A stretch of 56,028 bases of DNA from Candidatus Poribacteria bacterium (lineage in GTDB: Bacteria; Poribacteria; WGA-4E; WGA-3G): positions 1-56,028 of the forward strand of contig JAJEIP010000046.1 of the NCBI GenBank assembly GCA_022827885.1. The letters run 5' to 3'. The notes below the pieces were generated by a model, which saw nothing but the letters and a program-made list of their open reading frames with translations, had not been told where the DNA came from and did not search any database. Shown piece by piece: positions 1-56,028 of the stretch. A program made the translations under genes and the position numbers. Positions within the stretch are counted from its first letter, which is position 1. Each line of letters begins with the position of its first letter.

Positions 1-114
1 GTAGCCACCTTTTTGGGACTTGGAGTGATGCTTTTACAACTCGCAATGTTGATGAATCTCCGCTGGGAACTTCCCACTCGGAATGTCACACATATCAAAA
101 CTGTTTTTCAATAA
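1..114 (+). CDS. C-terminal end of an unidentified membrane protein (5' partial)
   Basis: Frame 1 is open from the first base to a TAA at 112-114 and gives 37 residues. The first part (VATFLGLGVMLLQLAMLM) is strongly hydrophobic and looks like a final transmembrane helix, followed by a short polar tail. The start lies outside the window. The family cannot be told from this fragment; a transporter permease is possible because a permease relic follows at 1380, but that is only a guess. Confidence 0.5.
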   Translation, partial: VATFLGLGVMLLQLAMLMNLRWELPTRNVTHIKTVFQ

Positions 115-183
115 AAATGATTTATGAACCACCCTCATATATCTAAGATTTTACAACTCACTTGAGGAAGGACGCAAAAAATC

Positions 184-1290
184 GTGCAAAACAACTTAAA
201 GACCAGAATAGACACGTACTGTAAACTCAATACGCATTTCGCGTACCTTAGTGACGAACAATTGAACTCTTTCTTTCATAATATAGAGAGTACGCGCGGT
301 TGGGGTGTAAATCATGTACTCAAGGTAGGGAAATCAAAGGTATTCGTTAAGAGGGTTCCAATCACTGACCTTGAATGCAATCACATGTTCTCCACCAAAA
401 ATTTTTACAATTTGCCGACCTACTATAACTACTGCATTGGTTCCGCTGGTTTCGGGGTTTTTCGCGAGCTTCTGAGTCACATCCAAACAACAAATTGGGT
501 GCTGCAAGGTGCTATTGAGAATTTTCCCTTGATGTATCACTACCGAATCATGCCCCGTTCTGGAGGAAAGGCGGACTTAGACACAAAGTGGTATAACGGA
601 TATGTTAAATATTGGAATAGCAACGAGAACATTGGGAGGTATATGGTTGACAGAACAAATGCGAAATATGAGATGGTGCTGTTTTTGGAGTATATTCCTT
701 ACACATTTTTAGAACGGTTTGGAAAAAACATGGACGAATTGCCCTCATTCATCGGCGAGATATCTGACGCGATAGCGTTTCTGCGGGAAAACGGAATTAT
801 CCATTTTGATGTTCATTTCGGTAATATCCTCACCGATGGGAATAGACCGTTCCTCACAGATTTTGGATTGGTACTTGACAAGCGTTTTGATTTAGGCGAA
901 ACCGAGCGGGCATTTTTCAGGAAGCATACATGCTTCGATTATGGAACATTTCTGTCTTGTTTTGGAGGATATATCATGTCAGTTTACCAAAGCCTTGCGA
1001 ACACAAAAAAGAAGAAAGTCACGCAGAAATATGCCCTCAAAGATGACATGCCATATTCAGAGACTCTCAGTATCCTCTTGGAAAATGTAAACGAGATCTC
1101 CACCGACAGTCTCATGAGGTTGCACAAAAACTATGTTGAAGCTGCCAGTAAATATCGCGCCATTATTGTACTGATGTGCGAGTTTTTTGTAGATATGAGG
1201 CAAAACTATAGGAAGGACACGAGATACAGTTACATGAAATTAAAGCGTTTACTTGAAGAGGCAGGACTCCTTCACGGACACACCTCTTAA
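184..1290 (+). CDS. Protein-kinase-like protein, copy 1 of a duplicated pair
   Basis: The 368-residue product carries a kinase-fold signature. Lys56 sits in KVFVKRV, a VAIK-like position. HFDVHFGN (catalytic Asp209, Asn214) matches the HRDLKPEN catalytic loop, and TDFGL (Asp226) is an intact DFG metal-binding motif. No signal peptide or membrane segment is seen, so it is probably cytoplasmic. Start is GTG at 184, with GAGGAAGGA at 164-172 as a somewhat distant ribosome site. It is very similar to the product of 5702-6808, and the two genes are almost identical in their first 60 bases. Both copies precede a DUF5916 barrel gene. The family is atypical: it could phosphorylate protein, lipid, sugar or a small molecule, and no substrate can be named. 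Catalytic competence is inferred from motifs only. Confidence 0.7.
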   Translation: MQNNLKTRIDTYCKLNTHFAYLSDEQLNSFFHNIESTRGWGVNHVLKVGKSKVFVKRVPITDLECNHMFSTKNFYNLPTYYNYCIGSAGFGVFRELLSHIQTTNWVLQGAIENFPLMYHYRIMPRSGGKADLDTKWYNGYVKYWNSNENIGRYMVDRTNAKYEMVLFLEYIPYTFLERFGKNMDELPSFIGEISDAIAFLRENGIIHFDVHFGNILTDGNRPFLTDFGLVLDKRFDLGETERAFFRKHTCFDYGTFLSCFGGYIMSVYQSLANTKKKKVTQKYALKDDMPYSETLSILLENVNEISTDSLMRLHKNYVEAASKYRAIIVLMCEFFVDMRQNYRKDTRYSYMKLKRLLEEAGLLHGHTS

Positions 1291-1379
1291 CCTATCAGGA
1301 TCGCGTCTGGCGAGTCCACTACTACAATTTTAGTCTCACGTTACACATAAACCGAATCCAAAATTCTCGGAGGAATGAA

Positions 1380-2647
1380 GTGCGTATAATCCAGGGAATA
1401 TTCATTGGGATTGCTGCAATTCGTTCAAACAAACTGCGTTCCCTACTAACAATGCTCGGGATTATCATCGGTATTGCTTCGGTCTTGGCGATGGCGCAAA
1501 AACGCTTGTGCTTGATGAAGTAGAGAGGTTCGGCGGGGCGAACATGTTCAAACTCTATTACAATCCTTGGAGACGAGCTGGCAACCGATGGGTACGACAT
1601 CGGCACAATGAATACTTTAGGTATGAAGACGCTCTGGCAATTGAGGCGGAGTGTCCGTCAGTAAAATTCGTTGTTCCAAGACTCCCGAGGTGGGAACGTG
1701 TGCTTATTCAAGCTGAAGGCGGAGCTGAAGCTCGAAGCGAATATAACGGGGGGACTCCTGTTTATGCAGAAGCAATGAACTGGAACATTCAAATAGGACG
1801 TTTCATTACCGATGAGGATATTGCGAATCCAACAAGAGTTTCTGTGTTGGGCGTTGATGTCGTTGAGACACTATTCGGTACTGATTCTCCATTAGGCAAA
1901 GAAATTAAAATCGGCATGGGGCGCGGGAGGGAACGACATCAACGAAAAACAGAACGTTTTACAGTTGTCGGGATATTGATGCCCCGCTGGCATAGTCTCC
2001 GGTATGGCCACAGTTATGACGAGATAGTATATATTCCTCTCACAACGATGCAGCAACGTTTCACTGGTAACGATCGGGTAGGGATACTTGATATTCACGC
2101 CCATACAATAAAAGATATCCCTAAAGCGATTGAAGAAGTAAAAACGGTGATAAGAAAACGGCACAAGAACTATGATGATTTCTTTAACCTCTGGGTCATG
2201 AAAGACAGTATGGGACAACTGGAAAAGATCAGTAAAGTCATAAAAATAACTTTGGGAAGCATCGCAGGGTTTTCACTCCTCGTTGGTGGTATCGGGATTA
2301 TGAACATGATGCTCGTCGCTGTCAACGAGCGCACGCGCGAAATCGGTCTCCGAAAAGCAGTCGGTGCCAAAAGGAGCGATATTCTACTACAGTTCTTGAG
2401 CGAGGCCGTTGTGATGTGTACTATAGGAGGGACAATCGGCGTTGGGATGGGCATTCTCGCGGGTGAAGGTATGGCGATGCTCGCCGTCAAAATCGTTAAA
2501 ATTGTCCCCGAGTGGCCCGCCGTTATCTCTTGGCAATGGGTCCTGATTTCCGTATCGTTCTCAGCAATAATCGGTATCTCGTTTGGTCTATATCCCGCAA
2601 TGAAAGCCGCCACACTTCCTCCGATTGAAGCATTACGCAAAGATTAA
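1380..2647 (+). pseudogene. MacB/FtsX-type ABC transporter permease, frameshifted
   Basis: A GTG at 1380 with GGAGG at 1369-1373 opens a typical MacB permease start (RSNKLRSLLTMLGIIIGIAS, then VLAM) that stops at 1523. From 1493 a second frame continues with the expected GAKTLVLDEVERFGG and runs to 2647. It carries the periplasmic MacB_PCD-like core and the FtsX C-terminal hallmark (NERTREIGLRKAVGAKRSD, three further hydrophobic segments, PPIEALRKD). The break is at ATGGCGCAAAA (1491-1501). Family proteins have about five more residues here (VSIGE-like), so a loss of 16 bases would explain both the shortening and the frame change. No ATPase partner is next to it. It is probably dead unless the break is a sequencing or assembly error; the downstream part could only start at the internal GTG 1508. 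Confidence 0.8.
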
Positions 2648-2651
2648 AAAA

Positions 2652-2685
2652 CGTCGGAAAGTTTTTTATTTCCGATGCATTTTTT
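2652..2685 (+). terminator. Rho-independent terminator after the permease relic
   Basis: A stem of TCGGAAA (2654-2660) pairing with TTTCCGA (2669-2675), extended by a C-G and a G-T pair at its base, is followed by GCA and a run of six T at 2680-2685. It starts five bases after the permease stop codon. Confidence 0.65.
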
Positions 2686-2786
2686 CCAGTTGAGTTTCTC
2701 ATAAATAGTCTCCCAGAAATTCTGATTTTTTTCTCAGAAACAGGGTTTAATTGCGTAAATTATTCTGAAAAAAGAGGGAAAAATCG

Positions 2787-5231
2787 GTGAAAATCGAATG
2801 GAACTTTCGAGTCGCTTGGATGTTTATCATGGTTTTTTCTGTTCTGTCGTTCTCAAGCATAGTGGAAGCTGAGACAGAAACAGAATCCGCCCATAGAACT
2901 GCGGCAGCGGTCCGAATTAACGGGGCATCGCCGAAGTTAGACGGGGTTTTAGATGATGACATTTGGAAAACCGCACCCCTCCACGAGGGGTTTATGCAGC
3001 AAGATCCTGATGAAGGCGAACCGTCGACAGAACGCACCACCTTCCAGATCGTCTACGATGACGAGGCGATTTACTTTGCTGTCATGTGCTACGACAAAGA
3101 ACCGGACAAGATTTTCTCTCGCCTCGTTCGACGCGACAATTACGTTACATCCGATAGACTGGATGTGGTTCTTGACCCACATTACAGTCGACAAAATGCA
3201 TTCTGGTTTACTGTCTATCCTTCCGGTTCCGTAACAGATGGTGTTATTTCTGGGCGCGGCTGGTGGGATAACACGTGGAACGGGGTCTGGGAAGTGAAAA
3301 CAAAAATACACGAAAATGGGTGGGCAGCAGAATATAAAATTCCATATCATGTGTTACGATTCGCGCCAAAGGAAAAATACACTTGGGGACTCCAAGTCGC
3401 ACGAAGTATTAGCAGAAAAAAGGAATATGCCCTGTGGCGTTTGATTAAGAAAAATGAGCCGGGTTGGGTGTCCCGATTTGGCGACTTAACGGGCATTGAG
3501 AACATCCATCCCCCTCACCATTTGGAATTAATTCCCTACACCATGGGCAGAACAACGCTCAATAGCAAAGCAGATGTGTGGGGGAATGTTGGTGGTGATG
3601 TCCAATATGGGATTACCTCTGGCATAACGCTCAATGCCACAGTCAATCCTGATTTTGGACAAGTAGAGGCGGATCCGGCGAGTTTAAATCTTTCGGCGTA
3701 TGAGGAGTATTTTGAGGAACGCCGTCCCTTTTTTATTCAGGGCGCGTCTATCTTTGGCAGTAACGACTATAATTTCTTTTACTCCCGGCGCATCGGGCGG
3801 CGACCAGGGCATTTCGACGTGCCAGATGGAGTAGAGGAACTGAGCCGACCGGAAGCCACAACGATTCTGGGTGCCGCCAAAATCGTCGGAAGAACCAATG
3901 GTAGGACCTCCTTTGGTATCATGGAGGCTGTTACATCACCAGAACACGCTCAGATTGAGCAAAAAGGTGAAACTCGCGAGTTCCTTGTTGAACCCTTGAC
4001 GAACTACTTTGTCGGTAGGGTCAAGCAAGATATTCTGAAAGGCAATTCATACATCGGGTTGATAACCACGGCCGTCAATCGGCGCGCTTCCAATTCCGCG
4101 TATGTCGGCGGACTTGATTGGGATTTGAAGTTTGCAAAGGAACAGTATCAGGTAACTGGCACTATCGCAACGAGTCAAGCCGGTAAAATAGATGAGCGCA
4201 AGTCGGGTTACCTCGCCCACATTGAAGTTGACAAAAGCGGCGGGTGGTTGAGATTTGATACCGATTTCAGAGTCCTTTCACCTGACTTAGAGATCAACGA
4301 CCTCGGCTACCGGCGACGCGCCGACATAGTAGAATGGAATTACGATTTCACGGTGCGAAAACAGAAGCCGTTTAGTATCTTCCGCCGCGTCATTTTCGGG
4401 CTCTATGGGTGGCGCACTTGGAATTACGACGGCGTGAGTATCAGTCGTTATTCCGAGATATGGACGGATGGCCGCCTAAAAAACTATTGGGATTATGATC
4501 TCTGGGTCGGACGCAATTTAGAGTCCTTTAGTGATGATGACACGATGCGCGGCGGAACTCTGATTAAGAGTCCGCCAGGCTGGTGGATTTATACACAACT
4601 TCGAACCGACAGCCGCAAAACGGTTCAACTCCAACTTAATCCTGTGTTCGCTTGGAACGACGACAAACGTTCCTACGATTACGATGTGAGGCTGCGGATA
4701 CGCATTCGTCTCGCCTCGAATATTGAGGTGAGCCTCGGACCCTCATATAGTTATGGAATGAAGGATGCACAGTGGGTGGATCTGGTGGAAGAAAACGTCA
4801 ACGGACACCTCGAAAAACATTACGTGTATGGTGAACTTGAGAACCGGACCTTGGATTTCACAACACGTGCGAACATCAGTTTTACACCAACGCTGAGCTT
4901 ACAGTTCTATGTGCAACCCTTCATTACGATTGGAGATTATGCAAACTTCAAGGAATTAGTCGAACCGAGGTCTTATCTGTTCAAGTCGTATCCGTTGGAT
5001 GAGAACCGAGACTTTCATCAACGTTCGCTGCGAGGCAACACTGTCCTTCGCTGGGAATTCCAGCCTGGCAGCACGCTATTTCTTGTCTGGACCCAATCCC
5101 GTGAAGCCTCATTAGAAGAGGTGAGAGCAGCAGATTTGGAATTCCGACCACTGCATCGGTTGGGGAGCAGTTTCACTGACGAAGGAAAAAATATCTTGCT
5201 GATTAAATGCCGGTATTGGTTTGGCGTGTAA
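2787..5231 (+). CDS. DUF5916/CBM9-like outer-membrane beta-barrel protein, copy 1
   Basis: The 814-residue product begins with a signal peptide (basic start, hydrophobic residues 9-26, cleavage probably near VEAE). A CBM9-like domain spans roughly residues 40-220 (LDGVLDDDIWKTAPLHEGF, FTVYPSGSVTDG, NGWAAEYKIPY). The rest is a long barrel-like region with alternating aromatic strands (FEERRPFFIQGA; VNPDFGQVEADPASLNLS) and a C-terminal strand ending in aromatic residues (LIKCRYWFGV), typical of DUF5916 proteins. The start is GTG at 2787. CBM9 domains bind carbohydrate in known proteins; whether this one binds a glycan or feeds it through the barrel is inference. It is a close paralogue of 6894-9344 over its whole length. 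Confidence 0.85.
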   Translation: MKIEWNFRVAWMFIMVFSVLSFSSIVEAETETESAHRTAAAVRINGASPKLDGVLDDDIWKTAPLHEGFMQQDPDEGEPSTERTTFQIVYDDEAIYFAVMCYDKEPDKIFSRLVRRDNYVTSDRLDVVLDPHYSRQNAFWFTVYPSGSVTDGVISGRGWWDNTWNGVWEVKTKIHENGWAAEYKIPYHVLRFAPKEKYTWGLQVARSISRKKEYALWRLIKKNEPGWVSRFGDLTGIENIHPPHHLELIPYTMGRTTLNSKADVWGNVGGDVQYGITSGITLNATVNPDFGQVEADPASLNLSAYEEYFEERRPFFIQGASIFGSNDYNFFYSRRIGRRPGHFDVPDGVEELSRPEATTILGAAKIVGRTNGRTSFGIMEAVTSPEHAQIEQKGETREFLVEPLTNYFVGRVKQDILKGNSYIGLITTAVNRRASNSAYVGGLDWDLKFAKEQYQVTGTIATSQAGKIDERKSGYLAHIEVDKSGGWLRFDTDFRVLSPDLEINDLGYRRRADIVEWNYDFTVRKQKPFSIFRRVIFGLYGWRTWNYDGVSISRYSEIWTDGRLKNYWDYDLWVGRNLESFSDDDTMRGGTLIKSPPGWWIYTQLRTDSRKTVQLQLNPVFAWNDDKRSYDYDVRLRIRIRLASNIEVSLGPSYSYGMKDAQWVDLVEENVNGHLEKHYVYGELENRTLDFTTRANISFTPTLSLQFYVQPFITIGDYANFKELVEPRSYLFKSYPLDENRDFHQRSLRGNTVLRWEFQPGSTLFLVWTQSREASLEEVRAADLEFRPLHRLGSSFTDEGKNILLIKCRYWFGV

Positions 5232-5317
5232 AGGGCTAACGAGAAAACCTGAATTAAGTGCCATGATTGGAAAAGCACATCTACAATTCAAATTAACAGT
5301 AGCATTCGGAGAATACT

Positions 5318-5683
5318 ATGGCAATTACTGTCTCAGAGAAAGCAGGGGTCCTTATTTTTCGGCTGGGCGATGGAATTATCAGCCCCGTTACCAAAACGAT
5401 ATCGGAAACTAGAGAGGCGACACTTTCAGCATGTGCCTCACCGCCAAGACTAATATTTGACTTTAAAAAGGTAACCGGGATGGATAGTTCGGGTCTCAGC
5501 GTACTCATGAAAGTTTATGCCGATATCCACCCGCGTGGCGGGAAAATTGGAGTGATTAACGTGAACAAACGCGTCAAAAGCCTCATCGTTATGGCACGAT
5601 TGATCACCGTCTTTAAAAATTTTGAAAGCGTAGACGACGCTGTTGCTGCCCTGCAGCATTCCAAAGTTTCACAATCCGTTTGA
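5318..5683 (+). CDS. STAS-domain anti-sigma factor antagonist-like protein
   Basis: The 121-residue product is one STAS domain of the SpoIIAA/RsbV type with the phosphorylatable-serine motif GMDSSGLSVLM (about residue 54-64). Such proteins bind an anti-sigma ATPase kinase when unphosphorylated and release its partner. It closely resembles the product of 27505-27858 (long identical blocks such as FDFK.VTGMDSSGL and NLIVMARLITVFKNFES with few changes). The leader is also similar (AGTAGCATT, GGAG, then ACTATGGCAAT), so one is a dispersed copy of the other. It sits between the two kinase-barrel units, 18 bases before the second kinase-like gene, and is probably co-transcribed with it. Start ATG 5318 with CGGAGA about ten bases upstream. 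Confidence 0.88.
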   Translation: MAITVSEKAGVLIFRLGDGIISPVTKTISETREATLSACASPPRLIFDFKKVTGMDSSGLSVLMKVYADIHPRGGKIGVINVNKRVKSLIVMARLITVFKNFESVDDAVAALQHSKVSQSV

Positions 5684-5701
5684 AGAGGGTGACGAAAAAT
5701 C

Positions 5702-6808
5702 ATGAATAATAATTTAAAGACCAGAATAGACACGTACTGTAAACTCAATACGCGTTTTTCGTATTTTGATAACGAACAGTTGAGTTCTCTTTTTGATGGG
5801 GAACGCAGCACGCGCCGCTGGACGGAGAATCATATAATCAAGTTAGGGAAATCGAAAATATTCGTTAAGAGGATTCCGGTCACAGAACTGGAATATAATC
5901 ACATGTTCTCGACGAAAAATCTCTACAATTTGCCAACCTACTATAATTATGGCGTGGATTCTGCGGGACTTGGTGTTTTTCGCGAGCTTCTCATGCACAT
6001 CCAAACAACGAATTGGGTACTGCAAGGTGCAATTGAGAATTTCCCTTTGATGTATCATTACCGAATCTTGCCGCGTTCTGGAGAGAAGGCAGACTTAAAC
6101 CTCAAGTGGTATAACAGATATGTGAAATGTTGGAATAGCAATAAGAACATTGGAAGGTACATTGTTGAGAGAAACAATGCCACATATGAGGTGGCATTGT
6201 TTTTAGAGTATATCCCTTACACATTTTCAGAATGGTTAGAAAAAAACGTCCAACAATTAGATTCATTCATTAACGAAATGCTGGATACTATAGCGTTTCT
6301 ACGGAAAAACGGAATTATCCATTTTGATGTTCATTTCAATAATATCCTCACCGATGGAAATAAACTCTACTTAACAGATCTTGGATTGGGACTTGACAAG
6401 CGTTTTGATTTGGGCGAAGCCGAGCGAGCGTTTTTCAAAAGGCATACACTCTACGACTATGGAGAATTTCTGTTCTGGTTTGGGGAACATCTCTTATCAA
6501 TTTATCAAGGTCTTGCAGATACGAAAAAGAGGAAAATCATGCAGAAATATGGTCTCACAAATGCCATGCCACGTCCAGAATCTTTTATTATCTTGCTGGA
6601 GAATATCAGCGAAATCCACACCGATGGTCTCATGTCATTAGACAAGGACTATGTTAAAACCGTCAGAAAGTATCGCGCCATTATTATGCTGATGGCGGAG
6701 TTTTTTACAGATATGGAGCAAAATGATAGAAAGGACACGAAATACAGCCGCGCGAAATTAAAACGTTTACTTGAAGATACAGAAATCCTCCGCGAAAGAA
6801 TCGCCTAA
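5702..6808 (+). CDS. Protein-kinase-like protein, copy 2
   Basis: 368 residues, the same length as copy 1 at 184 and alignable end to end. The VAIK-like lysine (KIFVKRI) and the catalytic loop HFDVHFNN (Asp209) are kept, but the DFG position reads DLG (Asp226-Leu-Gly). The metal-binding aspartate is therefore present and only the middle residue changes, as in several active small-molecule kinases. ATG 5702 follows GAGGGTGA at 5685-5692. It lies just after the STAS gene and 85 bases before barrel copy 2, so the three genes could form one transcript. Function is unknown; placement next to a barrel in both copies suggests a shared role. Confidence 0.7.
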   Translation: MNNNLKTRIDTYCKLNTRFSYFDNEQLSSLFDGERSTRRWTENHIIKLGKSKIFVKRIPVTELEYNHMFSTKNLYNLPTYYNYGVDSAGLGVFRELLMHIQTTNWVLQGAIENFPLMYHYRILPRSGEKADLNLKWYNRYVKCWNSNKNIGRYIVERNNATYEVALFLEYIPYTFSEWLEKNVQQLDSFINEMLDTIAFLRKNGIIHFDVHFNNILTDGNKLYLTDLGLGLDKRFDLGEAERAFFKRHTLYDYGEFLFWFGEHLLSIYQGLADTKKRKIMQKYGLTNAMPRPESFIILLENISEIHTDGLMSLDKDYVKTVRKYRAIIMLMAEFFTDMEQNDRKDTKYSRAKLKRLLEDTEILRERIA

Positions 6809-6893
6809 TCTACCAGAATCGCATCTGGCGAGCGTAACGAGTTCGTCTGATACCAATCAAACAAGGACTGTGTAAAAGAATAGAGAAAAATTT

Positions 6894-9344
6894 ATGAAAA
6901 TTGAGTTAGATTTTTGGACTGTCTGCGGATTTGTCGCGATCTTTTTCGTAGTTCAGTTCTCAGGCGATATAGCTGCTGAAACCGAAGAGTCCGCTCACAG
7001 AATTGCGACTGCTATCCGAATCAAAGGCGCACCACCCCAATTGGATGGCGTTTTAGATGACGTTGTCTGGAAAACCGCACCCCTCCACGAAGGTTTCCGT
7101 CAACGTGATCCCGATGAGGGAAAGCCGGCTTCCCAACGCACTACGTTCCAAGTCGTCTACGACGATGAAGCAATCTATTTTGGAATCATGTGCTATGACA
7201 ATGAACCCGATAAAATTGTTTCTCGTCTCGTCAGACGGGACGACGATGTTGACTCGGATAAAGTCTATATTATCCTTGATCCGCATTACAACCGACAGAT
7301 CGGTTATGGGTTCACCGTCTATCCTTCCGGTTCTATTACAGACGGTGTTGTTCGTGGTAGCAATAACTGGTGGGACAATACGTGGGACGGTGTGTGGGAA
7401 GTGAAAACAAAAATACACGAAAATGGGTGGGCGGCAGAATATAAAATCCCGTTTTATATGTTCCGCTTTTCCCCCAAAGATAAATATACGTGGGGGTTAC
7501 AGGTACAACGGGAAATCAGCCGTAGAAAAGAGAATGCCCATTGGCGTTTGATTAAAAAAGGTGAACCGGGGTGGGTATCACGTTTCGGTGATTTGGTCGG
7601 GATAAAGAACATCCATCCGTCTCGTCATTTGGAGTTGGTACCTTATGCGATGGGCAGAACAACCTTGAATAGCAAAACGGATTTATGGGGGAATGTTGGC
7701 GGTGATGTTCAATATGGAATTACCACCGGAACAACCCTCAACGCCACAATCAATCCTGACTTTGGACAAGTGGAGGCGGATCCTGCTACTTTAAATCTCT
7801 CTGCTTATGAGGAGTTTTTCGAGGAACGCAGACCCTTTTTTGTCAAAGGGGCATCCAATTTTAACTTCGGAGATTGGAATACGCAATTCTTTTACTCCCG
7901 GCGAATCGGACGGCAACCGGGGCATTTTGACATTCCGAAGGGTGGGACTGTCTTGAGTCGTCCGGAGGCGACAACGATTCTGGGTGCTGCCAAAATCGTC
8001 GGGAGAACCAACAGCAACACGTCCTTTGGTATTATGGAGGCTGTCACGGCACCTGCGTATGCACAGATTAAGGAAGGAGATAAAAGCCGCGATTTCCTCG
8101 TCGAACCGTTGACGAATTACTATGTCGGTAGGGTCAAGCAAGATATTTTGAAAGGCAACTCTTATGTCGGATTGGTGACGACAGCGGTAAACCGACAAGC
8201 TTCTAATGCTGCCTACGTAGGCGGACTTGACTGGGATCTGAAATTCGCGAAGGAACGATACCAGATAAGTGGAATGTTAGCCACAAGCCAAGCTGGAAAA
8301 CTTGACGCACGTAAATCGGGTTACCTCGCAGATATTGAATTTGAGAAACAGGGCGGATGGTGGCGACTTGATACCAGTTTTAAGGTGCGCTCCCCGGAAT
8401 TTGAAATAAATGATGTCGGTTATGTGCAGCGCGGCGATATGATGAGATGGTTCTATGACCTCATGTTCAAAAAAGAACAACCCTTCAGCATTTTCCGAGA
8501 AGTAACTTTAGGTCTTTACGGTTGGCGTGAATGGAACTACGATGGTGTTAGCATCGGTCGTTATTCCGAGATATGGACGTATGGCAAACTGAAGAACTAT
8601 TGGGAGTATGACCTGTGGGTCGGACGGAATTTGGAGTCGTTTAGGGACGAGGATGTCCGACGCGGGGGGACACTCATTAAAAATCCCGCAGGTTGGTGGA
8701 TTTTTACCCAACTTAAAACCGATAGTCGCAAAATGGTTCAGCTTGAACTGAATCCGATCTTCGCATGGGACGATGATAATAAAAATTCTGAAAAGGAAGT
8801 TAGTCTCCGTCTGAACATTCGTCCTGCGTCGAACATTGAACTGAGCATCGGACCGATGTATCGTTACCGAATTTATGATGCGCAGTGGGTCGGGTTAGTT
8901 GAAGAAGACGTCAATGGTTATATCCATAAACACTACGTCTATGGAGAATTAACGAGTCAAACACTTGACTTTACAACGCGCGCGAATATCAGTTTTACCC
9001 CAACGTTGAGTCTTCAATTCTATGTGCAGCCGTTCATTACTGTCGGAGACTATACCAACTTCAAAGAGTTGGTTGAGCCGAGGTCCTATCAGTTCAAACC
9101 GTATCCGCTGAAGCGTAATCCTAATTTCCACATGCGTTCGTTGCGGGGGAATACCGTGCTCCGTTGGGAATTTCGTCCGGGAAGTACGCTGTTCTTGGTT
9201 TGGTCTCAATCGCGGGCAATAGAGTTAGAGGATGTGGGCGCAGCCGACCTTGAGTTTCGTCCCGTGCATCGCTTGAGAAGCAGTTTCACGGATCCTGGGA
9301 AGGATATCTTCCTGATTAAATGCCGATATTGGTTTGGAATTTAA
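6894..9344 (+). CDS. DUF5916/CBM9-like outer-membrane beta-barrel protein, copy 2
   Basis: 816 residues with the same order as copy 1: signal peptide (hydrophobic residues 8-25, cleavage probably near IAAE), CBM9-like domain at about 40-222 (LDGVLDDVVWKTAPLHEGF), then the DUF5916 barrel ending in LIKCRYWFGI. ATG at 6894. Compared with copy 1 the main differences are small indels (NWNTQ in the plug-like segment near residue 325) and many scattered substitutions, so the duplication is not fresh although both copies look intact. Outer-membrane location is inferred from the family. No transporter or hydrolase for a bound glycan lies beside it. Confidence 0.85.
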   Translation: MKIELDFWTVCGFVAIFFVVQFSGDIAAETEESAHRIATAIRIKGAPPQLDGVLDDVVWKTAPLHEGFRQRDPDEGKPASQRTTFQVVYDDEAIYFGIMCYDNEPDKIVSRLVRRDDDVDSDKVYIILDPHYNRQIGYGFTVYPSGSITDGVVRGSNNWWDNTWDGVWEVKTKIHENGWAAEYKIPFYMFRFSPKDKYTWGLQVQREISRRKENAHWRLIKKGEPGWVSRFGDLVGIKNIHPSRHLELVPYAMGRTTLNSKTDLWGNVGGDVQYGITTGTTLNATINPDFGQVEADPATLNLSAYEEFFEERRPFFVKGASNFNFGDWNTQFFYSRRIGRQPGHFDIPKGGTVLSRPEATTILGAAKIVGRTNSNTSFGIMEAVTAPAYAQIKEGDKSRDFLVEPLTNYYVGRVKQDILKGNSYVGLVTTAVNRQASNAAYVGGLDWDLKFAKERYQISGMLATSQAGKLDARKSGYLADIEFEKQGGWWRLDTSFKVRSPEFEINDVGYVQRGDMMRWFYDLMFKKEQPFSIFREVTLGLYGWREWNYDGVSIGRYSEIWTYGKLKNYWEYDLWVGRNLESFRDEDVRRGGTLIKNPAGWWIFTQLKTDSRKMVQLELNPIFAWDDDNKNSEKEVSLRLNIRPASNIELSIGPMYRYRIYDAQWVGLVEEDVNGYIHKHYVYGELTSQTLDFTTRANISFTPTLSLQFYVQPFITVGDYTNFKELVEPRSYQFKPYPLKRNPNFHMRSLRGNTVLRWEFRPGSTLFLVWSQSRAIELEDVGAADLEFRPVHRLRSSFTDPGKDIFLIKCRYWFGI

Positions 9345-9651
9345 TCCTTTTCATGCGCGTAGAAAAAATAAAACTTGACAGAGAGTGTAAGAATTGTTAA
9401 TATAATGTGAGTTTGACATAAACATTTAGAAAATTCTCTCCGGGAAAGTGTTAATTTTATCAAATTTTTTTCACCTTTTTAAGATTATGCACCTTTTCCA
9501 CCCTAAAATTGTGTCTTTAATAATCAGAGGGTTCTTTTTCTAACTTCTCTTCTTTTTACGTCGGATTCACGTTGATAATATAAATGAGAAAAAAATCGGA
9601 TGTAACAATACGTTAAAGCGCGAACACTTAACCACATAGGAGGTGCGTCCC
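9345..9651. other. Intergenic region before the TonB-like gene
   Basis: An AT-rich stretch of 307 bases without a convincing gene. It holds the promoter candidate at 9375-9406, T-rich tracts around 9465-9480, and the strong AGGAGG ribosome site at 9638-9643. Confidence 0.6.
9375..9406 (+). promoter_or_regulatory. Candidate sigma70-type promoter
   Basis: A perfect TTGACA (9375-9380) and a perfect TATAAT (9401-9406) are 20 bases apart, longer than ideal. An overlapping TTAATA at 9397-9402 gives a spacer of 16. It points toward the TonB-like gene, leaving a leader of roughly 240 bases. Confidence 0.5.
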
Positions 9652-10434
9652 ATGAAATCGCGCCGTATGCCTCTCGTATGGATGGTATCGCTCGGCATAC
9701 ACGCCTGCTTTGCAGTCGTTGTAGGGTACCTCGCCATCTCATCTCAAGCACAGAAAGCACAAGATACGATTGATCTGAGTTTCTTCATCGTTACGCCACC
9801 CCAAGCAGCGAAAAGGGATGTTATTCAGAAGCCAGCTGTTGTAACAACCCCTGTTCCGGATTTGAGAGTCGTTCCACAAACTGAGACGACGCAGCGTCGG
9901 GCAACAGTCGCCCGCGCGACCAGATCATCCTCAACTGCAGCACCTGCGGCATCGCTCATGGCGAGCGCACCCGCTGCCCCAAGAGGACAGCAAGTCAAAG
10001 TTCCGAGCGCATCTCCCGTGATCCAGCATACGACACAACCGCTATCAACCGCTGCACAACTGCCGACAGCATCAGATGGATTACCGACCGCAGGCTTGCC
10101 CAGCGGCGGGGCAGTTACAGATGGTATAGGCGTAGGTATTGGTGACGGTTTGGGTAGCGGGACCGGACGTGGGACTTTCGGTTCAGGATCCGGTTTCGGA
10201 CAAGGACGGACACAAAACCGTGGTGGTCTGAACTCGCTCGTAGACGGGGCAGGTGCTGCAAATATTAACGCATCCCTGTCGAGTGTCGAAAAAAATATGG
10301 TTCTCGGTAATGGTGTCCCACAACTTCCCAAGGGAAGCCCAGGTGCCATCATTCAAGGTCGGGGTACAGAGATTATTGGAAGTCTCAATCTCGTCCGTCT
10401 CGATGATCCATTGCATCCGAACCTCGATATATGA
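9652..10434 (+). CDS. TonB-like N-terminal part of a split DUF4159 protein
   Basis: The product starts MKSRRMPLVWMVSLGIHACF and gives a short basic tail, one transmembrane helix (about residues 7-28) and then a Pro/Ala/Thr-rich, later Gly-rich periplasmic linker. This is the architecture of TonB-family energy transducers, without their usual C-terminal domain. ATG 9652 is preferred to GTG 9643 because AGGAGG (9638-9643) sits eight bases ahead and overlaps that GTG. The frame ends in TGA at 10432-10434, yet the same frame continues without a stop to 11229 and encodes DUF4159. The gene is therefore probably one protein interrupted by a nonsense codon, or a read-through/recoded one. ExbB/ExbD genes are 37 kb away. 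Confidence 0.75.
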   Translation: MKSRRMPLVWMVSLGIHACFAVVVGYLAISSQAQKAQDTIDLSFFIVTPPQAAKRDVIQKPAVVTTPVPDLRVVPQTETTQRRATVARATRSSSTAAPAASLMASAPAAPRGQQVKVPSASPVIQHTTQPLSTAAQLPTASDGLPTAGLPSGGAVTDGIGVGIGDGLGSGTGRGTFGSGSGFGQGRTQNRGGLNSLVDGAGAANINASLSSVEKNMVLGNGVPQLPKGSPGAIIQGRGTEIIGSLNLVRLDDPLHPNLDI

Positions 10435-10476
10435 GGCAACGGCATCGGACATCTCCGATTCGGGGCAGGTCTGCCC
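10432..10476 (+). promoter_or_regulatory. In-frame UGA followed by a hairpin resembling a bacterial SECIS
   Basis: After the UGA at 10432-10434 two stems follow. ATCGGA (10444-10449) pairs with TCCGAT (10454-10459). GGGC (10463-10466) pairs with GCCC (10473-10476) around a six-base loop AGGTCT (10467-10472). The core GCAGGTCTGC is, from memory, the same as the apical part of the Escherichia coli fdhF selenocysteine insertion element. The loop lies 33 bases after UGA, near the upper limit accepted for bacterial elements. The stem is only four pairs plus a possible G-T, so chance similarity is quite possible. No SelB, SelA, SelD or tRNA-Sec gene is in the window. Confidence 0.35.
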
Positions 10477-10521
10477 TATTTAGTCCAGTCGCTGAATGCA
10501 GAAACAGGTATCGAAACCCAA

Positions 10522-11229
10522 ATGGTGGATGCCGTTCAAATTACGGATGCAGCCTTTTTTGAGTCACCCATTATCTTTATGGAACCGGTTCCCAAATCCT
10601 CAGTGCAACTCCATAACGGACTGTTAGGGGGTAGCAATATCTGGAATGCGAAAGGGGATCGCCCTTCCTTCGGTTATACTGATCGGGAGGCGCAGCGAAT
10701 TCGCGAATATGTCATCAACCGCGGTGGGTTCATCTATATGCCGACGCACGGAAACACGGAAGCGGCAATGCAGCCCGCATTGCGAGTCTTGCGCCAGATC
10801 CTTCCTGAATACCACCTCACCACTATCCCGCAAGATCACGAGATTTACGACAGTTTCTATGAGTTGAGCGGACCCCTGCGTTTTCCCGTCCGGAAAATTG
10901 GGGCTACCATTCTCCATCACGGTCCGTATCGTCAGTTACAAGGTGTTTTCATCGATGATCGGTTGGCTGTTCTCGTTGATACAGAAGCGATGATACACGT
11001 GATGGATGGTGCTGTCCAGAAACCTTTCTTCGGTCACTATCAGGATCGGAATAGAATCTTAGATGAATTCGCGCCCGCCGCTGCACGGCAACTTATTAAC
11101 GTCGTCATCTATGCGGTGACACACGGAAACATCTCGGATTACAGCAACTATATTCCTGCGAGTGCCTTCGCCGATGGTGAGATAGATAGTACGCCGAAAA
11201 AGCTGCCGAATGCTGCCAGCCGGTTATAG
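10522..11229 (+). CDS. DUF4159-domain protein (C-terminal part of the split gene)
   Basis: 235 residues from the first ATG after the UGA. The domain carries typical DUF4159 features: ITDAAFFESPIIFMEP, the EAQRIREYVINRGGFIYM block and a late FGHYQDRNR. The domain resembles a ThuA/GATase-like fold, with no known activity in this family. No ribosome site is seen ahead of ATG 10522. The open frame before it (10435-10521) encodes GNGIGHLRFGAGLPYLVQSL and more, which looks like real DUF4159 sequence, so the natural protein very probably begins at 9652. Its stop is followed by the terminator at 11272. Translation of this part alone would need an unusual start. Confidence 0.75.
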   Translation: MVDAVQITDAAFFESPIIFMEPVPKSSVQLHNGLLGGSNIWNAKGDRPSFGYTDREAQRIREYVINRGGFIYMPTHGNTEAAMQPALRVLRQILPEYHLTTIPQDHEIYDSFYELSGPLRFPVRKIGATILHHGPYRQLQGVFIDDRLAVLVDTEAMIHVMDGAVQKPFFGHYQDRNRILDEFAPAAARQLINVVIYAVTHGNISDYSNYIPASAFADGEIDSTPKKLPNAASRL

Positions 11230-11271
11230 GAATGCTAATTAAAAGCAGCGCATAACTACCTAATAAACAAT

Positions 11272-11306
11272 AAGCCGCGTCAATCTCTTGACGCGGCTTG
11301 TTTTTT
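11272..11306 (+). terminator. Strong rho-independent terminator
   Basis: A perfect 12-base stem (11272-11283 with 11288-11299) around a TCTC loop, followed by G and six T (11301-11306). It ends the DUF4159 unit. Confidence 0.93.
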
Positions 11307-11388
11307 GGCACTTTGCTTCCATTTTTATTGGGAAAGCTTGGTAGATCCCGCGAAGATAGGCGAGATGATAGCAAAATCGCATTTCTAT

Positions 11389-11417
11389 TTGACAAATCGG
11401 GGTTAGGTATGTATAAT
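11389..11417 (+). promoter_or_regulatory. Consensus sigma70-type promoter for the rhodanese gene
   Basis: TTGACA (11389-11394) and TATAAT (11412-11417) with a 17-base spacer, both perfect matches. The expected start point is about 60 bases before the ATG at 11484. Confidence 0.85.
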
Positions 11418-11483
11418 ATAAACAAGAATCGTCTTTTTTTCACACAGTTTATATGCCCATACGAAGAATCTTAACAGGATACA

Positions 11484-12353
11484 ATGAGGAGACTTTATAC
11501 AAAAATGGCTGATTACGCAAATCCTGATGTTTTAGTAACTACAGAATGGGTCGCTGCACACGGTGGTGATGCTGGCATCCGACTCCTTGAGGTTGATGTT
11601 GATACTTCAGCTTATGCTGAGGGACATATCGCTGGGGCAGTAGGACTCAATTGGGAAACACAATTGTGCGATCAAGTTCGACGCGATATCCTCACCAAAG
11701 AACAATTCGAGGCACTTTGCAATGACAGCGGCATCGCCAACGATACGACTGTTATTTTTTATGGAGATAACAATAACTGGTTCGCAACCTATGCCTTGTG
11801 GCAATTCCGTTATTACGGACACGACGAAAGTCTGTTGAAAGTGATGAATGGGGGTCGTCAAAAATGGATTGATGAAGGCAGAGAGCTTGTCACTGACGTT
11901 CCAGATCATTCCAGCACAGGGTATCAGGCGAAATTCCCCGACGACAATGTCCGTGCTACAGCGGGGACGGTTCGCGATACACTCGGACAAGGTATTGTTA
12001 ACCTCGTTGATGTCCGTTCGCCTGCTGAATTCACTGGCGAAGTTATCGCGCCTCCGGGTATGAGCGAGACAGCGCAACGCGGTGGACACATCCCCGGCGC
12101 AGCGAATATCCCATGGGCGACAGCAGTGGCTGAAGACGGCACCTTTAAGTCTCATGACGAACTCCAAGCCATCTACGGTGGTGCAGGTGTTGATGAGGGT
12201 CAAGAAACAATTGCTTATTGTCGTATCGGTGAACGCTCATCGCATACCTGGTTTGTGCTGAAGTATCTACTCGGTTATGAGAAGGTCCGCAATTACGATG
12301 GGAGTTGGACAGAGTGGGGCAATCTGGTCGGAGCACCTATTGCACGCGATTAA
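11484..12353 (+). CDS. Thiosulfate/3-mercaptopyruvate sulfurtransferase (two rhodanese domains)
   Basis: The product of up to 289 residues has an N-terminal inactive rhodanese domain (AGAVGLNWETQL, VMNGGRQKWIDEG) and a C-terminal catalytic one. Its active-site loop CRIGERSSHTW has nucleophile Cys246 counted from 11484. The CRxGERS loop and the length match CysA/SseA-type enzymes, which move sulfane sulfur to cyanide or other thiol acceptors. No signal peptide, so cytoplasmic. ATG 11505 (MADYANPDVLV) is an alternative start that fits family N-termini better; GAGGAG lies 13 bases ahead of it. Preceded by its own strong promoter. Confidence 0.92.
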   Translation: MRRLYTKMADYANPDVLVTTEWVAAHGGDAGIRLLEVDVDTSAYAEGHIAGAVGLNWETQLCDQVRRDILTKEQFEALCNDSGIANDTTVIFYGDNNNWFATYALWQFRYYGHDESLLKVMNGGRQKWIDEGRELVTDVPDHSSTGYQAKFPDDNVRATAGTVRDTLGQGIVNLVDVRSPAEFTGEVIAPPGMSETAQRGGHIPGAANIPWATAVAEDGTFKSHDELQAIYGGAGVDEGQETIAYCRIGERSSHTWFVLKYLLGYEKVRNYDGSWTEWGNLVGAPIARD

Positions 12354-12488
12354 GGAAATAGTTACCAGCTGTCGACGTGCTTCGCCAGGAACGATGCTTG
12401 CGCTGCGTCTGAACCAGAGATCGTAGTCCCAGGCAACGCGCCGGGACGGGTATACGCCAAGGCACGTTTTAACACGACCTGTTTCATT

Positions 12489-12512
12489 GAACCCCAAGGA
12501 AAATTAAAAATG
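12489..12512 (+). repeat. Recurrent ribosome-site leader, copy 1
   Basis: GAACCCCAAGGAAAA, then TTAAAAATG: the Shine-Dalgarno and start of the DUF4242-like gene. A near-identical stretch (GAACCGCAAGGAAAAA, TTAAAAAT) occurs at 14413-14436 before the SDR gene, with one extra A and no ATG. Confidence 0.6.
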
Positions 12513-12803
12513 CCTAAATTTGTTTCCGCGCACGCTATTGCTTGTATGACACGCCAAGACGTTTCACGGTTGCTAAAGCGTTTCAGAGAAGAAGAAAACG
12601 CGGATGTAATCAATATCCGAGTCCTATGCGATACGTTGTCAGGGCGGATGGTCTGCGAATGGGAAGCACGCGACAGTGTCACCTTAATCGAATGGTTAAA
12701 AAAGTGCAATGTTCAGATACGCGGAACAGGCGAATGGCTCATGACGGTCCAGTATGAATCAATCGACGACGAACTCGTCGTCCCGCCACGGCATGATACT
12801 TAG
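12510..12803 (+). CDS. Small conserved protein, DUF4242-like
   Basis: 97 residues, no signal peptide or membrane segment. The pattern of a short strand, a helix ending in RRFREE-like charged residues and a strand with CEWEARDSVTLIEWLKKCNVQIRG recalls DUF4242 (a ferredoxin-like fold; some members are called nickel-binding), but no firm motif proves it. ATG 12510 has AAGGAAAA about ten bases ahead, inside a sequence (from 12489) that recurs before the SDR gene at 14411. It lies between the rhodanese and the PTPS gene in the same direction. Confidence 0.6.
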   Translation: MPKFVSAHAIACMTRQDVSRLLKRFREEENADVINIRVLCDTLSGRMVCEWEARDSVTLIEWLKKCNVQIRGTGEWLMTVQYESIDDELVVPPRHDT

Positions 12804-12836
12804 GTACTTGGTAGACGACGTAACACCACGAAATCG

Positions 12837-13664
12837 ATGTACTACTTAACCCGGCAAACGGCGTTTGAAGCATCACATTATAATCGTATCCCTGAATTGA
12901 GCGATGCGGAGAACTTGGAGGTGTTTGGTGCTGCTGCAAACCCAAATAGCCACGGGCATAACTATGTACTTGAGGTCATGGTGAAAGGCAGTGTGGATGT
13001 AGATGACGGGATGGTAATCAATCTCGTGACCTTGGACGCGTTGTTGAAGAACAACGTGCTCGCCAATTACGATCACAAACATCTAAACCATCAACATCCC
13101 GTTTTCGCGAAGAACCCGCATCTACAACCGACGTGTGAGAACATCGCTATAGAGATTTGGCAACGGCTTATCCCTTCTTTACCGGACGGAATGTTGCACA
13201 GGGTCCGTCTCTACGAAAGCGCAGCAAATTTTGCAGACTATTATGGGGAAGGACCTATGGTTTATCTTACAAAAGTCTACGAATTTAGCGCAGCCCACCG
13301 TTTGCACAGCCATGCCCTCAGTAATCAAGAGAACCAAGATATTTTCGGAAAGTGCAATAATCCGGCTGGTCATGGACATAACTATGTACTCGAGGTTACC
13401 GTAAAGGGAGACGTAGATGCAAGAACCGGGTTGGTTGCGGGTTTGAATCTGATTGATGAAGTCGTTCAAAAACAGGTGTATGCGCGTTTTGACTATAAAC
13501 ATCTGAATCTCGACACACCTGAGTTTGAGACGCTCAATCCGACTTCGGAGAACTTCGTCAAAGTGCTTTGGGACGTGTTAGCACCGAATTTGCACCCAGT
13601 GGTTCTCCACCGCCTTCGCTTACGGGAGACCCCCAAAAACCATTTCGACTACTACGGTGAGTAA
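12837..13664 (+). CDS. Double-domain 6-pyruvoyl-/6-carboxy-tetrahydropterin synthase
   Basis: 275 residues made of two PTPS/QueD domains. Domain 1 (about 1-138) has zinc-type histidines in FEASH and NSHGHNY but reads FGAAANP where the catalytic Cys is expected. Domain 2 (141-275) keeps FSAAHRL, GKCNNPAGHGHNY and so the Cys. Both domains end in the same DYYGE; domain 2 starts at Met141, preceded by GGAAGGA at 13245-13251, so the gene looks like two tandem genes joined by loss of the first stop. Family enzymes act on dihydroneopterin triphosphate, giving pyruvoyl- or carboxy-tetrahydropterin. GTP cyclohydrolase I follows 61 bases downstream and an SDR after that, which favours a pterin route over queuosine (no queC/queE here). 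Confidence 0.88.
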   Translation: MYYLTRQTAFEASHYNRIPELSDAENLEVFGAAANPNSHGHNYVLEVMVKGSVDVDDGMVINLVTLDALLKNNVLANYDHKHLNHQHPVFAKNPHLQPTCENIAIEIWQRLIPSLPDGMLHRVRLYESAANFADYYGEGPMVYLTKVYEFSAAHRLHSHALSNQENQDIFGKCNNPAGHGHNYVLEVTVKGDVDARTGLVAGLNLIDEVVQKQVYARFDYKHLNLDTPEFETLNPTSENFVKVLWDVLAPNLHPVVLHRLRLRETPKNHFDYYGE

Positions 13665-13725
13665 TTCATCTTTCTCCCGAGTAGGGATGTAAAAATACAG
13701 CCCATTGGAGGCACATTTTAACATA

Positions 13726-14304
13726 ATGGAGTTTAATCAGGCTAACGTTACCCCTAAGTTAGAAGGGCTTTACACAAAAATTCTTGAAAGTTTGGGTGAA
13801 GATCCGGGTCGTCAAGGCTTGGTGAAAACACCATACCGTGCCGCAAAAGCGATGGAATTCTTAACGAGCGGCTATCATCAAAACGTTGATGATATTCTGA
13901 ATGGCGCCATCTTTGACGAAGATTATGACGAGATGGTGATTGTAAAAGAGATTGAATTTTACAGTCTTTGTGAACACCATATCCTTCCTTTTTGGGGTAA
14001 ATGCCATGTTGGGTATCTCCCGCGGAAACGAATTGTGGGGTTAAGTAAAATCCCACGCATTGTAGATATGTTTTCCCGTCGGTTGCAAGTTCAGGAACGT
14101 CTCACGCGCGAGATTGCTGAATCCCTCGAAACCGCCCTTGACCCGCGGGGGGTCGCTGTCGTGATGGAGGGGCGACACCTGTGCATGATGGCACGTGGTG
14201 TCGAAAAGCAAGCACCGGTAATGACAACAAATGTCATGCGGGGGACGTTCCGTGAGGATAGTTCAACGCGCGCAGAGTTTCTACGGTGCATCCAAGTATC
14301 TTAA
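13726..14304 (+). CDS. folE: GTP cyclohydrolase I
   Basis: 192 residues converting GTP to dihydroneopterin triphosphate plus formate, the first step of folate and biopterin synthesis. The zinc ligands are seen as SLCEHH (Cys82, His85) and RHLCMMARG (Cys153), with the family blocks [12 protein letters not shown] and [26 protein letters not shown] 13726 is preferred over TTG 13705, because that TTG lies within the GGAGG ribosome site at 13707-13711, although the spacing is then long. It follows the double PTPS gene, which would use its product. A hairpin terminator follows. Confidence 0.96.
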
Positions 14305-14319
14305 ACAAAGCCCGTAATG

Positions 14320-14356
14320 AAATTATGCCTTAAACGGCATAATTTGTCTTTGCTTT
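14320..14356 (+). terminator. Probable terminator after folE
   Basis: A perfect 10-base stem AAATTATGCC / GGCATAATTT (14320-14329 with 14336-14345) with a six-base loop, followed by the interrupted T-rich run GTCTTTGCTTT. Weak tail, so some read-through into the SDR gene is likely. Confidence 0.65.
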
Positions 14357-14412
14357 ACATTTGGAGGGCGGATATACGGAGAGGTGTTTGAAGGTCTCCA
14401 ACCTACCTCACC

Positions 14413-14436
14413 GAACCGCAAGGAAAAATTAAAAAT
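14413..14436 (+). repeat. Recurrent ribosome-site leader, copy 2 (start codon lost)
   Basis: Matches 12489-12512 except for one substitution, one added A, and AAAAATAAGG in place of an ATG. Restoring one G would give ATG AAG GTT GTG GTG, a natural SDR start in the right frame. Confidence 0.5.
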
Positions 14437-14442
14437 AAGGTT

Positions 14443-15138
14443 GTGGTGATTACCGGAGCGTCAAAAGGGATTGGTAAAGCAACCGCCTTCGCTTTCGCAG
14501 CAGCAGGCGCGAAAGTTGTCCTCGCTGCACGAACACGTGAAACGCTTGAACAGGTCGCGGCGGAGCTTAGAGAAACCGGCGCCGAAGCACTCGCTGTTCC
14601 AACAGACGTTACCAACGTCGATGCTGTGGAGCAACTCATCCAGCGGACATTAGATGTCTACCAACACGTGGATATTCTAATCAACAATGCAGGGATCGGC
14701 TATTTCGGACCCATTGTCGATTTCGAACCTGACGACTGGGATGCAGTCCTTAATTCCAACTTAAAGGCTGTTTATCTTTGTGCAAAGTATGCGCTTCCCT
14801 CCATGTTAGAACGCGGCAGTGGACAGATTATTAATGTGCTTTCAGTCGCAGCGAAAATTGCTTTTCAAGCCTCAAGTGCGTATTGTGCCGCGAAGGCGGG
14901 TGCGTTAGCACTCACAAAGGTTTTAGCGAGTGAAGTCCGCCAGCAGAATATTCGAGTTACCGCTGTTTTACCCGGATCAGTGCATACGCCATTTTGGGAC
15001 GACGTTCCAGAACACCCAGACTTTGAACAGATGTTAACACCGGAACATGTTGCTGATACGATCGTCTCCATTTGTCAGCAACCCCCGGGTATGGTGACTG
15101 AGGAAATTGCTGTAATGCCGCCACTCGGGATTCTCTAA
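14443..15138 (+). CDS. Short-chain dehydrogenase/reductase, sepiapterin-reductase-like by context
   Basis: 231 residues of a classical SDR: TGASKGIG nucleotide loop (residues 4-11), NNAG, and the catalytic Ser with YCAAK (YxxxK). The usual 5-6 residues before the first strand are missing from the GTG 14443 start; the frame is open back to 14392 without an ATG or GTG, and ATT 14428 behind AAGGAAAA is another possibility. Substrate cannot be told from sequence. Next to folE and PTPS it could reduce 6-pyruvoyl-tetrahydropterin like sepiapterin reductase, but generic 3-oxoacyl or sugar reductases look the same. Confidence 0.88.
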   Translation: MVITGASKGIGKATAFAFAAAGAKVVLAARTRETLEQVAAELRETGAEALAVPTDVTNVDAVEQLIQRTLDVYQHVDILINNAGIGYFGPIVDFEPDDWDAVLNSNLKAVYLCAKYALPSMLERGSGQIINVLSVAAKIAFQASSAYCAAKAGALALTKVLASEVRQQNIRVTAVLPGSVHTPFWDDVPEHPDFEQMLTPEHVADTIVSICQQPPGMVTEEIAVMPPLGIL

Positions 15139-15276
15139 TTTCTAATGATGGGAATCTGAACACTGCCCATTATATTCCGCCGGGGTTTTGGTGAAGTTAA
15201 CAACTTCTCATATCCTAAAGAGATTTCTTGACTTAGACGGAAACCGTTGTGGAACGAAGTGGAACAACGCCCATAT

Positions 15277-16641
15277 TCAATAGTTTAAAAAGCGTCCGAG
15301 GCGCCGTCGGATGCGAATCTTGCGAATAGCACGTGTGTCGGCATCTATAACTGTGATGATAGAATCGCTCAAGTCAAGTTCAGTGCCAATTTCTGGGATA
15401 GTGCCAGTCCGATCCAGAATATAGCCAGCAACCGTCTCATAATCACCTTCGGGAATAGCGAGTCCGTAGTGTTCTTCGAGCAGATCTACTTCAGTTCTTG
15501 CATCACATTCAAGGATCTGAGGCGTAATCAGGCGGATAAATTCGGGCACATCACGTTCATCGGCAAATTCACCGACAATTTCTTCAACAAGATCTTCGAT
15601 GGTGACGAGACCCACCGTGCCGCCATATTCATCAACAGCAAATACCATTGTGTGACGGGTATGCTGGATCTCTTTGAGGAGCGCATTGATGTTTTTAGAT
15701 TCAGGGACGTGCAACACTGTTCGGATGAAAGGTTCAATCGTGTTAGGTAGGACATCTGGTTTTCTGTCGAGATTTGAATTCGCCCCTGATTCAACGTCGG
15801 TATAAATGACATCCAGAAGATTAACAATTCCGACGATATTGTAAATTTGTTCTTCGTAGACTGGAATCCTTGAAAATCCGGAGTCAGCAGCGACTTGCAA
15901 AAAGTCTTCGCATTTTGTATGCTTCTCAATTGCAACGATATCGACAAGCGGCACCATGACTTGGGCAACCGTCCGGTTTTGTAGATTGAGTAGACTATGA
16001 ATCATACGCCGTTGGTTGGTGTGTAGGTTGCCGGAGCGTTCTCCCATCGTGGCGAGAAGTCGTAATTCTTCACGCTGCGCATCGGGACTCGGTGTGCTGG
16101 CACCCCTATCTATGAGTTTGACGATAAACTGCGTCAAAGTTTGCACGAGGTAGATGAGCGGCGCTAAAACCATTTCAGAAAGGCGGAGGAGATAGGCATA
16201 GCGCAGTGCCAAGGTATCTGCCTTGACACGAAAGATAGTTTTCGGTAAAATTTCTCCAAAAATGAGGAGGAGCGTCGTTATACCAACCGTTGCAATGAAT
16301 CCCTGTAGACTGGCTGTAAGGTTCGGGAGACTTCGGACAACAAGACCTTCACCCAGTTGTGCGATAAGCACATTGGCGAGATTCGTTCCGACCAAGGTCA
16401 ACGCGAGCATTCTCTGGGGCGATTCTATCAAACGATGAACGATTCTCGCTCTGGTATTCTCCGATTCAACAAGTTGATTAATTCGGAATTTGTTTACCGA
16501 GATAAGGGCGGTTTCCGAACCAGAGTAAAAAGCTGATAGGACAAGGCAGACAAGAACTGCCAGCACAAGTGAACTTAGCACTGCTATCTGTCCTGTGCTA
16601 CTCGCACCGATTAAAAAGATGGATAATAGAAGAATTTTCAA
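15277..16641 (-). CDS. CNNM/CorC (HlyC-type) membrane protein with CBS pair, downstream copy
   Basis: 454 residues: a DUF21/CNNM transmembrane domain (about 1-200, with SAFYSGSETALISVNKFR and several hydrophobic helices), a CBS-domain pair (about 215-345, including MVPLVDIVAIEKHTKCEDFL and DEYGGTVGLVTIEDLVEEIVGE) and a C-terminal CorC/HlyC domain (about 360-440). Family members are linked to magnesium or other cation efflux. The start shown is TTG at 16641 without a clear ribosome site and is uncertain. It lies 27 bases after the stop of its paralogue at 16669 and is probably co-transcribed with it. Confidence 0.9.
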   Translation of the reverse strand: MKILLLSIFLIGASSTGQIAVLSSLVLAVLVCLVLSAFYSGSETALISVNKFRINQLVESENTRARIVHRLIESPQRMLALTLVGTNLANVLIAQLGEGLVVRSLPNLTASLQGFIATVGITTLLLIFGEILPKTIFRVKADTLALRYAYLLRLSEMVLAPLIYLVQTLTQFIVKLIDRGASTPSPDAQREELRLLATMGERSGNLHTNQRRMIHSLLNLQNRTVAQVMVPLVDIVAIEKHTKCEDFLQVAADSGFSRIPVYEEQIYNIVGIVNLLDVIYTDVESGANSNLDRKPDVLPNTIEPFIRTVLHVPESKNINALLKEIQHTRHTMVFAVDEYGGTVGLVTIEDLVEEIVGEFADERDVPEFIRLITPQILECDARTEVDLLEEHYGLAIPEGDYETVAGYILDRTGTIPEIGTELDLSDSIITVIDADTRAIRKIRIRRRLGRFLNY

Positions 16642-16668
16642 TTGCTTTGTATCTGGTATCCGTTGTTG

Positions 16669-18012
16669 TTACACTTCAGTTTTGCTGTCAGGAACCGGCA
16701 TTTTGATGAATAAACTTGTGATAGCATTGCCTTCTGTGGCAGTAATTTCAAATTCGATGCCGTTTTCGTCGGCGTAGGATTCGCCAACAGACGGAATGCG
16801 ACCAAAGAGTCCGAGAACATAACCGCCAATGGTGTCTGCGTCGTCTTCGCTGAGTTTTAGTTCAAATTGCTGATTGAGTTCGCGGATGCTCATACGCCCG
16901 GAAGTTTCAAGTAACAACGGGGCTTCAGAGTGTTTGACAAGATCAGGGGTCGCATTGGCTCTATCGTGTTCATCGACAATGTCTCCGACGACCTGTTCGA
17001 CAATGTCTTCGCTCGTAACAATTCCTGAAACGCCTCCATACTCATCTTGAAGGATCGCCATTTTAGTTTTTTCGCGTGTCAGTTGTAGTAGCAATGCCCC
17101 GATCTTACGCGTCTCAAGGACAAAGATGGGGGCCCGAATAAGGGAAGCATTAGACGGAGTTTCAGAAATCTGGTCCCGTTTTTCGAGGAAAGCCTCAAGC
17201 GTCAGTGAATTCACAGCGGCGGGTCGCCAGAGTGCTAAATCTTTCACATAGAAGATGCCACAAATATTATCGATTTGCTCTTGATAGACCGGAATGCGTG
17301 AGAACCCATATTCCATTGCTTGCTTTAAGGTTTCTTGAATAGTGTTTGATGTGGGAACTGCGACGACTTCAGTCCGTGGCACCATAATCTCTTTTGCCTC
17401 AATGTCGCGTAATTGGAGAATGTTGCTCACAATTTCCCGTTCATCCGGCGGGAGGGCTTCTTCGTGATAGGTATCGACGATACCTCTAAAATCTGTTGCT
17501 GTGAGGTGTTCTGTAGGGGACGGGTGTCCGCCAAATACTGGCAGAAGGAAGTCGATAATTCTGCGTAGCAAGCCACGTAACGGGGAGATGATAATGGAAA
17601 ATATCCATAGCGGTGGCGCAGCGACTTTTGAAAAAAATTCCGCATGCTTAATCGCGAAGGTTTTCGGCGTCATCTCACCAAAAATAAGCATGAGGACAAC
17701 GCTGGCAGCTGTGGCTGTGACGAACTGAAGGACTTCTGTATATGCCGGAAGCACGCGTTTAACAAGCCATAGCATCAGAATCGCGAAGGAGACATTGACC
17801 AGATTATTACCAAGTAAAACGGTGATAAACAGTCTGCGTGGGTTGTCAACAAAACTGACGATTGCAGAAGCGCTGCCTTTTTCAAGGCGAAGTCTTTCGA
17901 TTTGGACGCGGGTAAGTGCGCATAAAGCCGTCTCGGAGCCGGAGAAAAAGCCTGAGAGGACGAGTAACCCTGCTAAACCGATCAGATAGGGGAGTAGTGG
18001 AACAGCTTCCAT
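16669..18012 (-). CDS. CNNM/CorC (HlyC-type) membrane protein with CBS pair, upstream copy
   Basis: 447 residues with the same order as its neighbour: CNNM domain with SGFFSGSETALCALTRVQ and SFAILMLWLVK, CBS pair (IMVPRTEVVAVPTSNTIQE; DEYGGVSGIVTSEDIVEQVVGD) and CorC/HlyC tail. ATG 18012. The pair looks like an old tandem duplication: motifs are the same but most positions differ. Tandem pairs of this family are common in bacteria and may form mixed dimers. Cation efflux is a family-level role; the ion is not shown by sequence. Confidence 0.9.
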   Translation of the reverse strand: MEAVPLLPYLIGLAGLLVLSGFFSGSETALCALTRVQIERLRLEKGSASAIVSFVDNPRRLFITVLLGNNLVNVSFAILMLWLVKRVLPAYTEVLQFVTATAASVVLMLIFGEMTPKTFAIKHAEFFSKVAAPPLWIFSIIISPLRGLLRRIIDFLLPVFGGHPSPTEHLTATDFRGIVDTYHEEALPPDEREIVSNILQLRDIEAKEIMVPRTEVVAVPTSNTIQETLKQAMEYGFSRIPVYQEQIDNICGIFYVKDLALWRPAAVNSLTLEAFLEKRDQISETPSNASLIRAPIFVLETRKIGALLLQLTREKTKMAILQDEYGGVSGIVTSEDIVEQVVGDIVDEHDRANATPDLVKHSEAPLLLETSGRMSIRELNQQFELKLSEDDADTIGGYVLGLFGRIPSVGESYADENGIEFEITATEGNAITSLFIKMPVPDSKTEV

Positions 18013-18120
18013 TCTTTTTTAGAAAACAATGTTTCGACGAAAGTACATGTCGAAAATTGCTATTAAGTGCACTGAATCAGCGGTAATTTGTAATCTGAAC
18101 ATTTGTTTAATGATAACATA

Positions 18121-18150
18121 TTGACAAAAAAATCGCAACAAAAATATTAC
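18121..18150 (+). promoter_or_regulatory. Candidate promoter for the KDPG aldolase gene
   Basis: TTGACA (18121-18126) with TATTAC (18145-18150), spacer 18, pointing at the gene starting 18228, in the region divergent from the CorC pair. Confidence 0.5.
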
Positions 18151-18227
18151 CGTATTACAGTATTGGCAAGGCAATATTAAGAAATACCTTTAATCTCAAA
18201 CGAATACGACTAATTTTGAGGATGTCT

Positions 18228-18887
18228 ATGACAAAATTAGAACAGATGCAACAGATCGAAGCATGTGGTATTGTCGCTATTATTCGTGCCAATAGCGCAA
18301 ATGAATTGATTGAAGCAGCCGCTGCGATTCATGCAGGCGGTGTTAACGTAATTGAAGTGACGATGACAACACCGAACGCGTTACAGGTAATCAACGACGT
18401 TTCATCGGCGTATGGGGATACCGTTCTCGTTGGTGCCGGATCGGTATTAGACGCAGAGACAGCACGCGCTGTGATGTTAGCAGGCGCTGACTTTGTTGTC
18501 AGTCCAGTTACAAAACCAGATGTAATCGAGATTTGTAACCGCTACGGTAAAGTTGTGATTCCCGGGGCATTTACCCCAACCGAAATCTTGCTGGCATGGG
18601 AAACAGGGGCAGACTATGTAAAGGTGTTCCCATCAAGTGGTGTTGGTGCCGACTACATAAAAGATGTGAAGGCGCCGCTGCCACAAATCCCGTTGGTTCC
18701 AACAGGGGGCATCAATGCGGAAAACGCGGCTGATTTTATTAAAGCCGGGGCAACCGCTTTGGGAGTCGGAAGTGCCCTCGTTAACAACCAACTCATTGCG
18801 GCTGGTGAATTCGCAACCCTCACGGAGAGAGCGGAGAGGCTCGTTAAGGAGGTACAACGCGCCCGTTCAAGGTCTAATTCAGTTTAG
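18228..18887 (+). CDS. eda: 2-keto-3-deoxy-6-phosphogluconate / 4-hydroxy-2-oxoglutarate aldolase
   Basis: About 219 residues of a class I aldolase cleaving KDPG to pyruvate and glyceraldehyde-3-phosphate. Family blocks seen are VIEVTMTTPNAL (catalytic Glu), GAGSVLD, VSPVTKPD, PGAFTPTEI, the Schiff-base lysine Lys132 in YVKVFPSS, and PTGGINAENA. ATG 18228 is chosen because TGAGGA (18217-18222) sits five bases ahead; ATG 18222 is also in frame. No phosphogluconate dehydratase is nearby. Neighbours with sugar-acid chemistry (HpcH/HpaI aldolase, IolC, IolD) suggest a sugar-acid breakdown group, although a kinase gene intervenes. Confidence 0.9.
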   Translation: MTKLEQMQQIEACGIVAIIRANSANELIEAAAAIHAGGVNVIEVTMTTPNALQVINDVSSAYGDTVLVGAGSVLDAETARAVMLAGADFVVSPVTKPDVIEICNRYGKVVIPGAFTPTEILLAWETGADYVKVFPSSGVGADYIKDVKAPLPQIPLVPTGGINAENAADFIKAGATALGVGSALVNNQLIAAGEFATLTERAERLVKEVQRARSRSNSV

Positions 18888-18911
18888 ATTTGTTCAAAAT
18901 GTATTTTTATG

Positions 18912-18940
18912 TTGACAATTAATCTTAATTCTGTTAATTT
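18912..18940 (+). promoter_or_regulatory. Candidate promoter for the Ser/Thr kinase gene
   Basis: TTGACA (18912-18917), spacer 17, TAATTT (18935-18940), about 40 bases before the kinase start. Confidence 0.5.
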
Positions 18941-18981
18941 TAATACTAAGATGTATACCCTGTCCCCTTTGAGTGCCAATT

Positions 18982-20916
18982 ATGCAGATTGATCAACTCA
19001 TTTTAGGTAAATATAGATTGCTTGAGTTTCTCAATTCAGGGGGATTCTCTTCGGTTTTTCGCGCCCGCGAAGAAATGACAAATCGGATTGTGGCAATTAA
19101 AGCCTTGGCAAAAACTGCCTATCCCGCCAGTAGAATGAAGTTTTTGCTGACCGAGTTCCAAGCGATGTCGAAAATTTGGGGACATCCAAATATCGTCTCT
19201 ATTCATACCGTTGAACCCGGCAAAGATGACTATGTTGCGTGGATAGTCATGGAATACGTCGAGGGGAAAAGCCTTCATGATCTCATGCAGGAGGGCGCAC
19301 TCAATCTAACAGATACCCTCAATATCGGTTTAGACATTTGTCGCGGGCTGAAAGCAGCGCATGAACACAAAATTATGCATCGCGATATCAAACCGCAGAA
19401 TATTTTACTCACAATCGAAAAAGAAGCAAAGGTCGCCGACTTTAGTATCGCTCGCATATTTGGCGAAACAACTGAATTCGCTGAAACTATGGCGGGCACC
19501 CGACGCTACATGGCACCCGAACAGCACTACGGCTCTTATGACTATCGGGCAGATCTTTATTCCACAGCACTCATCTTGTATCAGGCGATAACCGGGCGAT
19601 TTCCGTTTTCAGGGGAAAATAAGGAAATTGATAAAAAGAAAGCAGCCGGAGAAATAGAAGAAATCCATAGATGTCCCGAGGTGCTCCGCAATTTCCTACA
19701 AAAAGCACTTCACCGACAACTCTTAGAACGCCATCAGAGTGCCGATGAAATGTATGAAGAACTGGATCGAATTCGCCAAGATGAGTATGTTAAACAAGTT
19801 GCTCAGCTGATTGATGCGAGCGTTAATTCCAATAATCCAAGATTAGCAGAAGCACTGGAAGGGTACCGTAAAACATTTCGCCTCTCGCTTGCAGATGCTG
19901 AACGGATGAATCAAAACCTCTTTTTTCAACGACGGCAGCGGGAGGAAAATAGTAAACGAGAGAAGATCGTAACGCAAGTTCAAAGGCACTATACACTTGC
20001 TACACGTTACATCGAAAACCAAGACTTTCGAGGCGTACTATCGGAACTCCATAGAGCAAGCCATCTCTATATCGATGATCAGGGCTTAACCAATACTATA
20101 GACAATTTGTTTGACGAACTCAGTGCCGCAAACATAGTCTTCCCATCACGCCCGACTGCTGAGGAAATTGTTGCCCTCATTCAGAAATTACCAGAGAATG
20201 AAAGTGATGTTCTTCGGACATGGCTTGAGCATCAAATATCGGTACCGGAAGAAACAGAAAATATAACACCCATACGCCCCCGCGTTAGGGCAACCGGCAG
20301 TTATCGGCTCGTGATGGAGGAAGCTTCACCGGAATTCCTACTCGATCAGGTTCACAGCGACATTCAATATCCACATGAGATAGAAGCATTTCGTATCTTT
20401 CGGCAGATTCAAATCTATGAACAACAGGGGCGGACCCGACAATGCCACGTGCTTTATAGGAAGCTCGGTAGATTCTATCAAAAACAGGCTAACAACTTTA
20501 TCAAGAAAGACGATTTAGAACTCGTTGCTAACTGTTATACGCGCGCCCGCTTCGCTTACACGGTCGCAGAGAAACAGCGTCTCGCCAGAAAGAACGCCAA
20601 AAAGGGTGGGATTTATTACACGCGCTTGGCACGTCAATTTGAACTACAGCGTTCATGGGAAGAAGCAGGAAAATCTTATATCCTCGCCGCTTACAATCAT
20701 AGTTACACGAATTTGTTGTTACTCGTAGAGGAATGCCATCGAATGGCAATCGTCTGTTATTTTAACGCTGCTGAAAGTGCACATCTCAATGATGATTTAC
20801 AAACCGCTTATGACTTTTACGCGTTAATCTTGGCGGTCGGTGAAAAGATGTCTACACCGACAAAAATGGTAAGCGAAGCACAAAAATTAATGTCGGAAAT
20901 CCCGGTCGAAAGTTAA
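18982..20916 (+). CDS. Hanks-type serine/threonine protein kinase with long helical C-terminal region
   Basis: About 644 residues. Kinase domain at about 10-270: glycine-rich loop LNSGGFSSVF, VAIKAL lysine, HRDIKPQN (catalytic Asp135), APEQ, DLYSTALILYQ. The metal motif is DFS rather than DFG, a change tolerated in some bacterial kinases. The remaining 370 residues have no membrane segment. They are helix-rich with TPR-like stretches (YTLATRYIENQDFRGVLSEL; ELVANCYTRARFAYTVAEKQ; SWEEAGKSYILAAYNHSY), suggesting a protein-binding scaffold. A soluble kinase is unlike membrane-anchored PknB. ATG 18982 is preferred; GTG 18973 is in frame. Targets are unknown. Confidence 0.88.
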   Translation: MQIDQLILGKYRLLEFLNSGGFSSVFRAREEMTNRIVAIKALAKTAYPASRMKFLLTEFQAMSKIWGHPNIVSIHTVEPGKDDYVAWIVMEYVEGKSLHDLMQEGALNLTDTLNIGLDICRGLKAAHEHKIMHRDIKPQNILLTIEKEAKVADFSIARIFGETTEFAETMAGTRRYMAPEQHYGSYDYRADLYSTALILYQAITGRFPFSGENKEIDKKKAAGEIEEIHRCPEVLRNFLQKALHRQLLERHQSADEMYEELDRIRQDEYVKQVAQLIDASVNSNNPRLAEALEGYRKTFRLSLADAERMNQNLFFQRRQREENSKREKIVTQVQRHYTLATRYIENQDFRGVLSELHRASHLYIDDQGLTNTIDNLFDELSAANIVFPSRPTAEEIVALIQKLPENESDVLRTWLEHQISVPEETENITPIRPRVRATGSYRLVMEEASPEFLLDQVHSDIQYPHEIEAFRIFRQIQIYEQQGRTRQCHVLYRKLGRFYQKQANNFIKKDDLELVANCYTRARFAYTVAEKQRLARKNAKKGGIYYTRLARQFELQRSWEEAGKSYILAAYNHSYTNLLLLVEECHRMAIVCYFNAAESAHLNDDLQTAYDFYALILAVGEKMSTPTKMVSEAQKLMSEIPVES

Positions 20917-20927
20917 AGGAACTACAC

Positions 20928-21737
20928 GTGAAAGCAGCTTTAAAGCGCGGAGAAGTGCTTATTGGAACATTTGTACTTGAATTCGCCGGTTCCGCAATTG
21001 CAACACTTCTCGCAAGTGCCGGAGCAGACTTTATTATCGCAGATTTGGAACACAGTTCCTTCTCCATAGAAACTATTGGACGGACAATTCGGAACGCACG
21101 AGGTTCAAACCTTCCCTGTATTGTCCGAGTCCCCGCACTTGAACGTCATTTTGTCTCTCGGGTGCTTGATGCAGGGGCAACCGGGGTCATGATTCCTCGG
21201 GTCGAATCCTGTGAAGACATTGAAAAAATTAAAAAATGGACAAAATATGCCCCCGAAGGCGACCGAGGTGTTGCTTTCGGCATTGGACATACTGATTATG
21301 GGGACTTCACAAAACTGGATACCAGAGCGTATGTCCATAACGCAAATCAGAAAATTCTCACCATCGGGCAGATTGAAACCCGCCAAGCCGTTGAAAACCT
21401 AAATGAAATCCTTGAGACAGGCGAGTTAGATGTTGTATTTATTGGGCCCTACGACCTATCCACGTCTATGGGTATCTCTGGGGAACTCAACCATCCACTG
21501 CTTTTAGAAGCGATAAAAAATATTATTAACCTCACACAGACACATAATATCCCTTTAGGTTGTTATGTCAACGACTTTGAGGGCGGTGAACAGTGGTTAA
21601 ATCTTGGTGTTCAGCTGATCGCTTGCGGAAATGATGCGTTTCTCATAACTCGTAAATTTGCTGAGGAACATCAAAAATTCAAAAATGCGGTGTCGGATTT
21701 AGATCGTTCAAAACGAATAGCGGATCCACAAATATAG
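20928..21737 (+). CDS. HpcH/HpaI-family aldolase (2-keto-3-deoxy-sugar-acid type)
   Basis: 269 residues, a class II metal-dependent pyruvate aldolase: FIIADLEHSSFS, VRVPALE, DAGATGVMIPRVES, and the metal-site region IGQIETRQAVENLNEIL, FIGPYDLSTSMG. Known relatives cleave 2-keto-3-deoxyglucarate, 4-hydroxy-2-oxoheptanedioate or related acids to pyruvate plus an aldehyde; the exact substrate is not readable. GTG 20928 follows AAGGAACT and the kinase stop by 11 bases, so it is probably in the same transcript as the kinase. It fits the sugar-acid theme of the next genes. Confidence 0.88.
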   Translation: MKAALKRGEVLIGTFVLEFAGSAIATLLASAGADFIIADLEHSSFSIETIGRTIRNARGSNLPCIVRVPALERHFVSRVLDAGATGVMIPRVESCEDIEKIKKWTKYAPEGDRGVAFGIGHTDYGDFTKLDTRAYVHNANQKILTIGQIETRQAVENLNEILETGELDVVFIGPYDLSTSMGISGELNHPLLLEAIKNIINLTQTHNIPLGCYVNDFEGGEQWLNLGVQLIACGNDAFLITRKFAEEHQKFKNAVSDLDRSKRIADPQI

Positions 21738-21763
21738 CCGGGAATACACCGAAAACCTGCAAG

Positions 21764-21817
21764 TTAATCATCCACTCGACTCCGATACAAGGCAGCAAAG
21801 CACGAGTGGATGGTTAA
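21764..21817 (+). promoter_or_regulatory. Long inverted repeat in the iolC leader
   Basis: A 15-base arm (21764-21778) pairs with 21803-21817, perfect except one possible G-U pair, with a 24-base loop. There is no T-run after it, so a plain terminator is unlikely; it may be an mRNA structure or an operator. It lies 36 bases before the iolC start. Confidence 0.5.
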
Positions 21818-21853
21818 AACGGACGCAGCAGCCCAGGGGCCATAAATTAAAGA

Positions 21854-22861
21854 ATGGAAACTTACGATATTCTCACAATCGGACGAAGTTCTTTAGATCT
21901 CTACGCGAACGACATCGGTGCCGCGTTTCCAGATATTAAAAGTTTTGGTGCCTTCGTTGGTGGATGTCCTACGAATATCAGCGTTGGTGTCCAGCGACTT
22001 GGGCTTCAAGCTGCACTCCTTACTGCCATCGGCGAAGATCCGGTTGGGGAGTTCCTACTCAAATTTTTGAAAGATGAGGGCGTTGAAATTCAGTTTATTC
22101 CGCACAAACCGGGGCACCGAACAAGTGCTGTCGTCCTCGGTATTGAACCGCCGGATCGATTCCCGCTCATCTATTACCGCGATAACTGTGCAGATATTGA
22201 ACTCACTATTGATGATGTTCTCGCCGCGCCGATCGCTGAAAGTCGAGCGGTGTTAATATCTGGAACTGGTTTGAGTAAGGAACCGAGTCGCAGCGCTACA
22301 CTCTACGCGGCTGAATACGCACAAGCACTCGGCAAACACGTCTTTTTGGATCTTGATTTTCGGGCGGATCAGTGGCACGATCCAAGAGCATTCGGCGTTG
22401 TCGTGCGATCAGCGTTACGTTATATTGATATTGCCATCGGGACGGAAGAAGAGATCAAAGCCGCAACGCTTACGAGTCTTTCACAACTCACAATTGAACA
22501 CTCTCAAATCTCAAATCCTATGATTGAAGGGGATATGGCACTCGCTATTGAGACGCTTTTAAGTGCTGGTCCAGATGCACTGATAGTAAAACGTGGGATT
22601 GAAGGTGCCGATGTTCATTTGGCGAACGAAGAAATCGTTCACGCTGAACCCTTTCCTGTTGAAGTTTACAATACGCTGGGTGCTGGTGATGCTTTTGCGA
22701 GCGGTTTTATTTACGGTCATCTCAGTGGTTGGGGTTGGCGGAAATCTGCCCGTCTCGGCAACGCCACGGGTGCAATTGTCGTAACACGGCACGGGTGTGC
22801 GAACTTTATGCCGACAATGCCCGAAGTTGATGAATTTGTCGCAGCGCGCGGCGGATGGTAA
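21854..22861 (+). CDS. iolC: 5-dehydro-2-deoxygluconokinase
   Basis: 335 residues of the PfkB/ribokinase family. Start MEN-like METYDILTIGRSSLDLYAND, FVGGCPTNISVGVQRLG, GEDPVGEFL, and the PfkB C-terminal signature NTLGAGDAFASGF with catalytic Asp. The GRSSxDLY and GGCPTN blocks are those of IolC, which phosphorylates 2-deoxy-5-keto-gluconate in inositol breakdown. IolD, the enzyme two steps earlier, follows directly. iolB, iolE, iolG and iolJ are not in the window. ATG 21854 follows AAATTAAAGA. Confidence 0.92.
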   Translation: METYDILTIGRSSLDLYANDIGAAFPDIKSFGAFVGGCPTNISVGVQRLGLQAALLTAIGEDPVGEFLLKFLKDEGVEIQFIPHKPGHRTSAVVLGIEPPDRFPLIYYRDNCADIELTIDDVLAAPIAESRAVLISGTGLSKEPSRSATLYAAEYAQALGKHVFLDLDFRADQWHDPRAFGVVVRSALRYIDIAIGTEEEIKAATLTSLSQLTIEHSQISNPMIEGDMALAIETLLSAGPDALIVKRGIEGADVHLANEEIVHAEPFPVEVYNTLGAGDAFASGFIYGHLSGWGWRKSARLGNATGAIVVTRHGCANFMPTMPEVDEFVAARGGW

Positions 22862-22926
22862 ATACAATTTGGTTTGGGTTCCATACCGCAGCCACACATT
22901 ACTTTATCAAAGGAGCAGCAATTTTC

Positions 22927-24792
22927 ATGAAAACACAAAAACTCACGATGGGACAAGCCATCGTTCAATTTCTCCGACAACAATATGTTGAACGAGATGG
23001 AAACGAAGCCCAATTTTTTGCCGGTATGTTCGGAATCTTCGGACACGGAAACGTTGCAGGTATCGGTCAAGCGTTGCATCAGTATTCCGATGCCTTCCGG
23101 TTCTACCAGACGCGTAATGAACAATCCATGGTACACACCGCCGCTGCGTTTACCAAAATGAACAATCGCCTGCGAACCTTTGCCTGCACGACATCCATCG
23201 GACCGGGGGCAACAAATATGATTACAGGGGCTGCGGGCGCAACGATTAACCGACTGCCGGTGCTCTTACTACCGGGAGACATTTTTTCCACACGCTTAGT
23301 CGCCCCAGTTTTACAGCAGCTGGAGTCTTCCAGTTCACAGGATTATTCTGTGAACGATTGTTTCAAGCCGATTTCGCGGTATTGGGATCGGATTAATCGT
23401 CCAGAACAGATAATTACTGCCTTGCCAGAGGCGATGCGAGTCCTGACATCGCAGGCTGATACTGGGACAGTAACCTTAGCACTTCCGCAAGACGTTCAGG
23501 CTGAGGCGTATGATTATCCAGCACAACTTTTTGAGAAACGCGTTTATACCATATCTCGCCCGCGTGCTGATGTAAGCCTACTAAATCGCGCAACGGCGTG
23601 GATTCGCGAGAGTAAATCTCCTTTGATTATCGCCGGTGGGGGTGTTATCTACAGTGAAGCCACAGCACACCTCGCACAATTCGCAGAACAAACTGGTGTT
23701 CCTGTCGGTGAAACTTTCGCCGGAAAAGGTTCACTGCCCTACAATCATCCCCAGAATCTTGGAGCCATCGGCGCAACAGGGACACCAGGGGCGAATATCA
23801 CTGCCCGAGAAGCAGATTTGGTGATTGCAATCGGCACGCGCTTGAGTGATTTCACGACTGCTTCCAAGACTGCTTTCCAAAACCCCAACGTCCGTTTCAT
23901 CAACATTAATGTTGCAGAATTCGATGCCTTTAAACATGCCGCCTTACCACTCGTCGCAGACGCGCGCGTCACACTTGAGGAACTGGCTACCGCTGTCGGG
24001 AACTATCACGTTGATGCTGCCTATGCCACACAAATCAAGAACTATCGCGACGAATGGGAGGAAGAAGTGGATCGACTTTACCACCTTGGTCACACGCCTT
24101 TACCGAGTCAGAGCGAGGTCATCGGTGTGGTTAACGAATTTTCACGTCCTGAAGATGTAGTGGTGTGCGCAGCGGGGAGCCTTCCGGGAGACTTACACAA
24201 GTTATGGCGAACCCGTAATCCGAAACAGTACCACTTAGAGTACGGATACTCGTGTATGGGCTACGAAATCGCTGGTGGATTGGGCATCAAAATGGCGGAT
24301 CCAAATCGCGACGTCTATGTTATGGTTGGTGATGGTTCATACTTAATGCTGGCGCAAGAGATCATTACATCGATTCAGGAAGGTTTTAAACTCATTATTG
24401 TGCTTGTGAACAACGAGGGACATAGTAGTATCGGCGGATTGTCTCGGGCAACCGGCGCGCAAGGTTTCGCCACCCGTTTCCGCTATCGGGACGAAAAAAC
24501 GGGTGAACTTGAAGGTGACTTTTTACCCGTAGATCTCGCCGCGAATGCTGCCAGTCTTGGTGCCAAGGTAATTGAAGCAACAACCTTGCAAAGCCTAAAA
24601 GCCGCCCTACATGAGGCACGAGAAGCTGAGCACACAACCGTTGTGAAGATTGATGTAGATTACTACCAAGGAGTTCCGCGCTACGAATCGTGGTGGGATG
24701 TTCCTATCGCACAAGTCTCCGAAGTCGATACGGCGCAAGAGGCCTATGAAGAATACGAATTGGATAAGCGAAAGGAACGCTACTTCCTTTAA
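22927..24792 (+). CDS. iolD: 3D-(3,5/4)-trihydroxycyclohexane-1,2-dione acylhydrolase (thiamine-dependent)
   Basis: 621 residues, the usual IolD length. A thiamine-diphosphate enzyme that opens the ring of the inositol-derived dione to 5-deoxyglucuronate. N-terminal pyrimidine-binding region with GMFGIFGHGNVAGIGQAL and EQSMVHTAAAFTKMNNR, a central domain (IIAGGGVIYSEATAHLAQFA), and the C-terminal cofactor motif GDGSYLMLAQEIITSIQEG ending NNEGHSS. ATG 22927 has AGGAG at 22911-22915. An earlier ATG at 22855 overlaps the iolC stop but has no ribosome site and adds atypical residues. Coupled with iolC, 65 bases apart. Confidence 0.94.
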   Translation: MKTQKLTMGQAIVQFLRQQYVERDGNEAQFFAGMFGIFGHGNVAGIGQALHQYSDAFRFYQTRNEQSMVHTAAAFTKMNNRLRTFACTTSIGPGATNMITGAAGATINRLPVLLLPGDIFSTRLVAPVLQQLESSSSQDYSVNDCFKPISRYWDRINRPEQIITALPEAMRVLTSQADTGTVTLALPQDVQAEAYDYPAQLFEKRVYTISRPRADVSLLNRATAWIRESKSPLIIAGGGVIYSEATAHLAQFAEQTGVPVGETFAGKGSLPYNHPQNLGAIGATGTPGANITAREADLVIAIGTRLSDFTTASKTAFQNPNVRFININVAEFDAFKHAALPLVADARVTLEELATAVGNYHVDAAYATQIKNYRDEWEEEVDRLYHLGHTPLPSQSEVIGVVNEFSRPEDVVVCAAGSLPGDLHKLWRTRNPKQYHLEYGYSCMGYEIAGGLGIKMADPNRDVYVMVGDGSYLMLAQEIITSIQEGFKLIIVLVNNEGHSSIGGLSRATGAQGFATRFRYRDEKTGELEGDFLPVDLAANAASLGAKVIEATTLQSLKAALHEAREAEHTTVVKIDVDYYQGVPRYESWWDVPIAQVSEVDTAQEAYEEYELDKRKERYFL

Positions 24793-24798
24793 GCCAAT

Positions 24799-24922
24799 TA
24801 GGACTTACGCCGGGTGCTCTTTTATAGCATAACCTGTTTGGTTGTGTTTCCACAGACCACTTGTGTTTTTTAGACGATCCCTTTCTCATGCACGGGCGAT
24901 GGTCAAAATTATGTAAGTCCTA
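24799..24922. mobile_element. MITE-like element, 124 bp, TA-flanked terminal inverted repeats
   Basis: TAGGACTTAC (24799-24808) and its exact reverse complement GTAAGTCCTA (24913-24922) bound a 124-base non-coding stretch. The outermost TA at both ends fits TA-target insertion of the Tc1/mariner/IS630 kind, or may just be part of the repeat. CCAATT occurs immediately outside on both sides (24794-24799 and 24923-24928), a possible six-base duplication. No transposase is inside. The element sits between iolD and the small CxxC gene. Confidence 0.72.
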
Positions 24923-24954
24923 CCAATTTAAGGGATGTTGACGAAAGGAAGGTT

Positions 24955-25194
24955 ATGAAAGCATCAGAACTGTTAGCAAAAGCCAAATCGGGAGACGCTA
25001 TTGCATGTGGTTCATGTGATGAGAATATCCCAGCGAATGACATTTTGGGATTTGTGTTTAAGTTGGGAACACTCGCACCGCGCATGCAAAACGCAAACGT
25101 CGGTGATATTACCTGCGTAAAATGCCAAACTGCGGATCCAGATATTAATATTGAACCGCGCGGACCAGATGTTAAGTTTGTCCGTGGTGATTAA
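24955..25194 (+). CDS. Small protein with two CxxC motifs
   Basis: 79 residues with CGSC (residues 19-22) and CVKC (59-62), spacing that would suit a zinc ribbon or an iron-sulfur site. No signal peptide. ATG 24955 follows GAAAGGAAGGTT, a good ribosome site, and the codon use looks coding. The family is not recognised. RlmB starts 39 bases after its stop in the same direction, so the two may be co-transcribed. Confidence 0.65.
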   Translation: MKASELLAKAKSGDAIACGSCDENIPANDILGFVFKLGTLAPRMQNANVGDITCVKCQTADPDINIEPRGPDVKFVRGD

Positions 25195-25233
25195 TGGGCA
25201 AGGACTGCTATTCCTATTCGTCCACACTTCGAT

Positions 25234-25974
25234 ATGTCCGAATATATTGTTGGCAGAAATCCAGTTATAGAACATCTAAAGCGCGGGACGCAAGCCGTGG
25301 AAAAAATCTGGATTGCCAAGGGGAATACCCACTCACGCATCCAACATATCGTTACAATAGCAGAAAAGGCAGGGGTCCCTATAAAACGCTGTCCACGACG
25401 TGAGTTGGACAGGCTTGAGCCATCTGTGCCACACCAAGGTGTTATCGCCTTGGTGAGTCCGGCGCGTTACGACGATCTGGCATCAATACTCGCGAAAATA
25501 GAACGCAGTGAACACAACGCGCTGTTAATTATATTAGATAACATTCAAGACCCAAGAAATCTTGGAGCGATTCTCCGGACCGCTGAGGCTGTGAATGCCG
25601 ATGCCGTTATCATTCCCAAAAATCGTGCTGTCGGCATCACAGCAGCTGTACACAAAGCATCAGCAGGTGCGTCCACGTATATACCCATCGTCACAGTGAC
25701 AAACATAGCACATACCATAGACACCCTTAAAAGCAGGAGAATATGGGTCGCCGGTGCCGCCGAGAATGCATCTTGTCTATATACGGATACTGACTTTAGA
25801 GTGCCATTGTGTCTCGTCTTCGGAAGTGAAGGTAAGGGACTCCGACGACTTGTGAAACAAAAATGTGATTACCTTGTTCATCTGCCGATGTTAGGCAAAA
25901 TTGGCTCACTAAACGTTTCAGTTGCAGCGGGTGTGTTGTTATATGAAGTAATTCGGCAACGCGATGTGAAATGA
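25234..25974 (+). CDS. rlmB: 23S rRNA 2'-O-methyltransferase RlmB-type (SpoU/TrmH family)
   Basis: 246 residues. N-terminal substrate-binding domain (about 1-75, YIVGRNPVIEHLKRG) and SPOUT methyltransferase domain (about 95-246) with the three family motifs NIQDPRNLGAILRTAE, FGSEGKGLRR and IGSLNVSVAAGVLLYE. RlmB methylates G2251 of 23S rRNA in the ribosomal P-loop; the RlmB-versus-other SpoU assignment rests on the N-terminal domain. ATG 25234. It converges on radC, leaving an 11-base gap. Confidence 0.92.
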   Translation: MSEYIVGRNPVIEHLKRGTQAVEKIWIAKGNTHSRIQHIVTIAEKAGVPIKRCPRRELDRLEPSVPHQGVIALVSPARYDDLASILAKIERSEHNALLIILDNIQDPRNLGAILRTAEAVNADAVIIPKNRAVGITAAVHKASAGASTYIPIVTVTNIAHTIDTLKSRRIWVAGAAENASCLYTDTDFRVPLCLVFGSEGKGLRRLVKQKCDYLVHLPMLGKIGSLNVSVAAGVLLYEVIRQRDVK

Positions 25975-25985
25975 ATCGGCGTGCT

Positions 25986-26726
25986 TCAAATGAAGTTTTC
26001 CTCCTTCAGACTCACAAAAATCCCGTCCCCGATGATAATGTGATCCAACACTTTTATCCCAATCTGATTGCCAGCCTCAATCAACTGTTTTGTTGCCCGA
26101 ATGTCTTCTTGGCTCGGCTGTGGATCTCCAGATGGATGATTGTGAACAAGGATAATTGAATTTGCTGATTCTTCGATAGCGAATCGAAAAATTTCGCGTG
26201 GGTGAAAAACACTCGCATTTAGCGTCCCTTCAAAGACTGTGCTTTCTGACACTAATCTTTTTCCCCAATCCAAATCGTCATCCAGATCACCTGTGATGCC
26301 TTTGGTTGTTACACCGCCCTTGGTGTCAAGGCAAAGGACGCAAACAATTTCCTTCTGTAGGTACCGCATTCTGGACATCATCAGATCTGCAACATCCGCC
26401 GGGGATGTGATTTTATCGCGGTCGGCGTGGAAACGTGCCAATCGTTTGCCGAGTTCAAGAGCCGCGACGATCTGTGCGGCTTTCGCTTCACCAACGCCTT
26501 TAATTTTCTCAAATTGTTTGGTCTTGTGATCCGCCATCCGCTTCAAATCGCCTTCAACCGCCATCAGCACCTGCTCACCAAGCTGAATAGCGGATGTCCC
26601 TTGGAAACCGCTTTTGAGGATGATAGCCAAGAGTTCAGAGTCTTTCAGGGTCTCCGGTCCATATTTATGGAGCCTTTCGCGTGGACGTTCATCCTCAGGG
26701 AGATCCTTAATTCGTACTTTATACAT
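25986..26726 (-). CDS. radC: RadC-family JAB/MPN-domain protein
   Basis: 246 residues. Helix-hairpin-helix-like N-terminal half (IKDLPEDERPRERL; GVGEAKAAQIVAALELGKR) and a C-terminal JAB metal site HNHPSGDPQPSQED near residue 195. The reading frame could begin at 26852, but ATG 26726 is chosen because AAAGGAAA lies six bases ahead and the family normally begins just before IKDLPEDERPRE. The family is often called a DNA repair protein, but its biochemical role is uncertain. Antisense to rlmB. Confidence 0.93.
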   Translation of the reverse strand: MYKVRIKDLPEDERPRERLHKYGPETLKDSELLAIILKSGFQGTSAIQLGEQVLMAVEGDLKRMADHKTKQFEKIKGVGEAKAAQIVAALELGKRLARFHADRDKITSPADVADLMMSRMRYLQKEIVCVLCLDTKGGVTTKGITGDLDDDLDWGKRLVSESTVFEGTLNASVFHPREIFRFAIEESANSIILVHNHPSGDPQPSQEDIRATKQLIEAGNQIGIKVLDHIIIGDGIFVSLKEENFI

Positions 26727-27094
26727 TACTTTCCTTTCTATTGATAGAAATTCGTCAACATTATACTCTGTTTCAGCATTAAAAACAAACAAAATCCGAT
26801 GCCATTTCCGGGGAATTGCGTACCCATTTTCCGCAAAGAATCTAAGAAACATAGATCAGTAGTGGGTCGTTTGTCGCGCCGGTGAACTGCTGTCTTTAAA
26901 GTTGAAGAAAATTTCAAAATTGAAGTTTAAAGTTGAAAAAAGTTTAAAATTGGAAAGGGCAACTCTTTTTGGCAACATTTCACAAAATCGAATGGGTATC
27001 CAAATTGCAGGTTGACAAATATTTTCAATTAGTTTAAAATTGAAAGTGTGAATCGAAATTTCAATTTTCCAGCAAACAACAAAAGGAGACAACC
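26727..27094. other. Intergenic region between radC and the first STAS gene
   Basis: 368 AT-rich bases. Three imperfect copies of GTTTAAAATTG(G)AAAG occur around 26926, 26942 and 27032, of which the last overlaps the promoter at 27012-27040. They might bind a regulator, or may be low-complexity drift. No gene is seen. Confidence 0.5.
27012..27040 (+). promoter_or_regulatory. Sigma70-type promoter for the STAS operon
   Basis: TTGACA (27012-27017), spacer 17, TAAAAT (27035-27040); expected start about 45 bases before the ATG at 27095. Confidence 0.75.
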
Positions 27095-27442
27095 ATGGCA
27101 ACCACGATTCGCCAGAAAGATGGTGTTGCAATCTTAGAACCGAGTGGAAAAATAATGGGAGCCTCAGTATCGGAATTACGAGAGGCAATCACCTCACAGA
27201 TCGATGCCTCCGATGAGCCACGCATTCTCATTAATTTCGATCGAGTCAATATGATGGATAGTTCGGGTCTCGGCACGCTGATGGGGGCACATGTAGCCGC
27301 AACCCGAAAGAAAGGGCGTATCGGTGTCATCAACGTCGGAACAAACATTAAAAATCTGATTGTCCGCAGTCGGCTTGTCAGTATCTTTGAGCATTTTGAT
27401 ACCGAGGATGCTGCAGTTTCGGCGCTGTCAAGCGAGAGTTAA
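27095..27442 (+). CDS. STAS-domain anti-sigma factor antagonist
   Basis: 115 residues, one SpoIIAA/RsbV-type STAS domain with the phospho-acceptor motif MMDSSGLGTLMG (about residue 53-64). ATG 27095 follows AAAGGAGA. In such switches the protein binds an RsbW-like kinase and is released on phosphorylation. It leads a run of signalling genes (second STAS, Usp, histidine kinase, receivers, phosphatase), 62 bases ahead of the second STAS. Confidence 0.92.
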   Translation: MATTIRQKDGVAILEPSGKIMGASVSELREAITSQIDASDEPRILINFDRVNMMDSSGLGTLMGAHVAATRKKGRIGVINVGTNIKNLIVRSRLVSIFEHFDTEDAAVSALSSES

Positions 27443-27504
27443 GGGCATAATTCGAACACCCGCCCGTGACCTAAACGCGCAGTAGCATTAGGAGTATGTA
27501 CACT

Positions 27505-27858
27505 ATGGCAATCACCGTGTCTGAGAAAAAAGGGGTCGTTATTTTCAGACTGAGTGGCAGAATTATCACCCCAGGGGTCAAAGAGGTCTCGGAGACCGTG
27601 GAGGAGGCACTCGCAGTGCGCTCCTCACCCCCGAGAGTCGTGTTTGACTTCAAAGAAGTAACCGGAATGGACAGTTCTGGGCTTGGTGTCCTTATGAAAA
27701 TCTATTCCGACATCCACCCGCGCGGGGGGAAAATAGCAGTGATTAATGTCAACAAACATGTCAAGAACCTCATCGTCATGGCGCGCTTAATCACCGTCTT
27801 TAAAAACTTTGAGAGCGAAGAAGATGCTGTTGCTGCCTTGCTGCAGCACGCCGAGTGA
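27505..27858 (+). CDS. STAS-domain anti-sigma factor antagonist, second copy
   Basis: 117 residues with GMDSSGLGVLMK at about residue 54-65. ATG 27505 is preferred over ATG 27496 because AGGAG (27490-27494) is ten bases away from it and one from the other. It is about 70 percent identical by eye to 5318-5683, far more than to its neighbour at 27095, so it and the 5318 gene are recent paralogues in different places. The motif keeps the phosphorylatable serine. Confidence 0.92.
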   Translation: MAITVSEKKGVVIFRLSGRIITPGVKEVSETVEEALAVRSSPPRVVFDFKEVTGMDSSGLGVLMKIYSDIHPRGGKIAVINVNKHVKNLIVMARLITVFKNFESEEDAVAALLQHAE

Positions 27859-27959
27859 GATTCAGACTAATCTTAGTTTTATGGTAGCGGCGGTGCTTTG
27901 CTAACGTCGAAAACCTCTCAGTAAAGTCCTACTGCCTCGCATCTATAAGGGAATGTCTC

Positions 27960-28721
27960 ATGATAAAAAATATCCTCGTTGCCATCGGCGATACGGATTA
28001 CGAGAAAAATGCCTTTGAGTACGCCGGACAACTCGCCGTCCTTTTAGGAACACATTTATCGTGTGTTTTCTTTCAGGACAGCCAGCACGGTGGAAACGCT
28101 GATGTCGCAGAGACTGTCATACGTCGAACCGAGACGGAATGCTCGCTCTACGATTTCTTAGATTACCACGTTGAATCTGTCGCTGGCAATCCGCGGCAGA
28201 TGATCTGCGAAAAAGCACATTCCGCCGACCTGGTTGTTGTCGGGCTTCCTGAAGATATAAGAAAGCGGCGCCTCAAACTTATCCAAAGCCAGATCGACGA
28301 CGTACTGCTCCACATCACAAGACCTATTATTGTGGTGCACGAACAATGCACTCTCTTGCGGAAAATACTCGCTGTCCATCATGGAGACACCTATTCTGAT
28401 CATGCCTTAGGACTCGTCGCCGAAATCGGGGAGTTAACAAAAGCCGGGATATTAGGACTCGCTCTTTCAAGCACACAGCAGGAAGCAACCCGTATTAAGC
28501 AGCAGATGGAAGCATATTTGGAATATTATGATGTTCAAGCCGACTTCCTCGCTGCTCGTGGCTTTACGGTAACAAACATCTTGGAAAACGCAGAAGAAAA
28601 TGATTGCGATCTCATTGCATTGAGCGCGAGTCATCATGGAAGATTATACGAGCTTGTTTTCCAAAGCACTACCCAAAGTGTTGTAAAAGTCGCAAACCGG
28701 GCAGTTCTCGTAACAACATAG
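27960..28721 (+). CDS. Two-domain universal stress protein (UspA family)
   Basis: 253 residues with two Usp folds (about 1-125 and 130-253). Domain 1 begins KNILVAIGDTDYEKNAFEYA; domain 2 begins RKILAVHHGDTYSDHALGLV and ends with SASHHGRLYELVFQSTTQSVVKVANRAVLV, where GxxxxxG-like ATP-binding residues are degenerate. ATG 27960. It sits between the STAS pair and a histidine kinase; a role in stress signalling is likely but undefined. Confidence 0.88.
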   Translation: MIKNILVAIGDTDYEKNAFEYAGQLAVLLGTHLSCVFFQDSQHGGNADVAETVIRRTETECSLYDFLDYHVESVAGNPRQMICEKAHSADLVVVGLPEDIRKRRLKLIQSQIDDVLLHITRPIIVVHEQCTLLRKILAVHHGDTYSDHALGLVAEIGELTKAGILGLALSSTQQEATRIKQQMEAYLEYYDVQADFLAARGFTVTNILENAEENDCDLIALSASHHGRLYELVFQSTTQSVVKVANRAVLVTT

Positions 28722-28807
28722 ATTTACGGGACGCACGCGATGCTCTTACCTTTCATTTTGTCGAAGTAAACAAGAAGCGTAAAGACACTACTCGCAAGCA
28801 CATATTA

Positions 28808-30319
28808 ATGGGTGAAATCATGGAACCTTGGCATTTTTTACGGATTTCCACGGATATGTTCGGGTTTATCAATTGGGGCGGTGGATTCGTCGCTCTCAAC
28901 TACTCCGTCTGGGAAGAAATCCTCGGATTCACACGATTAGAACTTCAAAACTCCCAATGGTCCGCATTCATACATCCGGAGGATCGGGAGGAAATGCTTA
29001 CCGAGATCGAAAAGGTGAAAACAGGAGAACGCGATGCTGTTACCTTTGAAAATCGATTTCAGCATAAAGACGCGTCTTACAGATGGCTAAGATGGCACGT
29101 AGCATCGGATGGTGAAAAACAATGCTATCACGTCGTCGCAACAGATATAACACCCCGAAAGCAGTTAGAAGCAAGATTGAAAGAGAGTGAAACCCGATTC
29201 CAGCAATTGGCGGCGAAACATGTCCAAGAAGCTGAGTTGTTGCATACCTTGATGGAAAATACCCCAGACCACATCTATTTCAAAGATACAGAGAGTCGAT
29301 TTATACGAATCAATCGTTCTTTAGCAGATCGGTTCGGTTTAAGAAATCCCGCAGAGGCAGTTCGTAAAACCGACTTTGACTTCTTTACCCGTGAACACGC
29401 CCAACAGGCATATCAGGATGAGCAGGAGGTCATTGAATCTGGGAAACCCATTGAGGCGAAACAGGAAAGAGAGACCTGGCCCAATGAACAGGATACATGG
29501 GTATCAACGACTAAAGTCCCGATTCGGGATAGAGAGGGCCGCATCGTAGGAACATGTGGTATTTCACGCGACATAACTGAGTACTATCGCGCCCAACAAG
29601 CCGTTGAGTACGCAAGCCGTGCCAAAAGTGATTTCCTCGCAAACATGAGTCACGAACTGCGCACGCCTTTGAATGCAATCATTGGATTCGCTGAAATTCT
29701 ACGGGATGAACTTGTCGGCAGCATTAATGCTGAGCAAAAGGAATGCATTAATGATATTCACATTAGCGGTGAACATTTGCTGGAAATGATCAATGACATC
29801 CTTGACCTTTCAAAGATTGAAGCCGGAAAAATGGCACTTCAATTAGAGACGTTCTCTATTGTTGAAGCCGTCGAGGAAGTCAACGCCATTATTACTGCAC
29901 TCGCTGTAAAGAAGGATCTCAACCTTACCTTGCACTATAACCAGAATGGGATGATTGAAGCCGACAGAGTTAAATTCAAGCAGATTTTCTATAATCTACT
30001 CTCCAATGCAGTGAAATTCACCCCAGAAGGCGGTAAAGTCGAAACCCAACTGGAAGTTGGAACCACGGAACTCCAAGCTAAAGTTATTGATACAGGTATA
30101 GGTATCTCCGAAGCCGATCAGGCGAAACTCTTCGCCCCATTTACACAAATCGATACGTCAAAATCTCGGCGATACGGTGGAACAGGTCTCGGTTTAGCCT
30201 TGACGCATAGGCTTATCATGTTACACGGTGGCGAGATTAGTGTGACAAGCCGGGAAGGAGAAGGGAGTAATTTCGCTCTGAGCATCCCCCTTCAACGCCC
30301 TTCAACAATTAAAGTGTAA
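28808..30319 (+). CDS. PAS-PAS sensor histidine kinase
   Basis: About 503 residues without a membrane segment. PAS/PAC region 1 (about 10-120, YRWLRWHVASDGE, VVATDIT), PAS region 2 (about 150-270, LMENTPDHIYFKDTESRFIRIN, GTCGISRDIT), HisKA with ANMSHELRTPLNAIIGFAE (phospho-acceptor His) and HATPase_c with N-box NLLSNAVKFTPEGG, G1 DTGIGIS and G2 GGTGLGLALTH. A longer frame back to 28604 overlaps the Usp gene in another frame and is not used. ATG 28820 is also possible. Separate receivers follow, so this is a soluble phosphorelay start. Confidence 0.92.
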   Translation: MGEIMEPWHFLRISTDMFGFINWGGGFVALNYSVWEEILGFTRLELQNSQWSAFIHPEDREEMLTEIEKVKTGERDAVTFENRFQHKDASYRWLRWHVASDGEKQCYHVVATDITPRKQLEARLKESETRFQQLAAKHVQEAELLHTLMENTPDHIYFKDTESRFIRINRSLADRFGLRNPAEAVRKTDFDFFTREHAQQAYQDEQEVIESGKPIEAKQERETWPNEQDTWVSTTKVPIRDREGRIVGTCGISRDITEYYRAQQAVEYASRAKSDFLANMSHELRTPLNAIIGFAEILRDELVGSINAEQKECINDIHISGEHLLEMINDILDLSKIEAGKMALQLETFSIVEAVEEVNAIITALAVKKDLNLTLHYNQNGMIEADRVKFKQIFYNLLSNAVKFTPEGGKVETQLEVGTTELQAKVIDTGIGISEADQAKLFAPFTQIDTSKSRRYGGTGLGLALTHRLIMLHGGEISVTSREGEGSNFALSIPLQRPSTIKV

Positions 30320-30371
30320 ATTTAAAACTTCGGTTCATTTTATAACTGCTGGCTTGAATAAAAGGCAACCT

Positions 30372-30791
30372 GTGAAAACTGAAAAACCACCCCCAGCCGA
30401 AGAACAGACAGAAACGCAAAAACGGATCTTGGTGATTGAAGACCAAGAGTTGAACCGCAAAGTAGTGCGGATTGTCCTGCAATCAAAGGGATATACAGTC
30501 GTGGAAGCGACTGATGCTACGGAAGCACTCGCAAGTTTGGAAGACGCAATACCACAACTTATCCTCATGGATATTGCCTTACCCGGACAGAGCGGCGAAG
30601 ATTTAACAAGACGCATTAAAGCGAATCTTGCATGGGTAGATATACCAATTATTGCACTCACAGCCGCAGCCATGTCTGGAGACAGGGAGCGCATTCTTAA
30701 AGCTGGATGCGATGATTATCTCAGTAAACCGATCGACATCAAAGTTTTAGTGGAGCGTGTAGAGACTCACATCAAGAGGACAAGCAAATGA
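30372..30791 (+). CDS. Single-domain response regulator receiver (CheY-like)
   Basis: About 139 residues: ILVIEDQELNRK (acidic pocket), phospho-acceptor Asp in LILMDIALPGQSG, switch Thr in IALTAAAMSGD and the Lys in DDYLSKPID. GTG 30372 is preferred over TTG 30354 because AAAGG lies six bases ahead. It overlaps the next gene by four bases (ATGA), so translation is coupled. A receiver without an output domain that probably carries phosphate between the histidine kinase and the phosphatase protein. Confidence 0.9.
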   Translation: MKTEKPPPAEEQTETQKRILVIEDQELNRKVVRIVLQSKGYTVVEATDATEALASLEDAIPQLILMDIALPGQSGEDLTRRIKANLAWVDIPIIALTAAAMSGDRERILKAGCDDYLSKPIDIKVLVERVETHIKRTSK

Positions 30792-31978
30792 ATGAGGAAG
30801 TAATATCTGAGCAGCAGGAAGGTGCGAAAATCCTTGTTGTTGATGATGAACCCAAGAATGTCAAAATTCTCCAAATTCAACTCAACGCACGAGGATATAC
30901 AGTTTACACGGCTGCAGATGGACTTGAGGCACTGGATACCGTCGAAAAAGAGATGCCAGATCTCATCTTGTTAGACATCAACATGCCGAGAATGGATGGA
31001 TTTGAAGTCGTCAAACGGATCCGAGCGAATGAGGCTACCGAATTCATTCCAATTGTGATGATAACCGCGCTACGGGACACCCGCGAGAATCGAATTAAGT
31101 CTATTGAGGCAGGGGCCGATGATTTTATTGAGAAGCCTTTTGATAGTTTAGAAGTCCTCGCCCGGGTGCGTTCACTCTTGCGAATTAAACGCTACCAAGA
31201 TACACTCGCAGCGTATAACACCCGTTTGCAAGAAGAACTCCAAATGGCACGAAGCATTCAAGAAATCCTGATTCCTCAGAATGGTGTACAAGAATTGTCG
31301 GGATTTCGGATTGCTTCACACTGCCGGCCTGAAATGGCAGTCGGCGGAGACTTTTTTGACATCTGGGAAATCGCACCCAATCGACTCGGGGTTTTTATTT
31401 CGGATGTTATGGGACATGGGGTTTCAGCGGCTTTTGTAACAGTCTTCATTAAAACAATTTTGGCGGAATTCCAGCAGCAAGTCGAAGATAATCCAGGCTA
31501 TCTGCTTGAAATACTAAACACCCGTTTCAATGATTTGATTAGTTCACGACTGTTCATGTTTGCAACAGCCTTTTGCGGGATCATTGACTTGGATAAGGGC
31601 GCACTCATCTGTGCAAACGCTGGACATTCGTTCCCATTTTTGTACAATACCCATCAACAGACATACCAAGCTGTTGGCGATCAATGCACAGGAAATGGGT
31701 TAGGCATTTGGCGAGACTCAGTTTATGAAACAGTACATTATCCATTCGATGCGTCCAGCAGAATGTTCCTTTATACCGACGGTGTTTACGAAGCTAAAAA
31801 CCCACAAGGCGAGGAATTTACAGTAGATCGCCTCCAAAAATTGGTGTGCACATACGAAAAAGAATCCGCGTCAGGACTCATCACCACCGTCTCGGAAGCT
31901 ATTGATGCCTTCACCGACAACTGCCCGAAAGACGACGATCTAACACTGATCGCGATTGAAGTTTCAGGGGGAGATTAA
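30788..31978 (+). CDS. Receiver-PP2C (SpoIIE/RsbU-type) phosphatase
   Basis: 396 residues. Receiver domain at about 13-130 (VVDDEPKNVK; phospho-acceptor Asp in LDINMPRMDG; DDFIEKPF), a coiled linker (EELQMARSIQEILIPQ) and a SpoIIE-type PP2C domain with metal-binding aspartates in GGDFFDIWEI, ISDVMGHGVSAAFVT, LYTDGVYEA and DDDLTLIAIE. In known switches it removes phosphate from an RsbV-like STAS protein. Signal input through its receiver is likely. Stop overlaps the end of the convergent anti-sigma gene by four bases. Confidence 0.94.
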   Translation: MNEEVISEQQEGAKILVVDDEPKNVKILQIQLNARGYTVYTAADGLEALDTVEKEMPDLILLDINMPRMDGFEVVKRIRANEATEFIPIVMITALRDTRENRIKSIEAGADDFIEKPFDSLEVLARVRSLLRIKRYQDTLAAYNTRLQEELQMARSIQEILIPQNGVQELSGFRIASHCRPEMAVGGDFFDIWEIAPNRLGVFISDVMGHGVSAAFVTVFIKTILAEFQQQVEDNPGYLLEILNTRFNDLISSRLFMFATAFCGIIDLDKGALICANAGHSFPFLYNTHQQTYQAVGDQCTGNGLGIWRDSVYETVHYPFDASSRMFLYTDGVYEAKNPQGEEFTVDRLQKLVCTYEKESASGLITTVSEAIDAFTDNCPKDDDLTLIAIEVSGGD

Positions 31979-32430
31979 ATTTCGATATCTCTCGGTTTTA
32001 AAAAACGAAAAACCACTCGAACATCGGTTCCGCCTGACGCATTCGTTTGCATTTCGTGCATATCCGAGAGAGATTTAGCAATGAAAATACCGTGTCCGCT
32101 CTCATTGTTTGGGGAACGGTTCCTCTCAATCTCCGACAGTCTTTCATGTGTTAGCCAACTCTTTTTTCCCGCATGCCGCGCACCCGTGTCCCTTACTAAA
32201 ATTGCAAGGGTATCTGTATCAATACTGATGCACAATTTAACGCCAACTGTAGCATTAACCGAGCCATGATGTACTGCATTGCTACAGACTTCGTCAAGCA
32301 CAAGTTGGATGTCTGCTACGCGTTTTCTGGAGAATCCGAGGCTTTTGGCGAGGTTTCCAACAAAGGCCCGAACAGGTTCTATATAAAAGGCGGCACTCGG
32401 AATTTGAAGTTGAATATCTGCTTGCGCCAT
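31975..32430 (-). CDS. RsbW-like anti-sigma regulatory ATPase (HATPase_c_2)
   Basis: 151 residues with the GHKL ATPase motifs DEVCSNAVHHG (N-box), RDTGAR (G1) and ESGHGIFIAKSLSD (G2). The family phosphorylates STAS proteins on serine and sequesters a sigma factor or another effector. It has no sigma partner visible here. It follows the third STAS gene in the minus-strand unit by 18 bases, and converges on the phosphatase gene. Confidence 0.92.
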   Translation of the reverse strand: MAQADIQLQIPSAAFYIEPVRAFVGNLAKSLGFSRKRVADIQLVLDEVCSNAVHHGSVNATVGVKLCISIDTDTLAILVRDTGARHAGKKSWLTHERLSEIERNRSPNNESGHGIFIAKSLSDMHEMQTNASGGTDVRVVFRFLKPRDIEI

Positions 32431-32448
32431 GTACTAAATTTACTTTGC

Positions 32449-32793
32449 TTAAAATGCTGCGAGGGCACTGTTTTCTGATTCGTAGATTTCGACGACACTG
32501 GAGGCCCCGATGAGATTAAAGGTCCGTGTTAAGTTGTCCGCAAGTGCGCAAATTTTAAGGTCGCCCCCACTTTGGCGAAGCCGTTTCGCAACACCTACCA
32601 AGGCACCTACAGCCGTGCTGTTTATATGACTCACTTGACTAAGATTCACAACAACCTTCTCGACTTTCTCCGCTAAGAGCCCTTCAAGCATCTTCCGTAA
32701 ATCGGAGGCTGCGTAACTACTCAAGTCTGTTTTTATTTCAATTATTTTGATACCGGATTCCTCTCGGAGTTTCATTAATTTTGTCGAATCCAT
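32449..32793 (-). CDS. STAS-domain anti-sigma factor antagonist, third copy
   Basis: About 114 residues. The phospho-site region reads SHINSTAVGALVG, where D of the usual DSSG is N and the serine-threonine pair differs, so the phosphorylation behaviour is uncertain. The start is the ATG at 32793, eight bases behind GGGAGGTGAT (perfect anti-Shine-Dalgarno match); the GTG at 32802 lies inside that ribosome site. Followed by the RsbW-like gene in the same transcript; a close pairing such as RsbV-RsbW is expected. Confidence 0.9.
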   Translation of the reverse strand: MDSTKLMKLREESGIKIIEIKTDLSSYAASDLRKMLEGLLAEKVEKVVVNLSQVSHINSTAVGALVGVAKRLRQSGGDLKICALADNLTRTFNLIGASSVVEIYESENSALAAF

Positions 32794-32847
32794 AGAAATC
32801 ACCTCCCATAGATTAAAGCCAGTCCTAACTCAAGGAACCGTTTTTAA

Positions 32848-32876
32848 ATTCTATCTTAAATCCGAAAAAAAATCAA
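32848..32876 (-). promoter_or_regulatory. Promoter for the minus-strand STAS/RsbW unit
   Basis: On the minus strand TTGATT (32871-32876) and TAGAAT (32848-32853) are 17 bases apart, with the STAS ATG about 55 bases downstream. Confidence 0.6.
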
Positions 32877-32968
32877 GCAAAATTCTGTATTTGAACCCTA
32901 AATCGCGGAGATATTCTCCAATGGCAGGTCTTTCTGAGAATTAAATCATATCAATAAAAAAATTATTG

Positions 32969-32998
32969 TTGATTTTCTTTCTGCATTTATGATATACT
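32969..32998 (+). promoter_or_regulatory. Promoter for the ribosomal S1 gene
   Basis: TTGATT (32969-32974), spacer 18, TATACT (32993-32998), pointing to rpsA. Confidence 0.6.
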
Positions 32999-32999
32999 A

Positions 33000-33097
33000 T
33001 TATGCAACCGATTTGAAAGTGCCAAAAGCACTTTGAATATAAGGAGGAACTGGCGGATTAACGCGGTTGTGCGTTTTTAAATGGACCAGGTATCTTA
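33000..33097 (+). promoter_or_regulatory. rpsA 5' leader with hairpin and a distant ribosome-site-like sequence
   Basis: A stem AAAGTGC / GCACTTT (33016-33022 with 33028-33034) is followed by AAGGAGGA (33041-33048), a perfect ribosome site that is not near the rpsA ATG (33098). A mini-frame ATG 33081 (MDQVS) ends with TAA overlapping the rpsA ATG (TAATG). The leader may mediate S1 autoregulation, known in other bacteria, but this is inference. Confidence 0.45.
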
Positions 33098-35329
33098 ATG
33101 AACAACGAACAGGCAAATACAAATGCGTCCACTGTTGATGTGGAAGAGGAAAAACATTCAACTGAGGGCTCAGTTGAAGTGAATCAGGAAGTAGCCAGCG
33201 AGACAGAAACTTCAGAAGTTGCAGAAGCCACTTCTGCAACCAACGTAGACACTGAGGGGCAGGAAGGAGCCACGGACACTGAAGTGGAAGCAACTGCTGG
33301 CGACGCTGATGTTGAAGAAGCAACAACGCTTACTGATGAAAGTACCCCCGAGGAGGCAGCAGAAGTGGCTGATAGCGATGCTGAAGCAGCAGCACCCACT
33401 GAAGAAACACCCTCGGAAGAGGTGGCGATAGAGGCAGCACCGGAAGAACCAGCGGAATCAATGAGTCCGGAATCTCTTGAAGAAGCGTATGATAATTCGA
33501 TCAAGGCGTTTACGGATGGCGAAATTGTTAAAGGGGTCGTCGTAGATGTCAATCGCGATGAAGTCATGATTGACATCGGCTTTAAGTCCGAAGGTTATAT
33601 CCCAGCATCTGAATTCGACGCTGGACAAGACGGTTTGCCTACTGTTCAGGTGGGCGATGAGATTGATGTCTATATTGTGCGGCGTGAAGACTCTGAAGGA
33701 CAGATAGTCCTTTCGAAAAAGATCGCCGATCAAACACTCATTTGGGATGAGATTGCGACCGCGTACGAAGCAGGTACACCTGTCATGGGACGTATCAGCG
33801 AACGGATTAAGGGAGGGCTGCGAGTCAACGTTGGATCCCTCCGAGGTTTCTTACCGGCTTCGCAAGTTGAATTGCGCCCCATCCAGAACCTTGAACAGTA
33901 TGTAGGACAAACGCTTGAAATGAAGGTGATCAGCCTAAGTAAACGGCGGCATAACATTGTTCTGTCGCGGCGTGCTTGGTTGGAAGCCGAACTTGTCCAA
34001 AAACGCTCAGAAGTGCTCAACACACTTGAAGTTGGTCAACAGGTGAAAGGCGTGGTAAAAAATATCACTGCTTTTGGGGCTTTTGTTGACTTGGGGGGCG
34101 TTGATGGATTACTTCACAAGACAGATATGGCCTGGAAACGGATACATCATCCATCTGATGTCGTCTCTGTTGGAGAAGAAATCGAAGTCCAGGTCATCGG
34201 TATCAACCAAGAGAATGAGAAAATTTCCTTGGGCTTGAAGCAGAAAACTCCGGATCCATGGACAGACATTGAGGAAAAATATCCTGTTGGCGCCACGGTT
34301 CGCGGTGTTGTTGTTAATATCGTCAATTATGGGGCGTTTCTACAACTTGAAGAGGGCGTTGAAGGCTTAATTCATGTCTCTGAGATGGCATGGACCCGCC
34401 GGAACGTTGCCCCATCGAGAATCGTCAATAAGGGGGATGAAATTGAAGCCGTTGTCTTGGAAATCTCAAGGGACGACAAACGTATTTCACTTGGGTTGAA
34501 GCAGCTGAAACAGAATCCTTGGGAACTTTTGGAAGAAAGATCCCCTGTTGGCAGCAAGATCACCGGGCGTATCCGAAATTTAACGAGTTTTGGAGCGTTT
34601 GTTGAAATCGAACCAGGAATTGACGGTTTAATCCATACCTCAGATCTCTCATGGACGAAACGAGGCGTTGCAGCCAATGATGAGCTAAAGGAAGGTAGTG
34701 AGATTGAGGTAGTCGTATTACAGATTGACGCCGCTGAACGTAGAGTTTCATTGGGTCTCAAGCAGACACAGCCCGATCCATGGGCAGAAGTACCCGAAAA
34801 ATACAAGGTCGGTTCTGTGGTCCGAGGTAAAATTGTCAATCTTACGAGTTTCGGAGCGTTCACCAAGCTTGAGGAAGGTATTGAAGGCTTAATTCACATT
34901 TCTGAACTCGCAGACCGACGGATTGAAAAACCAGAAGAAGTGGTTTCCGTAGGCGACGAGTTAGATTTGAAAGTGATTAATCTGTCTCCAAAAGACCGAC
35001 GGATCGGGCTGAGTTTGAAAGCACTCCTCGCTGAACAAGAACGTGCTGTGACACCTGAAGAAGAACAGCCAGCGAGAACGCGATCCGAGCGACCGCCTCG
35101 ATCACGGCGTGAACGGGAACCGAGACGGCAAATGCCAGCACGCGAAGAGACTGTCACCACATTAGGGGCATTGCTCAAAGAGGAAATGGGTAAGTCGAAC
35201 GCGGAGAGTTCTGAAAACATTCAGAGCGTTGAGAGTGTGGAGAGTTCTGAGAACGTTGAGAACACTGAAAACGTTGAGAGTGTGGAGGGTTCTGAGAACG
35301 TTGAGAACACGAAGAACTCTGAGAATTAA
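33098..35329 (+). CDS. rpsA: 30S ribosomal protein S1, with acidic N-terminal extension
   Basis: 743 residues: a low-complexity acidic extension (about 1-125, Glu/Ala/Thr-rich), six S1 domains (about 140-205, 215-300, 308-380, 393-466, 478-551 and 564-637; typical blocks NITAFGAFVDL, GLIHVSEMAW, KISLGLKQ) and an Arg-rich segment before a repetitive C-terminal tail. Six domains match bacterial S1, which brings mRNA to the 30S subunit. The acidic head and the Glu/Asn/Val-rich tail (encoded partly by a 45-base repeat) are extra to the roughly 550-residue norm. ATG 33098 is the first start of the frame; AGG at 33088-33090 is a weak ribosome site. Confidence 0.93.
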   Translation: MNNEQANTNASTVDVEEEKHSTEGSVEVNQEVASETETSEVAEATSATNVDTEGQEGATDTEVEATAGDADVEEATTLTDESTPEEAAEVADSDAEAAAPTEETPSEEVAIEAAPEEPAESMSPESLEEAYDNSIKAFTDGEIVKGVVVDVNRDEVMIDIGFKSEGYIPASEFDAGQDGLPTVQVGDEIDVYIVRREDSEGQIVLSKKIADQTLIWDEIATAYEAGTPVMGRISERIKGGLRVNVGSLRGFLPASQVELRPIQNLEQYVGQTLEMKVISLSKRRHNIVLSRRAWLEAELVQKRSEVLNTLEVGQQVKGVVKNITAFGAFVDLGGVDGLLHKTDMAWKRIHHPSDVVSVGEEIEVQVIGINQENEKISLGLKQKTPDPWTDIEEKYPVGATVRGVVVNIVNYGAFLQLEEGVEGLIHVSEMAWTRRNVAPSRIVNKGDEIEAVVLEISRDDKRISLGLKQLKQNPWELLEERSPVGSKITGRIRNLTSFGAFVEIEPGIDGLIHTSDLSWTKRGVAANDELKEGSEIEVVVLQIDAAERRVSLGLKQTQPDPWAEVPEKYKVGSVVRGKIVNLTSFGAFTKLEEGIEGLIHISELADRRIEKPEEVVSVGDELDLKVINLSPKDRRIGLSLKALLAEQERAVTPEEEQPARTRSERPPRSRREREPRRQMPAREETVTTLGALLKEEMGKSNAESSENIQSVESVESSENVENTENVESVEGSENVENTKNSEN
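35228..35317 (+). repeat. 45-bp tandem repeat in the rpsA 3' end
   Basis: Two units, 35228-35272 and 35273-35317, differ at a few positions only and encode VESVESSENVENTEN-like and VESVEGSENVENTKN-like segments. A shorter related piece lies just before. In-frame length, so copy number can change without harming the S1 core. Confidence 0.85.
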
Positions 35330-35418
35330 TGTTTTTCGTATCCTCATCCGAAATTAAATCCAAGCTTTTGGAGCAGAGGCGAAAATATAAAGCGGAAAAA
35401 TCTCGCTACGGCGTGGGT

Positions 35419-35500
35419 CTACATTTTTAAAATGTAGGGGCGGGTTTTTGCGCGTCCATTTTCGTTATTTCACCTGCATGGGTGGGCATATTGCCCACCC
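35419..35500. repeat. Palindromic element upstream of metK
   Basis: Two near-perfect hairpins: CTACATTTT T AAAATGTAG (35419-35437) and GGGTGGGCA TAT TGCCCACCC (35480-35500). Between them runs GTAGGGGCGGGTTTTTGCG, which resembles palindromic repeats dispersed in other genomes (from memory). It covers part of the 263-base gap between rpsA and metK; no SAM riboswitch core was recognised. Confidence 0.6.
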
Positions 35501-35592
35501 GTCCTCTCTTGCACGAAAGCTTTGGCGAGGCACAAAGCCCTTGCTCTACACCGTGGAGCGAGAATAAATACGTAGGCTTAGGAGACGTGGAA

Positions 35593-36717
35593 TTGAGCAA
35601 AAATTTTCTTTTTACGTCCGAATCCGTCACTGAAGGACACCCGGACAAAATCGCAGACCAGATTTCTGACGCGGTACTTGATACCATATTCACGACCGAT
35701 CCAATGGCGAGAGTCGCTTGTGAAACCTTGGTTACAACAGGGCTTGCCGTCATTACTGGTGAAATCACGACTACAGCAAACTACGATGCACAACAAATCG
35801 CACGGAAAGTACTAACTGATATTGGTTATACCGATATTGAATATGGCTTTGATGCCGAACGAAGTGCCGTATTGAGCATCATTGATCAGCAATCACCTGA
35901 TATAGCAATGGGTGTGAACCCTGGCGGGGCAGGTGATCAAGGGTTAATGTTTGGATACGCATGTACCGAAACACCAGAATTGATGCCACTGCCGATTACC
36001 CTTGCGCATCAATTAACACAGCGTTTGGCTAAAGTTCGCAAAGATCGTACCCTCCCCTTTATCCGTCCCGACGGGAAATCCCAAGTAACAGTGGAATATG
36101 TAGACGGTAAACCTAAGGCCGTCACTACGGTTGTCATTTCTTCTCAACACGATCCTGACGTTGCGGATAGCGAACTGCGTGAAGCAATCATTGAAGAGGT
36201 TATCAAAGAAATTATCCCTGAAAATCTCCAAAGCCCAGATGTCAAATATCATATCAATCCAACCGGACGTTTTGTGACTGGTGGTCCACAAGGTGATGCG
36301 GGATTAACCGGGCGAAAAATTATTGTTGATACGTATGGGGGCATGGGACGGCATGGTGGCGGCGCACTTTCTGGAAAAGATCCTACCAAAGTAGATCGGA
36401 GCGCGGCTTATGCAGCACGACACGTTGCTAAGAACCTTGTTGCTGCGGGGCTCGCAGAACGCTGCGAAATTCAAATTTCCTACGCAATCGGTAGAAAAGA
36501 ACCTATCTCTGTCATGGTGGATACGTTTGGAACTGGCGATGCAGAGGCACTCACGAAACTTGTCAATGCACACTTTGATTTAACGCCCGCGGGCATCATA
36601 GAACGGCTGAAATTACGCCAGCCTATTTATCAAAATACTGCCGCCTATGGACATTTCGGACGTGAAGAACCCGGTTTCACTTGGGAAGAGACCGACTACG
36701 TCGAAAAACTTCGATAG
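35593..36717 (+). CDS. metK: S-adenosylmethionine synthetase
   Basis: About 374 residues. ATP and methionine binding blocks: [19 protein letters not shown] at the N-terminus, [17 protein letters not shown], and [25 protein letters not shown] 35593 is preferred, with AGGAG (35580-35584) eight bases ahead and family N-termini beginning just before [15 protein letters not shown] longer frame from 35482 only adds palindrome-derived residues. Makes SAM from ATP and methionine. AhcY follows after 41 bases, so the pair forms a methyl-cycle operon. Confidence 0.95.
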
Positions 36718-36758
36718 ATTGGAAAAATTGAAAATACCCATAAACAAAAAGGATACTA

Positions 36759-38021
36759 ATGAACTACGATATAAAAACAACCGAGCTCGCAGCAACAGGT
36801 AAACAACGCATCGACTGGGCAAACCGGTTCATGCCCGTTTTGGATTCCATCCGGGATCGATTTCAAAGTGAACGACCGTTGGAAGGATTGAGAGTCGCAG
36901 CGTGTTTACACGTTACAACTGAAACAGCCAACTTAATGAAAACCCTGAAGGCTGGCGGAGCCGAGGCGGTTGTTTGCGCATCAAATCCACTCAGTACGCA
37001 GGACGACGTTGCCGCATCTCTCGTTGTTGATGAGGAGATAGGCGTTTTTGCGATTAATGGAGAAGATACAGAGACGTATTATAAACACATTGATGCCACC
37101 CTTGATTTGCAACCAACGATTACCATGGATGACGGGGCGGATCTCGTTTCAAGACTTCATTCTGAAGAAACGAATCCAGCTTTAGTGGAACGGGTCGTTG
37201 CAGGAACAGAAGAAACAACAACCGGCGTTATCCGACTCAAAAGTATGGCTACCGAGGGGGTATTGAGATATCCGATCATCGCTGTGAACGACGCACGAAC
37301 GAAGCATTTTTTTGATAACCGATACGGCACCGGACAAAGCACATTAGACGGTATTATCAGAGCGACAAATCTGCTCATTGCCGGAACGACAGTTGTCGTT
37401 GCAGGCTATGGGTGGTGTGGTAGAGGCGTTGCGAACCGGGCACGCGGCTTAGGCGCCAACGTCATTGTGACGGAGGTCACCGCGCTGAAAGCATTGGAAG
37501 CCGTGATGGACGGATTTCGAGTGATGCCGATGCAGAAAGCGGTTCAGGAAGGGGATTTGGTCATAACGCTCACGGGAGATATTCACGTCTTACGTCAAGA
37601 GCATTTCAAAGCAATGAAGGACGGAGCGATTATAGCGAACTCTGGTCACTTCAATGTTGAAATCGACATTCCAGCACTTGAAGAATTGAGTGTCGATAAA
37701 GGAAGCGCGCGTCCCTATGTAGATGTCTACACTCTCGAAGATGGCAGGAAACTCTATCTTGTTGGCGAAGGCAGATTGGTAAATCTCGCTGCTGCTGAAG
37801 GGCATCCGGCGAGTGTCATGGACATGAGTTTCGCGAACCAAGCATTATGCCTTGAATACATCGCCCAAAATCAGGATAATTTTGAGAATCGTGTATATGA
37901 TGTCCCTGAATCTATAGATGAAACCGTAGCACAACTCAAGTTGGAAGCCTTCGGTGTTGAAATTGATACACTCACGGCAGAACAGGAAAAATATCTCAAC
38001 TCGTGGGAAATGGGAACGTAA
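36759..38021 (+). CDS. ahcY: S-adenosylhomocysteine hydrolase
   Basis: 420 residues. Hydrolyses S-adenosylhomocysteine to adenosine and homocysteine, removing the product inhibitor of methyltransferases. Seen are [40 protein letters not shown], the NAD-binding loop [18 protein letters not shown] and the C-terminal [12 protein letters not shown] block. ATG 36759, with AAAAGG about ten bases ahead. Placed directly after metK and before a small membrane protein and a PfkB-type kinase that might salvage adenosine. Confidence 0.96.
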
Positions 38022-38042
38022 AAAAGTTGTAAGGAAGTCCCT

Positions 38043-38273
38043 ATGAAGAAATCAGAGATTTTGGAGGGAGTTATATTACTCCTATCGGCGGTGCTATTAT
38101 TACCGATTTGGATGGCATCCTCTCAACAGATAGACCTTCCGCCAACATTGCTAAGAGTGTTGAGTTTCTTGCAGTATCCAGTCATTATTGTGCTGAGTGT
38201 TATTTTTATTCGCCGACTGAGACGGGTTATTCGCGCACTACGCGAAAACAAAAATAGACCGGGACCTTTTTAA
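38043..38273 (+). CDS. Small membrane protein, two transmembrane helices
   Basis: 76 residues. Hydrophobic helices at about 9-25 and 44-60, basic C-terminal tail (RRLRRVIRALRENKNR) expected on the cytoplasmic side. ATG 38043 after AAGGAAG at 38031-38037. Family not recognised. It lies 21 bases after ahcY and 88 bases before the PfkB gene, so it may be carried by the same transcript. Confidence 0.65.
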   Translation: MKKSEILEGVILLLSAVLLLPIWMASSQQIDLPPTLLRVLSFLQYPVIIVLSVIFIRRLRRVIRALRENKNRPGPF

Positions 38274-38295
38274 GGAAAGCGAACGTGCAGCGATG

Positions 38296-38333
38296 GGCGC
38301 GATTTAGAGACCAGCGTGCCTGCAAAACGCGCC
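38296..38333 (+). repeat. Short hairpin between the membrane protein and PfkB genes
   Basis: GGCGCG (38296-38301) pairs with CGCGCC (38328-38333), 26-base loop. Function is unknown; no T-run follows, so it is not a clear terminator. Confidence 0.35.
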
Positions 38334-38361
38334 TTTACGCAGAAGGAGATAAGAATTTAGA

Positions 38362-39267
38362 ATGGGAGTCTTAGTCGTTGGCACGGTTACTTTAGATACA
38401 GTAGAAACACCGAGTAAACGGGTGGAGGATGTCCTTGGCGGTTCCGGGGTCTACGCTGCCGTCGCCGCGAGTTTTTTTGGCAACCCTGTTCGGCTTATTG
38501 GAGTCGTCGGTGCTGATTTTCCACACGCTTACACAGATTTTCTTGACACCCGAGGCATTGACCTTCAAGGGTTAAAACGGGTAAACGGCGGCAAATCGTT
38601 CCGATGGGGCGGCCGTTATACCGACGACTTTAACGTGCGCGATACGCTTTTTACCGAATTGAATGTCGTGGGTGAGTTTCAACCCGTTTTGCCTGAAACC
38701 TACAAAGAGACCCCCTACCTCTTTTTGGCAAATAACCCGCCCAGTTTACAATTGAGCATCATTGAGCAGTCAACCCAACCGAAACTGATTGTCTGTGACA
38801 CGATGGACTTCTGGATTCATGAAGAGCGGGAGGCTTTAGAAGCACTCTTAGCACGTGTGGACATTCTTATCCTGAACGACAGTGAGGCACTTTTATTAAC
38901 AGGCGAGTCGAATTTGATGCGAGCCGCACAGATAATTCTACGCCAGGGTCCAAGGCGCGTTATCATTAAGAAAGGCGAGCACGGGGCAATCAGTGTGACG
39001 GAATCATCTTTTTTCAGTGTGCCAGCGTATCCCCTCACACAGGTGGTTGATCCAACGGGGGCTGGCGACAGTTTCGCCGGTGGGATGATGGGTTATCTCG
39101 CATCTATTGAAGACACGTCCGAAAAAGCAATACGCAGCGCGATGGTGTATGGAACCGTTGTTGCCTCTTTTAATATTGAAGGTTTCAGCATCAGTCGACA
39201 AAAAGATGTTCAGTTTTCAGAGATTTCATCGCGATATTGTGAACTTCAAGAAGCCGTCCGTTTTTAA
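38362..39267 (+). CDS. PfkB-family carbohydrate/nucleoside kinase
   Basis: 301 residues. PfkB features: start GVLVVGTVTLDTVETP, LGGSGVYAAVAASFFG, and the C-terminal signature DPTGAGDSFAGGMMGYL with catalytic Asp. Sequence alone does not tell sugar from adenosine kinase. The position behind metK and ahcY would suit adenosine kinase, which clears the adenosine made by AhcY, but no adenosine-specific motif is certain. ATG 38362 with AAGGAGAT at 38342-38349 ahead. Stop overlaps the end of the convergent lpdA gene. Confidence 0.83.
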   Translation: MGVLVVGTVTLDTVETPSKRVEDVLGGSGVYAAVAASFFGNPVRLIGVVGADFPHAYTDFLDTRGIDLQGLKRVNGGKSFRWGGRYTDDFNVRDTLFTELNVVGEFQPVLPETYKETPYLFLANNPPSLQLSIIEQSTQPKLIVCDTMDFWIHEEREALEALLARVDILILNDSEALLLTGESNLMRAAQIILRQGPRRVIIKKGEHGAISVTESSFFSVPAYPLTQVVDPTGAGDSFAGGMMGYLASIEDTSEKAIRSAMVYGTVVASFNIEGFSISRQKDVQFSEISSRYCELQEAVRF

Positions 39268-40652
39268 TGTAGGCTGTGGATCGCTCTATCATACGCCGCT
39301 TCAGCGGATTCCATCACCATTTCTGCGAGGGTTGGATGGGCATGCACCGTCCCTGCTATGTCCATCGCAGTCGCACCCGTGCGAATCGCGACTGCGGCTT
39401 CGTGAATAAGCGTTGAAGCATGGGCACCAACGATATGAACGCCAAGGATGTCCCCGCTATCGGCATCAGAAACCGTCTTAACAAACCCGTCCGTCTCGCG
39501 GAGTCCCAATGCCTTCCCATTCGCGGCGTATGGGAACCGTCCTATCTTCACTTCGTAACCCTCATCCGTCGCCTCTTTTTCTGTCATACCGACGTGCCCA
39601 ATCTCAGGTAGCGTAAAAACGCACCACGGGATGACCTGATAATCCATCTCGACGGTGTCACCCAGACAGTTTTGTGCTGCAATCTTTCCCTCTGCCGATG
39701 CAACGTGCGCCAACAGATACCGACTCGCCACGTCTCCAACGGCATAGATACCCGCAATGTCCGTCTGCATTCGAGCATCTACGACAATTTTTCCCCCCTC
39801 TGTCCGAACCCCAACCTTTTCTAAACCTATCCCGTCTGTGTTGTAACGCCTCCCAATCGAGACAAGCATCTTTTGTGCAGTCAACTCTTCGCCGGATTCA
39901 AGCACTGCAGTGACACTTGCCTCCGATTTTTTGACATGGGTCAGTTTCGCACCAGTATGGAGAGTGATACCTTTCCGTTTCATGAAAAGTTGGATATGCC
40001 GGATAACCTGAATATCTTCAGTTGCCAAAATTGTAGGGAGCAGTTCCAGCACAGTCACGTTGCAACCGAGGGCATTAAAAATGGAAGCAAATTCACAGCC
40101 TGAAACGCCACCGCCAACGATCAGGAGGCTTTCGGGAAGTTCCATGAGCTCAAGAATACCTGTTGTCGTCAAGACTTGGCTCTCATCAATTTCAAAAACA
40201 GGCGGTTCCGCAGGTTCAGAACCCGTGGCAATGATAATATTTTTTGCGTGTAATTGTTCGGTTGTCCCGTCAGGTTTGCTAACGGCAATCGTATTTCTGT
40301 CGATAAGGGTCGCCATCCCGTTAAAGGTATCAACCCCGTTTGCCTTCAGCAGTTGGGCAATGCCCCCTGTGAGCTGCTGGATAACCGAGGTTTTGTGATT
40401 CAATACTTGCGAGTAATCAATTGTCGTCTCGCCATTAATATTCACACCGAAGGTAGAGGCTTCTTGAACCTGTGTCGCCAAGTTGGCAACCGCAAAAAGG
40501 GTCTTCGTTGGGATACATCCGCGATTCAGACAGGTCCCACCCCACGCTCCCTTTTCTATCAGGCAAACACTGCCGCCACGTTGCGCCGCTTTAATAGCTG
40601 CGACGTAACCTCCTGGTCCGCCACCGATAATTCCGACATCATACGTCGACAT
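39264..40652 (-). CDS. lpdA: Dihydrolipoamide dehydrogenase
   Basis: 462 residues, FAD-dependent, re-oxidising dihydrolipoamide in 2-oxoacid dehydrogenase or glycine cleavage complexes. FAD site GIIGGGPGGYVAA (residues 7-19), redox pair Cys41/Cys46 in GGTCLNRGCIPTK, NAD site VGGGVSGCEFASIFNALG, AVGDV and the C-terminal HAHPTLAEMVMESAEA with the catalytic His-Glu. No E1, E2 or glycine cleavage genes are in the window. The minus strand shows TTGACA (40720-40725) and TAAAAT (40697-40702), 17 apart, upstream. Confidence 0.95.
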   Translation of the reverse strand: MSTYDVGIIGGGPGGYVAAIKAAQRGGSVCLIEKGAWGGTCLNRGCIPTKTLFAVANLATQVQEASTFGVNINGETTIDYSQVLNHKTSVIQQLTGGIAQLLKANGVDTFNGMATLIDRNTIAVSKPDGTTEQLHAKNIIIATGSEPAEPPVFEIDESQVLTTTGILELMELPESLLIVGGGVSGCEFASIFNALGCNVTVLELLPTILATEDIQVIRHIQLFMKRKGITLHTGAKLTHVKKSEASVTAVLESGEELTAQKMLVSIGRRYNTDGIGLEKVGVRTEGGKIVVDARMQTDIAGIYAVGDVASRYLLAHVASAEGKIAAQNCLGDTVEMDYQVIPWCVFTLPEIGHVGMTEKEATDEGYEVKIGRFPYAANGKALGLRETDGFVKTVSDADSGDILGVHIVGAHASTLIHEAAVAIRTGATAMDIAGTVHAHPTLAEMVMESAEAAYDRAIHSLH

Positions 40653-40696
40653 TTTTCTAACCCTGGCCTCCTATCAACCATATAGTTAATGATTGA

Positions 40697-40725
40697 ATTT
40701 TATCATAAAGGATGAGAGTTGTCAA
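40697..40725 (-). promoter_or_regulatory. Sigma70-type promoter for lpdA
   Basis: Minus-strand TTGACA at 40720-40725 and TAAAAT at 40697-40702, spacer 17, ending 45 bases before the lpdA start. Confidence 0.75.
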
Positions 40726-40790
40726 GGTGAGATGGTCTAAAAGCAACACCATCCGGTCCCTGAAAATCAAAGGTGTTTTTGGTGTTAAAT

Positions 40791-40819
40791 TTGACAAAAA
40801 ATACAGGGGCTGCTATAGT
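40791..40819 (+). promoter_or_regulatory. Sigma70-type promoter for the gamma-glutamyltransferase gene
   Basis: TTGACA (40791-40796), spacer 17, TATAGT (40814-40819), about 30 bases before the ATG at 40852. Divergent to the lpdA promoter. Confidence 0.78.
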
Positions 40820-40851
40820 GAAGGGAATGGTCTTAAGTAAGGAGTCGAAAA

Positions 40852-42462
40852 ATGTTCGATGGGTACTCCCCAAACCAATTCGGCCCTGGACGCTCGGCAG
40901 TCATTTGTCAACACGGGGCGGTTGCAACGAGTCAGCCACTCGCGGCGCAGGGCGGATTGCAGATTTTACAGCAAGGCGGAAACGCTGTTGATGCAGCGAT
41001 CGCAACTGCCGCAATACTTAACGTTGTTGAGCCAATGTCAACCGGCATCGGTGGAGATGCCTTTATGCTCATTTATCAACCCAAAGAGGGTGTGATTCGC
41101 GGTTTGAATGCAAGCGGTAGAGCGCCTTACGCTGCAGAACCAGAATTCTTCACCAAGCAGGGGTTGGTGAGTATTCCTTCTTTTGGGAGTATGTATCCCG
41201 TCACCGTCCCCGGGACAATTGACGGATGGGCAACACTCCTTGACGAATGCGGAACAATGTCGCTATCGGAGGTCCTTCAGCCTGCCATCAATTACGCAGA
41301 AAACGGATTTCCTGTCAGTCCACAGATTAGTCTTGCATGGCAAGAAAGTGCGCAGATGTTGGCGCAGCATCCCGACACAGCACGGACATATCTCGAGAAT
41401 GGAAAGGCACCGGCACCCGGGGAAATCTTTTATCAACCAAACCTTGCACGGACATTTCGATTGATTGCCGAAGGCGGACGAGATGCCTTCTATCAGGGGG
41501 AAATTGCTGACAAAATCGTGAAATTCTCCGATGAAAACGGAGGCTTATTTACGCAACGCGACTTTGCTGAACACACGTCAGATTGGGTAGAACCGATTTC
41601 TACCAATTATCGAGGCTACGATGTTTATGAAATACCCCCAAATGGACAGGGGATCGCCGCACTCCTCGCACTCAACATTGTTGAAGGGTTTGAACTTGAA
41701 ATGATGGGACATAACAGCCCTGAACATTTACACCATGCAATTGAGGCGATGAAATTAGGATTTGCAGATCTCTACGAATATGTGACAGATCCGACGTTTG
41801 TGGATGTACCAGTAGACGGACTCCTGTCCAACGATTATACAGAAAGTCAGCGAGAGCGCATCTCACCCGAACGAGCAAACGAGCAGTCAAGCCCGGGTAT
41901 GCCCATAATGGGAAGCGATACGGTGTATCTCTGTGCGGTTGACAGCGAACGAAATGTCGTTTCTTTTATCAACAGTCTCTTCGCTGGTTTTGGTTCAGGG
42001 TTAGTTGCTGGCGACACGGGAATTATGTTACAAAATCGAGGCGCGGGTTTTTCGTTGAGACCCGACCACGCGAATTGTATCGCGCCACATAAACGCACAC
42101 TGCATACGATTATCCCCGGCATGATTGCGCAGAATGGGGTGCCCTTAGTTACCTTCGGGGTCATGGGAGGACAGATGCAAGCACAAGGACATTTACAATT
42201 CGTATGCAACCTTGTGGATTTCAATATGGACGTGCAAAACGCATTAGACGCACCTCGGTTTCGCGTGATGGATGACGCCCGGATTCTGCTGGAGGCGGGC
42301 ATTCCAATGAACACACAAGCCGCTTTGGCACAAAAGGGACATCATATCATACCCGGAAACACTTTTTTTGGGGGAGGACAAGCAATTTTCATCAATCCAT
42401 CCTTCGACACGCTGATCGCAGGTTCAGATCCAAGACGAGATGGATGTGCTGTTGGCTATTGA
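40852..42462 (+). CDS. ggt: Gamma-glutamyltransferase family protein
   Basis: 536 residues of an N-terminal-nucleophile hydrolase that would be cut into two chains. Predicted nucleophile Thr357 in GSDTVYLCAVD; also PMSTGIGGDAFMLIY, the substrate block GRAPYAAEPEFF and GMIAQNGVPLVTFGVMGGQMQAQGH near the C-terminus. No signal peptide is seen, so unlike the Escherichia coli periplasmic enzyme it may be cytoplasmic, or act on other gamma-glutamyl or cephalosporin-like amides. ATG 40852 after AAGGAGTC. A stand-alone gene with its own promoter. Confidence 0.93.
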   Translation: MFDGYSPNQFGPGRSAVICQHGAVATSQPLAAQGGLQILQQGGNAVDAAIATAAILNVVEPMSTGIGGDAFMLIYQPKEGVIRGLNASGRAPYAAEPEFFTKQGLVSIPSFGSMYPVTVPGTIDGWATLLDECGTMSLSEVLQPAINYAENGFPVSPQISLAWQESAQMLAQHPDTARTYLENGKAPAPGEIFYQPNLARTFRLIAEGGRDAFYQGEIADKIVKFSDENGGLFTQRDFAEHTSDWVEPISTNYRGYDVYEIPPNGQGIAALLALNIVEGFELEMMGHNSPEHLHHAIEAMKLGFADLYEYVTDPTFVDVPVDGLLSNDYTESQRERISPERANEQSSPGMPIMGSDTVYLCAVDSERNVVSFINSLFAGFGSGLVAGDTGIMLQNRGAGFSLRPDHANCIAPHKRTLHTIIPGMIAQNGVPLVTFGVMGGQMQAQGHLQFVCNLVDFNMDVQNALDAPRFRVMDDARILLEAGIPMNTQAALAQKGHHIIPGNTFFGGGQAIFINPSFDTLIAGSDPRRDGCAVGY

Positions 42463-42477
42463 GGCAATAGGATTTTT

Positions 42478-42506
42478 TTGACTTTTCGCTTAAATTAAGG
42501 TATAAT
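42478..42506 (+). promoter_or_regulatory. Sigma70-type promoter of the gltB leader
   Basis: TTGACT (42478-42483), spacer 17, TATAAT (42501-42506). Confidence 0.8.
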
Positions 42507-42880
42507 ATTAAGACTACAGGCGGTTTCGGTTCAAAGACTGAGAACCAAACTGAAGCATGTAAGCCCGCCAAGTCGGTCGCGAATCACCGTTGACGCGATC
42601 GCGGATCGCCGCTGATTCCAAAGGTGCTCTTGCCTTGGGGCGCGCTACCTCTGGCAGGATACGAGTAGTCAGCGTCCGAATTGAAGCCGTACGGAACATC
42701 CTATCCAGCCTTGAAATGAATCCGTTTTTTGATTTTTTGTACCCTTGATAAAAAGGAGTCGGGCTAAGACGCGCGAACCTCGCCCCGCAGATTAAATACA
42801 AAATGGCGAGGAATAGGAAACCCACTCTACAATGCCAATGGAAAAAAATAAAGAAGAATGTATGGAGAGTCAGTTTAGAA
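42507..42880 (+). ncRNA. Long structured 5' leader of gltB (or an independent RNA)
   Basis: About 370 bases downstream of a strong promoter and without a credible gene. Foldable parts: GTTT-GGTTC with GAACC-AAAC (42523-42550, one bulge), GAATCA with TGATTC around GCGATC GCG GATCGC (about 42581-42618), and AGGT-GCC with GGC-ACCT (about 42622-42652). No known riboswitch, 6S, RNase P or SRP motif was recognised. It could be a regulatory leader responding to nitrogen status, a small RNA, or a repeat. Evidence is from reading by eye only. Confidence 0.4.
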
Positions 42881-45800
42881 ATGTATAATGATTTAAAAGA
42901 AAAAGATGCCTGCGGCGTTGGTTTTGTCGCAAACCGTTTTGGGAATCGAAGCCACGATATTATCAAAATGGCGACACAAGCGGTCACGAATTTGACACAT
43001 CGCGGCGCAGTAGCGGCTGATGCAAAGACAGGAGATGGCGCAGGCATTCTAACGCAAATTCCGGAGAAAATATTTCAAAAAGAACTTCAGAAACTCGGCG
43101 TCCACCTCGATTCGATGGATGATATGGGCGTCGGGATGATTTTCCTGCCGAGGCATGACCGAGATGCACTGGCACAGGGGCGCGCAATCGTTGAAGAGAT
43201 ATTACAGCAGTACGGTATCCCTTTTCTTGGATGGCGTTCCGTGCCTCAGGATTTTTCCGCGCTCGGTGCCAAAGCACTCGAAACGCTACCGGAAATCCAG
43301 CAGGTATTGGTCGGACGTCCAGAGCAACTCACCGATGATGCTTTTGAGCAGCGATTGTATCTGATATGTAAAGAGTTAGAGCATCGGGTTACAGCCGCGG
43401 CACTCGATGAATTTCATATCGCCTCTTTTTCTCATCGGACGATCGTCTATAAAGGGTTGCTGGTAGCCCCGCAGCTTACCCAGTTTTACACGGATTTAAA
43501 AGACCCTGATTTTCAGGCAGCACTTGCCGTTTTCCATCAACGCTACAGCACAAATACCTCCTCCACATGGATGCTTGCCCAGCCTTTTCGGACACTTGCA
43601 CATAATGGCGAAATCAATACCTTAATGGGCAATCAGAACTGGATGCGGGCGCGCGAAGCCGACTTGCAATCACCCCTCTGGAACGAGGACATCCAAAAAC
43701 TCATTCCAATTATCAATCCGCATGGAAGCGATTCCATGAGTTTGGATAACGTCTTAGAGTTATTAACACACTCTGGCCGTGATATCCTACATGCTATGAT
43801 GTGCCTGATTCCTGAAGCATACGAGCAGATTCCCGATATGCCGGACAAGTTGAAAGCCTGTTACGAGTATCTCTCATGTGTCAGCGAGCCTTGGGACGGA
43901 CCGGCAGCAGTCGCCTTTACGGATGGCGTTATTGTCGGCGCAAGTTTGGATAGAAACGGACTACGTCCCGCACGCTACAAGGTCACCGAAGACGGAACAG
44001 TTGTTATGGGGTCTGAAGTTGGTATTATTGAACTTGATGATGGTTGTGTGGTGGAAAAGGGGCGTTTGGGGCCTGGGCAGATGATTGCTGTTGATACAGC
44101 CCATGGAAAATTGCTGAAAAATTCCGACATTAAACGCAATGTTGCCAGGCAGAAACCTTATGCGGAGTGGGTGAAGAAAGGGATCGTAACGCTCCCAGCC
44201 GAGAAAAACGGGACGTGTGGCACAACAGATGCTGTCCCTGAAAAATTGTCAACATATCAGAAAGCTTTCGGTTATATGACTGAAGACGTGGAGCGCTTTA
44301 TTAAACCGATGGTGTCAGAGGCGAAGGAAGCAATCGGTTCAATGGGCGATGACACACCACCTGCTGTAATTTCTCGGCATCCGCGTTTGCTATACAGTTA
44401 CTTCAAACAACGTTTCGCGCAGGTTACGAATCCACCTATTGATTCGCTCCGGGAACGTCTGGTGATGTCTCTGACAACACACCTCGGAAAGCAGTATAGT
44501 TTGCTCACAGAAACGCCAGCGCACGCTCGACTTATTCGGTTACATTCCCCAATTTTGACGAATACAGATTTGCAAGCATTGCGCGCCCTGGATATATCCG
44601 ATTTCCAGATAGAGACACTCCCTGTGTGCTTCCCCGTAGCCTCCGGCAAGCAAGGTTTGGAAGACGCATTGGAAACACTCTGTCAACGTGCCTCTGCGGC
44701 AATTGATGCGGGGATAACACTCCTCGTACTCAGTGACAAAGAGGTGAGTCCTGACCTTGCTCCGATTCCGATGGCACTTGCTATTGGTGCTGTCCACCAC
44801 CATTTGATTCGGGAAGGAAAGCGAATGCGGGCAAGTCTCATCGCTGAAACTGGAGATGCAAGGGAAGAACACCATTTTGCTGTTCTTCTCGGGTACGGTG
44901 CAACTGCGATCAACCCTTACCTCGCTTTCTCAACGATCGTTCAACTCGCTCAGGACGGTGAATTCGCAGAACTTACCCCCTCGGAAGCCGTTGAAACCTA
45001 TAAATCAACCGTCGAAAAAGGTATTTTAAAAATTATGGCAAAGATGGGAATTTCGACGGTGTCAAGTTATCACGGTGCCCAGATTTTTGAAGCGCTTGGT
45101 ATCAATTCAACGGTTATTGATAAATGCTTTACAGGAACCACCTCACGCTTAAGTGGCATTGGTTTTGCTGAAATCGCGGCGGAGACCCTTCACTTCCACA
45201 CAAAAGCGTTCGCTGGTAGTGAAGACGACACGTCCTTGGAGGAAGCAGGCTATTTCCGATTTCGTAGAAATGGCGAATTCCATGCCTTTAATCCAACAGT
45301 ATTTAAATCACTTCACCGCTTTGTGAAGGGCGGTAAGTCGGAAGACTATGAAAAATACGCCGCTGCTATTGAGACTGGGGAACCTTCCAGCTTACGAGAC
45401 CTCCTTGCTTTCAAACCCAGCACTCCTATTCCGATTGAAGAGGTAGAACCAGTAGAAGATATCGTTCGGCGTTTCACAACCGGTAGTATGTCTTTTGGGG
45501 CGTTAAGTCGCGAGACACACGAAACTTTGGCAATCGCGATGAATCGCCTCGGTGCAAAATCGGGGAGCGGGGAAGGCGGTGAAAGCAGTACACGCTTCAA
45601 ACCCCAACCCAATGGGGACCTTGCTTCCAGTGCCATTAAACAGGTGGCATCCGGACGCTTCGGTGTGACCCCGAGCTATCTCATATCGGCGAAAGAACTG
45701 GAAATTAAGATGGCGCAAGGGTCAAAACCTGGAGAAGGTGGACAGATTCCAGGGCATAAAGTGACAGCTGAAATCGCTGCGCTTCGACATTCTGTGCCAG

Positions 45801-47380
45801 GAGTGCCATTAATTTCACCACCCCCACATCATGATATTTACTCCATTGAGGATTTGGCGCAGCTCATCTACGATCTAAAACAAGCCAACCCGCGGGCAAA
45901 GGTCGCTGTAAAATTGGTATCCGAATTTCTTGTTGGAACGATTGCGTCAGGGGTGGCAAAGGGCTACGCCGATGTCATACAAATAAGTGGGCATGAAGGC
46001 GGCACTGGGGCATCCCCGCTCAGTTCCATTAAGAACGCTGGGACCCCATGGGAACTCGGACTTGCTGAAACACAGCGAGCACTCGTGACCAATGAATTGC
46101 GGGATCGGGTCGTCTTACGCGCTGACGGTGGGATGCGTTCCGGACGCGACATTGTTATTGCGGCAATGTTGGGGGCGGAAGAATATGGATTTGGAACGAT
46201 AGCGATGGTTGCGACGGGATGTGTAATGGCACGTCAATGCCACTTAAATACGTGTCCGGTCGGTGTCGCGACCCAAGATCCTGCACTCCGTGCCAAGTAT
46301 CCCGGCACTCCCGAAATGGTAGTCAATTTCATGCTCGGGGTCGCGAATGAAGTGCGAGCTATCCTTGCCAACCTCGGACACCGAAACCTCAACGATATTA
46401 TCGGACGCCCGGAATTGCTCCAACCGATCGATCTGGCAGATTACCCAAAAACTGAAACACTGGATTTAAGTGAAATCCTAACCCCTGCCGATCCAACTGG
46501 AACGCAGCCGCGTTACCATCTACAAAAACGCAATGATCGGGACGACATCTCTCTTGACGACCAGATTCTGGAGGATGCTAAGGAAGCAATCTCACAGAAA
46601 ACCTCTATCCAACTCTCTTATGCCATTCGGAATACGCACCGAACGGTGGGAGCAAAGTTGTCCGGTGAAATTGCGGCGCGCTATGGAGACGCTGGTTTAC
46701 CTGATAGAACGATCCAGTGCGACTTTCAGGGGAGTGCCGGACAGAGCTTCGGTGCTTTCTGCATCAGCGGTGTCCAATTCGTCTTGACAGGTGAAGCGAA
46801 TGACTATGTAGGTAAAGGCATAGCAGGCGGAGAAATTATTATTAAACCCACGCCGAATGCACAGTTCCCAACTTATGAAAATACAATCATCGGAAATACG
46901 GTGTTGTACGGTGCCACAGGCGGTACGCTTTATGCAGCCGGAAGAGCAGGCGAACGGTTCTGTGTCCGAAATAGCGGGGCAACTGTTGTCATTGAAGGTG
47001 TAGGAGATCACGGTTGTGAATACATGACCGCTGGGACAGTCGTAATTCTCGGCGAAACGGGTAGAAACTTTGGAGCCGGAATGACCGGTGGCACTGCCTA
47101 TGTTCTCGACGAAAAACAACAATTCGAGGGGAAGTACAACTCGGATTGGGTGAAGTTAGAGCGCGTAACCAGTGAAACAGATATTAAGAATCTGATGGCA
47201 CTTATACAAAATCACGCCGCTTATACCGGCAGTGAACACGCTGAGAAAATCCTCGCCAATTGGGAGGATTTCCTTTCATACTTTTGGAAGGTTGTAACAC
47301 CACCACCACCACCGCCACCAGCACCTGTCCAACTTAAAAGAAGAGCCGCTGGTCGCAGACGCAGCGCACGAAAACGCTAA
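42881..47380 (+). CDS. gltB: Glutamate synthase large subunit
   Basis: 1499 residues. Class II amidotransferase domain from Cys11 (KDA|CGVGFVANR, a ten-residue propeptide), central domain, FMN synthase domain (about 830-1210, GAKSGSGEGGESSTRF, ISGHEGGTGASPLSSIK, iron-sulfur cysteines in CVMARQCHLNTCPVGVATQ) and a GXGXG domain near the C-terminus. Makes glutamate from glutamine and 2-oxoglutarate. ATG 42881 is preferred over ATG 42803, whose added residues are unlike the family. The last 30 residues are unusual: seven prolines followed by an Arg/Lys-rich tail, not part of the normal enzyme. The partner gltD is not in the window; a ferredoxin-dependent form is possible. Confidence 0.94.
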   Translation: MYNDLKEKDACGVGFVANRFGNRSHDIIKMATQAVTNLTHRGAVAADAKTGDGAGILTQIPEKIFQKELQKLGVHLDSMDDMGVGMIFLPRHDRDALAQGRAIVEEILQQYGIPFLGWRSVPQDFSALGAKALETLPEIQQVLVGRPEQLTDDAFEQRLYLICKELEHRVTAAALDEFHIASFSHRTIVYKGLLVAPQLTQFYTDLKDPDFQAALAVFHQRYSTNTSSTWMLAQPFRTLAHNGEINTLMGNQNWMRAREADLQSPLWNEDIQKLIPIINPHGSDSMSLDNVLELLTHSGRDILHAMMCLIPEAYEQIPDMPDKLKACYEYLSCVSEPWDGPAAVAFTDGVIVGASLDRNGLRPARYKVTEDGTVVMGSEVGIIELDDGCVVEKGRLGPGQMIAVDTAHGKLLKNSDIKRNVARQKPYAEWVKKGIVTLPAEKNGTCGTTDAVPEKLSTYQKAFGYMTEDVERFIKPMVSEAKEAIGSMGDDTPPAVISRHPRLLYSYFKQRFAQVTNPPIDSLRERLVMSLTTHLGKQYSLLTETPAHARLIRLHSPILTNTDLQALRALDISDFQIETLPVCFPVASGKQGLEDALETLCQRASAAIDAGITLLVLSDKEVSPDLAPIPMALAIGAVHHHLIREGKRMRASLIAETGDAREEHHFAVLLGYGATAINPYLAFSTIVQLAQDGEFAELTPSEAVETYKSTVEKGILKIMAKMGISTVSSYHGAQIFEALGINSTVIDKCFTGTTSRLSGIGFAEIAAETLHFHTKAFAGSEDDTSLEEAGYFRFRRNGEFHAFNPTVFKSLHRFVKGGKSEDYEKYAAAIETGEPSSLRDLLAFKPSTPIPIEEVEPVEDIVRRFTTGSMSFGALSRETHETLAIAMNRLGAKSGSGEGGESSTRFKPQPNGDLASSAIKQVASGRFGVTPSYLISAKELEIKMAQGSKPGEGGQIPGHKVTAEIAALRHSVPGVPLISPPPHHDIYSIEDLAQLIYDLKQANPRAKVAVKLVSEFLVGTIASGVAKGYADVIQISGHEGGTGASPLSSIKNAGTPWELGLAETQRALVTNELRDRVVLRADGGMRSGRDIVIAAMLGAEEYGFGTIAMVATGCVMARQCHLNTCPVGVATQDPALRAKYPGTPEMVVNFMLGVANEVRAILANLGHRNLNDIIGRPELLQPIDLADYPKTETLDLSEILTPADPTGTQPRYHLQKRNDRDDISLDDQILEDAKEAISQKTSIQLSYAIRNTHRTVGAKLSGEIAARYGDAGLPDRTIQCDFQGSAGQSFGAFCISGVQFVLTGEANDYVGKGIAGGEIIIKPTPNAQFPTYENTIIGNTVLYGATGGTLYAAGRAGERFCVRNSGATVVIEGVGDHGCEYMTAGTVVILGETGRNFGAGMTGGTAYVLDEKQQFEGKYNSDWVKLERVTSETDIKNLMALIQNHAAYTGSEHAEKILANWEDFLSYFWKVVTPPPPPPPAPVQLKRRAAGRRRSARKR

Positions 47381-47433
47381 AAAACGCAACTGCGAGATAA
47401 GCACCAGAAGTCTACCTTACAGTCTATATAATA

Positions 47434-47461
47434 AAAAAAGGCAGCCGAAGCTGCCTTTTTT
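47434..47461 (+). terminator. Bidirectional terminator between gltB and exbD
   Basis: AAAAAAGGCAGC, loop CGAA, GCTGCCTTTTTT (47434-47445 and 47450-47461). It can end gltB and, from the opposite strand, the exbD gene. Confidence 0.9.
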
Positions 47462-47480
47462 GTTAACTGCATTGCAGTTT

Positions 47481-47903
47481 TCAGTCCTCTTCCGAGACCG
47501 CGAAAGCGATTTCAAGCCCCTCCGTTTTACTGGAGCGTTGTTTCGCTCGTTCCACCACATCAATGACGACACCGTGTTTCGCACGCTTGTCTGCCTTGAT
47601 AATTAGAGTGCTGATCTGGTTTTCATGCGCTGCAATAAAAAGTTCCATGTCTTCCAGGGTCAACATCTCTTGATCATCGATGGAAATCCGTCCGTCACCG
47701 CTAATGAAGAGATTATACTTCTTCCGTGTGAACTCGTGTTTAGTTGCGGAATCGGGTAAGGTGACAGTGAAAGGCGGAGGAACCCGCATAACAGCAGACA
47801 CCATGAAGAAAATCAGCAACAAAAAGACACAATCGATCATTGGTGCCATCGGGATGTCATCATCGTCGCCTGTTTTCTTCCGCCGAGACATGTTCAAAGC
47901 CAT
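47481..47903 (-). CDS. ExbD/TolR-family protein, downstream copy
   Basis: 140 residues: short cytoplasmic tail with an Asp run, one transmembrane helix with the proton-pathway Asp in MAPMIDCVFLLLIFFM (about residues 19-34), then a periplasmic domain. With ExbB/TolQ it uses proton-motive force to drive TonB or Tol. It lies between the bidirectional terminator and a second ExbD gene, all in one direction. ATG 47903. Confidence 0.92.
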   Translation of the reverse strand: MALNMSRRKKTGDDDDIPMAPMIDCVFLLLIFFMVSAVMRVPPPFTVTLPDSATKHEFTRKKYNLFISGDGRISIDDQEMLTLEDMELFIAAHENQISTLIIKADKRAKHGVVIDVVERAKQRSSKTEGLEIAFAVSEED

Positions 47904-47956
47904 CTGAATTCTCCTTCTATAGAGAGTGGAGTGCTATTATCGTCGCGTCAGATATG

Positions 47957-48409
47957 TCAATCTCGCGCGACAATAGCGAACCCGATTTTATCTATACCTG
48001 CCTGTTTCGCGATATCCATCACCTGCACGATCTGCTCATGTAGCACTTCTCGTTCGGATTGGATAATGAGCATACTTGTCGCTTCTTCAGGCGCATTGAT
48101 GAATCGATTGAACATTTCATCAATCTGGACGACCTCATCGTTCAGCACCATCGTGCCTCTGTCCTCACTGGGTTCCGGGTTTGCGATTCGGACAGTCAAA
48201 CCTTTCGGTTTATCGGGTGAGGGTTTCCCCGGTGGGGGCAACTGTACCCGAAGACCTGGGATCGGCGAGAAGGTTGTCGATACCATGAAGAAAATCAGGA
48301 GCAGGAACACACAATCGATCATAGGTGCCATACTGAGTGTTGGTGGCTTGCGTTCCCGAATCTTGGTCGCAAGTAGACTCAATTTGGCTTCACCAGCTTG
48401 TGCTTGCAT
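47957..48409 (-). CDS. ExbD/TolR-family protein, upstream copy
   Basis: 150 residues, same plan: APMIDCVFLLLIFFMVSTTF with proton-path Asp, then a periplasmic domain (EIDEMFNRFINAPEEATSML). The two ExbD paralogues differ in most periplasmic positions, so they may pair as a hetero-oligomer or serve two partners. Start MQAQAGEAKLSLLATKIRE at ATG 48409, after AAGGAGA. Immediately downstream of the ExbB gene. Confidence 0.92.
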   Translation of the reverse strand: MQAQAGEAKLSLLATKIRERKPPTLSMAPMIDCVFLLLIFFMVSTTFSPIPGLRVQLPPPGKPSPDKPKGLTVRIANPEPSEDRGTMVLNDEVVQIDEMFNRFINAPEEATSMLIIQSEREVLHEQIVQVMDIAKQAGIDKIGFAIVARD

Positions 48410-48514
48410 TTCAAAGTCTCCTTTCTGGTAATGAGACCAGGGCTAAGGCGTAAGGGCCTGGTAGCCTATTAGGAGAGGGCGAGTGAAGTACCCGCCCGTT
48501 CCAACGTTCCAAGA

Positions 48515-49507
48515 TTAGGCATCTCCGCCTTCACCAACGATCAACTGGTTCACAATCTCAGTGGAAACCTGAGAGATCTCGACCATGTGTCTGTTGACCC
48601 AACTGTCAAAGAGCTGGAAGAAAATCAAGCAAGGGATAGCAACTGTCAAGCCAGCAGCGGTTGTGAGAAGTGCCTGTGAGATACCACCCGCGAGCTGCTG
48701 TGGGTCACCAGTACCTTCAAGTGCGATTGTGGTAAATGCACTAATCATACCTGTAACTGTTCCGAGCAAACCAAACAGCGGAGACACGACTGCAACAGTA
48801 CCGAGAACGGGTAGATTTCTTTCGAGTTCAGGGATTTCAAGCAGACTTGCTTCCTCAATCGCTTCCTGAATTTCCTCTTTGGTAATATCGCGTTCCTCAA
48901 TTTGGGCTTGGCTGTATCGCAGCAATCCTGCTTTAAGAACGTTAGCAAGCGGTCCACCGGCTTCTTCACACGTCGAAACGGCTTCCATAATGTTCTCTTT
49001 CCGCAGTGAATCAGCGATACTCGCGATAAACTGTTCGGTTCCAATTCGCGAACGGCTCCGAACGAAGGTGAAAAGTCTTTCAATAATAAAAGTCAGCGCC
49101 GTGATTGAACACAGAGCGAGGGGCCAGAAGACGAATCCAAACTTCTGGAAGAAAGTAACGATATTGTCTTTTTTCGTCATCTTCAGTGGGACGAAGTGGT
49201 CACCACCATTAACAACTGTAACGGGTTTACCAAGCCGATCACCGTATCCTTCCCTATAGATACTGATGAGGTAGCGACCTGCCGGAACGCCGGAGCGCTC
49301 ATAATCACCATTGGCATCCGTCGTTGCTGCAAATTCCTCGCCACTTTGGGCAACAATCTTGACTTCAACGCCGTCAATTGGGTTCTGTGCTGTGGTTGTA
49401 TCAACAATTTGGCCCCGGACGGTTCCGCCACTGTCTTGCGCGAAAGCAACACCGGCAGACATACCGATACAAGCGACCAACATTAACACCAAACTTAAAC
49501 GAGTCAT
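48515..49507 (-). CDS. ExbB/TolQ proton channel with N-terminal carboxypeptidase-regulatory-like domain
   Basis: 330 residues. Signal peptide (1-23, cut after AFA), a periplasmic carboxypeptidase-regulatory-like beta domain (about 28-112, GTVRGQIVDTTTAQNPIDGV, TTDANGDYERSGVPAGRY), then the MotA/TolQ/ExbB domain with three transmembrane helices (about 122-150, 230-255, 270-300; GLLGTVTGMISAF, ALLTTAAGLTVAIPCL). The added periplasmic domain is unusual for ExbB. It probably powers an outer-membrane receptor with the two ExbD proteins. ATG 49507 after AAGGAGGATC. Confidence 0.9.
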   Translation of the reverse strand: MTRLSLVLMLVACIGMSAGVAFAQDSGGTVRGQIVDTTTAQNPIDGVEVKIVAQSGEEFAATTDANGDYERSGVPAGRYLISIYREGYGDRLGKPVTVVNGGDHFVPLKMTKKDNIVTFFQKFGFVFWPLALCSITALTFIIERLFTFVRSRSRIGTEQFIASIADSLRKENIMEAVSTCEEAGGPLANVLKAGLLRYSQAQIEERDITKEEIQEAIEEASLLEIPELERNLPVLGTVAVVSPLFGLLGTVTGMISAFTTIALEGTGDPQQLAGGISQALLTTAAGLTVAIPCLIFFQLFDSWVNRHMVEISQVSTEIVNQLIVGEGGDA

Positions 49508-49828
49508 TCGTTCTGATCCTCCTTAGGATAACTTACCAAATACACTGGTAAGTTTTACAAGTCATCTCATAAGATGTTGTCGGAATTCGCCCAACAACTC
49601 AATTTTGCTAACACGTGAGCATTTCAAAAATTACAGAAGTTTTTAGGTCGGGTAAGAGCGATCAAAAGCCGCGCCCACCGTTTAAACACCATTCTCGTTA
49701 ATAACACCTGAGCGTTTAAGAAGTTACGTCTTATATTCAAACCTTACGGAAAATGGAAAAACAGGTGATATCGCGAGACGCGAAATCGCTGGACACGATC
49801 TCGTCGTGTCCAGCGATCCAAACATCAC
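49508..49828. other. Intergenic region upstream of exbB
   Basis: 321 bases. Contains the inverted repeat AACTTACCA / TGGTAAGTT (49530-49538 with 49546-49554), just upstream of the exbB ribosome site on the minus strand; an imperfect direct repeat TAACAC(G/C)TGAGC at 49609 and 49702; and the terminator at 49785-49817. No gene is seen. Confidence 0.6.
49785..49817 (-). terminator. Strong hairpin downstream of the large lipoprotein gene
   Basis: A perfect 14-base stem (49785-49798 with 49804-49817) around a five-base loop, 12 bases after the stop codon of the minus-strand gene. There is only a short T-run, so termination strength is uncertain, but the stem is strong. Confidence 0.7.
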
Positions 49829-52800
49829 TTAGAAACCCATCATTGCTCGCACAAACGTCGTATTACTCGTCGTGTGGTCAAGCAGGATGGTGGTTCGCCG
49901 GTAACCAGCGAGGATAACAATGTTAAAACCAAGCCATTCACCACGGTTGATTTCTTGGACTTCAAATATCCGAGTTCGCAGGTCCGGTCGGAAAAGGACA
50001 GGCACGTCCTCATCTTCCGGGAAGTTCGTCAAATATTGTTTGAAGTTATTATCCCGGTTCGTGAATTTCCTATACTGGAAACCGCCAAGAATGTTCATTC
50101 TTTGCGTGAACTGATAATCAAGCCGGACACCGAGAACATCTTCACGACTTCTACGGTTGAAACGCAAGTATTCAATCGGCTCATCATCAGTCGGAACAAA
50201 CAGACGTGGGTTCAGGGCATCCCCAATTTCCTCTGCGCCGCGGTCGAAAGCGCGGTCCCAAATGTACTTCACCATCGGTGTAAGCGTCAAATCTTCACCG
50301 ATTCTGTCAATGAAGGGCAGGTCACCAAGCGGAATCTCGTATCTGGCTTTGAGAATCGTCTGCTGATTACGAATATCCCGTTCTGGATAACGACGCTTCT
50401 TCCAGTTTTCAGCATCATAGATTAAGCCTGGGTCTTCAGGGTTCAGAGCGTTAATTCCGTGATCTGGATAGAAGGGGAATTCCCGTTTGTCACCAGACGC
50501 CCGGACCTGCTCAATGGGAACCATGAAGTCAACGCGTTGATCGGCATTGAGTGGATCGCCTTCGTCTCCTGATCCCTCAACATCCAAGAAAATCGCGCCT
50601 TCCTGGTCCTGCTCAAATTGTTTTTGGAGCACAACAAGGAACTTCGCTTCGAGCGTGAGATTCGGAACTGCTGTGTAGAGGAACTGCAGCGTCGTCGTAT
50701 TCACACGCGCATTGTAGAAATCAAGCTCATCGGAAATTTGGACAGGTTCCAATTCACCGACACGCAGTGTAATGGTGTAATCTGGAATATCGTCTCGGAC
50801 TCGGACGAAACGGTTTTGGAAAAGGACAGTTCCAAAGTCCGGAATATCACGTTGATAGGTGACATGTAGATATTTGGAATCATTCTTCCGGCGACTTGAA
50901 ACTTCGTTCTCGTTGAGCCACCCAACTTTGAGTGAAAGGTTATCAAGGAGGTCATATTCAGCGAAGACATGGTATCCTTGCCTGTCTACCCCGTACTCAT
51001 ATTGCGGTTCAAAATCGTCCTCAAGGGAATCGATGGTGCCGTTGTTATTCAGATCAACAAGGTCGGTAAACACCGGCGGATCGGCATCAAAGATGAGGAA
51101 GTCCTCTTGGAAGTCCAAAACACCGTTCTGGTCTCTATCATCAGCGCGTGGCAGGACTCCGTCAAAGTCAATATCATCGGGCCAATCGTCATCATCATCA
51201 TCATCTTCAATGAGGGCGTAATTGACTTCATCCCACGGATCTCTTTCAGCCTGAGATTCAGGGGTTCGCTCCAGCGAGTAGGGCTGGTCTCTGTCGGTGT
51301 TGGCACCGAAGTTTAGATAGGTTGTGGTGTACCCGGGATCAATATGGTAGTAGACACCTTCAAGGTATAACTTCCCGAAGCGGGATTTGAGTTGGACGAA
51401 CCATGCGGTCTCTCTGCCCATTTCTCCGTCGCCGCTCTCGTCGGTTCCATCACCACCCAACCGGGCTTCAAACCGTTCACCTTCGGTCTCTGCGTATGTC
51501 GGCACACCGTTCCGATCTAACGGCAAGCCTGTTGCTGGATCAATAGAGATACCGGTTTCTTCCTCGCCATCCTCGCCTACAATCGTCGGTGTAAGTCTAC
51601 TAAATCCGGTTTGATCTTTCGGGATCGTCGGATACTGTTTATATTTACCGTTGATAGAGTAATGTGCACGAACGAAAACGTTGCCAACAGTTCCCTCTAA
51701 GTCAAGACCATAGAGGAGTGCCGCACGTGCCGCACCGTAACGATAACGGATTTTACGCGGTCTGCCTTCACCTGTCCAGCTATCCGGATTATCAAAGCGG
51801 GCATCGCGGTTCTGGATGTAATCCGAAGATTGTCCATAGTTACCAGGTGCCTGAATAACATCGCGATACGGCATCTCAATGTGACCATCTTCGGTTTTAA
51901 TCCATTCTTCAACAAATGGATCCGCACCTTCAGCAGCCTTGTTGGCATCACTGAATCCGATAACGGCAATGTTATAATCACCCGCTACGACCATGTCGAA
52001 AACGACCGATTGAACGGTTCGTGGATCGATGTCATGTTCCTCAAAAACAAGATCATACTTCATTTTATTGAAGCCATCCACAATTGCCCAATCCCCAGAT
52101 GAACGAATATCAGACGGAAGTCCACCTACATCAATCGGAGTAACATCGTTGGAAAAGATATCAATCTTTTGCGTTTGTGCGGGTTGCGCTTTAGGCTCAA
52201 CACCTTCTTCAATCTCATCGGGGGTTAAGTCTTCCAGCTCCTGCGTGATGACTGTCGCTGTCATTTGCTTGAAAGCCGCACCGACACCACCTTGAATATT
52301 ACCGCTATGCTTGGCTTCATCATAGCCGGAGAAGAGGGTAACGGAACCATGATTGTCTTCAGGTGAATCATCGCGGAAAACAACAGTGATTACTTCAGGG
52401 GGTGTATTCGCAACAGTACCCATAATCGGGTTTTCAACGCGTTCGGGATGCTCTTTGTGAAGGTTGACATAAGTAAACCCAACCCGGAAAATGTCGCCCA
52501 AAAGCCCTTGGGCTCGGAAACCCATGAGGCGTGCGTTTTCAATATGCCGTTCGCCTGCGTCTTCATGTATACCGTTCCGACGTCCGAGGGTCGGCGCGAG
52601 GTTCGCCGCTGCATCTGTCAACTGAACCGGGTTTGAAATACGTGAGTTAATCAGCGTGAAAAGGTGCCGTTCCTGGGCAAAAGAAATATCCCAACGAAGT
52701 CCATCAAACTCTGTTTTGTAGAGGATGTAGCGGTTCGGGAACAGTGTAGAGGGCTTAAAACGCATGCTATCGCCAATAGCGAACTCGGTATATCTACCAC

Positions 52801-53149
52801 GGAAACTGTCTTCTGTCAAGACGGTTCTATCCAGCTGCGCTGAGAATCTTTCGCTATCCAGCTGACCGGTCCGACCAACAATCAATGTGCCGGCTTGGTC
52901 AAACTCTTTCTCCTCAATATAGTTATAGACCTCGTTACCCTCAAGCAGCTCTTTTCCAAACAGGTCATAGAAGAACTGTGGTTCTTCTTCCAGCTGGAAC
53001 CGTGCTGAAAATTTAGAACTCCCCTCAATTGTTGGCAATAGGGGCTCTTGTGGACCAAGGCTCTGTGCACCACAACCGTAAAGCACAAAAGCACTCAGGA
53101 TACAGGTCGCTACAAGTAAAACATCAAATGATTGTTTTAGCCTGTTCAT
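49829..53149 (-). CDS. Large outer-membrane-type lipoprotein, 1106 residues
   Basis: Signal peptide with lipobox LYGC (cysteine at about residue 26), then long beta-rich sequence with many aromatic, alternating strands to the end. About residues 650-740 hold an Asp-rich stretch with EF-hand-like loops (DRDQNGVLDFQED; DLNNNGTIDSLEDD), a likely calcium site. ATG 53149 is preferred because AAGGAGG lies about 12 bases ahead and the lipoprotein signal begins there; an upstream Met at 53251 adds Arg-rich residues. Family not recognised. Next to ExbB/ExbD it may be their energised partner; the promoter is at 53499-53527. Confidence 0.82.
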   Translation of the reverse strand: MNRLKQSFDVLLVATCILSAFVLYGCGAQSLGPQEPLLPTIEGSSKFSARFQLEEEPQFFYDLFGKELLEGNEVYNYIEEKEFDQAGTLIVGRTGQLDSERFSAQLDRTVLTEDSFRGRYTEFAIGDSMRFKPSTLFPNRYILYKTEFDGLRWDISFAQERHLFTLINSRISNPVQLTDAAANLAPTLGRRNGIHEDAGERHIENARLMGFRAQGLLGDIFRVGFTYVNLHKEHPERVENPIMGTVANTPPEVITVVFRDDSPEDNHGSVTLFSGYDEAKHSGNIQGGVGAAFKQMTATVITQELEDLTPDEIEEGVEPKAQPAQTQKIDIFSNDVTPIDVGGLPSDIRSSGDWAIVDGFNKMKYDLVFEEHDIDPRTVQSVVFDMVVAGDYNIAVIGFSDANKAAEGADPFVEEWIKTEDGHIEMPYRDVIQAPGNYGQSSDYIQNRDARFDNPDSWTGEGRPRKIRYRYGAARAALLYGLDLEGTVGNVFVRAHYSINGKYKQYPTIPKDQTGFSRLTPTIVGEDGEEETGISIDPATGLPLDRNGVPTYAETEGERFEARLGGDGTDESGDGEMGRETAWFVQLKSRFGKLYLEGVYYHIDPGYTTTYLNFGANTDRDQPYSLERTPESQAERDPWDEVNYALIEDDDDDDDWPDDIDFDGVLPRADDRDQNGVLDFQEDFLIFDADPPVFTDLVDLNNNGTIDSLEDDFEPQYEYGVDRQGYHVFAEYDLLDNLSLKVGWLNENEVSSRRKNDSKYLHVTYQRDIPDFGTVLFQNRFVRVRDDIPDYTITLRVGELEPVQISDELDFYNARVNTTTLQFLYTAVPNLTLEAKFLVVLQKQFEQDQEGAIFLDVEGSGDEGDPLNADQRVDFMVPIEQVRASGDKREFPFYPDHGINALNPEDPGLIYDAENWKKRRYPERDIRNQQTILKARYEIPLGDLPFIDRIGEDLTLTPMVKYIWDRAFDRGAEEIGDALNPRLFVPTDDEPIEYLRFNRRSREDVLGVRLDYQFTQRMNILGGFQYRKFTNRDNNFKQYLTNFPEDEDVPVLFRPDLRTRIFEVQEINRGEWLGFNIVILAGYRRTTILLDHTTSNTTFVRAMMGF

Positions 53150-53498
53150 TACTTTGTTTTTCCTCCTTGGAAATAATGAATCGGATATTTGGGCGACGGA
53201 ACGGCGATGTGAGTTTCCACGTTTCGCTGTCCCTACCTCGGTTTCCGACAAAAAACCTTAAAAATGGATGAGAACCGCTTTATTGTAATGTAAACGAAAA
53301 GTCCCAAAATCTCGTTAATAAAACCAACATCACTTCAATTTTGTTCTTTTTCGCTACTGCCAAGTAGGTATCCAAAAGTCGCGAACACCAAACGAAGCAT
53401 GTAAAAGCAAATCTCCTTCCAACGAATTAAGGGTTTGTTTTGCGGGAATTCCCAATAAACAGGTAATAAAATACCCACAAAACTGTTCTTAGCATTTT

Positions 53499-53527
53499 AA
53501 AATAGCACTGATTCAAATTTCTGTCAA
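53499..53527 (-). promoter_or_regulatory. Promoter of the lipoprotein gene
   Basis: Minus-strand TTGACA (53522-53527) and TATTTT (53499-53504), spacer 17. The leader to the ATG would be about 345 bases. Confidence 0.6.
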
Positions 53528-53646
53528 GTTTTTAACAGAAAAAACGCATGCATTGGGGTGGTAATTTCACATAATCATACCACAAACGTCATATTTTTCA
53601 AGTTTAATTATATCAGCACCATCTTATTTTCGGTTTTTCGCCCATT

Positions 53647-53734
53647 TTAAGGATGCGTCGCGGGCTACACATCGCTCCTGCATACACCCAAGTAATTATC
53701 CCACAGAGCACTGCGCTGGATAGGGCATCCTTAA
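53647..53734. repeat. 88-bp segment bounded by perfect inverted repeats
   Basis: TTAAGGATGC (53647-53656) and GCATCCTTAA (53725-53734) are exact reverse complements. The interior contains GCGTCGCGGGCTACACATCGC and other GC-rich parts unlike the surroundings. Possibly a MITE or small structured RNA. Confidence 0.5.
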
Positions 53735-53909
53735 TATGAGGATCAGTTTGATAACTACTGCCTCCTGAAAATCTCCGAAGACAATAGCAAATGAGTAATA
53801 AGTTGTGTTGGCATAGGACCCGAGAAAAAATATTAGTGAGTCCTCGTATAAATTTTGTAAATATCCTCACAATGGCAGCGAACACGTCATGCACCACTGC
53901 ACATTAGGC

Positions 53910-53927
53910 GTAGTATAATTATACTAC
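53910..53927. promoter_or_regulatory. 18-bp perfect palindrome, operator-like
   Basis: GTAGTATAATTATACTAC is its own reverse complement and contains TATAAT on both strands. It could be an operator or divergent minus-ten region; there is no regulator gene next to it. Confidence 0.4.
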
Positions 53928-54012
53928 ATTTTAAGAAAAATTGACATTTTTTTTTAAACTGCTGTTAATACAAGTGCCTGAACCCGAAAATTCGGCTGTA
54001 AAACTTTAGAAC

Positions 54013-55437
54013 TTAAGACACGGAGCCCCTTGGATTTTCAGGACTTTTATTGAAATATTCCATAAACAAGGCGATCGTAGCACCCAAGGACAAACCGGCG
54101 ATTCCCGCGATGACCAAGATAAACCTCAGTTGCGGACTCACCGGAATTTTTCTCGGTACCGCACGGTCAATGATCTCAATACCCCCTAACTGGTTGCGAG
54201 CTGTATCTAACTTGGATTCGGCGTATAATATTTCAACTTCAAGAGACCGTTTCGCAATCTCTTCAGCGAGTTCATGGGTTTTCTGAATCTTAGTCCCCAT
54301 CTGTGTAAGAATTATCTGGTTTTCTGGAATCTGTTCCAGCATTTGCGTCAATTCAGTTTCCAATGTCCGAAGTTCCTGTGCCAGGCGTTCAGCTGCGTGT
54401 TCATAACGCGAGACACTCGGAATAAGGGTCAACAACTGATTCTTTATATAGGTATGATGGACAGAGGTGCCGGAAGTAACGGTGGTAGCCGTAGGGGAGG
54501 TTTGAGCGGTTTTTTCGCGAATTTCCGCAATTTGGGCATCGAGACCCTTCAATGCTGAGGCAGTCTGACCGACCTTTTCCGCATCCCCAACACGTTGTGA
54601 TTCAAGGTTGAAGAGCTTCTCTTGCTGAAAAAGCCAAACCGGATCGTAGGCGGTAGTCTCTGATAGCTGCGTCTGCTCTGGTAAAAGTTTTAGTTGTTCC
54701 TGTAGATATGAAATGTGAACACGCGTCGCATGAAGCTGCTGCTGATTCGTTTGAAGTCTTTCCCGGATATTCGCATGTCGTTCAAGCAGATTCGTAAGCG
54801 TCGGGACCCATATTTCTGGGCTTCCATTCTGGCGAGCAAATCGGAGGAGAGCGTCTAAATCTTTCTCGATCTCGAATTGAATTTCTCGTCGTTTACTTTC
54901 AAGAAATTCCATCCGTCTTTTGAGTTTTGTTTCTTCATCGCCACGCCTCAATGTTTTCATGTCCTCTACGAGTTGGTTAACAAGGAGAGCAGCGTTGCGT
55001 TCCCCGCCTTCCCCCTCGGTCAAAGCAATCGAAAGATTGATATAGTCGGAGTCCGGATTCAACTGCGCCTTCAACATTTGCTTGAGTTTACCTACTGGCG
55101 GAAGGAGAGAAGTCCCTTCAACATCGCCATTCTCTTCAAGGTTTTCGATTGCCGTTTTTAGCATTGATTCTGTGGAAAATCGAGCACTGATTGTCTCCAT
55201 TTCCCGCCGATCAACACCGCCAGAGAGGACGCTTTGAAACAGGTTCGTTGAAGGCAGAGCAGATGTTGTATTGGGTTGGACAAGTAACATTAAAGTGGAG
55301 GCGGCATACGTTTTAGGCAAGCGGAGTGAAACAACCAGGGCGGTTCCTAAGACCAACAAGACACTCAGACAAAGTGTAAAATCATGCTTTCGGATGAGGT
55401 GAAGATAATCTCGGAGATGTTCCTCCTGCTGCGGCAT
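54013..55437 (-). CDS. Wzz/GumC-type polysaccharide chain-length (co-polymerase) protein
   Basis: About 474 residues. N-terminal transmembrane helix at about 22-42 (TLCLSVLLVLGTALVVSL), a long coiled-coil periplasmic domain (about 60-430, with LESKRREIQFEIEKDLDALL and similar heptads) and a C-terminal transmembrane helix (about 440-462) after the Pro-rich motif VPRKIPVSPQL that is typical of PCP proteins. Sets polysaccharide chain length. The frame from 55494 is open, but ATG 55437 is preferred: the extra N-terminal residues come from the palindrome at 55450. No glycosyltransferase or Wzc kinase is in the window. Confidence 0.88.
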   Translation of the reverse strand: MPQQEEHLRDYLHLIRKHDFTLCLSVLLVLGTALVVSLRLPKTYAASTLMLLVQPNTTSALPSTNLFQSVLSGGVDRREMETISARFSTESMLKTAIENLEENGDVEGTSLLPPVGKLKQMLKAQLNPDSDYINLSIALTEGEGGERNAALLVNQLVEDMKTLRRGDEETKLKRRMEFLESKRREIQFEIEKDLDALLRFARQNGSPEIWVPTLTNLLERHANIRERLQTNQQQLHATRVHISYLQEQLKLLPEQTQLSETTAYDPVWLFQQEKLFNLESQRVGDAEKVGQTASALKGLDAQIAEIREKTAQTSPTATTVTSGTSVHHTYIKNQLLTLIPSVSRYEHAAERLAQELRTLETELTQMLEQIPENQIILTQMGTKIQKTHELAEEIAKRSLEVEILYAESKLDTARNQLGGIEIIDRAVPRKIPVSPQLRFILVIAGIAGLSLGATIALFMEYFNKSPENPRGSVS

Positions 55438-55449
55438 GAACCTGCGGTA

Positions 55450-55474
55450 TTCCCGCCCAAGGCTTGGGCGGGAA
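55450..55474. repeat. 25-bp palindrome
   Basis: TTCCCGCCCAAG (55450-55461), one base, then CTTGGGCGGGAA (55463-55474). Perfect 12-base arms. Lies between the lipoprotein start at the window edge and the Wzz-like gene. Confidence 0.75.
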
Positions 55475-55496
55475 ATTGCCCCTCCTTTTCTCAAAC

Positions 55497-56028
55497 CTAT
55501 AGATTGTTGGCAATACGAATTTCTTCTTCGTTAAACGCTTCGTCATGCCATTCAACTATACGCCATTCATCGTTTCTCTTTTCAAAAATAAAAAGGTTAT
55601 CACCTTCAGCATAGACACCACTAAAGCCACCCTCAAGCGAATGACCATCGGATATGAAAAGTTGGATTCTATAGTGATTCCGGACTTCTGCTTGGTTGCC
55701 ATCCTGATTCATCGTAATCTCTGGTGGGACAGAGAGTTCTATCTCAATGTCCTGAAACTTCTCAAAGACCCGAGTCGCGGCATCCCGTTCCTGTCGAATG
55801 TCATCAAACTCTAAATCATCTGTTTTGTCCCCGTCTGTGCCCATATCAGAGACATACAGGAAACCATCTTCCCAAAAAGTGGTGATGTAAGAGTTGACAT
55901 CTTCCGTTTCGTAACCTTGCCGCCATTGATCTAAGACTTTATTGATTTGAAGGAGTTCTTCAGGCGGCACCTGACCGACCTTGTCAGCGTCCCCACACCC
56001 CATAAAACCTATGAGTAAGATGAGTACG
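55497..56028 (-). CDS. Lipoprotein with NTF2/SnoaL-like fold, 5' partial
   Basis: The last 177 residues are visible. The frame is open to the window edge; VLILLIGFMGCGDADK gives the end of a lipoprotein signal with lipobox Cys in GFMGC. The body (about residues 25-170: VLDQWRQGYETEDVNSYITTFWEDGFLYVSD, VRNHYRIQLF, NDEWRIVEWHDEAF) looks like an NTF2/SnoaL domain, a fold used for small-ligand binding or simple catalysis. The true start lies beyond 56028. Possibly in the same transcript as the Wzz-like gene, 59 bases downstream. Confidence 0.75.
   Translation of the reverse strand, partial: VLILLIGFMGCGDADKVGQVPPEELLQINKVLDQWRQGYETEDVNSYITTFWEDGFLYVSDMGTDGDKTDDLEFDDIRQERDAATRVFEKFQDIEIELSVPPEITMNQDGNQAEVRNHYRIQLFISDGHSLEGGFSGVYAEGDNLFIFEKRNDEWRIVEWHDEAFNEEEIRIANNL

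Follow-up and report, generated by a model that had tools for sequence, protein, structure and literature searches.

Does the single in-frame UGA codon in a gene of an uncultured Candidatus Poribacteria bacterium terminate translation, mark a damaged gene, or encode selenocysteine (Sec)? The gene is located at positions 9652-11229 on the forward strand of the window, i.e., the complete stretch of 56,028 nucleotides that was analysed, which is one contig of a 148-contig assembly of 5.13 Mb that is 97% complete. A sequence-only reading of the window had put forward Sec, and a follow-up by comparative genomics, RNA folding, and structural modelling is reported here. On basis of the conserved TGA, the occurrence of Cys at the same position, the Sec machinery, a bacterial Sec insertion element (bSECIS), low synonymous variation, and a coding pattern past the UGA, the codon very probably encodes Sec and the gene is very probably intact. 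The original proposal is thereby supported, with Cys homologues, Sec genes, bSECIS rules, and 39 genomes in agreement.

The gene and its reading frame

The frame had been claimed to be broken only by the TGA at 10432, which was borne out by reading and translation: between 9652 and 11226 the sole internal stop is the TGA at 10432-10434, and the terminal stop is the TAG at 11227-11229. With the TGA read through, the gene encodes a candidate selenoprotein of 525 residues, with Sec at position 261, that matches DUF4159 in Pfam (1.5e-18) and has orthologues with the same TGA. The encoded parts are, in order, a membrane anchor, a disordered linker, and the DUF4159 domain. The anchor is a likely one, consisting of an N-terminal hydrophobic stretch at residues 5-30 (9664-9741, forward strand) that forms a helix in the full-protein model and would hold the product in the inner membrane. 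The earlier label 'TonB-like' describes this layout only and did not survive as a domain assignment, as Pfam found no TonB domain in residues 1-260, where just the membrane helix and the linker are present.

Upstream of the gene, a consensus scan located a promoter-like site on the forward strand (TTGACA-17-TAATAT, 9375-9403) that matches 10 of 12 bases plus an extended TG, a likeness that is no proof of function, and a ribosome-binding-site-like AGGAGG (9638-9643, forward strand) is directly visible 8 bases 5' of the ATG. The gene is followed by a terminator-like hairpin (AAGCCGCGTCAATCTCTTGACGCGGCTT, then GTTTTTT; 11272-11299, forward strand); the scan lists this hairpin on the reverse strand, its stem being symmetric, and the T run was read directly on the forward strand. 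The downstream rhodanese gene has a separate promoter-like site, a perfect one, at 11389-11417. In view of its own promoter-like site, the terminator-like hairpin with T run, and the separate promoter-like site of the rhodanese gene, the DUF4159 gene looks monocistronic.

Conservation of the UGA codon

Homologues were collected in two ways, by searching 146 whole genomes and by running a profile against 85 Poribacteria genomes. The relatives found among genome contigs were all Candidatus Poribacteria, and across both searches the subfamily is restricted to two families of one order. The profile search recovered the same in-frame TGA in 41 genes from 39 of the 85 Poribacteria genomes, each gene having exactly one in-frame TGA, and these 39 genomes are separate, species-level assemblies. 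In an alignment of all full-length copies the TGA occupies one shared column, with TGA in 41 and a Cys codon in 3 of the 44 subfamily members, at protein identities to the window protein that range from 96% down to 45%. The stop-free homologues carry Cys at the exact TGA column (L048 501-2117, TGC; L055 3916-2333, TGT; L056 504-2087, TGT). The residue in homologues, which had been proposed as a check, is hence Cys in the subfamily members that lack the stop, and this favours Sec. Trp, which had been named as a residue that would speak against Sec, was found only in a distant paralogous branch, which shares about 30% identity and aligns differently around this position. Such paralogues, some of which are encoded in the window's genome, have DWW at the Sec spot followed by a seven-column gap, because of which their residue-by-residue homology at this spot is uncertain.

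Two copies are incomplete at the Sec position: in genome G034, which had seemed to lack the Sec codon, a run of N covers it, and the copy in G069 is a contig-edge fragment that starts beyond the Sec position. In one Sec copy (L049 1928-363, genome G071) HPRTAS replaces the HPNxDI that precedes the UGA, while the UGA and the SECIS loop are kept.

Codons 277-290, located 3' of the SECIS and 5' of the next possible ATG, are translated only if the UGA is read. Variation at their first, second, and third codon positions was 0.26, 0.09, and 0.34, respectively, which is a coding-like pattern and makes readthrough visible at the protein level, as judged from sequence variation.

Selenocysteine machinery

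The Sec genes, whose absence had been regarded as incompatible with Sec, are all present in the window's genome: selA (601 bits), selB (350 bits), selD (360 bits), and a tRNA-Sec (75 bits) with anticodon UCA at approximately 60 bases after selB. The selD gene (L075, G000:C144:60983-61906) has its own in-frame TGA, within VKCAG*ASKL, which presumably aligns with Cys17 of E. coli SelD, the catalytic position. This gene is an internal positive control for the use of Sec in this genome. SelD resembles the DUF4159 protein in its in-frame TGA and differs from it in representing a well-known selenoprotein family, and no hairpin after the selD TGA passed the strict ungapped bSECIS test, illustrating that this test has false negatives.

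Seven genomes of the same genus (G002, G003, G011, G019, G020, G025, and G036) lack the DUF4159 Sec gene and yet contain a tRNA-Sec above the cut-off. The Sec DUF4159 gene is therefore dispensable and not essential to Sec use, and the distribution suggests that part of the genus has lost it.

The bSECIS hairpin and an auxiliary hairpin

Published rules for bSECIS elements demand a loop of 3-9 nt with a G in its first two positions, a stem of 4-16 bp, a distance from UGA to loop of 16-37 nt, and a minimum free energy of at most -7.5 kcal/mol (PMC13188914). All of these are satisfied by the hairpin GGGGC-AGGTCT-GCCCT at 10462-10477 (forward strand; loop 10467-10472), which starts 27 nt after the TGA, has its loop at 32 nt after the TGA, and is predicted at -8.6 kcal/mol. 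Of all 2,104 TGAs that the window contains, 58 (2.8%) pass the same rules, because of which the hairpin by itself is weak, suggestive evidence, and it is the comparative data that carry the case.

The loop AGGTCT is unchanged in all 41 Sec genes, representing 24 distinct Sec sequences, in which the only stem variation is a change from G-C to G-U in one pair, with retention of pairing. Among the three Cys genes, two have the loop altered to AGGTTT, a synonymous change, and the remaining one has an intact element. Normalised synonymous codon diversity was 0.19 in the SECIS stretch vs 0.66 elsewhere (Mann-Whitney p 2e-4), and the sliding window with the lowest synonymous diversity of the whole gene coincides with the SECIS stretch. 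Furthermore, the likeness to the fdhF loop, which the sequence-only reading had pointed out, was confirmed in E. coli MG1655, where fdhF carries the same ten bases, GCAGGTCTGC, comprising stem tip and loop, 3' of its Sec-UGA. The two elements differ in the distance from UGA to loop (17 nt in fdhF, 32 nt in the Poribacteria gene) and in the extra hairpin that the latter has in between, and the proteins are unrelated. A genome scan for the exact ten-base motif yielded 7 sites; none of the other 6 follows a UGA within a long open frame.

The extra, auxiliary hairpin was predicted by folding at 10444-10459 (ATCGGA-CATC-TCCGAT, forward strand), between the UGA and the SECIS loop. Five of its six pairs are kept in 24 of 24 distinct Sec sequences and the sixth is broken in 2, a conservation with which coding constraints overlap. 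For some of the family f4 relatives, the upper hairpin on its own reaches -5.9 kcal/mol, which is above the -7.5 limit and counts against the Sec reading, and an Rfam search around the UGA returned no SECIS family, merely a chance mir-290 match. The SECIS may be of a two-hairpin type, in which the auxiliary hairpin compensates for the long spacer.

Domain fold and position of the Sec residue

DUF4159 (PF13709) is the only Pfam match of the protein, at 67.5 to 70.8 bits relative to a gathering score of 25.9, and lies entirely 3' of the TGA. It is limited to profile positions 62-201 and leaves the N-terminal GGGGDWY/DWW part unmatched. The domain was modelled at 10333-11175 (forward strand) with a fold that probably resembles that of ThuA and class I glutamine amidotransferases; the model of the domain alone, built from 68 sequences, reached a pLDDT of 85, against a poor 41 when the whole protein was modelled from 19 close sequences. 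VIA-align matched the domain model to the solved DUF4159 structure 4i66 (Hoch_4089; Z 18.6 over 189 residues) and to the ThuA-like 1t0b (Z 8.3). The other matches had Z 5-8, with IFT52 and glutamine amidotransferases at 5-7. Scores of this size, that of 1t0b included, border on those of common arrangements, which may be all that the lower ones reflect. Hoch_4089 thus shares the fold, and by profile also the domain (hmmsearch 6e-32 to 4i66). Since the profile match is partial and the fold nevertheless follows 4i66 from the first core strand onward, the window protein can be regarded, from alignment and model, as a member of a divergent DUF4159 subfamily. In typical DUF4159 proteins the N-terminal loop reads GGGGDWY or DWW, with Trp or Tyr at the corresponding position, whereas the Sec subfamily has HPNxDIUGSGIG.

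In the model, the first core strand (residues 240-250) precedes the UGA and the first helix (274-284) follows it, with Sec261 at the tip of the loop in between. In such alpha/beta folds the loop after the first strand borders the usual active-site edge. Confidence in the Sec loop is among the lowest in the core of the model (pLDDT below 50 at 261-264), because of which a location of Sec261 in the active site can only be inferred. The turn after the central strand that holds the nucleophile in amidotransferases reads THGNTE, with invariant H366, G367, and N368, and His255, His366, and His396 are conserved. The Cys-His-Glu triad of class I glutamine amidotransferases, with its nucleophile-elbow Cys, is absent, and Sec is found in a different loop. 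Cys19, located in the membrane helix, is the sole Cys of the protein, and the subfamily has no other conserved Cys; Sec is consequently a lone residue, outside any CxxU or UxxC motif and with no partner Cys outside the anchor. A CTP synthase C-terminal region-related selenoprotein (NF004836) is likewise annotated as a class I glutamine amidotransferase (PMC13188914), but its GxUxG motif, which is absent here, looks like the nucleophile position.

Alternative readings and the possible role of Sec

If the UGA were a true stop, the locus would consist of two genes, one for a membrane protein of 260 residues and another for a DUF4159 protein with a start of its own. The downstream frame does open with an ATG, at 10522, and 5 of the 35 main open reading frames of the window end normally in UGA, but a ribosome-binding site is absent 5' of 10522, the residues between the UGA and this ATG are under protein-level constraint, the three Cys homologues are one continuous protein, and the modelled domain spans the UGA; two genes are accordingly very unlikely. 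The alternative in the sequence-only reading was a mutation from TGG or CGA to TGA, or an error; such a mutation, a pseudogene, or an assembly error usually shows up as a lone stop in a frame that is open elsewhere. This is refuted by the recurrence of the TGA in 41 genes from 39 separately assembled genomes, at identities down to 45% and with coding intact on both sides, leaving such an explanation a negligible probability. A third reading, in which a near-cognate tRNA-Trp or a reassigned codon inserts a residue other than Sec, could draw on the Trp near the Sec place in paralogous DUF4159 proteins. Against it, Cys is the only substitute in close homologues, with no instance of Trp, Arg, or Gly, UGA terminates other genes of the window, and a SECIS with an fdhF-identical loop is accompanied by the complete Sec machinery, which renders insertion of another residue highly improbable.

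Decoding of the UGA at 10432-10434 as Sec would involve SelB and Sec-tRNA(UCA), directed by the bSECIS at 10462-10477. The product would be anchored with its DUF4159 domain probably in the periplasm and with Sec261 in a flexible loop that follows the first strand of the core in the ThuA/GATase1-like domain. There, Sec may act as a single reactive residue, either a nucleophile or a redox centre, together with His366/Asn368 and His396; an external thiol would resolve it, as there is no partner Cys in the chain outside the anchor. Such a nucleophilic or redox role has about even chances. Alternatively, the protein could be a selenoprotein in which Sec binds a metal or a cofactor, or serves in structure or sensing. 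Its solitary occurrence without CxxU or UxxC and the conserved His255, His366, and His396, which could share one site, are in line with this, as is the estimate that metals take part in approximately 70% of the binding interactions predicted for selenoprotein families (PMC13188914). However, no metal-binding motif was found and the model does not place the Sec loop, and a non-catalytic role is considered a substantial possibility with a somewhat lower probability. On balance, a lone reactive Sec is favoured, though not firmly, over its main rival, a Sec that acts as a metal ligand.

Evolution and novelty of the family

A tree built with IQ-TREE groups the Sec and Cys sequences in one clade, apart from the Trp sequences, and the Cys sequences need two changes. 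The Cys copy L048 501 branches from within the Sec copies, and its genome also has a Sec copy. The Cys copies L055 and L056 are at the base of the clade when it is rooted by the Trp paralogues, and the direction by parsimony is ambiguous; their remnant SECIS favours a change from Sec to Cys. At least one Sec-to-Cys reversion is what the tree most simply implies. Reviews describe such reversions as rare among bacteria and as confined mostly to FdhA and SelD (PMC13188914; PMC1794560), and remnant SECIS-like structures are known behind Cys codons (PMC1794560). Tentatively, and with rather low confidence, the family may be pictured as having begun with Sec, and not with Cys, in a branch of DUF4159, the wider family having Trp or Tyr. 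Sec would work on its own in a ThuA-like pocket, as a reactive group or a ligand and without the usual thiol-redox pattern, and at least one later reversion to Cys would have left remnant SECIS elements; the SECIS could be of the two-hairpin type.

The sequence-only reading had stated that Sec in a DUF4159 protein would be new. The 2026 inventory of prokaryotic selenoproteins does not contain PF13709 (0 occurrences; PMC13188914), no NCBIfam model matches the protein, and a literature search returned no paper on DUF4159 and none naming both selenoproteins and Poribacteria, although an earlier report or an NCBI annotation is possible. As far as tested, the statement holds and the family is a new selenoprotein family, selenoproteins as such being well known. 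It adds a membrane-anchored, probably periplasmic protein with an unusual lone Sec from a phylum of sponge symbionts that is uncultured. A 2017 study observed SelA and SelB together in the majority of sponge-symbiont bins and found them lacking in most of the close relatives (PMC5649159), and the DUF4159 selenoprotein provides a concrete target for this co-occurrence. The gene is likely annotated as two fragments or as a pseudogene in dozens of public genomes. In addition, the presence of Sec and Cys copies with remnant SECIS in neighbouring genomes allows Sec-to-Cys reversion to be studied.

Gene neighbourhood

In family f1 the gene is surrounded by genes for a rhodanese, QueD, and DUF5916. 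In family f4 it is often followed by a gene for a beta-propeller lipoprotein with carboxypeptidase-regulatory-like and PD40 domains, as exemplified by the Sec or Cys DUF4159 genes at L101 9815-11488 and 14153-15820, L107 9767-11410, and L109 9815-11494, each with the lipoprotein next. In L101 the DUF4159-lipoprotein pair is tandemly duplicated, one DUF4159 gene having Cys and the other Sec. In the window's genome the propeller lipoprotein of f4 has no more than repeat-level matches, and neither the f1 nor the f4 neighbours provided a functional clue for the DUF4159 gene. The conserved f1 neighbour in the window, at 11484-12353, encodes a rhodanese that resembles 3-mercaptopyruvate sulfurtransferase, and its best NCBIfam matches include the selenite/tellurite-operon protein ExtH, below the cut-off. 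Upstream in the window, two related DUF5916/CBM9-like genes are located close together (2787-5231 and 6894-9344); relatives contain more copies of these genes, at varying distance.
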